Source: Acidobacteriota bacterium (lineage in GTDB: Bacteria; Acidobacteriota; Blastocatellia; Pyrinomonadales; Pyrinomonadaceae). Taken from it: 52,635 bases of DNA. Position 1 is the stretch's first letter, and every line of letters begins with the position of its first letter. The stretch is from positions 1-52,635 of the forward strand of contig QHXM01000080.1 in NCBI GenBank assembly GCA_003222945.1. Direction: 5' to 3'. The notes beneath the pieces were generated by a model. The model saw nothing but the letters and a program-made list of their open reading frames with translations. It was not told the origin of the DNA and made no database searches. The position numbers and the translations under genes were made by a program. Below, piece by piece: positions 1 to 52,635 of the stretch.

Positions 1-148
1 CACCTCTTTGTTCATGTGAATGTGCGAAACGAGCAACTTATAAAGAAAATTTTTAAGCTTTTATGCAACTGGGCGCGTCCTAATTATCACTGCATGCGTC
101 CCTTTAGGAGAACGATTCTTGTTTAGCGACCAATTTCGCCGGGGTGAA

Positions 149-1869
<1,721 letters not shown>

Positions 1870-1920
1870 CATTCTCTATTTAATACCGGCGCGGGGCTGG
1901 TCGTGAATAAAGTCGTAAGG

Positions 1921-1954
1921 GATGCGTGGCAGTAAACGCCACGCATCTTTTTTT
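1921..1954 (+). terminator. Rho-independent terminator
   Basis: Perfect 10-bp stem GATGCGTGGC/GCCACGCATC (1921-1930 / 1938-1947), 7-nt loop, followed by 7 T (1948-1954). Confidence 0.93.
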
Positions 1955-2118
1955 GCGCCCTTGCGCTTAAAATTACGTGTGGCCGTAGTGAGTGACAGTT
2001 GAAAAAGTATCACAAGGCTTGCGGCGGTGAATGCTCTTAATCTCTAAACAGAAGGCGTGGCACTCGTCTTGCCAATATCTCTTTGAAAGAGATTTCCATT
2101 TCGTAAGGAGCTTCACTC

Positions 2119-2940
2119 ATGAAAAGACTGATAGCCGCGATTTTATTACCGTTGCTACTAATTCAAACAGTCCCTGCGCTCGCTTTTAGACGCGAGCAGG
2201 AGGCAGCAAAAAGTATCCAGCAGTCAAAAGCATCCGTCACTACTGCTGCTGCGCTCGTAAACGAGGATGTAATCAGAATGGTCAAGGCGGATTTCACGCC
2301 CGACACTATCATCGCCCAGATAAAATCTTCCGCCTGCAACTTCGTGACAACGCCAGCCGCATTGCAGCAGCTTAAAGAGGAGGGCGTGCCGGATTCGGTG
2401 ATACTCGCTATGGTCATGGCTGCGAAGAGCATAGATGCCAATGCTAAACCTTCTACGGAAAAGAGCGTGAAGGTTAAGATTCCGAACGGAGTCGCCATAC
2501 AGGTCGAAGCGCCTTTTGATGTCAACTCTCAACTGGTGAAAAAAGGCGACAAGATAAGTTTTCGCGTTGTTAATCCAGTGAAGGTGGATGGCGTGGTGGT
2601 CGTGGCTGCGGGCGCTACCGCTACGGCTGAGGTGGTGTTGGCGGAGAGAGGCGGACACTTCGGGCGCGCTGGACGCCTTGCCTGGGCTATGAAGGATGTA
2701 GTGGCTGTTGACGGGTCGCGTATTCCGCTTCAGCAAGGCGGTAGAATAGTTGGCGACAGTCACGGCGCTCAGGTCGCAACCGAGATGGCAATCTTGAGCG
2801 CTGGCCTCTTTTTTTTAGCTCCATTGGCGCTGCTGCACGGTTTCAAGCGAGGCGAGAACGCGATTCTTCCGGCAGGCAAGCGAATCGAAATTGCAACTCA
2901 GGGAGAGATGACCGTCATGGTCGCCGCACCTGCGAATTGA
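2119..2940 (+). CDS. Secreted/exported hypothetical protein
   Basis: Signal peptide MKRLIAAILLPLLLIQTVPALA; full ORF; upstream AAGGAG ribosome-binding site. Confidence 0.8.
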   Translation: MKRLIAAILLPLLLIQTVPALAFRREQEAAKSIQQSKASVTTAAALVNEDVIRMVKADFTPDTIIAQIKSSACNFVTTPAALQQLKEEGVPDSVILAMVMAAKSIDANAKPSTEKSVKVKIPNGVAIQVEAPFDVNSQLVKKGDKISFRVVNPVKVDGVVVVAAGATATAEVVLAERGGHFGRAGRLAWAMKDVVAVDGSRIPLQQGGRIVGDSHGAQVATEMAILSAGLFFLAPLALLHGFKRGENAILPAGKRIEIATQGEMTVMVAAPAN

Positions 2941-2962
2941 AAAGCTTCGGTCGCGGCGCTCG

Positions 2963-4554
2963 TCACTGAATCTGAACCCATTCCATAGCGCTCCCGACGC
3001 GCCCGCTTCGGCTGTCGCGCAATCCTATGCGTACTTGATAGAGGCCGGGCGGCAGCCATGCGTCGAAGCTATAGACCGGGTCGTTACTCTTAGACTGAGA
3101 TGAATCCATTGTGCGCGGATAGACTTTCAGGCGGGCGACAAAGCTGTTGGCAGGTTTTCCCTTGTCGTCATAAACGATGCCGCCGACATCAAGGTCCGCC
3201 ACCTGCTTTCCATCATCGGACGAGAACGTGAGCACATCTCTGTTTATTTGAATTGAGGTCGTGAGCCTTCGGCCTATTGGCGGAACGGGGACGACGCTGA
3301 CCGCCAAATTGGTCGGTATCTCGCGCTGCGGAAGCGTTGAATCTATCACTGCGCGCAAGTCGTCCTCGCGCGCTTTCTCAGGGTCTTTCTCCTTCTTCTT
3401 CTTGGAGGTCAGAAGTTGCAGAGGCGTGTTTTTGAAGTAGCCGTTTCTGAGCCGCACGGTAAGGTCAGGCCGACCAGCTATGCTTACCTCTATGCGCTTG
3501 AACTTGCCGCTCTTCTGCTCGTCACTATCGGGTCGCCACGCGAGAAGGTAATAGACAGAGGTTTCATCCAGAACCTTATAGACCCACTTGTCCATAGGCA
3601 GATTCGTATTGCGAAATGCGCGCCCGCCCGTGTCTCTTGCCAGCGCATTAAGTCCGTCCTGTGAGGCTGAAATCTCACCAATGGTTGACGTAACCGTTAA
3701 CCCTTCAGAGTCAATCGCCATGTTGTTGGTCGCATTAAGAGATTCAGTGACTAGTCCGCGTGCATCCAGCGTATAGATGACAACGCCAGAGCGACCCGCT
3801 GCGTCCGTTATGCGCCTGATCTTTTCGGGCGAGCCTGTCTTTCGATCAGTCAAATAGAATCCGTCGGAGATGAAAAAGACCAGTTTGCGTCCCGGCAATT
3901 GTCCTGCGGTTCGCATCAGTCCTTCAAGCATTGAAAGAGTAGTGTCTGTTGCAGGCGCAGCTTCCATTGTAATCTGGCGTGCGCGCTCCAGGACCAGGTC
4001 TCTGGCAGAAGACGAGCGACTGCGGCGCGAAGCACAGACTTGTCGTTAGTAAATTGCTGTAGAAAACCTATCTGCCCGCTTACGGAAGTGATTGCGACCT
4101 GATCGTTCGCGCCCATTCCATTTTCTATGAACCGAAGAAGCGATTTGCGTGTGCTTACCAGACTCGACGGCTCAAGATGAAAATCGTCAATGAAAAATAT
4201 CATGGTCCTTCCGCGAACGATTGACCCAGTTGTAGAAGAGGGAGTCGTTTTCGCTCTTCCAGCTTCGAGGCTTGTGCTCCCCGCCGTGACGCGCTCGAAG
4301 AAGGAGATTGGCTGCGGCTTGCCGTCAACCTTCAAGGCAAACTGTTCGGGCTTCAATGCGTCAACGAAATGTCCCTGCTTATCAAATACCATCACGTCCG
4401 TCTGCACAAGCTCTGTGTTGACGCGCACGACCTCATCATCCTGCTGTTGCTTCTCAGTTTTGTTCTGCGCTTGCGCTGAAGACTGCAACGCTAGGATTGC
4501 GCACGAGAGAATTAGAAACTAGTTTGATAGGCGATGAATGCCGTGTGTAGCCAT
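2963..4554 (-). pseudogene. VWA-domain protein (VWFA-related acidobacterial type), interrupted
   Basis: N-part (3916..4488) VNTELVQTDVMVFDKQGHFVDALKPEQF; C-part (2963..3967) GRKLVFFISDGFYL, in a different frame. A signal-peptide ORF starts at ATG 4554 and carries an in-frame TAG at 4521-4519. Confidence 0.8.
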
Positions 4555-4673
4555 ACGAGGTATTTCCCCTTACAGATAATTTTTGAACGGAGTCTCTGCG
4601 CTTCATTCTTGCCGTCAGAGAGCTTATAGAATGGCTTCGCTCGCTCTTGTTAGAAAACGTCAATAGCTATTCT

Positions 4674-4991
4674 TCAGGATTTTTCGTCCCGGGCGGGCGG
4701 CTTTTCGCGTGGCCGATGAACCTCGCGCAGTTGCGCGACTGTGTCCCGTATGCGGGATGCAAGCTGCTCAATGGTCTCTACGCGCCGCCGCGCCGAAGGC
4801 GTCAACTCTTCTCTCAACAGCAACTGCGCCTGCCCCAACACGCCCGTCAGCGGATTATTTATTTCGTGGCGCACGTGCGCAACCAAATCCGCCATCTCCG
4901 TGAGCCTGGCCTCACACTCTGCGATTATGGAACGCAAACGCTCCTGCTCCGCATACTCAGACTTTTCACCAACCGCTCTGTCGGCGTTCAT
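4674..4991 (-). CDS. Standalone histidine-kinase dimerization/phosphoacceptor (HisKA) domain protein
   Basis: H-box VRHEINNPLTGVLGQAQLLL in a 105-aa ORF with no HATPase domain. Confidence 0.7.
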   Translation of the reverse strand: MNADRAVGEKSEYAEQERLRSIIAECEARLTEMADLVAHVRHEINNPLTGVLGQAQLLLREELTPSARRRVETIEQLASRIRDTVAQLREVHRPREKPPARDEKS

Positions 4992-5166
4992 CTAATCCCG
5001 ATCCTCTCATAAGGGCATGTTGATTGAGTTGTCCCCGACCACGCTGACATGGCGAACGGCGAACGCTAGCCAGCGCACCCATTTTGCTTCCGATGCGTGA
5101 CAATCGGCAAGTGAAATTCGACTGCGAAGAGATGGAATTCTACTTTGAACTCAAATTGCGCTGCGG

Positions 5167-5195
5167 TTGACAAGCGCAGTCTCAATTCGTAAATT
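5167..5195 (+). promoter_or_regulatory. Sigma70-like promoter of tRNA-Gln
   Basis: TTGACA (5167-5172), 17-nt spacer, TAAATT (5190-5195), placing +1 close to the tRNA 5' end at 5206. Confidence 0.6.
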
Positions 5196-5205
5196 CATTA
5201 CTTCT

Positions 5206-5276
5206 TGCCGGATGGTGAAATGGTATCACGCTTGACTCTGGATCAAGTTTTCTAGGTTCGAGTCCTAGTCCGGCAG
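5206..5276 (+). tRNA. tRNA-Gln (anticodon CUG)
   Basis: Acceptor TGCCGGA/TCCGGCA, anticodon arm CTTGA-CTCTGGA-TCAAG, T-arm CTAGG-TTCGAGT-CCTAG; no encoded CCA. Confidence 0.93.
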
Positions 5277-5391
5277 TTCAAATTTTATTATCTTCTTAAT
5301 CCTTCTAAAACTCCTTCGCGCCAGAATTGATAAACTATCTTCACATTCACTTTTGTTTGCTTTTACTCTACTAATCGGCTGAAATGTCTCC

Positions 5392-6663
5392 GTGAAGCAG
5401 TTTCTTTTCAAATCTCAACAGGAAGAGCCTGCGAGTCGTCGCTGGCGCAGAGACCGTCAGGCCATACTTGAGTTCAATCGCTCGCTCGCGCTCATTGTTG
5501 ACCCGGATGCGTTGATGTCTTCGGTCGCGGCTCGCTTGCGCGAACTGTTCAATACTGACCGCGTCATCATTCTTCGCGCTCTTACAGACGGCGGGATGTT
5601 CAGCGTGGCCTTTAGCGCGGGCTACAGCGCGGACGAGTTGAAGAGCGTGCATTTGGGGCAGCAGGACCGGCTGGCGAAATGGATGCAGACGAATGAGACG
5701 ATTCTTGTCGTGGAGCGCGACCGAAGCGTCCTTGATTACCTGAGCGCGCAGGAGCGAGAGATGCTAACTCTTCTGAAGGTGCGCGCCTCAGTGCCGCTGG
5801 TTGCGCTCAATCGTCTGACGGGGATGATTCTGCTCTCTTCGACGCAAGTAGATTTTAATCTGAGCGATGAAGACCTGAACCTTTTGCAGATGCTCACAAG
5901 CCTTGCGAGCGTGGCTTTCGAGAACGCGTATCTATATCAGCAGCAGCGGGAGCGTCTTCGCCAACTCTACCGCGCGGAGCGTCTAGCGGCTGCTGGCGAG
6001 TTGGCCGCGTCGGTTGCGCATGAGATACGAAACCCGCTGACATCAATTCGCTCGACCGTGCAGTATCTTCTGGGAGAGTTTAATGATGGGCACGCTAAGC
6101 GACCTCTTGTCGAAGGCGTCATTGAGGAAGTGGATCGAATCAATCAGACGGTTGACGGGTTGCTGAGTTTGACGCGCCGCGTCGAGTTCAAGCCTGAAAA
6201 GCTCTCGCTCTCGCAGTTGATAGAACAATCGCTCCTGCTCGTGGGGACGAAGGCGCGCAATCAGTCTGTCGAAGTTGTCTGGACGCCGCCCGCGCATGAC
6301 GTGTATGTCTCCGGCGATGTTTCGCAACTCAAGCAGCTACTTCTGAACCTGGCCCTGAACGCGCTACAGGCCATGTCGCAGGGCGGACATCTTTCGATTG
6401 AACTCAACCGCAGACGCGCGCCCGATGATATGGGGCGCGAGAAGAGTTGGGCCGAAGTCGCAATCAAAGACACCGGCTGCGGCATCTCCGCAGACAACAT
6501 TGAGAAAATTTTCGATCCGTTTTTTACGACAAAACAGGGCGGCACAGGTCTGGGACTTTCAATCTCTTATGCCATCGCTCGTCAGCACGGCGGAGAGTTG
6601 GAGATTATGAGTCGTGAGGGAGACGGCACGACCGTTGCTGTTAGATTGCCGCTCGTGAAATAG
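5392..6663 (+). CDS. GAF-domain sensor histidine kinase (NtrB/AtoS-like)
   Basis: GAF-like N-terminus, H-box SVAHEIRNPLTSIRS, HATPase motifs DTGCGIS and TKQGGTGLGLSIS. Confidence 0.9.
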   Translation: MKQFLFKSQQEEPASRRWRRDRQAILEFNRSLALIVDPDALMSSVAARLRELFNTDRVIILRALTDGGMFSVAFSAGYSADELKSVHLGQQDRLAKWMQTNETILVVERDRSVLDYLSAQEREMLTLLKVRASVPLVALNRLTGMILLSSTQVDFNLSDEDLNLLQMLTSLASVAFENAYLYQQQRERLRQLYRAERLAAAGELAASVAHEIRNPLTSIRSTVQYLLGEFNDGHAKRPLVEGVIEEVDRINQTVDGLLSLTRRVEFKPEKLSLSQLIEQSLLLVGTKARNQSVEVVWTPPAHDVYVSGDVSQLKQLLLNLALNALQAMSQGGHLSIELNRRRAPDDMGREKSWAEVAIKDTGCGISADNIEKIFDPFFTTKQGGTGLGLSISYAIARQHGGELEIMSREGDGTTVAVRLPLVK

Positions 6664-6695
6664 ATTTTGAAGTAATCTTAAGTAAGAAGAGATTG

Positions 6696-6794
6696 AACCA
6701 CAGAGAACACAGAGGGATGAAAAGGATTTGAAACAGCAGATTTCAAATTTGAGATTTCTAATTCTATTTTTCTTCCTCTGTGTCCTCTGTGGTT
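6696..6794. repeat. CCACAGAG-type intergenic palindrome, copy 1
   Basis: AACCACAGAGAACACAGAGG ... CCTCTGTGTCCTCTGTGGTT (19/20 arm complementarity). Confidence 0.9.
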
Positions 6795-6822
6795 AATAAT
6801 CGTTCGCCAAGCGCATGACCAA

Positions 6823-8223
6823 ATGGCAAAGATTCTTATTACAGATGATGAACAGCAGATTCGCCGTATCCTTTCGGTGATGCTCAAAGAGCATGGACAT
6901 GAAGTTGCGGAAGCTGAATCGGGTGAGCGAGCAGTTGAAGTAAACGCGGAGTTTCGCCCGGACCTTGCGCTTCTAGACATCAACATGCCGGGCATGGACG
7001 GGCTGGAAACTTTGCGCGCGCTCATCGAACAGAATCCGAAACTTGATTGCATAATGATGACCGCCTACGGCACGATTCGATCTGCCGTAGAAGCCATGCG
7101 TATAGGCGCTTTCGATTATCTGACGAAACCTTTTGATAACGATGAATTGCTGCTTATCATAAATCGCGCGCTCGAGCTTCGCCGATTATCTTCCGAAGTC
7201 GAAGAACTGCGCGCAGAGCTATCCACGCGCTACGGCTTCAACGAAATCGTTGGCATCAGTCCGAAACTGCAAGCAGTCTTTCGTCAGATGGCTAAGGTCG
7301 CCGGTGTGGACGCGACCGTCCTTATCGAAGGCGAATCGGGCACGGGCAAAGAGATGGTCGCACGCGCCATTCATCGCAGAAGCCAGCGCGCGTCAAAACC
7401 GTTCGTAGCCGTCAACTGCGGCGCGATTCCTCAAGCCCTCTTCGAGTCGGAATTCTTCGGCCACGAGCGCGGCGCTTTCACAGACGCACGCGAAGCTCGC
7501 TCCGGGCGCTTCGAGCAATCGCAGGGCGGAACGCTCTTTCTTGATGAAGTCGGAGAGTTGCCGCTCGACATGCAGGTCAAACTCCTTCGCGCGCTTCAGG
7601 AGAAAGAGATAACGAGGGTCGGCGGGCGCGCTTCCCTGAAACTCGATGTCCGCGTGATCGCTGCGACCAACGTTGATCTGGAGCGAGCGGTTTCAAGCGG
7701 GCGCTTCCGCGAAGACCTCTACTGGCGCTTGAATGTCGTGCGTCTCACGCTTCCACCATTGCGCGAACGGCGCGAAGACATCCCGACTCTCATAGATCAT
7801 CTCATGGAGCGTTTTAATCGAGAGCTTGGTCTAAACGTCAACGCGATTTCAATGGACGCGCGGCGTCTTCTCGAAGCATTCGACTGGCCCGGCAACGTGC
7901 GCGAGCTTGAGAACGCCATCTGTAGCGCGATGATTATGGCGGAAGGCGGCACCGTCACCTCAAGCGACCTTCCCCCACGCATACGCGGCGAAGCGGAGGC
8001 GGCCACCTCTGCCTCAGGCGCACGAGACATCACTAAGGGCACGCTTGCCGACGCCGTTCGTGAAGCCACAGAAAAATTGGAAAAGATGATGGTCGTCTCG
8101 CGCCTTGCGGAATTTGGCGGCAACCGCACCGCAACAGCCGACTCGCTCGGCATCAGTCGCAAGACGCTCTTCAACAAGATGCGGCAGTATGGATTGGGTG
8201 ATGAAGAGCTTGAGGACGGCTAG
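6823..8223 (+). CDS. Sigma-54-dependent response regulator (NtrC family)
   Basis: Receiver domain LITDDEQQIRR / LLDINMPGMDG, AAA+ GESGTGKE and ESEFFGHERGAFTDA (GAFTGA variant), C-terminal Fis-type HTH. Confidence 0.95.
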   Translation: MAKILITDDEQQIRRILSVMLKEHGHEVAEAESGERAVEVNAEFRPDLALLDINMPGMDGLETLRALIEQNPKLDCIMMTAYGTIRSAVEAMRIGAFDYLTKPFDNDELLLIINRALELRRLSSEVEELRAELSTRYGFNEIVGISPKLQAVFRQMAKVAGVDATVLIEGESGTGKEMVARAIHRRSQRASKPFVAVNCGAIPQALFESEFFGHERGAFTDAREARSGRFEQSQGGTLFLDEVGELPLDMQVKLLRALQEKEITRVGGRASLKLDVRVIAATNVDLERAVSSGRFREDLYWRLNVVRLTLPPLRERREDIPTLIDHLMERFNRELGLNVNAISMDARRLLEAFDWPGNVRELENAICSAMIMAEGGTVTSSDLPPRIRGEAEAATSASGARDITKGTLADAVREATEKLEKMMVVSRLAEFGGNRTATADSLGISRKTLFNKMRQYGLGDEELEDG

Positions 8224-8238
8224 TAATATAACGCGAAT

Positions 8239-8490
8239 GGCACGAGCAAACATGAAAAGCTACTGGCTCAAATCCTGCGCGGCGTCTCCGACGCCAACAT
8301 TCCTTTTGACGGATTATGCGGGTTGTTGAGACACTTGGGATTCGGCGAGCGCATTCGCGGCAGTCATCATATTTTTACAAGAGGGGATGTCGAGGAAATC
8401 TTAAACTTGCAGCCGATAGGTTCTAAAGCCAAAGCTTATCATGTCAAACAGGTTCGCGGTGTGATTCTGAAATATAAGCTCGGAGGGTAG
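8239..8490 (+). pseudogene. hicA: HicA-like toxin reading frame lacking an in-frame start codon
   Basis: Frame reads GTSKHEKLLAQILRGVSDANIPFDGLCGLLRHLGFGERIRGSHHIFTRGDVEEILNLQPIGSKAKAYHVKQVRGVILKYKLGG*. The ATG at 8237-8239 is out of frame by one nucleotide. Confidence 0.75.
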
Positions 8491-8491
8491 A

Positions 8492-8713
8492 GTGATGAAT
8501 GAAAACTATAAATACGAGATCATTATTTATTGGAGCGAAGAAGACAATGCATTTATAGCCGAAGTGCCGGAACTGCCCGGCTGCATGGCAGACGGTGCGA
8601 CATATGCGGAAGCCGTAGCCAACGCTGAAACTGTCATTGATGAATGGATTGAGACTGCAAAAGAATTGGGGCGAGAGATTCCAGAGCCTAAAGGCCGGTT
8701 AATTTTTGCCTAG
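8492..8713 (+). CDS. hicB: HicB-family antitoxin
   Basis: YEIIIYWSEEDNAFIAEVPELPGCMADGATYAEAVANAETVIDEWIETAKELGREIPEP. Confidence 0.88.
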   Translation: MMNENYKYEIIIYWSEEDNAFIAEVPELPGCMADGATYAEAVANAETVIDEWIETAKELGREIPEPKGRLIFA

Positions 8714-8735
8714 CGTTTTTCACTTGGTAAAGTTG

Positions 8736-9482
8736 ATGATTGAAGCAATTGACCTGACGAAACGTTATGAGGAAAGCACCCTCGCGCTCGATGCGCTGAA
8801 TCTGAAGGTTGCGCCGGGCGAAATCTATTTTCTGCTCGGCGCAAATGGCGCGGGGAAAACGACCGTCATAAACATCTTCCTGAATTTCGTAGAACCGACT
8901 GCGGGTCGCGCGCTCATCAATGGCGTTGATGTTACGGCTGATGCGCTTGAGGCCAAGAAATATCTCTCTTATGTCTCGGAAGATTTGATGCTCTACGGGA
9001 ATTTCACAGCGCGGCAGAACCTTGATTTTTTCGCGCGGCTGGGCGGAAAGCAAGGCTTGAAGAGGGACGACTACTATCAGGTCTTGCGCGAGGTGGGATT
9101 GGAAGAACGTGCGTTTGAGCAGAAGGTGAAGGAGTTTTCCAAGGGGATGCGCCAGAAGGTCGGGCTTGCTGCTGCAATCGTCAAAGATGCTCCGGCCATA
9201 CTTCTGGATGAACCTACATCGGGGCTTGATCCGAAGGTCGGCGCAGAGTTGATGGAGACTCTCTCGGAGTTGCGCTCGCGCCGTAAGGCCATACTCGTCG
9301 CCACGCACGACATCTTTCGCGCGACCGAAGTTGCGGACCGCATAGGGATTATGAAGGAAGGGCGAAAAGTTATGGAGCGCACGCGCGGCGAGCTTGAGCA
9401 TGAAGACTTGCAGACTCTCTATCTCGATTACATGCGCGGCGGATTTCGGACTGATATGAGAACGGGCACGGCTGGGTTATAG
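8736..9482 (+). CDS. ABC transporter ATP-binding protein
   Basis: Walker A GANGAGKTT, signature-like FSKGMRQK, Walker B AILLDEPTSGLD. Confidence 0.93.
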   Translation: MIEAIDLTKRYEESTLALDALNLKVAPGEIYFLLGANGAGKTTVINIFLNFVEPTAGRALINGVDVTADALEAKKYLSYVSEDLMLYGNFTARQNLDFFARLGGKQGLKRDDYYQVLREVGLEERAFEQKVKEFSKGMRQKVGLAAAIVKDAPAILLDEPTSGLDPKVGAELMETLSELRSRRKAILVATHDIFRATEVADRIGIMKEGRKVMERTRGELEHEDLQTLYLDYMRGGFRTDMRTGTAGL

Positions 9483-9536
9483 AAGAATTACATAACGGGA
9501 CGAAAAGAAACGGGCATCGGTCAATCACTCTTCCAC

Positions 9537-10549
9537 TTACTCTTTCGATTCGTTCTTCTCTTTCCAACTACGAACGGTGCGAAGGATTACTTTGGCGGCG
9601 CGGCCTGATGCGCCGCCCTCGCCGAGTCTCTTCGTCGCCTCTTTGAGTCGTCGCTGGACCGCTTCATTCTGCTTCTTGTCCAATAGTTTCTTCAATTCTT
9701 CTGCAAGTCGCTCGCCCGTCAATTCCTTCTGCATCAATTCCGGCACAAGGCGCTCGCCCGCGATTAAGTTTATCAATCCGAAATGCTCCGCGCTGATGAG
9801 GCGTCCGAGCGTGCTTCTTCGCGCGAGCGGTTCGGTGCGAGTGTGACGACGAACTGCGTTTCAGGTTGCTCGCGCGAAATGGTCCGTGCAGCGTCGAGCA
9901 TCGCGGGCAGTATGCGATGTAGCTCTTTATGTCGGCTGCCGGGCAGTAGCGCTATGATTGGCCTGGAAGTGTCCAGATTGTTTCGACGACAAAATTCTTC
10001 GCGCCCGTATCGCGCCCTGACTTCGCCCGTGAGCGGGTGGCCTGTGAATTCTACGCGGGTGAAGCCGCGCCGCTCGTACCACTCTGTCTCGAATGGAAGA
10101 ATAGAGAGCAGCAGGTCAACGTCGCGGCGAAGATTTCTGACTCTGTACGAGCGCCAAGCCCATAGCTGCGGACTGATATAGTAGATTATGCGAAGACCTT
10201 TGCGATGAAGCGTGCGCGCCAGCCGCAGATTGAAATCAGGCCAGTCAACGAGTATGACCGCATCGGGCTTTCGCTCTGTGGCCGCACGCTTCAAAGCTCT
10301 GAATGCCCGCCAGAATTTCGGCAATGCCTGAGCGATTTCGACCAGCCCAAGAATCGCCAGATCATCCGAGCGCACGATAGATTCAACACTGCTCTCGCGC
10401 ATCTCTGCGCCCGTCGAACCGAAGAACTCAAGCTCCACGCCCGCCGCTTCGTCACGCAGAGCGCGCACAAGCGCGGCGGCGTGTGCGTCGCCCGAAGGCT
10501 CGCCCGCGACAATCATCAAGCGCAAACTTTCTGCTTCTTTGGCTGACAT
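9537..10549 (-). pseudogene. lpxB: Lipid-A-disaccharide synthase, interrupted
   Basis: N-part MIVAGEPSGDAHAAALV, YYISPQLWAW; C-part HFGLINLIAGERLVPELMQ in another frame; segment in between missing. Confidence 0.87.
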
Positions 10550-10595
10550 GAGATTAAACAATATCATAGGAAATCCTATGTAAGGCCGAAAGAAG

Positions 10596-10686
10596 TTAAC
10601 CACAGAGACACGTAGAGAGAGCGAAAGGATGTTAGCTTGCTTCCTCTATCAATTCTTCTCCATGTCTCTCCGGCCTCTGTGGTTAA
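10596..10686. repeat. CCACAGAG-type intergenic palindrome, copy 2
   Basis: TTAACCACAGAG ... CTCTGTGGTTAA arms in the lpxB-lptD divergent spacer. Confidence 0.85.
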
Positions 10687-10770
10687 TTAAAATAACTCAT
10701 TCTGGCTCGCAGACTCCCGGACTTCTGTATTCTGCTTTTCCGTGCTAGCATCGCAAGCGATCTTCAAACA

Positions 10771-13383
10771 GTGTGGCGCGCTTGGCTTCTCACAGAGTGG
10801 TCGGAAGGTGTGGCGGTCGCGCTTATCGAAAGCGGCCTCTGGAGGTCTTCAGGTTCTTACTTGAACAGAGTTTTCCCCGCGAAAGTTTTTTGCGCGCGGC
10901 TCTTTTTCGCGCTCGCGCTCGTGGTCTTCGCGGCCACGAATTTAAGTGCGCAGCAGACGAATCCGGTTGACCGTCAGGTCACGAACCCCATGACGGACAC
11001 GCCGAACGTCAACCCTCTTACACAGGACCAGCCCGTTCGCACTCCCAAACCAGCCGGACAGACTACTCAGGCACAGAGCACGGATGTATTAACGGTCAGC
11101 GCAGCGAAGGAGACGGTTTCGGGACCGAAGAATGCGCTCGTCTTCGTTTATGAAGGTAATGTTGACGCGCGCATAGGAACTTATCGCCTGCAAGCCGACA
11201 AGATAACTGTTTATGAAGCTACGAACCGCGTCGTAGCCGAAGGCAACGTGATTCTGGATCAGGCGGACCAGCAGCGCATAACAGGCTCGCGCGCCGAGTG
11301 GAACTACCGCACCAAAACTGGCTCCTTCACAAACTCGACGGGCTTTACCAACCAGACGCAGGACGGCACCGTCATCTATTTCACAGCCGACACAGTTGAA
11401 AAGATAAGCCTTGACACAGTAGTAGTCATCAACGCGGAGGTCACGGCCTGCGAGGACAACGTGCCCAAGTGGAGTTTCAAAGGGCGGCGCGCTGAGATAA
11501 AGACGGGTGACCGCGTTCGCATCAGGTCCGCCGTCTTTCACGTCAAAGGTATTCCGGTTTTCTATCTTCCATACGCTTCCATCTCAATCAAGAGGCGAGA
11601 CCGCGCGTCCGGGTTTCTGACTCCGACCTTCAGTGGCTCAGGTAACAAAGGTTTCAGATTCTCGGCGGCCTACTATCAAACTCTTGGGCGCTCGGCTGAC
11701 GCAACCTTTCGCACGGACATCTACACGGCGCGCGGGCTTGGTTTCGGCCTTGACGTGCGAACGAAGGCCAATTCGCGCTCCTTCATGGATTTTGGTTTCT
11801 TCGCCGTGAAGGATCGAATCTTTGGACCAAAAGAGAGTCCGCAGAATCCCAATCAGGGAGGCTCGAGTCTTTACGTTCACGGCGTTCATTACTTCCAGAA
11901 CGGCTTTCTGGCCGTAGCGGATGTCAACATCACTTCGAGCCTGACGTTTCGGCAAATCTTCTCGGACAACATACAGATGACCATAAGCCCTGACGAGCGC
12001 TCGCAGGTCTTCGTCAATAAAAATTTCGGCGACTACAGTTTCAATTTCCTTGCGCGCTCGCAGGTCACGTCATTGCCGAGTGCGCGCATACGCACGCGCG
12101 AGCTTCCGAGCATCACACTCGATAAACGTCCTTCGGCTCTGCACTACTTCAAGCGAGTGCCCGTCTATTTCTCGTTCGAGGGCGGCCTTGAGGGTGTGAG
12201 CCGAAAGGAGACTGTCGAAGACGCGCCTCTGTTCGCACAGCAGGTGAGCGGCCTGGCGGTCGTGACGCCTTCGATGGTCCAGCGGCTTGACCTGCACCCG
12301 CGCTTTTCAGTTCCTTTCAGCTTCGCGGGCTGGAGTGTCACGGCGATGGCTGGCCTTCGTGCGACCTATTACTCGAATTCGATTGACCCTTCGACGCGGC
12401 TAATCTTAGCGCGCGATGTAGTGCGCGGCTACGGGGAATTTGAGTTGGACGTGCGACCGCCCGCGCTTGCGCGCTCCTTCCGCCACAGTGACGGCTCGTT
12501 CTTCTTCCGTCACGTCATAGAGCCTTACTTCGTCTATCGGCGCATCGCGGGCAACAGCAGCTTCGAGCGCATCATACGTTTCGACGAAACGGACACGATA
12601 GCCGACACGAACGAGATTGAGTTTGGCGTAACGAACCGCTTCTTCACGCGCCGCTCTACGGAGAACGTGAACGCGAAGGCCGCGCGCGAAAACAATAAAG
12701 AGCGCATTCCGCTATCCTCCCAACCCTACGAGGCTCTGACCATCACAGTGCGCGGCAAATATTTCTTCGACCCATATTTCGGCGGCGCGCTCATTCCGGG
12801 ACAGAGAAACCAGTTCTATCCGATCAACACATTTTCGGGCTTTACTTACGGCGGAGTGCCGCGCCGGTTCTCGCCTCTGAACATTGAAGGGCGTTATCGT
12901 CCCAGCCACACGCTGGTCGCAGACGTGCGCGCGGATTTCGACGTGCAGACAAAGGGCGTGCGCGCCATGTCCGCTACATTCGGTATGACCAGACCGCTCA
13001 TACAGGTCTTTCAGAACTTCTATTACGCTCGCGCCATAACTCTAGTGCCGTCGCTGGCGAGGTTTGCCAACGCCGAGGGCAAAGAGCCTGGAACTGTGCG
13101 CGGCTCGCAGTGGAGTCCTTCGGTTTTCTTAGGCAAGCGTGAGCGCGGAGTATTCGGCGGCGTCTCTTTCTTCTTCGACTTTCAGCACGCGCTGGGACAG
13201 CAGAAATCTTCGCTCGTAAATTCCATCGTCACGCTCGGCTACACATTCGACTGCTGCGCTCTCGTCGTACAGAACTACACCTTCAACGTAGGGTTGAGAA
13301 AAGAGAATCGCGTCGTCTTCAGCTTCCGCCTCAACGGGATAGGCACTTTCGGCACGGAGCAGATTGGTCAGGTGTTCCGATAA
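10771..13383 (+). CDS. lptD: LPS-assembly protein LptD (OstA) family
   Basis: OstA-like region YEGNVDARIGTYRLQADKITVYEATNRVVAEGNV, IPVFYLPYASISIKRRDRASGFLTP, long beta-barrel C-terminus. Confidence 0.88.
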   Translation: MWRAWLLTEWSEGVAVALIESGLWRSSGSYLNRVFPAKVFCARLFFALALVVFAATNLSAQQTNPVDRQVTNPMTDTPNVNPLTQDQPVRTPKPAGQTTQAQSTDVLTVSAAKETVSGPKNALVFVYEGNVDARIGTYRLQADKITVYEATNRVVAEGNVILDQADQQRITGSRAEWNYRTKTGSFTNSTGFTNQTQDGTVIYFTADTVEKISLDTVVVINAEVTACEDNVPKWSFKGRRAEIKTGDRVRIRSAVFHVKGIPVFYLPYASISIKRRDRASGFLTPTFSGSGNKGFRFSAAYYQTLGRSADATFRTDIYTARGLGFGLDVRTKANSRSFMDFGFFAVKDRIFGPKESPQNPNQGGSSLYVHGVHYFQNGFLAVADVNITSSLTFRQIFSDNIQMTISPDERSQVFVNKNFGDYSFNFLARSQVTSLPSARIRTRELPSITLDKRPSALHYFKRVPVYFSFEGGLEGVSRKETVEDAPLFAQQVSGLAVVTPSMVQRLDLHPRFSVPFSFAGWSVTAMAGLRATYYSNSIDPSTRLILARDVVRGYGEFELDVRPPALARSFRHSDGSFFFRHVIEPYFVYRRIAGNSSFERIIRFDETDTIADTNEIEFGVTNRFFTRRSTENVNAKAARENNKERIPLSSQPYEALTITVRGKYFFDPYFGGALIPGQRNQFYPINTFSGFTYGGVPRRFSPLNIEGRYRPSHTLVADVRADFDVQTKGVRAMSATFGMTRPLIQVFQNFYYARAITLVPSLARFANAEGKEPGTVRGSQWSPSVFLGKRERGVFGGVSFFFDFQHALGQQKSSLVNSIVTLGYTFDCCALVVQNYTFNVGLRKENRVVFSFRLNGIGTFGTEQIGQVFR

Positions 13384-13385
13384 AA

Positions 13386-13462
13386 GCAGGGATGAGGGCG
13401 GCAGGGATGAGGGATGAATGAAGAATAGTTTTACTTTATCCCTCCGCCCTCATCCCTTTGTT
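13386..13462. repeat. Heptad palindrome (GGGATGA type)
   Basis: GGGATGAGGGCGG (13389-13401) pairs with CCGCCCTCATCCC (13444-13456). Confidence 0.85.
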
Positions 13463-13763
13463 CCTCCTTGCTCTTCAGCGTTGAGTGTATATAATGAATT
13501 GTCGGTTGAGGCCGACCCGGATGGCGGGGCTTTGCTGGTGGATTCACTCATCGCTCGGAAGTTTTAGAACTCGAACCCCGATAAAAAGCTGCTTTACGTG
13601 CATCCTCTGAAAGTTTAATAACATCAGAAGTGCGTTTCGCCCCCGCGTAATTCACGCTCGAATCCTCTAAATTGGTTTTTCAAGCAGGTTGTTTTTGCAT
13701 GGCGGACGCGCTCGCGGGCGTGTACGCGCAAGATTTCAAAAGAATTTTCAGGAGCAAACTGAG

Positions 13764-16700
13764 ATGTTGCAGTTTCCCCAAAGCTTCAATCCCCAACACC
13801 GAACAATTTCTCACAGAGATTTCTTCAAACGCTTTCGCGGCGCATTGGCAATTGGCCTCGCGGCCCTGCTCTTTTTAGCGCCGCTCGGCTTCCGTGTCTC
13901 TGCTCAGCAACAACAATCGGGCACTAGCTCAAAGGTGCAGCAGGCCAACCAGTTCACAATTTATCAAGATGCGAGCGGTAATGTCGTCTGCCGCGAGGCG
14001 ACTCTTTTAGAGAGAGAGCAAGCGGGCAATGTTGATACTGAGAGCTTAGGCTTAAGACAGATTAACCATCTTGAGTATCAGAAGGGTGATCGCGCGACGA
14101 AGACTGCGCCCGGAGAGAATGCAGGCACAGGGTTGACGATCATCCTGCGCGCGACCACGCAGCTACAAGGGAATCAGGCAGCCGTTGACGCTTTCAACCG
14201 CGCCGCGCAGAACTGGGAGAGCATAATCCAGTCGCCCGTCACGATCTACATTGACGTTGACTACGGCTCGACAAACTTTGGTCGAGCTTGGGGCAGTGGT
14301 GTGCTTGGCTCTACGAGCGCGCCTAGCAACGCTTATCCTTATCAATCGGTCCGCACAAACCTTGTGGCAGAAGCATCGGACGAAGGTAATACGACGAAGC
14401 AGGCAATCTCCAACGCGCTTCCACAGACGACAGTGCCTAGCGATCTGGGCGATAAAAGCTCGACCGTAGTTTCAGACTCTGCTGCACGCGCACTCGGTCT
14501 CCTGCCCGCCGCAGCACAATCTACGGATTCGGCTGCGAGGATTGCGTTCAACTCAAATTTTAGTTTCGATTTTAATCCTGATGACGGCATCAGTTCTGGA
14601 CAAACAGATTTTGATGCTGTCGCCACGCACGAGATCGGTCACGCTCTCGGATTTCATTCAGAGGCAGGCGCGACTGCAAGACCGTCCATCTGGGACCTAT
14701 ATCGTTTTCGCACGGGCACAACCACAAGCACTTTCACAACAGCCCAGCGCATACTGACCATAGGCGGTTCGCCCGACGCGCTCCAATACTATTTCGTTCC
14801 CGGCAATTCTGAGTTAGGTCTCTCCACAGGTGGTCCGAGCGGCGCAACGACTAATGGCGGCGACGGCTGGCAGTCCAGCCACTGGAAACATTTTAGTGGA
14901 TGCAGCAGTAGCGGCTACATAGGCATCATGGACCCTGCGATTTCGTCCGGCTGTCGTAGAACTATTACAGGCAACGACGCGCTCGCGCTCGGTTCATTCG
15001 GCTACAATCTGACAAACAGCGCTCCGCCGCCACCGCCACCGCCAGCGCCCACGCCGCCCGCCAATGACAACTTTGCAAACGCGCAAACAATCAACGGTTG
15101 TTCGGGAAGCGTAAACGGCGTAAGTATCGGCGCGACGCATGAGACAGGAGAGCCTAGCCACGATCCATCGGATACAAGCTCTAACAGTCCGGGCCACACG
15201 GTCTGGTATCAGTGGCAAGCTCCCTCTTCGGGCAGCGCCACGATCACGACTGAGGGCAGCGAGTTCGACACGATACTGGCAATTTATACCGGAACAAGTG
15301 TGAATAGTCTGACCCGTGCACTAAAGCCCGATGGTACTCCTGCATTTAATGATGACGTGCAGGATGGAGTTATAACGACCAGCACTGTGACATTCAACGC
15401 GACCGCAGGCACAGTCTATAAGATTGCAGTTGACGGCTGGGGCGGCGACAGCGGTGCTCTTAAACTGAACTGGACGGAGAGCGGTTGCTCGCAGGTAAAG
15501 ATAGACCAGGCAATAACGTTCGGCGCACTCTCGACCAGAACCTATGGCGACGCCCCGTTCACAGTAAGCGCCACGGCAACGTCGGGTCTGCCCGTCAACT
15601 TCCAAATTCTTTCAGGTCCGGCGACCGTATCCGGCAACACTGTGACGATAACGGGCGCGGGCACTGTGATTGTCAGAGCCTCTCAATCGGGCGACCCAAG
15701 CTTCAACGCAGCGCCGAACGTTGACCAGTCATTCACCGTAGCGAAAGCAACGCCAGTAATAACCTGGAACAATCCTGCGAACATTTTCGTCGGCACGCCT
15801 TTAAGCAGTACGCAACTGAATGCGACGGCCAGCACGCCGGGCACATTCTCCGTAGCTGGCACGTTCTCCTATGTGCCTTCTGCCGGGACTGTTCTGAACT
15901 TAGGCGTCAATCAACTATCTGTAAACTTCACGCCTTCAGACACGACTAATTACAACAGCGCCGCGAAGACAGTGCAGTTGACGGTCGTGCCTCTGCCGAC
16001 TGTTACCTTGAGCAGCGCGACCTATAGCGTAGGTGAGAGCAACGGCAACGTGCAGATAATTGTCAACCGAGTTGGCGATACGAGCTCAGCATCAAGCGTG
16101 AACTATGCCACGAACGACACGGCTGGACTCGCCGCCTGCAACCAGGCGAACACGGGCATTGCATCCTCACGCTGCGACTACGCTACAACAATAGGCACGC
16201 TGCAGTTTGCAGCAGGGGAAACGACGAAGACTATCTTCATCCCGATAGTTAATGATTCCTATGCCGAAGGGAACGAAAGATTCACTTTGACTTTGAGCAA
16301 CCCGACCGGCGCAACTTTAGGCTCAACTTCCAACGCTACGATTACTATCGTGGATGACGACCAGACAACAGGAGGCAACCCCATTGTTGACCCGGCATTC
16401 TTCGTGCGCCAGCAGTACATAGATTTCTTAGGTCGTGAACCAGACCCGGGAGGATTAGCAGGCTGGCAGGGCATACTCAATAACTGCGGCACCACAGTGG
16501 CTCAGCCCTGTGACCGTATAGAAGTCAGTGCAGGATTCTTCCGCTCTCCAGAGTTTCAAGATCGTGGATATTTTGTATTTAGATTCTATCCTGTTGCTTT
16601 GGGAAGAAATCCAAACTACAACGAATTCATGCCTGACTTAGCTAAAGTAAGTGGATTCTTAACTGATGCTCAGTTGGAAACTAATAAAGTTGCTTTCGTT

Positions 16701-17051
16701 AATGAATTCATGTCAAGAACTGAATTCCAGACCAAGTATGGCTCTCTAACAGATGCAGCTTTCCGAACTGCACTTGTACAGGCAGCAGGAATTGATCCAG
16801 GTATTGCTTTCCCACAGACAGGGATGACACGAGCACAGTTCCTACGAGCTTTCGTTGAAAGCACAGCCGTCTATCAGAAGTTCTACAACCAGTCATTTGT
16901 TGTAATGCAATACTTCGGATACCTCAGACGCGATCCTGATGCTCTCTACACAAACTGGATTCAGACTATGAATCAGAATCCGAACGATTACAGAACCATG
17001 ATTAACGGCTTCCTGAACTCTTCTGAGTATTTCCTGAGATTCGGACCGTGA
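13764..17051 (+). CDS. Secreted zincin-like protease with Calx-beta and C-terminal DUF4214 domains
   Basis: Signal peptide; VATHEIGHALGFHS (HExxHxxxxxH); Calx-beta ERFTLTLSNPTGATLG; DUF4214 YIDFLGREPDPGGLAGW. Confidence 0.85.
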   Translation: MLQFPQSFNPQHRTISHRDFFKRFRGALAIGLAALLFLAPLGFRVSAQQQQSGTSSKVQQANQFTIYQDASGNVVCREATLLEREQAGNVDTESLGLRQINHLEYQKGDRATKTAPGENAGTGLTIILRATTQLQGNQAAVDAFNRAAQNWESIIQSPVTIYIDVDYGSTNFGRAWGSGVLGSTSAPSNAYPYQSVRTNLVAEASDEGNTTKQAISNALPQTTVPSDLGDKSSTVVSDSAARALGLLPAAAQSTDSAARIAFNSNFSFDFNPDDGISSGQTDFDAVATHEIGHALGFHSEAGATARPSIWDLYRFRTGTTTSTFTTAQRILTIGGSPDALQYYFVPGNSELGLSTGGPSGATTNGGDGWQSSHWKHFSGCSSSGYIGIMDPAISSGCRRTITGNDALALGSFGYNLTNSAPPPPPPPAPTPPANDNFANAQTINGCSGSVNGVSIGATHETGEPSHDPSDTSSNSPGHTVWYQWQAPSSGSATITTEGSEFDTILAIYTGTSVNSLTRALKPDGTPAFNDDVQDGVITTSTVTFNATAGTVYKIAVDGWGGDSGALKLNWTESGCSQVKIDQAITFGALSTRTYGDAPFTVSATATSGLPVNFQILSGPATVSGNTVTITGAGTVIVRASQSGDPSFNAAPNVDQSFTVAKATPVITWNNPANIFVGTPLSSTQLNATASTPGTFSVAGTFSYVPSAGTVLNLGVNQLSVNFTPSDTTNYNSAAKTVQLTVVPLPTVTLSSATYSVGESNGNVQIIVNRVGDTSSASSVNYATNDTAGLAACNQANTGIASSRCDYATTIGTLQFAAGETTKTIFIPIVNDSYAEGNERFTLTLSNPTGATLGSTSNATITIVDDDQTTGGNPIVDPAFFVRQQYIDFLGREPDPGGLAGWQGILNNCGTTVAQPCDRIEVSAGFFRSPEFQDRGYFVFRFYPVALGRNPNYNEFMPDLAKVSGFLTDAQLETNKVAFVNEFMSRTEFQTKYGSLTDAAFRTALVQAAGIDPGIAFPQTGMTRAQFLRAFVESTAVYQKFYNQSFVVMQYFGYLRRDPDALYTNWIQTMNQNPNDYRTMINGFLNSSEYFLRFGP

Positions 17052-17070
17052 GGAAAGCGGAGGGCAGTGG

Positions 17071-17162
17071 AAGGGATGAAGGATGAGGGATGAATGAAAG
17101 AAAAGAGAGAGTACTTTCGTTCTTTCTTTACTTCATCCCTCATCCCTCATCCTTCATCCCTT
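17071..17162. repeat. Heptad palindrome (GGGATGA type)
   Basis: AAGGGATGAAGGATGAGGGATGA (17071-17093) is the exact reverse complement of 17140-17162 (23 nt). Confidence 0.95.
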
Positions 17163-17397
17163 ATTTCATCCCTGCTCTCGCTGGTGGTACTGACCCGTTC
17201 TTCGGCCTCCTGCACTTCTTTGATTCAGAAGCGTTCTAGTTCACTTCATCGCGGCAATTCTAAAATCCAACGGACCTGAAATGTAAATCTCCGGCAATAC
17301 GACGCTTAACCTTTAAGCGTGCGCCGCTCATTCGCCCTCTTTCTGTGGCCTGCTTGTTGCTTTTAGATGGCTACTGGCGAACAAGAGGCTATGCACG

Positions 17398-18837
17398 ATG
17401 CGGCGGTTATTCACAGCTTTGATTTCTGTTTTCTTCAGCTTGAGTTTGGCTGTGCATATAACGAGCGCTTACACGCTGCAATACGCCGACGCTAGCTCCA
17501 CAGTGAGAGTCAAGTGGCCCGGCAACACTATAAAGATCGCGCTCTCAAAATCGCTCAACTCTCCGCCTTCAAATATCAAGCAGGGAAGCGACGTGCTCGG
17601 CGCACTCAAGCGCGCCATGAAGCGCTGGTCCGAAGCAGCCAACGTGAACTTCATAGAATCTTCGTCTGACGCTCTCAACATCAGTCCGAGCGGCAGCGGC
17701 GACCGACTAAGTCTCATCACTGTTGCAGACACGCCTGAGAACCGTGCTGTCTTCGATAGCGCTGACCGCACAGGACGCACGCGCATCTTCTACGACACGA
17801 CGACGGGCGCGATAACGGAGGCAGACGTTGTAATCAATCCTGCGGCTGAGTTCTCCACAGACGGAACACCCGGCACTTACGACCTTGAAGCTACATTCAC
17901 GCATGAGCTAGGCCACGTGCTGGGGCTTGAGCATTCGCATGAGGCTGGCGCTTGTATGCAGCCGCGACAGGGAATCAACGGGCTGTACGAACAGGCCGCG
18001 ACAACCGCGCGCACGCTCTCTGATGATGACCGCGCAGGCGCTCGTGCGCTCTACGGCTCGCCCGAAACTTTCGGAGCGATAACGGGCGTGGTTGACAATA
18101 CTGCGGGCGCACCTGCAACCAGCACGCAAGTCTGGGCCGAAGAGGTCAAGACGGGCAAAGTCGTCGCGGGCAATTCGAGTTTGGCGGACGGCTCATTTCG
18201 CATTGAAGGCTTGCCGCCCGGCGAGTATCGTCTGGTAGCAGAGTCCGACAGCAGTCATGACGGCGCTACCGACATGGCTTCTGGAGTTGGATTAAATGCT
18301 GCGGCTGAAGCCACAAAGTCTGAAACTCACAGCGCGGAGACCGATAGCCAGATAAAGGTCTCGGCAGGCCAGAGCGTTCGTCAGGACATAGCTCTGGAAC
18401 ACACCAGCACAACTCTCAAGCCGCAGGTCTTCGGCACTAACGGCCATCTTTCAACCATAGCCGTGCCCATCAGTCCCGGTGGGCGCTACACAATCTTCGT
18501 CGGAGGCTCTGGTCTTGATGAGGTCTCAGGCAATGGAATCACTGTCACTTCGCCTTTCGTCAAAGTGAATGCTGGAAGCCTCACGCTGCAAGAGGGCGTG
18601 AACTACGAGCATCCGATCATAAGCTTCGACATTGAAGTGTCGGCGTCCGCTCAGCCCGGCGATTACAGCATTCGACTTGAATCTAAGTCAGGCGAGGTGG
18701 CCTACATCTCTGGCGGTTTGACCGTCGAATCGCCGATTGAAGCGCCGGACTCTACTGTAAATCTGGAGGGCAGCGCAGCCCAGGCTACAACAATTGCCAT
18801 AACAAACGGACTCTTAGGCATCTTTTCCAGTCGCTGA
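17398..18837 (+). CDS. Secreted matrixin-like metalloprotease with carboxypeptidase-regulatory-like region
   Basis: ATFTHELGHVLGLEHSHEAGACMQP; signal peptide; GAITGVVDNTAGAPATSTQVWAEE repeat-like region. Confidence 0.87.
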   Translation: MRRLFTALISVFFSLSLAVHITSAYTLQYADASSTVRVKWPGNTIKIALSKSLNSPPSNIKQGSDVLGALKRAMKRWSEAANVNFIESSSDALNISPSGSGDRLSLITVADTPENRAVFDSADRTGRTRIFYDTTTGAITEADVVINPAAEFSTDGTPGTYDLEATFTHELGHVLGLEHSHEAGACMQPRQGINGLYEQAATTARTLSDDDRAGARALYGSPETFGAITGVVDNTAGAPATSTQVWAEEVKTGKVVAGNSSLADGSFRIEGLPPGEYRLVAESDSSHDGATDMASGVGLNAAAEATKSETHSAETDSQIKVSAGQSVRQDIALEHTSTTLKPQVFGTNGHLSTIAVPISPGGRYTIFVGGSGLDEVSGNGITVTSPFVKVNAGSLTLQEGVNYEHPIISFDIEVSASAQPGDYSIRLESKSGEVAYISGGLTVESPIEAPDSTVNLEGSAAQATTIAITNGLLGIFSSR

Positions 18838-18891
18838 AAGCTCTAAATTCGTTACTCGCTGCCTTGCGCCCGAACTAGTCTTACGCTTAAA

Positions 18892-21417
18892 ATGAGCATC
18901 TTTGACCGCAAGGCGCGCCGCAAGAGTTTTCGAGAGAGCGCGAGTTCCGGTCCTTTGGTCTTTCTGCTCTTTAGCTCCCCAAGGGCTAGCATCTCTTTTA
19001 TGTCCGTGTTTAATTCGGAGGCTTTTTACGTGAAGCAAGCTTTTCGTTTGTCATGCGCCGTCGCCCTTTTCCTTCTTCTAGCAGGCGCGTCGCTCTCTAC
19101 TCAGGCGCAGACAACCCCTGACCCCTTTATCACGCAGATAACTTCGTCCGCCAAGGATTCGTTTGCTCAGGACATGAGCGGCGACGGTCGCTTCGTAGTC
19201 ATAGAATCCACAGGCGACATTTCGACAGAGAAGACCTCCTCGCGCAACAACGCCGACGGCAACCGCGAAATCTTTCTGTTCGACTACGCGCAGCGCCGCA
19301 TCTTCCAGATAACGAATACGACGAGCGCACGAGTTGACACAACGAAGCCTGCGCTCTCGACATCCTCCGACACAGATTTCAGCAACGTCAAAGTCGAAGT
19401 CAGCAACAACCATCCGGTCATAAGCAACAACGGGCGATGGATAGCTTTCAGTTCCAACGCAGTCTTGACCACCGCGTCGCAAGGAACATTTGACGGCGAT
19501 GCAAACAGCGCTGCTCTCGCTGCTGACGGCAATCAGGAGATTTACATCTACTTCATTCCGGCTACGACGAGCGTCAATTTGTCGAACGGGGCGGACGCTC
19601 CGGGTCAGGATTTAACACTGGGCGAGTTCACACAGATCACCAACACGCCCGCAAGCCGTCTGCCCGTTGCAGGAACAACTTCGAGCGCGCCTTTCGTAGC
19701 CTTCGATAACCGCGATCCTTCGGTCAGCGACTCTGCGGCAATAGTCTCGTTTGTCTCTACACGCGATCTCGTAACGGGCGGCAACGCAGACTTCAACCCG
19801 GAGATTTTTATCTTCAAGAGAAACGTAGCCTCGCCGCTCACGGGCGTTGTAACTCAACTGACGAACACGACCGGGCTTTTCACCTTCAACGAAAATCCGT
19901 CCCTGTCTGGTAGCGGCGCTGCCATAGCTTTCATCTCTAACGCGAACATCACCGTCGGAGGCTCTGGCAATAACTCGGACGCGAACGCAGAAGTCTATCT
20001 GGGCAGCATTAACACTACGACCGGAGCGGGCGCGGTCACGCGACAGGTTACGAACACGAAAGCGCCCTCTTCGGGCATCGGCATAAACTTCATGCCGCCG
20101 GGTCGTCGCCTGAGCCGCGATGGAAACTTCATAGCGCTCGAATCGCTCGCGGACCTTTCGGGCGACAGTTCAATAAAGAATCAAACTACCATCTTCGTCT
20201 ATAACGTTTCGTCGAATGCTTTTACGCAGATCGGTCCACGCGCTGATAATACATCTCAGTTCCGCTTCCCGACTTTCACTGACTATAACTCATCGCTTCA
20301 ACCCGCGACCGTCGTCTTCTCGTCGGGCTTGAATTTCACGTCCACCGGCGCGTTGCCGACGACCGCTACAGACGGATTGAATCCGAGTGGCGCGACACAG
20401 ATTTTCGCTGCGCCTTTGGGGACGAGTTCGCCCACTTTTACGCGGCTGACGAATAATCCGGGTACGCCCGGTCCAGCCATTCAACCGTTTCCGAGCAACA
20501 CGCAGCAGCGCATGGCCTTCAGCATTACAGCGACGGAGCTTGGCGGGCTTAACGCAGACGGTTTTTCCGAAGCCTTCTATCTTCTGAGTCGGCAAGGGAC
20601 GGACGCAGCGAGCGCGACGCTTTCGTTCTTTACAGGAGCATCTGAACGTCCCATTGTCACAGCAAGTCCGACGCCTCCGGCTGTCTCCACGCTCGCGCCC
20701 GGAATGCTCACAATCGTTCGCTCTGCTACGGCGCTTGCGCCTTCGAGCCAGATTGCAAGCAGCGCGTCGGAATCTGCGCATCGCCCATCGCTTCCCGTCG
20801 AACTGAACGGCGTCTCCGTCTCCGTAAACGGCGCGGCTGCCGGACTCTTCTTCGTAAGCACGGGTCAGATTAACTTCGTAATCCCGCCCGGTCTTGCGCC
20901 GACCACAGGCACAGTCACCTATCCTGTAGTCATCAACAACAACGGCACGACGATTCGCTCCACGCTTCAACTATCAATAGCGCAGCCGGACATTTTCACG
21001 CAGACAACCGCCTTCGGCTCAAACCGCGGACTTATTCTGAATGTCACGATTCCCGGAAGTGCAGTAGGATCGCCAGAGCCGTTTACTGTGACGACGACAT
21101 ACGTTGACTCAACTGGAAAGACAGTGACCGCTCCGACTATCTTGAGAATCTTTCTGACGGGCGTTCGCCGCATAACCGATCCGTCGCAGGTTAAAGTTAC
21201 CATAGGGACAACAGATATTGTTGGAACTGCTACCGCCAGCACATCCCCTATAGCAATATCGCCGACGGACACGCCCGGCACGGACCAGATAGACGTAACG
21301 CTGCCCGCATCGCTGGCCGGAGCAGGTGACGTTCCCGTGATCGTCACAATCACGGCCAGCGGCACGAGCTTCACAAGCCGCGACTCTACCACAGCGCCGA
21401 AGATAAGAATCCAGTGA
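18892..21417 (+). CDS. Secreted beta-propeller-like (PD40/TolB-type) protein with TIGR03437-like C-terminal domain; true start probably internal (about 18997 or 19030)
   Basis: Repeated units ISNNGRWIAFSSN / FDNRDPSVSDSAAIVSFVSTRDL; C-terminal VNGAAAGLFFVSTGQINFVIPPGLAPTTGTVTYPVVI. Confidence 0.78.
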   Translation: MSIFDRKARRKSFRESASSGPLVFLLFSSPRASISFMSVFNSEAFYVKQAFRLSCAVALFLLLAGASLSTQAQTTPDPFITQITSSAKDSFAQDMSGDGRFVVIESTGDISTEKTSSRNNADGNREIFLFDYAQRRIFQITNTTSARVDTTKPALSTSSDTDFSNVKVEVSNNHPVISNNGRWIAFSSNAVLTTASQGTFDGDANSAALAADGNQEIYIYFIPATTSVNLSNGADAPGQDLTLGEFTQITNTPASRLPVAGTTSSAPFVAFDNRDPSVSDSAAIVSFVSTRDLVTGGNADFNPEIFIFKRNVASPLTGVVTQLTNTTGLFTFNENPSLSGSGAAIAFISNANITVGGSGNNSDANAEVYLGSINTTTGAGAVTRQVTNTKAPSSGIGINFMPPGRRLSRDGNFIALESLADLSGDSSIKNQTTIFVYNVSSNAFTQIGPRADNTSQFRFPTFTDYNSSLQPATVVFSSGLNFTSTGALPTTATDGLNPSGATQIFAAPLGTSSPTFTRLTNNPGTPGPAIQPFPSNTQQRMAFSITATELGGLNADGFSEAFYLLSRQGTDAASATLSFFTGASERPIVTASPTPPAVSTLAPGMLTIVRSATALAPSSQIASSASESAHRPSLPVELNGVSVSVNGAAAGLFFVSTGQINFVIPPGLAPTTGTVTYPVVINNNGTTIRSTLQLSIAQPDIFTQTTAFGSNRGLILNVTIPGSAVGSPEPFTVTTTYVDSTGKTVTAPTILRIFLTGVRRITDPSQVKVTIGTTDIVGTATASTSPIAISPTDTPGTDQIDVTLPASLAGAGDVPVIVTITASGTSFTSRDSTTAPKIRIQ

Positions 21418-21520
21418 AAAGCAGAATCCAGAATCCAGAATCCAGGAGTCAGAATGAAAAGCTGACGCCGCTTTTCTTCTTCTCCTGGGTTCTGGATTCT
21501 GGATTCTGAATTCTGCTTTT
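21417..21520. repeat. Heptad palindrome (CAGAATC type) filling the whole intergenic gap
   Basis: AAAAGCAGAATCCAGAATCCAG ... CTGGATTCTGGATTCTGAATTCTGCTTTT. Confidence 0.93.
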
Positions 21521-21522
21521 AG

Positions 21523-22680
21523 ATGCTTGTCGGACTCGACGCCATCCCGCTCGCAAGCCCGCGCACAGGCGTCGGCCACTACACCTTCGAGCTTGCGCGC
21601 CATCTTGCTCTCATCGCTCCCGAAATTGAGTTTCAATTAGTCTCGCCCTTCCCGCTCGCATATGAGGTTCAGCGCGAAGCCGGGCTGGATTTACCCGCGA
21701 ATCTTCGATTCGTTCAGGCGAAAGCAAACGCGCTCAGGCGACGATGGTTTGCAGTCGGCCTTCCGCTCTACATCAGGCAATCAGGCTTCGATCTCTTTCA
21801 CGGCACAAACTACGAAGTGCCTTTGTGGGGCAAGTGTCCAAATGTTCTGACGATTCACGACCTCTCTCTGTTGCTGCACTCACAGACTCATGAAGAGCGG
21901 CTTGTGCGTAGAGGTCTTCGTCGCCTTCCCCTTATGGCTCGCGCGGCGCGCCGCATAATCACGGCCACCGAGAGTGTACGCGCCGAAATCTGCGAGCATC
22001 TCAGAGTTGACCCTAAGAAGATCGTCTGCACGCCTTATGCGCCACGCGATATTTTTCGCCCCGCGCCTCTGGAAGAGATAGTTGAGACCAAACAACGCTT
22101 GAAAATTGAGGACGACTTTATCCTCTTCGTCGGGACAATCGAGCCGCGAAAGAATCTCTTGACGCTCGTTCGCGCATTTGAAGAGATCACTCGCTCGACA
22201 CCTTTACGCCCGCAACTCGTCATAGCAGGCAAAGAAGGCTGGCTCAACGACGAGTTGTTCTCTAATATCAGGATGCAAGGTCTGGAAGATCGCCTGCGCT
22301 TCACTGGCTACATTCGAGATGAAGAGTTGCGCGCTCTCTATTCCGCTTGCCGCGCATTCGTCTATCCATCCATCTACGAAGGCTTCGGCCTGCCTACACT
22401 TGAAGCTATGGCGTGCGGCGCTCCTGTCATCACGAGCCGGATTCCGACTCTCCTTGAAACGGTCGGAACAGAGGCCGCGCGTCTGGTTCATCCGACAGAC
22501 GTTTCTGCGCTTGCCCGCAATATCGTTGAATTGTTGAATGATGAAAAAGAGCGGCAACGCCTTTCATCAGCGGGCCAGCGCCGCGCGGCTCAATTCTCAT
22601 GGGAGAAAACTGCGTGCGAGACTCTTGAGGTTTATAAAGAGGTACTGGAAAGAGACAGAATGCGGAATGATGAACGATGA
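21523..22680 (+). CDS. Glycosyltransferase family 4
   Basis: ILFVGTIEPRKNLLTLVRAFEE, FVYPSIYEGFGLPTLEAMACGAPVITS. Confidence 0.95.
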   Translation: MLVGLDAIPLASPRTGVGHYTFELARHLALIAPEIEFQLVSPFPLAYEVQREAGLDLPANLRFVQAKANALRRRWFAVGLPLYIRQSGFDLFHGTNYEVPLWGKCPNVLTIHDLSLLLHSQTHEERLVRRGLRRLPLMARAARRIITATESVRAEICEHLRVDPKKIVCTPYAPRDIFRPAPLEEIVETKQRLKIEDDFILFVGTIEPRKNLLTLVRAFEEITRSTPLRPQLVIAGKEGWLNDELFSNIRMQGLEDRLRFTGYIRDEELRALYSACRAFVYPSIYEGFGLPTLEAMACGAPVITSRIPTLLETVGTEAARLVHPTDVSALARNIVELLNDEKERQRLSSAGQRRAAQFSWEKTACETLEVYKEVLERDRMRNDER

Positions 22681-22738
22681 ATGCTGAACGAAACACAAAA
22701 CTTTTCTATTCATCATTCACCATTCACCATTTCTCTTC
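22655..22738. repeat. Heptad palindrome (GAATGAT type)
   Basis: GAATGATGAACGATGAATG ... CATCATTCACCATTCACC, imperfect inverted heptads. Confidence 0.7.
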
Positions 22739-22759
22739 TGTTTGCAGTCCACAGAAGCG

Positions 22760-24097
22760 ATGAAGTATTCTCCTGAACTAATGACTGACAGGGCTGATGA
22801 GTTGCGCGCACGCATTCTTGAGATGGTCTCGGAGTATTACTCCGCTGCATTTCCAGAGCGCGAATTCATTCCGGGCGAGACGCCTGTGCCAATCTCAGGC
22901 AAGGTCTTCGATGCAGCAGAGATTCAACTGCTTGTAGATGCGGGACTCGATTTCTGGCTGACTACAGGACGTTACGCTGCGCAATTTGAAGACGAATTCG
23001 CGCGAATCTTCACTCTTCGCCACGCGATGCTCACTAACTCAGGCTCTTCGGCAAACCTGCTGGCTTTAAGCTGTCTCACGTCGCCTTCTCTTAAAGACAG
23101 AGCTTTACGCGCGGGCGATGAAGTTATCACAGTCGCATCGGGTTTTCCAACGACAGTCAACCCGATCATTCAGAATGGCCTCGTGCCAGTCTTTCTTGAC
23201 GTTGAGATTCCAACCTACAACGTTGACGCGGGACAGCTTGAAGAGGCTAAAAGCTCCCGCACGCGCGCCGTAATCTTAGCGCACACGCTCGGCAATCCCT
23301 TCAACCTTGAGCGCGTTGCTGAGTTCGCCAGAAAAAATAACCTGTGGCTGATTGAAGATTGCTGCGACGCTGTTGGAGCGAAGTTTCAAGACCGGCACGT
23401 TGGCACGTTCGGCGATCTTGCGACCGTGAGTTTCTATCCGGCGCATCACATCACTATGGGCGAGGGCGGCTGCGTGTTGACGAATCGCCCTGCGCTTAAA
23501 ACCCTGATTGAATCGTTCCGTGATTGGGGGCGCGATTGCTGGTGCGTGCCCGGTGTTGCGAACACCTGCGGCAAACGATTTGAGTGGCAGTTGGGCGATC
23601 TTCCATTCGGCTACGATCACAAGTACACATACTCGCACATAGGCTACAACCTGAAGTTGACGGACATGCAGGCGGCAATAGGTGTGGCGCAACTTAAAAA
23701 ACTGCCGACGTTCATAGAAAAGCGCAGGCGTAATTTTCAGTTTCTCTACGAAGGCTTGAGCGACATGGAAGAGTTTTTCATTCTTCCTCAAGCAACGCAG
23801 GGCGCAGAGCCAAGCTGGTTCGGTTTTCCTCTTTCAGTGCGCGAGGGCGCACCCTTCACGCGTGATGAAGTCTTGCGATATCTGGATGATTACAAGATAG
23901 CTACGCGCCTTATCTTCGGCGGCAATCTACTGCGTCAGCCCGCGTACCTTGGCATTCGACACAGGAAGGTTGGCGACCTGTCGAATTCCGATTTCGTCAT
24001 GAACAACTCTCTGTGGATGGGCGTGTGGCCCGGACTCGACGAACGTATGCTCACGTTCGTGCTGGACAAATTGCACGAGATGGCTGCGAGGAGGTAG
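22760..24097 (+). CDS. rfbH: CDP-4-keto-6-deoxyglucose 3-dehydrase-type aminotransferase-fold enzyme (RfbH/E1)
   Basis: [34 protein letters not shown] (His in place of the PLP lysine), [45 protein letters not shown]. Confidence 0.92.
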
Positions 24098-24104
24098 ACG
24101 AGCT

Positions 24105-25037
24105 TTGCGCTGTCTTGTCACTGGCGCATCAGGCCATCTAGGTTCTCATCTCGTTGAGCGACTGCTGCGAGAGGGCGCTCAAGTCTTCGCGCTCGTAAGA
24201 CCCGATAGCGATTTATGGCGACTCGCAGGCGTGCTTGATCGAGTCGAATTGATTCGAGCAGATTTGTCAGACATTAAGCGCGCACAATCTTCTATCACTG
24301 AAGCGAAACCCGAAGCAACATTTCATCTGGCGTGGCGTGGCGTGACGAGTGGTTTCAAGAATGATGCCGAGCAGATTACGCTGAACGTCGCGGGAAGCCT
24401 CGAACTGTTCGAGACAGTCAAAGCAGCGGGCTGCAAGCTATGGGTTGGCGTAGGCTCACAGGCCGAATACGGCGCGCATAATAAGATTCTGACTGAAGAG
24501 ACGCCTATTCATCCCTCGACTGCTTACGGCGTAGCCAAATTGTGCGTCGGCCTGCTCACGAAAAAACTCTGCGAGCTATCAGGCATACGCTTCCTTTGGC
24601 TGCGGCTGCTTGCTATATACGGGCCGAAGGATGATGAGAGACACTTGATTCCTTCCGTGATTCGTCGCTTGCTTGCTGGCGAGTGTCCGAGACTTACTTC
24701 CGGCGAGCAGAAGTGGGATTATCTTTATGTACGGGACGCAGCGGACGCAATCTACAGGGCTGCCGCGACGACGGGCGCTCACGGCGTTTTCAATCTAAGC
24801 TCAGGCGAGGCGCGCACAATCCGCAAGCTAGTCGAACAAATACGAAACATCATTGACCCGACGCTTCCGCTGGCTTTCGGTGAGATTCCGACGCCAGCGG
24901 ACCAGATCATGCACTTGCAGGCGGACATCTCGAAGTTGCGTGAAGCAACAGGCTGGACTCCGCAGACGAACCTTGAAGAGGGACTCCGGCAGACAATCGC
25001 GTGGAACAGGAAAGCGGCTGAAGTTGCAAAGTTATGA
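24105..25037 (+). CDS. NAD-dependent epimerase/dehydratase (SDR extended)
   Basis: TGASGHLGSHLVERLL; STAYGVAKLCVGLL (YxxxK). Confidence 0.9.
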   Translation: MRCLVTGASGHLGSHLVERLLREGAQVFALVRPDSDLWRLAGVLDRVELIRADLSDIKRAQSSITEAKPEATFHLAWRGVTSGFKNDAEQITLNVAGSLELFETVKAAGCKLWVGVGSQAEYGAHNKILTEETPIHPSTAYGVAKLCVGLLTKKLCELSGIRFLWLRLLAIYGPKDDERHLIPSVIRRLLAGECPRLTSGEQKWDYLYVRDAADAIYRAAATTGAHGVFNLSSGEARTIRKLVEQIRNIIDPTLPLAFGEIPTPADQIMHLQADISKLREATGWTPQTNLEEGLRQTIAWNRKAAEVAKL

Positions 25038-25852
25038 GCAATAGCTCTCTTAAAGAACTCGCCAGAACTATACGAGCGCACACCCTCTGCATGGTCCACA
25101 AATCGCGCGCCTCGCACGTCGGCACTTGCCTGAGCATGGCAGACCTGCTCGCAGTCCTCTACGGACAGATTCTAAGAGTTGATCCGGCTCGACCCCATTG
25201 GCCTGATCGTGATCGTTTCATTCTGAGCAAAGGGCACGGCGCGGCTATTGTCTATGCTGTTCTGGCAGAGCGCGGCTTCTTTCCTGCCAGTTGGCTTGAG
25301 ACCTATTGCGAGGATGACTCGAAGCTTGGCGGCCACATCACGCACGCTGATGTGCCCGGCGTTGAAGCTTCGACAGGCTCGCTCGGTCACGGACTCTCGA
25401 TTGGCTGCGGGATTGCTCTCGCAGCTAAGCATGATGACAAAGACTATCGCGTCTTCGTAATGCTGAGCGATGGCGAGTTGGACGAAGGCTCTGCGTGGGA
25501 AGCAATACTTTTCGCTCCGCATCACGGGCTTGATAATCTTATAGCCATCGTGGACTACAACAAGATTCAGAGCTTCGGCAGCGTTCGTGATGTGCTTGAG
25601 CTTGAGCCTCTAGCGGACAAATGGCGAGCGTTCGGCTGGGCTGTGCTGGAGATTGACGGGCATGATTACGAGCAGATCATTGATGCTCTATCAAACGTGC
25701 CAATGGAAGAAGGCAGGCCAACAGTCGTCATCGCTCACACGGTGAAAGGCAAGGGCGTGAGCTTTATGGAGGACCAGTTGGCGTGGCATTACAAGTCGCC
25801 GGATGATGAGCAACTCGCGCGAGCGTTGATTGAATTGGGAGAGAGCAATTGA
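25034..25852 (+). CDS. Transketolase, N-terminal (TPP-binding) subunit
   Basis: DRFILSKGHGAAIVYAVLAERG, SDGELDEGSAWEA; 4-nt overlaps with both neighbours. Confidence 0.95.
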   Translation: MSNSSLKELARTIRAHTLCMVHKSRASHVGTCLSMADLLAVLYGQILRVDPARPHWPDRDRFILSKGHGAAIVYAVLAERGFFPASWLETYCEDDSKLGGHITHADVPGVEASTGSLGHGLSIGCGIALAAKHDDKDYRVFVMLSDGELDEGSAWEAILFAPHHGLDNLIAIVDYNKIQSFGSVRDVLELEPLADKWRAFGWAVLEIDGHDYEQIIDALSNVPMEEGRPTVVIAHTVKGKGVSFMEDQLAWHYKSPDDEQLARALIELGESN

Positions 25853-26772
25853 GAACCGCTTTCATTGACACTTTGTGCGAGGTTGCGGAAAAGAATGAAC
25901 GCGTCTGGCTGCTCAGCGGCGATCTTGGCTACTCTGTGCTTGAAAGGTTCGCAGAGAAATTTCCGCAGCGCTTCTTAAACGTAGGCGTGGCCGAGCAGAA
26001 CATGATTGGCATAGCGGCTGGCCTTGCCATGAGCGGCCACATTGTCTTCACCTACTCAATCGCAAACTTTCCAGTCATGCGATGCCTCGAACAGATTCGC
26101 AACGATGTCTGCTTGCACAATCTAAACGTCAAGATCGTGGCGGTCGGCGGCGGCCTCGCATACGGACCAGCCGGGTACACGCATCACGCTCTGGAAGATT
26201 TGGCAGTGATGAGAGCGATGCCCGGTATGACGGTCGTAGCTCCGGGCGATCCCGTTGAAGCTAGACTTGCGACCAGAGCTATTGCGGACCATCCCGGACC
26301 ATGTTACCTGCGCCTGGGAAAAGCGGGCGAGCCTGTGGTGCACACGGTTGAGCCAAAGTTTCGCATAGGCGAAGCGATTGTCATGCGAAGTGGTGAGGAC
26401 GTGATTCTAATCAGCACGGGCGGGATGCTGGAAAGAGCGATTCGCGCGGCTGAGCTTTTATCCGACAGAGGAATCTCTGCTGGCGTTCTGAGTATGCACA
26501 CTGTAAAACCTCTGGACGAGAAGGCAATACACGGTGCGGCTCTTCGGACGCGACTCATCTGTGTTGTCGAAGAACATGGCGAGACGGGCGGCCTGTCTGA
26601 TGCGGTTGCACGCACACTTTCAGAGCATAATGCGACATGCGCTTTTGCAGCGCTTAATATTCCGGTCGAAGAGAACGGTAAGATTGGAAGCCAATCTTAT
26701 TTGGTTGAGCGTGCAGGATTGACTGCTGAGAGCATTAGCGAGCGCATCGCGCGGGCGTTGAAGCAACAATAG
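25849..26772 (+). CDS. Transketolase, C-terminal subunit
   Basis: FLNVGVAEQNMIGIAAGLAMSGHIVF, GAALRTRLICVVEEHGETGGLSDAVA. Confidence 0.95.
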   Translation: MRTAFIDTLCEVAEKNERVWLLSGDLGYSVLERFAEKFPQRFLNVGVAEQNMIGIAAGLAMSGHIVFTYSIANFPVMRCLEQIRNDVCLHNLNVKIVAVGGGLAYGPAGYTHHALEDLAVMRAMPGMTVVAPGDPVEARLATRAIADHPGPCYLRLGKAGEPVVHTVEPKFRIGEAIVMRSGEDVILISTGGMLERAIRAAELLSDRGISAGVLSMHTVKPLDEKAIHGAALRTRLICVVEEHGETGGLSDAVARTLSEHNATCAFAALNIPVEENGKIGSQSYLVERAGLTAESISERIARALKQQ

Positions 26773-26794
26773 TCCGAGTAAGCATTTGATTGTT

Positions 26795-27004
26795 TAATTA
26801 ATCCAAGTTGCAAGTTATAAGTTGCCACTAGCTGAAGCTAGTGGGACTGAGTACTCTCTTTCTTTCGGCTTTAGCCAAAGATTTCGGCTAAAGCCAATTC
26901 TATTTTAACCACACTTATCCACTTGGCTTGTGCTAGTGGCAACTTATCAGTTAGTAGTAACTGAAACTTTTCAAATATCTATAGCAAGCAACTTGGATTA
27001 ATTA
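26795..27004. repeat. About 210-nt multi-hairpin inverted element between convergent genes
   Basis: Outer arms TAATTAATCCAAGTTGC (26795-26811) / GCAACTTGGATTAATTA (26988-27004) are perfect; inner hairpins CCACTAGCTGAAGCTAGTGG and GGCTTTAGCC...GGCTAAAGCC. Confidence 0.92.
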
Positions 27005-28638
27005 GCGTAATAGCCCGGTCTCGTGCGAGCCGTTAAATCGGGCCGATTGAGTATCTGCACCTTTACCGTGTGCCACGAGCCGTCGCGCTTTTCGTCTGTA
27101 GGCTTAAAGCCCAGACTGTAAACTTTGCCCAGATCGTTTATCACCTGGTCATAGACGCCGTTCAGGTCTTCGACTTTGCTTGCCTTGTAATAAATCCCGC
27201 CGCTTTCGTCCGCGAGCAGAGCCAGAGTGTTGCGCGCGTTCTCATATATTCGCTTTGAGCCTGGGCCGGAAAACTCATCGAACTCTGTATCCAGGTATAT
27301 TGGAATGATGAGCGCGTCCGATTGACGGACTGCTTCCAGCAAGTCCGCAAAGCTTGTAACGGAGCCTGTGTTGAAAGGCAGCAAAGCGTTATCAGCGCCG
27401 TCGGTCATAAACACAACGGCTTTGCGCCGCCCATTTGACTTCGGACCGAGAACCTCGTCAAGCGTGAACTTCAATGCGTCCCAAACGTGCGAGCCGCCGA
27501 CGCCTTTCATCTTCTTCGTGCTCTTCAGAAGCTTTGCGCGGTCAGTCGTCAAGGGAGAGATGACGTTTACGTCAGATGAAAATGTAACAATCGCCAATCT
27601 GTCGGAGGAGCGTGCGGCCTCTATGAAACGCTCGGTTGTTTTGCGAATCAGGTCGCGCTTTTTCGCGGTCGAACCCGACAGATCAATTAAGAGCACCAGA
27701 TCGAAAGGCTCGTCCGTTGTTGCGAAATGCGTAATGGTCTCCTCGTGCCCGTCATCAAAGACGGCGAAGTCTTTTTGTTCGAGCGCGCCAACGAAAGCCT
27801 TAAGCCTGTTGTTATAGGCGCTCACGTTCAGGCTCACAAGGTTTGTGTTAACGCGGACAACGTCGCCTTCTGCTATTGGCTCTTCGTCTGGAAGATTGTC
27901 TGTGATTGTTTTTTGAATAGAGCTTTGTAATTTGTCTGTTGAGACACGGGCTGGAGGCGAAGGCGATTTTATTAGAGGCAGGCCGTAGATTCCTTGCAGA
28001 GCTTTAAGATATTCGGCCAGAGGCGGAAGCCCGTACTGATTTCTTCGAGCGTCAACGTGCGCTTCGTCTTCGATTGGCTGAAGAAGAAGGAAGCCGTTAA
28101 CGACAGACGCCTGTGTGCCGAACATCTGCTTTAGTCCTGCGCGCAGGCGCAAGCGGTCAACGAATCCGGCGAAGGCAGACTTCTCTATCTCACCACGTTT
28201 GACGGCAGCGACAATAACGGGCAGAAGCTCTCTTTGAAGCTCAAACGATTCGCTGTTCTTTAGTAGATAAAAGGCTGCGGCGACTCCGTCCTTTTCAACT
28301 TGGCTCAAGCTCGGCCAGCCGGACTCTTTCAGAATCTGACAGAGCCGCGCGCTATTATTTTCTCTTGCCTCGCGCAGCCGCTTCATCAACTCGTCGTCCT
28401 CGTAGCCCGCCCCGGTGGTCCGCTGAAAGAGTCTCTGGTTATCGGCCTTTAACTGCAAAAGCTCGTCTCTTAATTTCAAGTCGGTCTGCGCGGACGGCTG
28501 CGTGTTAGCCTGCGCGACCATCTTTTTTACTTCGTCACTTGTCAGGCACGTGGCCTGGCCGAAGATGGGTTGCGACCAAATAAAAAGGTAAGCGATTGCG
28601 ATTAGAATTTTGACGATTTTAAGCCGAAGGTCACGCAT
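26998..28638 (-). CDS. VWA-domain protein (VWFA-related acidobacterial type)
   Basis: Signal peptide MRDLRLKIVKILIAIAYLFIWSQPIFGQ; DLVLLIDLSGSTAKKRDLIRKTTERFIEAA (MIDAS DxSxS). Confidence 0.9.
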   Translation of the reverse strand: MRDLRLKIVKILIAIAYLFIWSQPIFGQATCLTSDEVKKMVAQANTQPSAQTDLKLRDELLQLKADNQRLFQRTTGAGYEDDELMKRLREARENNSARLCQILKESGWPSLSQVEKDGVAAAFYLLKNSESFELQRELLPVIVAAVKRGEIEKSAFAGFVDRLRLRAGLKQMFGTQASVVNGFLLLQPIEDEAHVDARRNQYGLPPLAEYLKALQGIYGLPLIKSPSPPARVSTDKLQSSIQKTITDNLPDEEPIAEGDVVRVNTNLVSLNVSAYNNRLKAFVGALEQKDFAVFDDGHEETITHFATTDEPFDLVLLIDLSGSTAKKRDLIRKTTERFIEAARSSDRLAIVTFSSDVNVISPLTTDRAKLLKSTKKMKGVGGSHVWDALKFTLDEVLGPKSNGRRKAVVFMTDGADNALLPFNTGSVTSFADLLEAVRQSDALIIPIYLDTEFDEFSGPGSKRIYENARNTLALLADESGGIYYKASKVEDLNGVYDQVINDLGKVYSLGFKPTDEKRDGSWHTVKVQILNRPDLTARTRPGYYAN

Positions 28639-28751
28639 AAAGCCGAAGAGAAGTTCACCCTTGATACAGTGGGGACAACAGTATAGCACGCTCGGACCTA
28701 TGGTATCATCCCGCTCTACTTCGAGCAGAGTGCGCGGTTGGGAATAATGGG

Positions 28752-29619
28752 ATGAGCGAGAGGCAGGAGGAGAAGACATCAACGAACGGCAACCAGGGGC
28801 CTGGCGCGCCGCTGGTCTCAATCGTCATCCCCGCGCTTAACGAAGAGGGAAACATCACGCGTCTTGAGAAGGAACTGCTCGCGGTCGTAAACACCCTGCC
28901 TTACAGGTTCGAGTTCATAGTCGTTGACAACAGCAGCACAGACCAAACGGGCGAACTGTTCAAGACAATCTGCGCGCGAGACCCACGTTGGAAATATCTT
29001 CGCTTCAGCCGCAACTTCACGGTCGAGATGTCCATCACGGCTGGCTATCATTACTCTTCGGGCGACGCAATCATCGTTCTCTATTCAGACCTGCAAGACC
29101 CGCCTGATGTCATTCCAAAATTTTTAGAAAAATGGCGCGAGGGCTACGATGTGGTTTACGGAGTCCGCACCGTTCGGACGGGCGATGCGCGCTGGCGAAA
29201 CCGCGCCGTCAAGATTGCCTATCGTCTGATAGGCTGGTTCTCGGACGTGCCGATTCCGAACGACATTCAACGCGATAACAAGTTTCTCTTTGCGCCCGCT
29301 GAGGCTCTTTACCTTGATGGGTACGATCATTCTTCTGCTCTCGATGATCGCAGCTAACGTTTATGCCTTGCTCTGGTTCACGGGGTCTCCGCCGCCGGGC
29401 ATCACAACGATCATAGTGCTGCTGCTCGTTGCGATAGGTCTGAATAGCATAGGCATAGGAATCCTGGGCGAGTACGTCGGAAGAACCTACGCGGAGAGCA
29501 AGCACAGGCCGCTCTATGTTGTGCAGGAGGCCGTTAACATAGAGTCGTCTATTCAGCAAGAGGTTGCGGTTGAGAGCAACTACGCCGATGAAGAGTCGGG
29601 TCAGTATAGCAGACAATAA
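28752..29619 (+). pseudogene. GT2 dolichol-phosphate-mannosyltransferase/GtrB-like glycosyltransferase, interrupted
   Basis: N-part VSIVIPALNEEGNI ... YSDLQDPPDVIP ... LIGWFSDVPIPND; C-part AITSFSLRPLRLFTLMG ... LGEYVGRTYAESKHRPLYVV in another frame. Confidence 0.88.
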
Positions 29620-29620
29620 G

Positions 29621-29655
29621 AAGAGGCCAGCTTTATTTCAAGCTGGCCTCTTTCA
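29621..29655. terminator. Bidirectional hairpin terminator between convergent genes
   Basis: AAGAGGCCAGCTT (29621-29633) / AAGCTGGCCTCTT (29640-29652), 13-bp perfect stem, 6-nt loop. Confidence 0.88.
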
Positions 29656-29676
29656 TTAAAGAATCTCTGTAAGAGT

Positions 29677-30513
29677 TTAGAACCGGTTGCGGTACTCCGT
29701 GGAATTAACGAAGCCGTTAATCATCGTGCGGTAATCACCCGTCTTGTCCATAGTCTTAATCCACTCTAAGTATAGAATGTCAGGATCGCGGCGTAGATAA
29801 CCGAAATACTGCATCACTACGAAAGCAGTGTTGTAGAACTTGTTATAAACGGCTGTGCTCTCTACAACGGCTCGAAGGAATTGTGCTCGTGTCATTGTCC
29901 CGTTCGGGAAGCCGATGCCAGGATCAACTCCAGCCGTCTGCACTACCGCGTCATGAAAAGCTGAATCACTCAAAGAGCCGTACTTCTGCTGAAACTCAGG
30001 TCTTGACATGAAGTCGCTGATAAAGGCTACTTTTGCAGCCTCCAACTGAGTGTCATCAAGGAAACCGCTGACACGACGTAGATCAGGCATGAACTCTTTA
30101 TAGAAAGCGTTGCGTCCCAAAGATGCTATGTAGAAGCGGAAGATGAAGTATCCTCTGCCTTGAAACTCCGGTGAGCGGAAAAAGTCTGATGAGACTTCTA
30201 TACGGTCGCAGGGCTGCGGATACTTTGAGCCGCAGTTAGTCAGTACATCCATCCATCCCTGAAAGCCTGCCGGTTCGGGCATACGGCTGAGAAAGTCGTT
30301 GTAGTGTTGCTGTATGAAGAAGTCGTTGTCGTCAATCGTGATGCGCTGGTTCGTTCCGGGACGCAGACGCAGGGGTTTGACCTTGATATCACCGTAGTAA
30401 AGATCGGACGGGAGATTCGGGTCGTCTGTGACAATCCTGAGCGTCGGCGCGCTCTGCCCGAACGCAGTTATAGCCGTGAGGGCGACTATTAAAATGGTAA
30501 TGGCGAATTTCAT
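29677..30513 (-). CDS. Secreted DUF4214-domain protein
   Basis: Signal peptide MKFAITILIVALTAITAFGQ; DUF4214 region closely matching the C-terminus of 13764..17051. Confidence 0.88.
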   Translation of the reverse strand: MKFAITILIVALTAITAFGQSAPTLRIVTDDPNLPSDLYYGDIKVKPLRLRPGTNQRITIDDNDFFIQQHYNDFLSRMPEPAGFQGWMDVLTNCGSKYPQPCDRIEVSSDFFRSPEFQGRGYFIFRFYIASLGRNAFYKEFMPDLRRVSGFLDDTQLEAAKVAFISDFMSRPEFQQKYGSLSDSAFHDAVVQTAGVDPGIGFPNGTMTRAQFLRAVVESTAVYNKFYNTAFVVMQYFGYLRRDPDILYLEWIKTMDKTGDYRTMINGFVNSTEYRNRF

Positions 30514-30764
30514 CTTAATGCTCCTAATCTTAAATAAATAAGAGGGAAGAATATCACGCTCAAAGAATGAGGAAGGACTTTCCATCATCGCCAAAGAAGA
30601 TGCTCAAAAAGCACTCTTCGGACGCCTTTTAGTTTAAGGCGGTCTGCTTCCCGGTGTCAACTTAATAGTTGTGATTGCGTAAGTATAGGAGGCATGAGCA
30701 GAGTGGTCAGTAAGAACAAAAAGCGTTCTTCTTTCCCTGCCCACTGCTCCTGCTTCCTATCCTT

Positions 30765-31934
30765 TCATCCTGCCCAATATGCCTGCGCATAAAGCGCCGC
30801 GTACATAAACATCATCGCGGCAAAGAGACTTACAACCGTTAAGCCCAGCCACACGCGCTTCTTGAATGCTTCGCCCATAATGATAAAGACAGGGAACGTT
30901 AACATCATATACCTTGTGAATGAGACGAAGCCCGCGTTGCCGCTTGATAGAATGTAAGGCATCAGCAAAGCCCCAAGCACATAAAGGCTGTACGCGGGAG
31001 GCAGAAGCTTTCTGAAGACCAGAAAAAGTACTGCGAAGAGAAGAAAGAACCAGGGGGCAATTGTCTCAGGCAGAAGCCCCACGCGCCACACGTCCGCCAG
31101 GTGTTGAAAAGGCTGCAACGTCAGGACCTCGAAAAGCTCGCGCAGCCCGCCCGAACCGTGCCACGCGCGCTTGGTCGTCCAGATAGCCTGTGGCCGGTTG
31201 AATGCCGCCCACAGATAGACGACGTACAGCCAGAAGCCGGATGTCGCCAGAAGCAAGCAGACAACACCGACTCTAACAAGACGCCTCAAATCTTTAGAGT
31301 ATGCGCGCCAGAGTTCCCACAAAAGGGGCGGCAGCAGAATCATGCTCATCAAGCGGGTCGCCAGCGCCAAGCCCACAAAGAGCGAGGCCAGAATGAATCG
31401 CCTGCGCCTGAGCATCAAAAAGAAACTGACTATCAGAAGAAGCCCGAGAGACTCCGTGTAGCCCGCGCTGAAGAAGAGAGACGTTGGAAAGAAGCAGAGA
31501 GCGGCCAGAGCGTAGTAGGCGACCTCGTCTCCGTAATCCTCTCTGATTAACTTTAGGAGCAGCGGGACGGCTATAAATATCAGTAGATTCGAGACGATCA
31601 CAAGAGCAGCGCCCGGCGCGACACCGAAGAGAACGAGCGGTTTGCAGAGCAGAGGATAGAGAGGATTGAAATTTACAGATTGCTGAACGAGGTCGTTGCC
31701 GTTATAGCTGTAGCCGTCACGAAGAATCTGTAGATACCATCCTCCGTCCCAGCGCAGCAGGTATTGATACCAGAGAAGATTGGCCTCGCCTGCGGCCATA
31801 GGGCTTGGCGGGATAAACCTGACGGAAAATATCAATGCTAGAAATAGAACTAAACGTGAGCCGACGAGGATTGCAAGAGCATATAGATATGCCCTGACGT
31901 TTGAGACCGGATTATGTGAGCTTGCGGGTTGCAT
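30765..31934 (-). CDS. PIG-V-like GT-C membrane mannosyltransferase
   Basis: LLRWDGGWYLQILRDGYSY ... VNFNPLYPLL and multiple TM segments. Confidence 0.82.
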   Translation of the reverse strand: MQPASSHNPVSNVRAYLYALAILVGSRLVLFLALIFSVRFIPPSPMAAGEANLLWYQYLLRWDGGWYLQILRDGYSYNGNDLVQQSVNFNPLYPLLCKPLVLFGVAPGAALVIVSNLLIFIAVPLLLKLIREDYGDEVAYYALAALCFFPTSLFFSAGYTESLGLLLIVSFFLMLRRRRFILASLFVGLALATRLMSMILLPPLLWELWRAYSKDLRRLVRVGVVCLLLATSGFWLYVVYLWAAFNRPQAIWTTKRAWHGSGGLRELFEVLTLQPFQHLADVWRVGLLPETIAPWFFLLFAVLFLVFRKLLPPAYSLYVLGALLMPYILSSGNAGFVSFTRYMMLTFPVFIIMGEAFKKRVWLGLTVVSLFAAMMFMYAALYAQAYWAG

Positions 31935-32014
31935 CTAAAAATAGTTCATCTAATTTTTGACAGTGCTTTCTCTGCACGCACTGAGCGCACAGAGAGGCCT
32001 GATACTTTTATCGT

Positions 32015-33205
32015 TTAGCCTGACAGGGCGTCTCGACGCATCTCTTTCAAGCTTCTTCGGTAGAAGAGCAACCCGAGCGGAAGCAGTGAAGCCCAGCAGA
32101 CCACCTCGAAAAAGATAGTCTTGCCCGGACCACCAAGCTCTCCTACGAAAGAGTAGGACCACAACAGGAAAAGTCCGCCCGTCGTCGAAAAGAGCAGCGA
32201 CGCACGCCAGCCAAGACCCGCAAGCCACGGCACAAGCCAACACAAGTATTGCGAGCCGAACCCCGGTGTCAATATCATGAAAAGACAGGCCGCAACTCCG
32301 CATTGAAGATAAAGCGGCGGCGGAGGCTTTCGCCTGCTCATCAAGTAAGAGACGATAAGGATGGCAGCTAAGGTCAGATACTTTCCGGCAGTTGCGATCA
32401 CTGAGTAAATGCCCAGCGGGTGATAGCCGCTGCCAACGGATGAAGCGGGCGGGTTTAAGAGGAACATAAGAAGCCGCGTCCATCCCCATTGCCCGTAGAG
32501 GCTGCCATATCCGAAGACTTCCCTGCCTATTCCAACAGGGTCTTCGAGGATGTAGGGCATAGTGCCGACGATAAAAGTCGCTCCGGCAGCTATGAAGAAT
32601 TCCGCGCGCTTTCTCAAACTCGGCAGATAAAAGAAGAAGACGGGCGCGAAGAGCAATGGCGCAACCTTTACACTCACGGCCACACCGAATGCAAGACCAG
32701 CAAGCCACGCGGCTCTCTGTCTGCCCAGCAGATAAACAGCGAGCACTACGAAAAAGATCATTTCAGGATCGAAGTTTCCGTGAAACCCGGAGATCAAAAT
32801 AGAGACAGGAGAGAGAGCCATTAAGACCAGAGCCGAAGTCTCAGCCTTCATGCGGCGAGAGCTTTCCAGGATTCTACAGACGAGAAAGAGACTGCCCGCG
32901 TCGGCTAACAGACAGGGAAAGCGCAGCCAGAAACGGAAAGGCACTCCGGTTATATTTGCCAGGTAATCAAACAAACTGAGGAGGCGAATATTGAAAGGAG
33001 TAATGTTGAAAGGATTTCCGAACTTGCCGACCACATGATAAGCGCCGACGCCGAATTCTCTGAAGTTGTTCAGATGGTCCTGATAGCCCGGAACATCTAT
33101 CGTCCCATCCGTTTCGAGAGCCAGCCAGAATTTGATGGCGAAAGCCAGGCTTGCTGCGAGAATAATCCATCCCCAATTTTTTAGAGTTAACTGGTGCGTT
33201 GCCAT
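32015..33205 (-). CDS. GT-C membrane glycosyltransferase (Alg6/Alg8- or GT87-like)
   Basis: Multi-TM; SILISGFHGNFDPEMIFFVVLAVYLL and AFGVAVSVKVAPLLFAPVFFFYLP. Confidence 0.75.
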   Translation of the reverse strand: MATHQLTLKNWGWIILAASLAFAIKFWLALETDGTIDVPGYQDHLNNFREFGVGAYHVVGKFGNPFNITPFNIRLLSLFDYLANITGVPFRFWLRFPCLLADAGSLFLVCRILESSRRMKAETSALVLMALSPVSILISGFHGNFDPEMIFFVVLAVYLLGRQRAAWLAGLAFGVAVSVKVAPLLFAPVFFFYLPSLRKRAEFFIAAGATFIVGTMPYILEDPVGIGREVFGYGSLYGQWGWTRLLMFLLNPPASSVGSGYHPLGIYSVIATAGKYLTLAAILIVSYLMSRRKPPPPLYLQCGVAACLFMILTPGFGSQYLCWLVPWLAGLGWRASLLFSTTGGLFLLWSYSFVGELGGPGKTIFFEVVCWASLLPLGLLFYRRSLKEMRRDALSG

Positions 33206-35942
33206 CTATTCTCCGGTTACGACTGTCTGCCGTTCGCGTAAAGAAGATAGCGCCAGAAGACCGACGAGCAAAAGGAGCGAAAAGATGCTGATTGCGACTC
33301 CGTAATAGAAGGTCTTCGGCACGAATTCAAATCTGATTGTGTGCGTGCCCGCAGGGACTTTCATTGCGCGAAGAGCATAATCGGCGCGGAATATCTGTAC
33401 GGGCGCTTTGTCAAGAGTCGCCTGCCAGCCCGTATAATAAACGTCGCTCGTTACGAGAATTGAAGGCGAAGTGGACGCCGTCTGAACCTCCATATAGGTA
33501 TTGGAAAACTGTGTGATTCGAGTTGAGGTCGGCTGATCGTTTGCCTGTGACGCGAAAGAGAGAGGCTCTTCCACAAGCGCAACTCTTGATGGATCAAACG
33601 CCCGTCCGTCTGGTAGTTTGGACGTTTTAATCGCGCTCAGAATATCCTCCGGCTTCAGGTTCAAAGCTTCCGGCACAAGCCACGCGCGCGGCATAGCACG
33701 CGGGTTCTCGTAAATGCGCGCTTCGCCAGCCTCTTTAATGAAACGCCACTGGCTGCCTTCGATTGAGAGCGGGCTGATTGCTTCCGAGCTATTTGTGAGT
33801 TCGTCAATCAACGTGATCTTCTCGACTGTCATTGCGCCCGTGCGCCCTACCCATTGAATCTCGACGCTTGTGATTGGCTTGGCGTCGTTCAACCTGAGCT
33901 TCGCCGAGTAGAAATGTCCCTGACAGGATTCCTCATACATCTTTGCCGGAAAGCTGCTGAAAACTTCTGCGCGGCTGTGCCCCATCTTCGGCTTGATGTT
34001 TGGACAATCATAGGACCACTCGGACGAGTCTCGTCCAGCGAGTATGCTAACGGTCTGAACATTTCCGTCCGTATCAGTGAGGGAGGCGCGAGCGACCTCC
34101 TCGCCATCTTTCAGAGAAAGCGAGCAGGCAAGGCGGCTTACCAGACCTACGCTCGTAGCCCTGAAAGGCGTTGCCAGATTAAACCGCACTGAATCGCGGC
34201 GTGGATGATCGCAGCCCGAACCAAGCCATGTGTCCATGTTCTCTTCATTCCATGTGATTCCCCGCGCGTCTTTCGTCGTTCCGCTTCCAGGAAGAAAGAC
34301 GTAGCGCACGGATGTCAGGTTCAGGCTCTGATCGTCTGCATTCTTCCACGTGGAAGCGATGCTTCCGTCCGGGAGCATGGACAGAAGGTACATGATTCTT
34401 GCCGGGAGCAACGGACCATATCCGGTCGCGTTCGTGATTCCCCAAACTCTGGATAAGTTTGGAGGCAACTCGTCAACAGTGCCTAGTGTGCCGCGAACAG
34501 AGAGCATACGCTCGTGGCTTTCGTTCAGCAGGTCTCTATATTCAGCAGCCGCGACGGGCGCATTCAGAATCTCTTTGCGCGGCGATGATTCATGCCAGTT
34601 GAAGAACCATCCGAAACTTGCAAGGTCTATCACGAGCAGGGATAAAACGAGCGCGCCTCTCAAAAGAGAGTTCGGTTGCTTGTGCCAGTAAAGAAGAGTT
34701 GCTGCGGCTATCAGGAAGATTACGATGGGAGTTCCGACGGCGCTGTTAGCCCAGGGCAACATATTCAGTGGAGCAACGCCTTTCGCAAGCGCGTATCCGC
34801 TTAACTTGTTCGAGAGCAGAACGAGAAGACTGATTGTTATAACAAGAGCAGACGCAAAGATGGTTATGAGCACAAGCCGCTTTGTCACTTCTTTGCGCAA
34901 GACAGCTTGCACTCCAAGACCGGCGAGCACGCTCACGGCCATCGCCATCTCTATGAAGTGGCGCGCGGGCACTCTGAACCGGCTCAGGACCGGAAGATGA
35001 TAGATCAGAGATGCTAGCGGTGTACGCTCTCCCAGAGCAAGAATGAGAGCAAGGACTCCTACGCACAGCCAGAAGATAGAGACCGTTTTCCGCCTCCATG
35101 CAAAAAATCCAATGGCGGCCAATATGGGCGGAAGCAGTCCGACGTAGCCCGTCATCTCTATTAAGAAGCTCCGCAGTCGGAAGAATCTGTATGGCAGAAA
35201 GACCAAGCCCTAATATCAGTAGAAGCGCTGTGAGCAGATAGAATCTATTGCGCCCGATTGGAGCACTCCAGCCCATTACAAGTGCGTAAGCCGAGCTTAC
35301 CGCCAAGCTATAAACAACTATCTGCAAATGGCCCGCGAACACGCAGGAGGCTACGGCCACGCACGCAATCGCAAACCAGAAGCGACTGACTTTGCGTCTG
35401 AGCATCTCAAGTGACCAGATAATCAGAGGCAGCCAGACCGCAGAATGAATCATGGCCGTGTGCCCCATGTGCGCGAACATGAACCCGCACATGCTGTAGC
35501 TTATGCCGCCCGTAAGAGCCGCCGCGCGCGATTCAGTCAGCGTATAGACGTAGCCGTAAGCGAAGCAGGCGGCCATCACGTAGGCCGAGATGACAAAGAT
35601 ATTCCAAGTGCCCGGAATCAACGAGAGCAGAAGCGCTGGCGGATACCAGGACATAGCCTGCGGGTCTGCGATCATAGGAAAGCCGCATGAGAGTAGCGGG
35701 TCCCAGGAGAGTTTTTCAGACAGATAGAAGGGCAGGTGAGAGACCACTGCATCGCCGAGACCTACGCCCGCCGCAGGCGCTAAAAGAGAGTTATGAAAAA
35801 TGACGGGCGAGAAGAAGATCGTAAAAAAGAGCGAGAAGAATAGAAGGACGAAGAGGCAATGACGAAGCGTTCCGTCAGGCTTCATTGAGTCCGACAGAAT
35901 ATTTCTGATGCCTCTCTGTTTTAGCGTCGAGCCTTCGCCCAT
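33206..35942 (-). pseudogene. YfhO-like multi-TM membrane protein, interrupted
   Basis: N-part LPFYLSEKLSWDPLLSCGFPMIADPQAMSWYPPALLL ... AIQILPTAELLNR; C-part MTGYVGLLPPILAAIGFFAWRRK ... YYTGWQATLDKAPVQIFRADYALRAMKVPAGTHTIRFEFVPK in another frame. Confidence 0.82.
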
Positions 35943-36006
35943 AGAGTTGAAATTATAGAGTTGAAATTTTCGATTTACGCGGCTGCAATATATTTTGAAC
36001 AGCTTC

Positions 36007-37981
36007 TCAATGCTCAGACTCTTCCTCTTGCGGCATACTGCGATATAACCAACGGGGACGCACCGCGTATGAATCCTTCGACCCCTGATTAACAACACAC
36101 TGGCAGAATATATACTGTCCGAGATCGCTCCGGCGATGCTGTAGCAGAGGAACAACCGCATTGAGATGATTGCTTGCGCGGTCCTCCGCATTAACATCGG
36201 CTGTGAACATTACATTTACGTTGAATCCGTTTGCGTTGAGCAACTCTGTCAACTCCTGCTTTGTGTATTCGCGGTTGTGCCTGCCGTAAGCGCCGTAGCC
36301 TGAGTAGGGATCGTAGATGTTCTCTCCTGCAATTATCTTTCGCACGTTTTCCGTGCGCGCAACGTTTGGCGTAGTCAAAACTAAAATCCCGCCCGGTTTC
36401 AAAACTCTTCTAATCTCCACGAGAGCGTGAACAGGGTCGGAAAGTAGATGCTCTATGATTTCGCAGAAGAGGACAACGTCGAAGGAATCATCTTCATAGG
36501 GAAACGCGTCCTCTTCGATATTGAACTGCCTGAAAGAATAGTCAACGACTTCACCAGTCTGATGAACGGCGACCTTCTGCGTCCCTTCGCGCGAAGAGTT
36601 GTCGAAGAAGTTTGCAAGGTGAAGCTCTGCGTCGCGGAATTTTGAGAGAAGCGTTGTGGTGAAGTAAGGATTTGCGCCCAACTCAAGAATCGTTTGCCCG
36701 GAACGCTCCGGCACAAGTCCGAGCGTATAGATGAAACGTTTGAAATCTGCCCGGACGTAATTCTTCAACTCTTCGACAGGACCGTCTTCGACCTGAACGG
36801 AAAGGAGCATTTCGCGCAACTCCTGTTCGGACCAGCCACGTGGAAGCGGCAAGGCAGTCGAATCGTAAAAATCGTAAAGCGGCGTCGGGGCAGTCTGCGC
36901 TCTCTCTCTGATTTTAGGCAGCGAAGCAGTCTGCATTTGAGTCGAAGCAAAATGGCTGGACTCTACTCCATCTTCATGCGGCGTCGGGCATGACTCTACA
37001 GCTTCGATTAGAGACGCGCGTATCTTTTCGGGCACGAACCTGTTGACGACATACTCCCTCCCAAGCTTGCCCATACGCTCTCTCTCGCTTTCATTCGACA
37101 ACATCTCATAGAGGCGCGCAGCAAAGCTCTCGTAATCGGAATAGATCAATCCGCCGCCGCTCTCTTTGACGTGGTCCGTCAGAACGTCGGACTTAGCGGT
37201 CACGAGCGCGGGTGTAGCCTGCGCCATCGCTTCCAGAGTTACTATGCTGAAACTCTCCTTGCCGGAAGGCATGACGTAAAGGAGCGCGCCTGCCATCAGG
37301 CTGAACTTCTCTTCAGCCGAAACGAAGCCGCGAAAATCTATGTCAGGATGAGAGGGCACGGGAACGTAGATTAACTCCCAGTCTTCGCTCCGCGTCCGTC
37401 AACCAGATCAACGAGTGCGCTCGGTGCGCCGCGTGTTTATAGACGGAGAGATATGCTGGCTGCTCGTTGTGAAGAGTCGGAGCAAAGAGAGCGCGCCCTG
37501 CCGGAATCTCAAGCTGCGAGAAGTAGGCCGTTGGGTAAAGGTATGTGACGACGATTATGCTTCGGTAATCTGTCCAATGATCTCTTACAAATTTTATGAG
37601 CGAGTCGGAGTAAGGACCAATGCGGCGGACCAACTCTTCCTGAAGCGGTATGCTCCAGGGGATATGTTTCGCCGCGCCGTCGGGCGCGCTGTGTCTTCCA
37701 CAGCCGAAGCGGTCAAAATCCTGTAGCATCCGCGTGAAAATCTCAGTCCTGTACGGGCTATAGCCAAGGTCCACGTGAAAGCGCCTGACGTTTACGCCTT
37801 CTCTCTCCTCCGTACCTTCCGGCAGAACGTTCGTCCAGTAAGCAGCATCAACGGCTGTCGTGGTGAGCACATCAACCTCGTATTCATCTTTGAGAAGAGA
37901 AGCATACTGCCACGCAAGAGCCTCGGAGCCTCCGACGATTGTTTCATGACAACGCTGCACGATTATGGCGACCTTCGTCAT
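36007..37981 (-). pseudogene. GT4 glycosyltransferase fused to C-terminal class I SAM methyltransferase, interrupted in the GT domain
   Basis: GT N-part (37343..37981) VDVLTTTAVDAAYWTNVLPEG; C-part SHPDIDFRGFVSAEEKFSLMAGALLYVMPSGKESFSIVTLEAMA then ILELGANPYFTTTLL ... VLFCEIIEHLLSDPVHALVEIRRVLKPGGILVLTTPN. Confidence 0.87.
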
Positions 37982-39102
37982 AAAAGATTTCCGATGGCTT
38001 TAAGAAATTCCGCTTCTATCTTACGGTTCGTGAAATTCTCTTCATAACGTCTCAGTCCCATTCGGCCAAGAGCGCACGCCGTCTCTCTTTCCTTAACAAT
38101 CGCGTTGACGGATTCCGCCAGAAGATAAGGGTCGCGCTCCGTCCAGACAAGTCCTACGCCGTCAACCGTGCCGGGAATTGCAGACGAGCCGTAAGCGACG
38201 ATAGGAACTTTCATAGACATCGCTTCGACCAGAGGAACACAGAAGCCTTCGTGCTCGCTAGTTATCATGAAGACATCTGCCAGAGAGTAATAAGCCTTGA
38301 GCGCGTGGTCCGAAACTCCGCCCGCGAAAACCACCGCGTCCTCCACCTTCAAGTATCTGGCTATCGCGCGCAAGCCAGTGGCGTAAACTTCAAGGCGCGG
38401 GTCTTCTTTGCCGACGATGAAGAGACGGCTCGCGGGGTTATAGTCTAAATGATAAGCTGCGAAGGCTTCGATCAAGGCTGGATGGCCTTTGTGCGGAGAG
38501 ATGCGACCGACCATTAGAATGTTCGTCCTGTCATCCTCGTAAGCTTCTAAAATTCTGTGGTCCGCTTCGACGTTGGCGAGACGATCAATGTGGTGAAAGG
38601 GCGGGACTACATAACTTCTGCTCTCATCAACGCCTTCGTCCAACAACTCACGTTCGTTATACGCGGACGCGGACATGTATATGTCGCAGTTAGCCGCAGC
38701 TATCAGCTTCAACTGCGCACGTCCTTCCAAGCACATGCGCGCGAGGTCTTTGTTGAACTTTAGGAAGAACTCCGGCGGCGTGACGTTGTGATACTTGATG
38801 GCGATGCGGCACGGCAAGTCTCTGAGAAGGTCAAGGCCGAAATCCCAGCCTCTCGAATAATGGTAGATGAGCAGGTCCGACGGACTCTTTAGAAAGCTGG
38901 CTATTTTATCCGCAGGCCAGATTTTATATTCATCAACAGAAGCCCACCCTTCGGCGTAGAGTCTGGTGTTGTGGCCGCGCGCACTTAAAACCTCGTACAT
39001 CCCGAGCGCGTCGTTGCCGACGGCATCGCCGGTCGTAAGGCTCGGAGTTAAGATGGCAATTCGGGTCATCGCTTGATCGTTATGAAGATGGTTCGGAATC
39101 AA
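37978..39102 (-). CDS. Glycosyltransferase family 4
   Basis: NILMVGRISPHKGHPALIEAF; ITSEHEGFCVPLVEAMSMKVPIVAYGSSAIP. Confidence 0.93.
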   Translation of the reverse strand: MIPNHLHNDQAMTRIAILTPSLTTGDAVGNDALGMYEVLSARGHNTRLYAEGWASVDEYKIWPADKIASFLKSPSDLLIYHYSRGWDFGLDLLRDLPCRIAIKYHNVTPPEFFLKFNKDLARMCLEGRAQLKLIAAANCDIYMSASAYNERELLDEGVDESRSYVVPPFHHIDRLANVEADHRILEAYEDDRTNILMVGRISPHKGHPALIEAFAAYHLDYNPASRLFIVGKEDPRLEVYATGLRAIARYLKVEDAVVFAGGVSDHALKAYYSLADVFMITSEHEGFCVPLVEAMSMKVPIVAYGSSAIPGTVDGVGLVWTERDPYLLAESVNAIVKERETACALGRMGLRRYEENFTNRKIEAEFLKAIGNLL

Positions 39103-40214
39103 TCTACGCTAATATTGCTTAATGCTTTGAACAACTCCAACTCGATCTTCTCGTTCGTGAAATTCTGCTCGTAGCGTTGCCAGCCCTTCATCCCGAAAGA
39201 TACGTTCAAGGTTTCATCCCGTATAAGGCGATCAAAGGTTTCAGCCATCAGGCGAGGATTATGCTCTTTCAAAACAACGCCAGCTTTGCCAATGGTCGCA
39301 GGGATCGCAGAAGAAGCGTAAGCAACGACGGGCAGTTTCATAGACATGGCTTCGACGACGGGCACGCAAAAACCTTCGTGCTCGCTCGCAATCGCAAAGA
39401 TGCTTGAGAGCAGGTAATAAGCTTTCAGTTCATGGTCGGAAGCCTCGCCTATGAAGCACACTGATTCTTCTTCGTCCGGCAACATGATGGATACAATCTC
39501 GCGCAGGCGCTCCGAATAAGGCAGAAACGCCTCTTCCTCTTTCCCTACGATAAAGAGTCGGCTGTCAGGGTTGTGATTGCGATGGTAATCTGCGAAGGCT
39601 TCGATCAAAAAGGGATGGCCTTTGTGCGGCGCGACGCGTCCAACCATGAGGATGTTCGCTCTGCCGTCTCTGTATTTGTCCAGCACCTGAAGGTCAGCTT
39701 CAAGAGATTCCAGGCGATCAATATGATGAAAGGGCGGGACGACTGATGCTTTGTCTTCCGCGACGCCTTCGAGCAGCAGGTCCGTGCGGTTGTACTCCGA
39801 GTCGGTAAGATAAATGTCGCAGCCAGCGTGCGCAATCTCTCTCAACTCAAAACGTCCGGCGCGACATCTCTCTTCGTGCCAGGGGCTGATGCCTATAAAA
39901 AATTCCGGCGGCGTGACGTTGTGATACTTAATAGCGGTTCGACATTCGACCGAGCGCAACAACTCCAACCCCTGATTCCATCCGATTGAGTAGTGATAGA
40001 TGAGAAGGTCCGCCTCGTTAGTAAGAAAATCTTTGATCTCGCGTATGCTGTTAACTTCTGTCGCGGTCAGGTCAGAGCTTCCAGAGAAGATGCGCGCACG
40101 AAGTCCTGCGCGTTCAATCGCTCTTGCCATGCCTAAAACGTCGTTGCTTACGGCATCGCCATTCGACAGATGAGAAGTCACGACCGCAATGCGGTTCAAA
40201 GGAAGATTCGGCAC
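39099..40214 (-). CDS. Glycosyltransferase family 4 (paralog of 37978..39102)
   Basis: NILMVGRVAPHKGHPFLIEAF; SEHEGFCVPVVEAMSMKLPVVAYASSAIP. Confidence 0.93.
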   Translation of the reverse strand: MPNLPLNRIAVVTSHLSNGDAVSNDVLGMARAIERAGLRARIFSGSSDLTATEVNSIREIKDFLTNEADLLIYHYSIGWNQGLELLRSVECRTAIKYHNVTPPEFFIGISPWHEERCRAGRFELREIAHAGCDIYLTDSEYNRTDLLLEGVAEDKASVVPPFHHIDRLESLEADLQVLDKYRDGRANILMVGRVAPHKGHPFLIEAFADYHRNHNPDSRLFIVGKEEEAFLPYSERLREIVSIMLPDEEESVCFIGEASDHELKAYYLLSSIFAIASEHEGFCVPVVEAMSMKLPVVAYASSAIPATIGKAGVVLKEHNPRLMAETFDRLIRDETLNVSFGMKGWQRYEQNFTNEKIELELFKALSNISVD

Positions 40215-40230
40215 AGGTTAATTGTTAGAA

Positions 40231-40355
40231 ATTAGCCACAGAGACACAGAGGCACAGAGAAGAATTTGAGATAAGAAATTTGAAATCTCAAAGCTGCTAT
40301 ATGATATTGCATATCTTCTATCTTCTCTCTGTGCCTCTGTGTCTCTGTGGCTAAT
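40231..40355. repeat. CCACAGAG-type intergenic palindrome, copy 3
   Basis: ATTAGCCACAGAGACACAGAGGCACAGAGA ... TCTCTGTGCCTCTGTGTCTCTGTGGCTAAT. Confidence 0.95.
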
Positions 40356-40392
40356 CTTAGTTCCTAAGCAGTAATGATGAAATTCAAAGATG

Positions 40393-41958
40393 TTACGAGG
40401 CTTTATGGCCTATCACTGCGAAGTCGCGCGGGCTGTAGAACCAACTGTCCAAAGCCTGCGAGATTTCGCTTCCGTCTTTGAACGGGCTGCCCGGTGGCGG
40501 ATTAAGATATTCGACTCTCGTATCATGAAAGCCCCGCCGGCTCATTATGAATTGAATGGTTTCGGGAAAGAGAGGCTTCAGGTGCGTCGGGTCTGAATAG
40601 AAGTTACACGCGCCCACGACCAGATTCTTCGGATTCGGCGTCTCGAAAATGACCAGACCATTGGGCCTGAGCGTTCTCTTTATCTCGTCAAGCAATTCAA
40701 CAAAAGTTTCAAACGAGAGATGCTCTATAAGGTGAAAGCCCGTCACGGCGTTAAGCGTCGCGGCGGAAAGTCCGCGCAGATACCGCAGCGCGTCCCGTTC
40801 AATCACTTCCAAATTGCGACTGCGGACCTGCTCGCAGAGCGCACCATTAATCTCAAGACCACGCGCTTCAATCCCTTCTTCCTTTAGAAGCTCAAGCCAC
40901 TCGCCCCGACCGCAGCCTACGTCCAAAACATCCCGGCTTATTCCGGCGGACTTGAAGAGGGGAAGATAGAACCTCAAACCCTCCTTGATCTCTTCGCGGC
41001 TTCCGCGAAAGTTTTCAGTGAACGAAGCGAGCAGATCATCCAGCCTTGATCCGTCAGTTGAAATCAGTTCGTCCACCAGCGAAGACGATGCCTCTGCCTT
41101 CGATGTTTTATTGAATTGAAGAAGTCTTGCTGTAAGCTCATCCCTGAGTTTGCTTATATGTCCGATAATCTCTCTCTGCTCACGCCACAGGCTAAGGGCT
41201 TGCTGTTGTTGCAACTCTGCCAGCTTTCTATGTTCCTCTCTAAGCTCTTCTCTCTGCCGCTCCAATGCTTGACGATGCTCTTCGGCGACCTGCTCAATTT
41301 TCCGCGATAGAGATTCAGAGACTTGACGCGAGAAAGTTTCTGCGGCGCGAAAGTTTGTATGGCCTAGTTGATTCATGTGACCAGCAAGCCGCTCTGCTTG
41401 TGCAGTCGCGTACTCTTCAAACTGGCGCTGGCTGCGAATCATAGAGGGTAAGCGAAGGACTCCGACTATCATCTCAAGCAGGTAGCCCAGAACGGGCACG
41501 CGGTAAAGTTTACGAACGGCGGCGGGGCGCGCGAGTCCATCTATCTGCACATTCATGCTTCTGCCTTCGGGCGAGTAGCGAAGAGCCGCCAGAACGTCGA
41601 TCTTATTGAAACGACCGCTACGCAGTTTTTCCAGAAGCCCTTCGAGTCCAGGCCCATCAGGCTCGCGCTTGAGAATCGCGCGATAAGCGTTCCAGATAAA
41701 GATGTGATCGTGATATTTGAGAAGATCGTTGACGTGATAATGATCGTCGGCGCTTGAAACAAACTCCGCCTGCAATCTTATCGGCGACAACTCCGCAGGC
41801 TTATCTTGGACATCCACAGGATTTGAGAGAAGACTTTCCAACTCTATTGAAACATCCGGCAGAGACTTTCTTCCTTCGGCCTCGCGCTTTGCGACAGCCG
41901 CGCGTATGTCTGCAATCAACTGCGCTACGTCAATCTCGGAATCTATGGTCTCTGCCAT
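40393..41958 (-). CDS. DUF4214-like N-terminus, central coiled coil, C-terminal SAM methyltransferase
   Basis: NAYRAILKREPDGPGLEGLLEKLRSG; Q/E/R-rich coiled coil VAEEHRQALERQREELREEHRKLAELQQQQ; MTase VLDVGCGRGEWLELLKEEGIEARGLEIN. Confidence 0.88.
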   Translation of the reverse strand: MAETIDSEIDVAQLIADIRAAVAKREAEGRKSLPDVSIELESLLSNPVDVQDKPAELSPIRLQAEFVSSADDHYHVNDLLKYHDHIFIWNAYRAILKREPDGPGLEGLLEKLRSGRFNKIDVLAALRYSPEGRSMNVQIDGLARPAAVRKLYRVPVLGYLLEMIVGVLRLPSMIRSQRQFEEYATAQAERLAGHMNQLGHTNFRAAETFSRQVSESLSRKIEQVAEEHRQALERQREELREEHRKLAELQQQQALSLWREQREIIGHISKLRDELTARLLQFNKTSKAEASSSLVDELISTDGSRLDDLLASFTENFRGSREEIKEGLRFYLPLFKSAGISRDVLDVGCGRGEWLELLKEEGIEARGLEINGALCEQVRSRNLEVIERDALRYLRGLSAATLNAVTGFHLIEHLSFETFVELLDEIKRTLRPNGLVIFETPNPKNLVVGACNFYSDPTHLKPLFPETIQFIMSRRGFHDTRVEYLNPPPGSPFKDGSEISQALDSWFYSPRDFAVIGHKAS

Positions 41959-41971
41959 AAACTTTACCTGC

Positions 41972-43267
41972 TTACACTTTCGCACTCTCGCGTTCCGCAC
42001 GCAGAGCGAGCCGCCTTGTTGTAACGCTGGCATTCAGATTGGCTACGCCGTCAATGCCCACAGGACTCATCACGCGGAAGAAGAGGCAATCGTCCACCCA
42101 ATCGAAACTCACGCCGCTCGCGCTATGAACGGCGGCAGTGATTGAGAACTCGCCGACACCCAGCCAGCAGTTAAATGTGAAAGTTGCTTCTACGACCACG
42201 CCTTCCGCCACGCGACCGAAGTAGGATTGTTGAATCTCTGTGTTCGTCCCGTAGATGTGAATGCCGTGGCGGTCACGAATCAGGAATCCGCAGACGGGAT
42301 CGTTCTCTTCGGCGTTCAGGCGTGCGCGAACACGAACCATCACGCTTTCACCCGTCTCCACGAATTCAACTGGTTGTCGTGCGGCGTTCAATAGCTCGAC
42401 GCTCAGAATCTCTGCCGTGCGGTCTCCATGCCGATAAGTATAGTTGAGCGGACGGAAGCTTTCATCAAGCACGTCCAACTCTTCCGCTTCGTCTGCTCTT
42501 GTCGCAACCAGACGTTTGGTCTCGTAATCGTGCTGGCGCGACATAATGATCTTCTGATAGCGATTCAGAACGTCCGATGGTTTGCCGTCCGATTCCAGCC
42601 TTCCTGCGTTGAAGAGAATTGCGCGCGTGCAAAGAGCGCGAATCGTGTGCGGGTCGTGCGAGACGAAGAGAATGGTTGCGCCCCCTTCCTGCATCTCTTT
42701 AATTCTTCTGAGGCAGCGATGTTGAAAGACTGCGTCGCCAACCGCCAGAGCTTCGTCAACGATAAGTATCTGCGGCTCTGCGCTCACAGCTATGGCGAAG
42801 GCAAGGCGCACGTACATGCCGCTCGAATATGTCTTGACGGGCTGCTCTACGAAATCGCCGATCTCCGCGAAACGTTTTATTTCGGGCAGACGCGCCTCAA
42901 TCTCGCTCTTTGAAAAGCCCAGAAGCGCAGCGTTCAGGTATATATTCTCTATGCCCGTAAACTCAGGATTGAAACCTGCGCCAAGCTCAAGCAACGCGGC
43001 AATGCGCCCCTCGTGATGAACCTCGCCGTGCGTAGGCTCAAGCGTGCCCGTGACGATCTGTAGAAGAGTTGATTTACCCGAACCGTTCGGACCGATGATG
43101 CCTGTCGTAGTTCCCGTCTCAACCTCAAACGTCACGTCACGCAAAGCCCAGAACTCACGGTGACGCTTCCAGCGCCCGCGCGTCAGAGACTCCTTCAGAC
43201 GGTCGCCCGGATGGTCATAGATGCGATACTGCTTGGAAACATTTTCGACGCGCAGAGCAACTGGCAT
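41972..43267 (-). CDS. wzt: O-antigen/polysaccharide ABC exporter ATPase with C-terminal Wzt-type carbohydrate-binding domain
   Basis: GIIGPNGSGKSTLLQIVTG, TYSSGMYVRLAFAIAV, ILIVDEALAVGD, C-terminal beta domain GFLIRDRHGIHIYGTNTEI. Confidence 0.93.
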   Translation of the reverse strand: MPVALRVENVSKQYRIYDHPGDRLKESLTRGRWKRHREFWALRDVTFEVETGTTTGIIGPNGSGKSTLLQIVTGTLEPTHGEVHHEGRIAALLELGAGFNPEFTGIENIYLNAALLGFSKSEIEARLPEIKRFAEIGDFVEQPVKTYSSGMYVRLAFAIAVSAEPQILIVDEALAVGDAVFQHRCLRRIKEMQEGGATILFVSHDPHTIRALCTRAILFNAGRLESDGKPSDVLNRYQKIIMSRQHDYETKRLVATRADEAEELDVLDESFRPLNYTYRHGDRTAEILSVELLNAARQPVEFVETGESVMVRVRARLNAEENDPVCGFLIRDRHGIHIYGTNTEIQQSYFGRVAEGVVVEATFTFNCWLGVGEFSITAAVHSASGVSFDWVDDCLFFRVMSPVGIDGVANLNASVTTRRLALRAERESAKV

Positions 43268-43276
43268 GACGGAAAG

Positions 43277-44299
43277 CTACATTAGAAGAGCGTTGAGTGA
43301 CAAGCTTGTATCGACAATCCAAGCCTCAATCAAATCCAACTCCTCATTTCCAACCAACTCCATCCTGACAAGCTCCTCGTAGCAGATTCGCAGGTTGTCG
43401 TTCAACTTATCGAGTCCCTTTCCTAAAGGCAGCTTGTCTAGAGCTTCACAGATGCGGCTGTTGTTCAAGTAGCCTGGAACTTCGTCTTTGAAATCGCGCA
43501 CTAGATCGTGCTCGTTGCGCTCCTGCCGCATGGTCGGCTCGTGGAAGAGAATCGCCCAGTCGTTAGCCCATGCGATGCGCTGCGCTACAAAACTGCGCCA
43601 GATGTCTGTCATGCGAAAGGAGCAGTGGGCTGGAAGATAAAGTAGTGGGAATGCGTCGCGCCACCAGGCTGTGTTCTGACTGTTGAATGGCGAGAGGGAG
43701 CGCGAGCGCAAGGCTACGCGCCGGTCCTTTCTGAAGGATTGCGGAAGCGGCAATGTCAAGCGATAGATTGCGTCAACGTCCGGGTTCTCGTCCGTCAGAC
43801 CTTGCTGAATCGGGCAATCAATCTCTTCAGTCGTGAGTGATTCAAATTGAGGAATCCACGCGTGTATCTTATCTAGCGGCAGACCGCGCGGCCATAGATT
43901 CGCGTCCGTAAAATAGCGATAGACGTTGATCCAGCCAACGTTCGAGATTGATTTTACGGATTGACTAAGCTCGCGCTCTTTCCAGAAATCTTCGGTCGGA
44001 ATGTTGTCGTCGTCAGTCTCAAGAATCACCCCAGCGCCATCGCGCATCGCCAGCAGATAGCCTATGTTCTTTCGCGCGTAATGTCTGGTCGGACACTTTT
44101 CGGCAAAGCGGAAGGGAAGTGCGCGTTGCTCCGAAAGACTATAGAAGCGGCAGCCCTCCAACTCGAAACGCGTCGGGCTTGCCTCATCGCCTATAACGAA
44201 AAAGTCCAAGCCATATTCAAGACACCCTCGCGCGAGCGATTGCAAGACAGCGTTTGGCTTCGCTATCGAGGTGACAACAAGAGCGATCTTGTCTTTCAT
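43277..44299 (-). CDS. STELLO/DUF288-like glycosyltransferase-fold protein
   Basis: VVTSIAKPNAVLQSLA, CPTRHYARKNIGYLLAMRDGAGVILETDDDNIP. Confidence 0.75.
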   Translation of the reverse strand: MKDKIALVVTSIAKPNAVLQSLARGCLEYGLDFFVIGDEASPTRFELEGCRFYSLSEQRALPFRFAEKCPTRHYARKNIGYLLAMRDGAGVILETDDDNIPTEDFWKERELSQSVKSISNVGWINVYRYFTDANLWPRGLPLDKIHAWIPQFESLTTEEIDCPIQQGLTDENPDVDAIYRLTLPLPQSFRKDRRVALRSRSLSPFNSQNTAWWRDAFPLLYLPAHCSFRMTDIWRSFVAQRIAWANDWAILFHEPTMRQERNEHDLVRDFKDEVPGYLNNSRICEALDKLPLGKGLDKLNDNLRICYEELVRMELVGNEELDLIEAWIVDTSLSLNALLM

Positions 44300-44309
44300 C
44301 TTAATTACA

Positions 44310-44364
44310 GTGACGAGAGAGAAAGCGTTCCTGCCTGTCACTCTTCACTCTTCACTCGTTACTG
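44310..44364. repeat. Short heptad run (CACTCTT) with weak inverted arm
   Basis: AGTGACGAG upstream and CACTCTTCACTCTTCACTCGTTACT downstream. Confidence 0.45.
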
Positions 44365-44366
44365 CC

Positions 44367-45125
44367 TTATAACTGCCTTTGCAATCGCAATCTAAACAAA
44401 CGCCAGAGATTGCTGAAAGAATCTTTGATAGCCGTGTTGCTTACGGGGTGGCTGGCGGCGCGATATTGAATTGGGACTTCCGTAATGCGCAAGTGTCTGC
44501 AATAGGCTTTAATCTCCGTCTGAAAAAATGGACCGCGCGAGCGAATACCTTTCTTTAGAATCTCGTAGAGCGCATCATGCTTGAACATCTCAAAGCCGCT
44601 CGTCATGTCTTTGAGCTTTGTGCCGAGCAGCAGGTTAGCCAAGATAGTTCCCCCGCGACTGATTATCTCCCGCTTCGCAGAACTCTCCGCGACCGAACCG
44701 CCTTTGCAGAACCGGCTGCCGAAGACGCAATCGTAACCTTCCAACATCTTCGAGAAGAACTGCGGGATGTCCGACGGCTGATGACTGAACCCTGCGTCCA
44801 TCTCAAGAATCCAATCGCAGTTTGCATGAAGAGCCTCGCGGTATCCGCGAACGTAAGCGTCAACGACGCTACTGTTCTCCGGCGACCAGATGACCGCAAG
44901 CTCCGGCCTAACATCTTTCAATTCGTCCAAAAGCTCGCGCGTTCTATCACGGCTCACGCGGTCCAGAATCGCAAAGAACGTGACCGACTTAAACCCCTCG
45001 CATTGATTCAGAACCGCATCAACAAACCGGACAACAGACTCCTCCTCATTCGCCATCGGACACACTATGCCCAGACTGATTTCACGAAGTCCAGAGCGAT
45101 CATCTATCTCGTCTGCGCTAACCAC
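44367..45125 (-). CDS. Glycosyltransferase family 2
   Basis: GIVCPMANEEESVVRFVDAVL; WILEMDAGFSHQPSDIPQFF; FGSRFCKGG. Confidence 0.92.
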   Translation of the reverse strand: MVSADEIDDRSGLREISLGIVCPMANEEESVVRFVDAVLNQCEGFKSVTFFAILDRVSRDRTRELLDELKDVRPELAVIWSPENSSVVDAYVRGYREALHANCDWILEMDAGFSHQPSDIPQFFSKMLEGYDCVFGSRFCKGGSVAESSAKREIISRGGTILANLLLGTKLKDMTSGFEMFKHDALYEILKKGIRSRGPFFQTEIKAYCRHLRITEVPIQYRAASHPVSNTAIKDSFSNLWRLFRLRLQRQL

Positions 45126-45166
45126 TCGATGAATGATAGGGAAAGAATTTGATATTGCAAACGATG

Positions 45167-45278
45167 TCAGTGGTCAGTTGTCCGTCGTCGGTTGTTTCCA
45201 CTGCGTTAGGCAATCTGCTGAAGGATAAGCGTTCAACTAATTAAAGCGAACAACTGACGACTGACAACTGACCACTGA
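45167..45278. repeat. Heptad palindrome (GACAACT type)
   Basis: TCAGTGGTCAGTTGTCCGTCGTCGGTTGTTT (45167-45197) vs GAACAACTGACGACTGACAACTGACCACTGA (45248-45278); 28/31 complementary. Confidence 0.93.
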
Positions 45279-45291
45279 CGACTGCTATAAT
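45261..45291 (+). promoter_or_regulatory. Putative extended -10 promoter of wzm, possibly leaderless
   Basis: TGCTATAAT (45283-45291) with CTGACA (45261-45266) upstream; ATG at 45298. Confidence 0.55.
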
Positions 45292-45297
45292 CACAAC

Positions 45298-46122
45298 ATG
45301 ATCTCCGCTCAAACAGCACGACGCGCCGTGTGGCGTCCGCTTCTTGAACTGCCCAGCAGGTTCGATCTTGTAAGCTCGCTTGCGCGGCGCGAGGTCGCTG
45401 CGCGTTACAAAGGCTCTGTGCTTGGCATACTCTGGGCTGTGCTGACGCCTGTGGTGACGATTGCTACCTTTACATTGATCTTCGCAGGAATCTTCGGCGC
45501 ACGATTCGGCGTATCTGGAAGCGGTTGGGAATTTGCCCTCTATCTTTTCTGCGGCGTCCTGCCATGGACTGCATTTCAAGAGGCCGTGCAGCTTTCGTCA
45601 CAAAAAATCGTCTCGCAGGCGAACCTTGTCAAGCGCGTAGTGTTTCCGCTTGAGATTCTGCCGGTGGCGCAATCACTAGCTTCACTCGCCAACCAGTTGT
45701 TCGGCACAATCGCGCTCCTCATCGCGGCGCTCATCATTCAACGCACCGTTCATCCTACAATCCTTTGGCTGCCCGTGCTCGTTGTGCCTCAGCTTCTTTT
45801 AACTTTCGGCGCTTCGTGGCTTGTGGCATCGCTCGGCGTCTTTCTCAGGGACATAGTTCAGGGCATCGCACTCGTCCTGATGGTCTGGATGTACCTGACG
45901 CCTATTATCTACCCTGAATCAATGGTGCCTGAAAACTTCCGACCCTACATCAACGCAAACCCGTTCACCTCTCTCGTTAGAAGCTATCGCAACATAATGC
46001 TCGAAGGCGCGCAACCCGATTGGGGCGGCCTCGCTTACTTCACAGGTTTCGCCCTCATAATCTTCGTCTTCGGCTACTGGTGGTTTGCAAGAACAAGTAA
46101 GAACTTTGCGGATGTGATTTAG
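45298..46122 (+). CDS. wzm: Polysaccharide ABC exporter permease
   Basis: LVSSLARREVAARYKGSVLGILWAVLTPVVTIATFTLIFAGIF; six-TM ABC2-type permease. Confidence 0.93.
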   Translation: MISAQTARRAVWRPLLELPSRFDLVSSLARREVAARYKGSVLGILWAVLTPVVTIATFTLIFAGIFGARFGVSGSGWEFALYLFCGVLPWTAFQEAVQLSSQKIVSQANLVKRVVFPLEILPVAQSLASLANQLFGTIALLIAALIIQRTVHPTILWLPVLVVPQLLLTFGASWLVASLGVFLRDIVQGIALVLMVWMYLTPIIYPESMVPENFRPYINANPFTSLVRSYRNIMLEGAQPDWGGLAYFTGFALIIFVFGYWWFARTSKNFADVI

Positions 46123-46124
46123 CA

Positions 46125-46353
46125 ATGTATTTCGAGATTATTAGACAGATTACCGATGTTGAGACCATAGCAATCGGCAGCACCATCAGAGAAATCGCAC
46201 GCTTACGAAGAGAGTTTGGCGCGGGACGTTGGCGTAAGCGAAAAGGAGTTTCCACAGTTCATCAATGGTAGGATACGCAAGGTTGAGTTGCATTGGTACG
46301 AAGCGCATGGCATTGGTAAAAGAAAGATGAAGATAAAACGCTATTTGGGTTAA
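46125..46353 (+). pseudogene. Small conserved protein, frameshifted (MYFEIIRQITDVETIAIGSTIREIARLRREFGAGRWRKRKGVST // FINGRIRKVELHWYEAHGIGKRKMKIKRYLG)
   Basis: First part in frame from ATG 46125 to TAG 46269-46271; the remaining conserved-looking half continues in another frame to TAA 46351-46353. Confidence 0.7.
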
Positions 46354-46358
46354 GTATT

Positions 46359-46589
46359 ATGAGAAGTAAAAACAAGGAAACACGGTTTGTCGTATGCGTC
46401 AAGATTGAAGGTTGCGAAGATTTGGAGGTTCGCAAGATTTATCAAGTATTACCTGATGAGGCTGCGGCAGAAGATGACTACATCAGAGTGATAGACGAAT
46501 CGGGCGAGGATTATCTGTATCCTGCCAGCTATTTCTTTTCTGTCGAGTTACCTCAAGCCGCTGAAGAAGCCTTGCTGTCAGCCGCTTGA
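46359..46589 (+). CDS. Small acidic hypothetical protein, partner of 46125..46353
   Basis: 76-aa ORF TRFVVCVKIEGCEDLEVRKIYQVLPDEAAAEDDYIRVIDESGEDYLYPASYFFSVELP; starts 5 nt after the upstream stop. Confidence 0.75.
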   Translation: MRSKNKETRFVVCVKIEGCEDLEVRKIYQVLPDEAAAEDDYIRVIDESGEDYLYPASYFFSVELPQAAEEALLSAA

Positions 46590-48106
46590 CGGGAAACTCT
46601 TTTCACTTCCCACTCCTTGCGAGCAGACAGAGCGACAACAGTGCCCATCAACCACCAGAAGACGAGTATCACCTCTGCGTCGCCGAAGTTGTAGTTGACG
46701 AGCGAGCTTGCGAAGAAGCCTGCTATTGCTCCGGTTGCGCCGAGCAAGACGCCATGACGGAAAGCATCCGTGAAATCTCTGAATGTTTTTTCCGCTCGCG
46801 CGGCCATCAGCCAGCAAGTAATCATCATCCAGAGCCACAGGATAAGCGCGGGCAAGCCTCTATCGAAGGCTATCTGCAAGGGCGTTGAGTGCAGGTGAAT
46901 CATGTCCTGGCCGGGAAAGCCCCACTCGGTCCAGTGATTCTTCACGGCGTCCATGCCGTGACCGAAGAGTGGATGCAGCATTATGCCCGACGCGCCCACT
47001 CGCGCCACTGAAGAGCGCAAACTCGAACTGGAATCTTCCAGCATGAGCGCGCCGCTTTGTCGTGTGCTCCAAACCGCAAGCGCGCCGATGGCGAGCACAA
47101 GCGCGATACTTGCGGCAACTATAATGCGCGCACGACCGCGAGTTGCGCGAATGGCTATGATGACCGCTCCGATTGCGAGAGCGACAATCACAGTTCGCAT
47201 CGCTGTCAACACAATACCTATCGACAGGAGCGTGGTTGCCGCGAGCAGAAGATAAATTACCCTGCGCGAGCTGCGACGCCTGATGTGAGCGAGCGATAGA
47301 CCTAGAGCTAGTTGAGCGAGTATTTGAAGCGTCTCGGAGAAAGTCTCGTAGTGGCGCGTCCAGCCTGAAGCGCGAAAGCGATGCGTTGGTCCGTTGCTCT
47401 TAATCCCGGAAGGAGAAGGTCGCGCCTTGATCTCGTCTGTGACGATAAAGCCCGGACGGTCGCCGTGCTCGCCCTTCACAATGATGCTGATGGGAAGGCG
47501 CTCTCCGGTCTTTTGTCGCCTGATCGCTTCATCTATCTCCTGAACCGAGGAGACGCGAACTTCGCCAACGCGCCAAACGGCGTCGCCCGCTCCCAACTCC
47601 AATTCGTGAAAGGGACTTTCTGCCGACAACTCTTCAATCATCACGCCGCGCCCGCGCGCTAAATCAACGATGCTCCAGACGACGCCCACCACACCAGACG
47701 TGAACAACAGCACGATAATCAGCACAGCTCCGCGCCGCCTAATGAGCGATTGCGCCAGATAGAAGAGTAGGACGACCAGGACTGATTGCAGCTTCGGAAG
47801 GCTTATGCGCGGCTCTGCCGAGAAGATGGAGGAAAGCACGGTCCAGCCCACGAAGAGCCAGATGGGAAGATCGAGTGGGGTTCGACGAATGCCTGTTCTG
47901 CGCGTCGCAATCGTGCGCGTGAGCCAACCTAGCCCAACTAGCGCGAGCGCAATCTCCGCGCCCGCGATTGAATGCGGCGCGAAGGCGGCGTAGAGAGCGA
48001 AGCCTGCGAGCGCCAGATGCTGGGCAAAGCGCGCGACGGGTGAAGACTCAGATTGCTTCGGGTGCGAATCCAGTTCTTCCTGATCAGTTGAGCGATCTGG
48101 TTTCAA
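46553..48106 (-). CDS. O-antigen ligase/polymerase family membrane protein with PDZ-like insertion
   Basis: Multi-TM; GMDAVKNHWTEWGFPGQDMIHLHSTPLQIAFDRGLPALILWLWMM; insertion GDAVWRVGEVRVSSVQEIDEAIRRQKTGERLPISIIVKG. Confidence 0.85.
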   Translation of the reverse strand: MKPDRSTDQEELDSHPKQSESSPVARFAQHLALAGFALYAAFAPHSIAGAEIALALVGLGWLTRTIATRRTGIRRTPLDLPIWLFVGWTVLSSIFSAEPRISLPKLQSVLVVLLFYLAQSLIRRRGAVLIIVLLFTSGVVGVVWSIVDLARGRGVMIEELSAESPFHELELGAGDAVWRVGEVRVSSVQEIDEAIRRQKTGERLPISIIVKGEHGDRPGFIVTDEIKARPSPSGIKSNGPTHRFRASGWTRHYETFSETLQILAQLALGLSLAHIRRRSSRRVIYLLLAATTLLSIGIVLTAMRTVIVALAIGAVIIAIRATRGRARIIVAASIALVLAIGALAVWSTRQSGALMLEDSSSSLRSSVARVGASGIMLHPLFGHGMDAVKNHWTEWGFPGQDMIHLHSTPLQIAFDRGLPALILWLWMMITCWLMAARAEKTFRDFTDAFRHGVLLGATGAIAGFFASSLVNYNFGDAEVILVFWWLMGTVVALSARKEWEVKRVSRQAADSKASSAA

Positions 48107-48149
48107 GTGTAATGTACGAGACTCTTTAGCATAGTATGGTTGCGTTTAG

Positions 48150-48250
48150 CTGGGAGCGCAGGCATCCCTACCTGCAGGCGTGCAAGGCACGCTAACTGTA
48201 TTCGCGCTTGCAGCGCTAAAGCCGGGCGAGCTACCTTGCGCTCCCGGCAG
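48150..48250. repeat. GC-rich palindromic intergenic repeat (GGGAGCGCAGGCATCCC type)
   Basis: CTGGGAGCGCA (48150-48160) ... TGCGCTCCCGGCAG (48237-48250), with internal smaller repeats. Confidence 0.75.
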
Positions 48251-48369
48251 TTAGGCAGTGCTCAATTGCCAGAGCCTATAAATTCAACGGAAATCAAGTC
48301 TAAAACCACTCAAAACTCTAAAATAACATTGCGTTGACACTCGCCGTTTGCGCGTGTTAGCGTAAACTA

Positions 48370-48476
48370 TCTCTGCCGCTCGCGGAGCAGCCGCAGAGAG
48401 ATGTTGCAGGTGCGATCATTTACGGCGCTCATTGAACGGGGGCGCCGCTCACCGCTCTCTTGGGGTTCTGCCCCGC
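48370..48476 (+). other. Structured 5' leader: three consecutive predicted hairpins upstream of the TPR gene
   Basis: TCTCTGC/GCAGAGA (48370-48376/48393-48399), CGGCGC/GCGCCG (48423-48428/48442-48447), GGGG/CCCC (48462-48465/48471-48474). Confidence 0.5.
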
Positions 48477-48504
48477 AATCTAGGTTTGACTTCAAAGATT
48501 CCCA

Positions 48505-50880
48505 ATGGCTTTCGACAAGGCAAAGGTTCTGCGTGCGGCTGAGAAGTATCTTGCCCAAGGGAAAATCCCCGCAGCCATAAAAGAGTATCGCCAGATTGTT
48601 GAGAACGATCCGCAGGATTTCACGGCGCTCAACATGCTCGGCGACCTCTACACGCGCGAGAACAACAAACAGGAAGCCATGCAATGCTTCTTGCGCATCG
48701 CCGAACATTACCGCGAAGAGGGCTTTCAGAGCAAAGCCATAGCGATGTACAGGAAGATGGACCGCCTCAATCCCGGCAGCCCTGAGATAGCAAACAAGCT
48801 CGCCGTGCTTTATGAAAGTCAAGGACTCATTGTTGACGCACGCCATCAGTACATGGTCGTTGCAGAAGCATGGCAGCGCGACGGGCAGACGCGCAAGGCT
48901 TTGGAAGTCTTCCGCAAGGTCGCAGACCTTGACCCTCAGAACACAGAGGCGCGAATAAAGCTCGCTCAGGGCTTCATGCACGAAGGCATGGAAGAGGAAG
49001 CGGCTCAGGCATTCTCGGAAGCGGGCGCGCAATTTGTGGCTCGCAAAGAACATGAGCGCGCCATAGGGCCTTACACTTTAGCTTTACAACTGCGACCGCA
49101 CGACTACCAATCCCTTAACGGACTTCTAAACGCGCATATAGCGCTCGGCACGCCCGACGAGGCTGTGGAAGTCCTGGAGCACGCATTTCAGTCAAAGCCC
49201 GACGACATTGAAATCCTCTCTATGCTCGCGGGCGCTTATCTTGAAGCCGAAGACGCGCCCGCAGCCGAGCGAACGTTCATCTCGCTCACACAGACGGAAT
49301 CCACAAACTACACGCGCCTGATTGATGTAGCTCTGCTCTATCTTAAACTCGGCCAGACGAGCGATTCTGTCAGAGTTCTCTCAAGCATCACGGAACAGAT
49401 GCTCTCGGCGCGCGAAGACGAGAAGCTGATGGAGCTTCTGAACGAAATCCTTGCGCGCGATCCTGAGCATGTCGAAGCCCTTCGTCTTCTGGTGCGCGTC
49501 TATTCATGGCAGCGCGATGATGATAAGCAGCGGCAGACGCTAGAACGCCTTGTCGAAGCCGCCGAAGCCGCAGGGCTTGAGGACGTAGAACGCTCCGCTC
49601 TCCAACAACTGGCGCTCTTCTCTCCTGACCAGCGCTACCTTGAGCGCCTGACCGCTCTGGGCTTTGAGCCTGAGCAGAAAGTGGAAGAGCCAGAGCCGGA
49701 GCCTGCGGTCGAAGAGATTCCGTCGTTCGAGAGTTTCGCTTTCGTCAGCGAGGAGGAGACGGCGTCCGCCATGGGACTTCCCAAAGCGGAAGAGGCTACA
49801 GAGTTCGAGTTCAACTCGGTCGCGCAACCTGTAAACGATCCTTCCTCATCGTTCGCCGATCTTAACGAAGACTGGAATCCTCCGGCACAAAGCGAAGTCG
49901 AAGCGCCCTCGTCCACAGGTTTTCAGGAATTCAGTTTCGGTGACATTGCCGCGACCCCTGATGAACCTGCAACACCTTCTTCCGATACGATTGACCCGCG
50001 CCACGAAGAATTGCTGCGGCAGGAACTGAGCAGCGTGGACTTCTATCTGGTGCAGGGCTATATGGACATAGCCGCTGACACTCTGGACATGCTCGAACGA
50101 CAGTTCGGCGCGCACGAAGAGATCAACGCACGCCGCGCGAAGTCAAATCAGCAGACGACGCCTTCCGACGCTGCTGCTGCTGCTCCGCCGCCTCAAGATG
50201 CTCAGGTCGAGTTCGAGAGCTTTGCGCGCTACGATGTGGCTGAAGAATCTGCGCCTGTCGAAGCCGATAGCATAAAGGTTGAAGAGGTCATCGCAGAAGA
50301 AGAGCCTACGCCACAGCCTCAAGCGCCCGAACAGCAACAAGCTGAAACGCCTGTGGCGCTCGCACCCATCGCGCAGCCGGAGAGCGCCGAAACAAAGCCG
50401 GGAATTGATCCGGGCCTTGCAGAAATCTTTGATGAATTTCGCACCGCCGAAGAAGAAGAATCACCCTCTTCGGATGGCGATTACGAGACTCACTACAATC
50501 TTGGCATAGCCTACAAAGAGATGGAGCTTCTGGACGAAGCTGTCAAAGAGTTTCAGACTGCCGCCGAGATGACACAGCCTGCGGACGGCACGACGCGCTA
50601 TCTGCAATGCTGCAACATGCTGGGCCATTGCTTTATGAATAAGGGAATGCCGCGTCTTGCCGTCATGTGGTTCAAGAGGGGCCTGGAATCTCCCGGTCAC
50701 ACAGAAGACGAATATCAGGCGCTTCGTTACGATCTAGGCACAGCCTACGAGCAGATGGGCGACCTCAATAATGCCATAGACGTATTCACGGAAGTTTACG
50801 GCATAAACATCTCCTATCGAGGCGTCTCGGAAAAACTGCGCGAACTTCAGGAGCAGAAATCAGTGAAAAGTGAAAAGTGA
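48505..50880 (+). CDS. TPR-repeat protein with low-complexity acidic linker
   Basis: Multiple TPR units, e.g. DFTALNMLGDLYTRENNKQEAMQCFLRIAEHY; E/P/Q-rich middle region. Confidence 0.9.
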   Translation: MAFDKAKVLRAAEKYLAQGKIPAAIKEYRQIVENDPQDFTALNMLGDLYTRENNKQEAMQCFLRIAEHYREEGFQSKAIAMYRKMDRLNPGSPEIANKLAVLYESQGLIVDARHQYMVVAEAWQRDGQTRKALEVFRKVADLDPQNTEARIKLAQGFMHEGMEEEAAQAFSEAGAQFVARKEHERAIGPYTLALQLRPHDYQSLNGLLNAHIALGTPDEAVEVLEHAFQSKPDDIEILSMLAGAYLEAEDAPAAERTFISLTQTESTNYTRLIDVALLYLKLGQTSDSVRVLSSITEQMLSAREDEKLMELLNEILARDPEHVEALRLLVRVYSWQRDDDKQRQTLERLVEAAEAAGLEDVERSALQQLALFSPDQRYLERLTALGFEPEQKVEEPEPEPAVEEIPSFESFAFVSEEETASAMGLPKAEEATEFEFNSVAQPVNDPSSSFADLNEDWNPPAQSEVEAPSSTGFQEFSFGDIAATPDEPATPSSDTIDPRHEELLRQELSSVDFYLVQGYMDIAADTLDMLERQFGAHEEINARRAKSNQQTTPSDAAAAAPPPQDAQVEFESFARYDVAEESAPVEADSIKVEEVIAEEEPTPQPQAPEQQQAETPVALAPIAQPESAETKPGIDPGLAEIFDEFRTAEEEESPSSDGDYETHYNLGIAYKEMELLDEAVKEFQTAAEMTQPADGTTRYLQCCNMLGHCFMNKGMPRLAVMWFKRGLESPGHTEDEYQALRYDLGTAYEQMGDLNNAIDVFTEVYGINISYRGVSEKLRELQEQKSVKSEK

Positions 50881-50968
50881 AAAGTGAATAGTGAATAGTA
50901 GTTTTAACTATTCACTTTTAACTTTTCACTTTTCCGCTTTGACGATTTACCATTTACGATTTACGATT
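50862..50968. repeat. Heptad palindrome (AGTGAAA type) plus tandem GATTTAC heptads
   Basis: AGTGAAAAGTGAAAAGTGAAAAGTGAATAGTGAATAGT ... ACTATTCACTTTTAACTTTTCACTTTT; then GATTTACCATTTACGATTTACGATT. Confidence 0.95.
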
Positions 50969-51355
50969 ATGGCAGCCAGGCTCAGCGTAATATTCTACAT
51001 TCTGCTCTGCGTTGAAGTGGGCATAGTGCTCACAGTGCTGCCCTGGTACTCGCCCTTCGGTCTCGGCGATTGGGGAAGCAACTACTTTCTGCTCTACGCT
51101 GCGCACAAGATTGGCTCACAAGGCTTGCAGCACGCAGTCTCTTCCGGCTGGTTTCGCGGCGCTGTCACTGGTCTCGGATTATTAAATTTGAGCGTGGCCG
51201 TTTGGGAGATAGTCCATTTCAAACAGACCGTTCGCGCGCTTCAAGGCGGAGCAAGCGCTACGCCCGCGCAGAAAGATGACGCGAAAAGTTCAGCACCCGA
51301 TCATCTACCTGATAACGAGCGGCAAAACGAGACCGGCCAGCAGCCCGGCCAGTGA
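50969..51355 (+). CDS. Small membrane protein of unknown function
   Basis: MAARLSVIFYILLCVEVGIVLTVLPWYSPFGLGDWGSNYFLLYAAHKIGSQ; two or three TM segments. Confidence 0.75.
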   Translation: MAARLSVIFYILLCVEVGIVLTVLPWYSPFGLGDWGSNYFLLYAAHKIGSQGLQHAVSSGWFRGAVTGLGLLNLSVAVWEIVHFKQTVRALQGGASATPAQKDDAKSSAPDHLPDNERQNETGQQPGQ

Positions 51356-51944
51356 AGATTTCCAGGATGTTCTTACGCTCGTCCGCGCAGGTTGCCGTGC
51401 GCGCGTCTCTCTAATTCAACTACGCGAAAAGAATCTTCCGGCAAGAACGCTTTACGAACTTGCTCTGCGCTGCGCCGCTATAACCAAAGGCACAGAGACG
51501 CGACTTCTAATCAACGACCGCGCGGACATAGCTAGCACAGCAGGCGCAGACGGCTGCCATCTCACAACACGCTCCATCGAAGCGGGCGTCATTCGCCGCA
51601 CCTTCGGCTCTGGTTTTTTGATAGGCGTCTCGACACATTCTCTTGCAGAGGCACAGAGGGCGCGCGACGGCGGCGCAGACTTCGCAGTCTTCGGTCCGAT
51701 CTTCGACACTGCATCGAAACGAATCTACGGCCCGCCTGTCGGCATGGACCATTTACACGAAGCCGCCGAGACCCTCAGCCCGTTTCCAATCATCGCGCTT
51801 GGCGGCATCACACTTGAGAATGCGGCCAGCGCTCTCAACGCAGGTGCGAGCGGAATCGCCGCGATTCGACTTCTGTCAGATACTAAAAACCTGAAGCGAA
51901 CAATAGAAGGGATAAGAAAGGCAAGTATGAAGGCGGAAGGATGA
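51276..51944 (+). CDS. thiE: Thiamine-phosphate synthase
   Basis: VSLIQLREKNLPARTLYELA, LLINDRADIASTAGADGCHL, ADFAVFGPIFDTASK, IIALGGITLENAASALNAGASGIAAI. Confidence 0.93.
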   Translation: MTRKVQHPIIYLITSGKTRPASSPASEDFQDVLTLVRAGCRARVSLIQLREKNLPARTLYELALRCAAITKGTETRLLINDRADIASTAGADGCHLTTRSIEAGVIRRTFGSGFLIGVSTHSLAEAQRARDGGADFAVFGPIFDTASKRIYGPPVGMDHLHEAAETLSPFPIIALGGITLENAASALNAGASGIAAIRLLSDTKNLKRTIEGIRKASMKAEG

Positions 51945-52007
51945 AGGATGAAGAGAGAAGGTTCAACACCTCGCTTTCTCACTTCAGCCTTCCACCTTCA
52001 TACTTGC
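51921..52007. repeat. Heptad-like palindrome (GAAGGAT type)
   Basis: GCAAGTATGAAGGCGGAAGG (51921-51940) vs CCTTCCACCTTCATACTTGC (51988-52007), 19/20 complementary. Confidence 0.92.
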
Positions 52008-52046
52008 TTTTCGCCTCGCTCTTTATGGCTTGATATACTGTTTCAG

Positions 52047-52635
52047 ATGCCGACCAATGACTTATTGCCAGTTGCGCTCACCATCGCCGGATTCGACCCG
52101 TCTGGCGGCGCAGGCATCATAGCGGACACGAAGACCTTCACAGCTTTCGACTGCTTTGCGACTGCTGCTATCACGTCGCTCACGTTTCAGAACACTAAGG
52201 GCATACGGGGCGCGGCGCATCAGACGGCTGAAACTGTGCGCGCACAAGTTCTGCCTGTCATAGAAGAGTTTCAAGTGGCAGGAGCGAAGACCGGAATGCT
52301 GCCTACGCGCGAGATAATACAGGAGGTCGCGCGCCTGTTCCGTGAAACTGAATTGCCCGCACCCATCGTTGATCCGGTCTTGCGCTCCACATCAGGTTAT
52401 GATCTGATTGAGGAGGACGCGCTCCACGCGCTCATTAAGGAACTGATGCCGCTTGCGCGCCTAATCACACCGAACATTCCTGAAGCCGAACATATCACGG
52501 GTCTCGTCATAAAAGATGAAGAAGGAATGATTCGCGCCGCACACGCAATGCGAGAGATGGGCGCGCACGCCATCTTAGTAAAAGGCGGACACCTGAAGAG
52601 CAGGGATGAGGGCGGCAGCGTGAGGGATGAAAAAA
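52047..52635 (+). CDS. thiD: Hydroxymethylpyrimidine/phosphomethylpyrimidine kinase (runs off window end)
   Basis: VALTIAGFDPSGGAGIIADTKTFTAFDCFATAAITSLTFQNT; DPVLRSTSGYDLIEEDAL; LITPNIPEAEHITG; ILVKGGHL. Confidence 0.92.
   Translation, partial: MPTNDLLPVALTIAGFDPSGGAGIIADTKTFTAFDCFATAAITSLTFQNTKGIRGAAHQTAETVRAQVLPVIEEFQVAGAKTGMLPTREIIQEVARLFRETELPAPIVDPVLRSTSGYDLIEEDALHALIKELMPLARLITPNIPEAEHITGLVIKDEEGMIRAAHAMREMGAHAILVKGGHLKSRDEGGSVRDEK
52599..52635 (+). repeat. GGGATGA-type heptad repeat arm inside the thiD reading frame
   Basis: AGCAGGGATGAGGGCGGCAG (52599-52618) is identical to 13385-13404. Confidence 0.85.

Follow-up and report, generated by a model that had tools for sequence, protein, structure and literature searches.

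The stretch of DNA analyzed here (the window, 52,635 nt) is a whole contig of an assembly of 325 contigs that is about 90% complete, and it stops at position 52635 inside a repeat. On the forward strand close to this end we found thiE (51276–51944), that codes for thiamine monophosphate synthase (Pfam PF02581, E = 4.3e-50), and, as its downstream neighbor, the N-terminal two thirds of thiD (52047–52635), coding for the hydroxymethylpyrimidine/phosphomethylpyrimidine kinase and 79% identical to its relatives. The likely start of thiD is MPTND at 52047, in a frame that is open from 51948. The ORF matches the Pfam family Phos_pyr_kin (PF08543, E = 1.7e-55), and the N-terminal ribokinase-like kinase fold that goes with membership in ThiD is present; the match covers profile positions 1–169 of 246, and the GxGC catalytic motif would lie beyond the contig end.

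The coding part of thiD is intact and free of stops as far as VKGGHL (52578–52595), the conserved end of a strand, in which K-G-G-H is invariant in the family alignment. Directly behind this point, on the same strand, comes the arm of a dispersed hairpin repeat (52596–52635), translated as KSRDEGGSVRDEK and cut on its right side by the contig end; in the thiD frame V-K-G-G-H-L is followed by K-S-R-D-E-G-G-S-V-R-D-E-K up to the last codon available. The left boundary of the arm can be placed only to within about 6 nt, since L062, a relative with a short loop, also has CTGAARAGC. As had been noticed from the sequence, the 20-mer AGCAGGGATGAGGGCGGCAG at 52599–52618 is found again at 13385–13404, exact at both places, and the translation of 52578–52635 agrees with its being read in the thiD frame immediately after KGGHL. 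It is also correct that the window ends before the outcome of the insertion: the remaining part of thiD is absent from the assembly, and therefore the outcome in this gene is unreadable. The C-terminal half of ThiD was found on no other contig of the same assembly, where the only matches were weak (E = 0.0175 and 1.95), the better of them in an unrelated stretch. Neither was thiD found in the same-genus genome G001 (assembly 82% complete), and a ThiD protein search of the contig database retrieved one family record only.

The repeat in thiD extends beyond the 20-mer, with 23 nt from 52596 matching the intergenic copy at 96% and 34 nt matching a copy on another contig at 97%. When a 596-bp stretch of thiD was used as query against its own genome, 32 out of 32 off-target matches fell within its last 51 bases; therefore, the repeat alone, and no other part of thiD, is repetitive. 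Genome-wide there are 53 copies of the 20-mer within 3 mismatches, compared with 2 for the reversed-pattern control and a chance expectation of 0.03 per window at up to 3 mismatches. The repeats are composed of modules of ca. 7 nt (GGATGAG, GGATGAA and GGCGGCAG), and periods of 7 or 14 dominate the tandem repeats of the window. The intergenic copies are hairpins of ca. 75–110 nt, with arms made of these modules flanking a variable loop and frequently with AARAGCAGG at the start and its complement at the end; as single strands they fold far better than shuffled sequences (z from -6.1 to -14.8). Three hairpins of the window, all on the forward strand, are the copy with both arms at 13382–13460 (a long hairpin, -52.1 kcal/mol, z = -6.1), a hairpin with GGGATGA-type heptamer arms of the same word family at 17071–17162 (z = -9.5), and a related one between thiE and thiD at 51916–52012 (z = -10.5). 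This last hairpin overlaps the 3′ end of thiE, its left arm forming the C-terminal tail of the protein and the stop. No Rfam family matched the repeat region, the sole Rfam match being a tRNA. Depending on the reading phase, the arms are open in 24, 12, or 0 of 41 copies, and among these 41 the only distinct copies well inside a long ORF are those of thiD and thiL. The copy in thiD is a CGTGAGG variant that leaves the thiD frame open.

Contigs frequently end in repeats of this type, as described for heptamer repeats (PMC4679880), and this repeat has dozens of copies in the genome, so the possibility that thiD was wrongly joined to a copy from elsewhere has to be considered. We think such an assembly artefact improbable: the junction is located exactly at the sole site where the relatives carry in-frame repeats (see below), the frame is kept, and the last 34 nt of the contig are exact in no other assembled copy (97% for the best).

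A ThiD query ending at GGHLK matched 113 of 119 Pyrinomonadaceae genomes, and 109 loci were read. Insertions were counted in 105 family ThiD proteins relative to L062, whose ThiD is 79% identical to that of the window. Over these 105 proteins the sole site with insertions of more than 3 residues was position 178 (L062 numbering), after KGGHL. There, at least 5 residues were inserted in 56 genomes and at least 10 in 40, with a maximum of 36, and the loop running from KGGHL to the D-x-L of the next strand has between 6 and 43 residues, being short in about half of the family. Outside the family, in the wider phylum, the loops were uniform, and in 66 of 71 ThiD matches the net insertion did not exceed 4 residues.

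The DNA of the long loops carries the mark of heptamer repeats. Of 48 long loops, 42% reached an identity of at least 0.8 at lag 7 (0 of 2,400 control segments of equal length from the same genes), and 7 was the best lag in 32 of the 48. The words vary by genus and include GGCGGAA, GGCGAAA, TTTTGGA, GGGGTCA, GGTCAGA, and AAATCCG; in L061, the nearest relative whose word is a different one, the loop contains four GGAGTCA/CGAGTCA units. According to the original prediction, an insertion would be contradicted if relatives had the same residues from unrelated codons; what we found is that the residues of the relatives differ and come from different repeats. Several long loops contain no clear repeat; these may have eroded or have arisen in another way. 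Most inserts are heptamer arrays in a single orientation, and a palindrome is found in some only: L087 has a whole palindrome in frame (arms of 26 nt, 92% complementary, 65 nt apart), inverted arms of 17 nt were confirmed in L123, and the loops of L074 and L078 appear to be similar. The complementary right arm that had been expected past the contig end is thus confirmed in two relatives and is not the rule. When the loci were searched for an inverted partner arm of the thiD insert, just 2 of the 48 long loops had one, close to the start of thiD. As a separate observation, L100 and L109 have a heptamer array, AAATCCAAAATCC, at the start of ThiD (KSKIQNPKSKICLTIAG, ca. 390–455), so that the repeat can also form the N-terminus.

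In ten relatives we compared the loop, together with its thiD flanks, with the genome it came from. The non-thiD matches listed were all in the inserts, including 8 flanking bases at most, and among these matches at least six genomes (L065, L087, L101, L109, L116, and L123) had copies of their own insert. On a tree of 106 rows from which the loop was left out, parsimony gives at least 13 changes in repeat state and 16 in the long/short state, counts that come from one tree with some forks open and that do not separate gain from loss. A different origin for the loop arrays would be local, by polymerase slippage and not by copying of dispersed repeats. In many bacteria no class of long simple repeats is more abundant than heptamers, for which an origin by slippage has been suggested (PMC4692102, PMC4679880). 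The perfect four-copy arrays in the thiD loops of L101 and L154 would fit this origin, and for such arrays insertion and local expansion are indistinguishable. However, the thiD segment of the window is a compound of modules that match intergenic copies over 20–34 nt, the insert words of the relatives are dispersed in their own genomes, and the palindromic inserts of L087 and L123 are not slippage products, all of which makes slippage an unlikely explanation.

In every relative whose contig reaches GxGC the frame was resumed and the motif was present, even though the search query stopped at GGHLK and hence did not ask for it. An AlphaFold2 model of the ThiD of L087 (25 sequences, mean pLDDT 84.8) matches solved ThiD structures, and its residues 177–208 fall below a pLDDT of 50 between intact strands of an otherwise confident ThiD fold. 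According to this model, the 42-residue insert of L087 is a disordered loop in an intact kinase fold. The loop that accepts the inserts is exposed to solvent, can lengthen freely and lies away from the catalytic residues, and the inserts themselves differ freely among the relatives in sequence, length and hydropathy.

These data bear directly on the suggestion that the gene is decaying, i.e., that the repeat disrupted thiD, which would now be a pseudogene. The contig does stop within the repeat and the C-terminal half is missing from the assembly, and two of the three reading phases of the repeat would mostly run into stops. Against this, thiD uses the most permissive phase and is open to the contig end, the coding sequence upstream shows no damage, and all the relatives with comparable inserts are in frame and keep the catalytic motif. 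A missing fragment is moreover expected because the assembly is only about 90% complete. Decay appears therefore very unlikely.

We consider it very probable that the window contains an in-frame capture of a dispersed hairpin repeat arm by a permissive loop of ThiD. The part of the original prediction according to which a dispersed repeat had entered a conserved enzyme gene, much as the palindromic elements of Rickettsia do, is well supported by the relatives, in which other repeats are in frame and ThiD resumes, while the outcome in the window itself stays unread. In the sequence of events that we propose, hairpin repeats would spread by copying across these genomes, and an arm would be copied in frame into the ThiD loop between the KGGHL strand and the next one. 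Selection would purge the repeats from most coding positions and keep those that are open, in frame and located in extensible loops. The protein would then have a disordered, tail-like loop, after which the kinase fold resumes. In the window, thiD presumably resumes past the contig end and is functional, the repeat probably arrived by copying from other copies, and the insertion site would be accounted for by selection and not by targeting.

The second thiamine kinase, ThiL, provides a parallel case. The other in-ORF copy of the repeat in the same genome is found in thiL, just before GIGDDA; the start region of this gene is bracketed by inverted GGGATGA arms (L043/L243, contig C3, ca. 8821–8971), the right arm being coding, and relatives show the like with other words. 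Since the PF00586 target list was swamped by PurL, the ThiL set was gathered with a ThiL query instead. Of its 35 family genes, 12 have a heptamer array just before GIGDDA, in a stop-free strand, and in 7 of 11 relatives tested an arm of the complementary word (at least 16 of 18 matches) precedes the thiL start codon. In genus g29 (L274, L275, and L276) GGTCAGA-type arrays are found in another ThiL loop, at codon ca. 158, with a word of the same type as in its thiD, and L278 has a heptamer array at codons ca. 236–260 of ThiL. Inside other ORFs, the 207 kb around the thi genes contained almost no array.

It could be proposed that the inserts serve the thiamine pathway, for example by tuning ThiD and ThiL through an added loop or a hairpin in the RNA. 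The restriction of the in-ORF copies of this genome to thiD and thiL, the same-word arms upstream of thiL and the scarcity of arrays in the 207-kb sample all go in this direction. Yet the inserts vary freely in all the properties mentioned, the thiD loop is short in about half of the family, a partner arm is lacking near most thiD inserts, and the wide array sampling was confined to the thi neighborhoods. A role in the pathway is thus hardly probable, and its stricter version, in which the repeats are kept specifically in thiamine-phosphate kinases, with loop inserts in thiD, paired arms around the thiL start codon whose words change jointly from genus to genus, and an RNA or DNA hairpin tuning thiamine synthesis, looks slightly less probable still. 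Within the thi neighborhoods sampled, the thiL and thiD arrays may be either a mark of thiamine kinases or merely one of length-tolerant loops.

The in-frame capture has its closest precedent in the RPE and WPE of Rickettsia and Wolbachia (Ogata et al. 2000, as reviewed in PMC2229807 and PMC3767692). These are dispersed hairpins of ca. 100 bp, mostly intergenic, some of which are in frame within conserved enzyme genes whose proteins tolerate them, and orthologs have already been reported to carry them repeatedly at the same site (PMC3767692). Like RPE (dispersed palindromes of ca. 100–150 bp), the repeat of the window has intergenic copies that are hairpins of similar type. As to the in-frame insertion, the left junction is seen in the window thiD and the right junction in relatives only. 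In contrast, the thiD repeats consist of words of ca. 7 nt that vary by genus, and in ORFs single arms are the commonest form. The host, a Pyrinomonadaceae-like member of the Acidobacteriota and not of the Rickettsiales, and the lack of a match in Rfam also set them apart. The thiD repeat works like the RPE/WPE insertions but, by its host and, as far as the Rfam search shows, by its sequence, it is not a member of either.

Heptamer repeats have been described in cyanobacteria, Xanthomonas and Beggiatoaceae (STRR, GGGAATC, and TAACTGA), where nearly all of them lie outside genes or at their ends (PMC4692102, PMC4679880). The repeats of the thiD family resemble them in being dispersed tandem 7-nt units, mainly intergenic, with many copies, about four units per array and words that differ between taxa. 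However, in the Pyrinomonadaceae many lineages carry the arrays within the same conserved enzyme loop, and the intergenic copies are mostly in inverted pairs. Inverted repeats embedded in conserved coding genes, as those of thiD are, have been described in the mitochondrial genes of Nematomorpha, although those palindromes are mitochondrial, from an animal and without reported heptamer arrays (PMC6649704). Our literature search found no paper linking phosphomethylpyrimidine kinase to tandem repeat insertion, and none on heptameric repeats in Acidobacteriota.

This amounts to a natural experiment on one enzyme loop that, within a single bacterial family, has taken up many unrelated repeats. It allows protein tolerance to be separated from element sequence, something that the single cases of Rickettsia cannot do, and it connects the poorly understood bacterial heptamer repeats with coding sequence. 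Sister species with and without the insert provide dated insertions for studying how repeats spread. There is also a warning for annotation, in that loop differences in these proteins reflect recent repeat inserts and not functional divergence.

Further hairpins of the window use other 7-nt words (AGTGAAA, CAGAATC, and ACTGACG). The AGTGAAA heptamer hairpin (50858–50943) provides the C-terminal KSVKSEK and the stop of the ORF at 48505–50880. A perfect inverted repeat of 30 nt with CACAGAGA-type units is located at 40231–40355, with related copies at 10591 and 6776. Finally, the regions 16824–17029 and 29693–29895, situated 12.7 kb apart, form an inverted duplication of ca. 200 nt with 76–80% identity.
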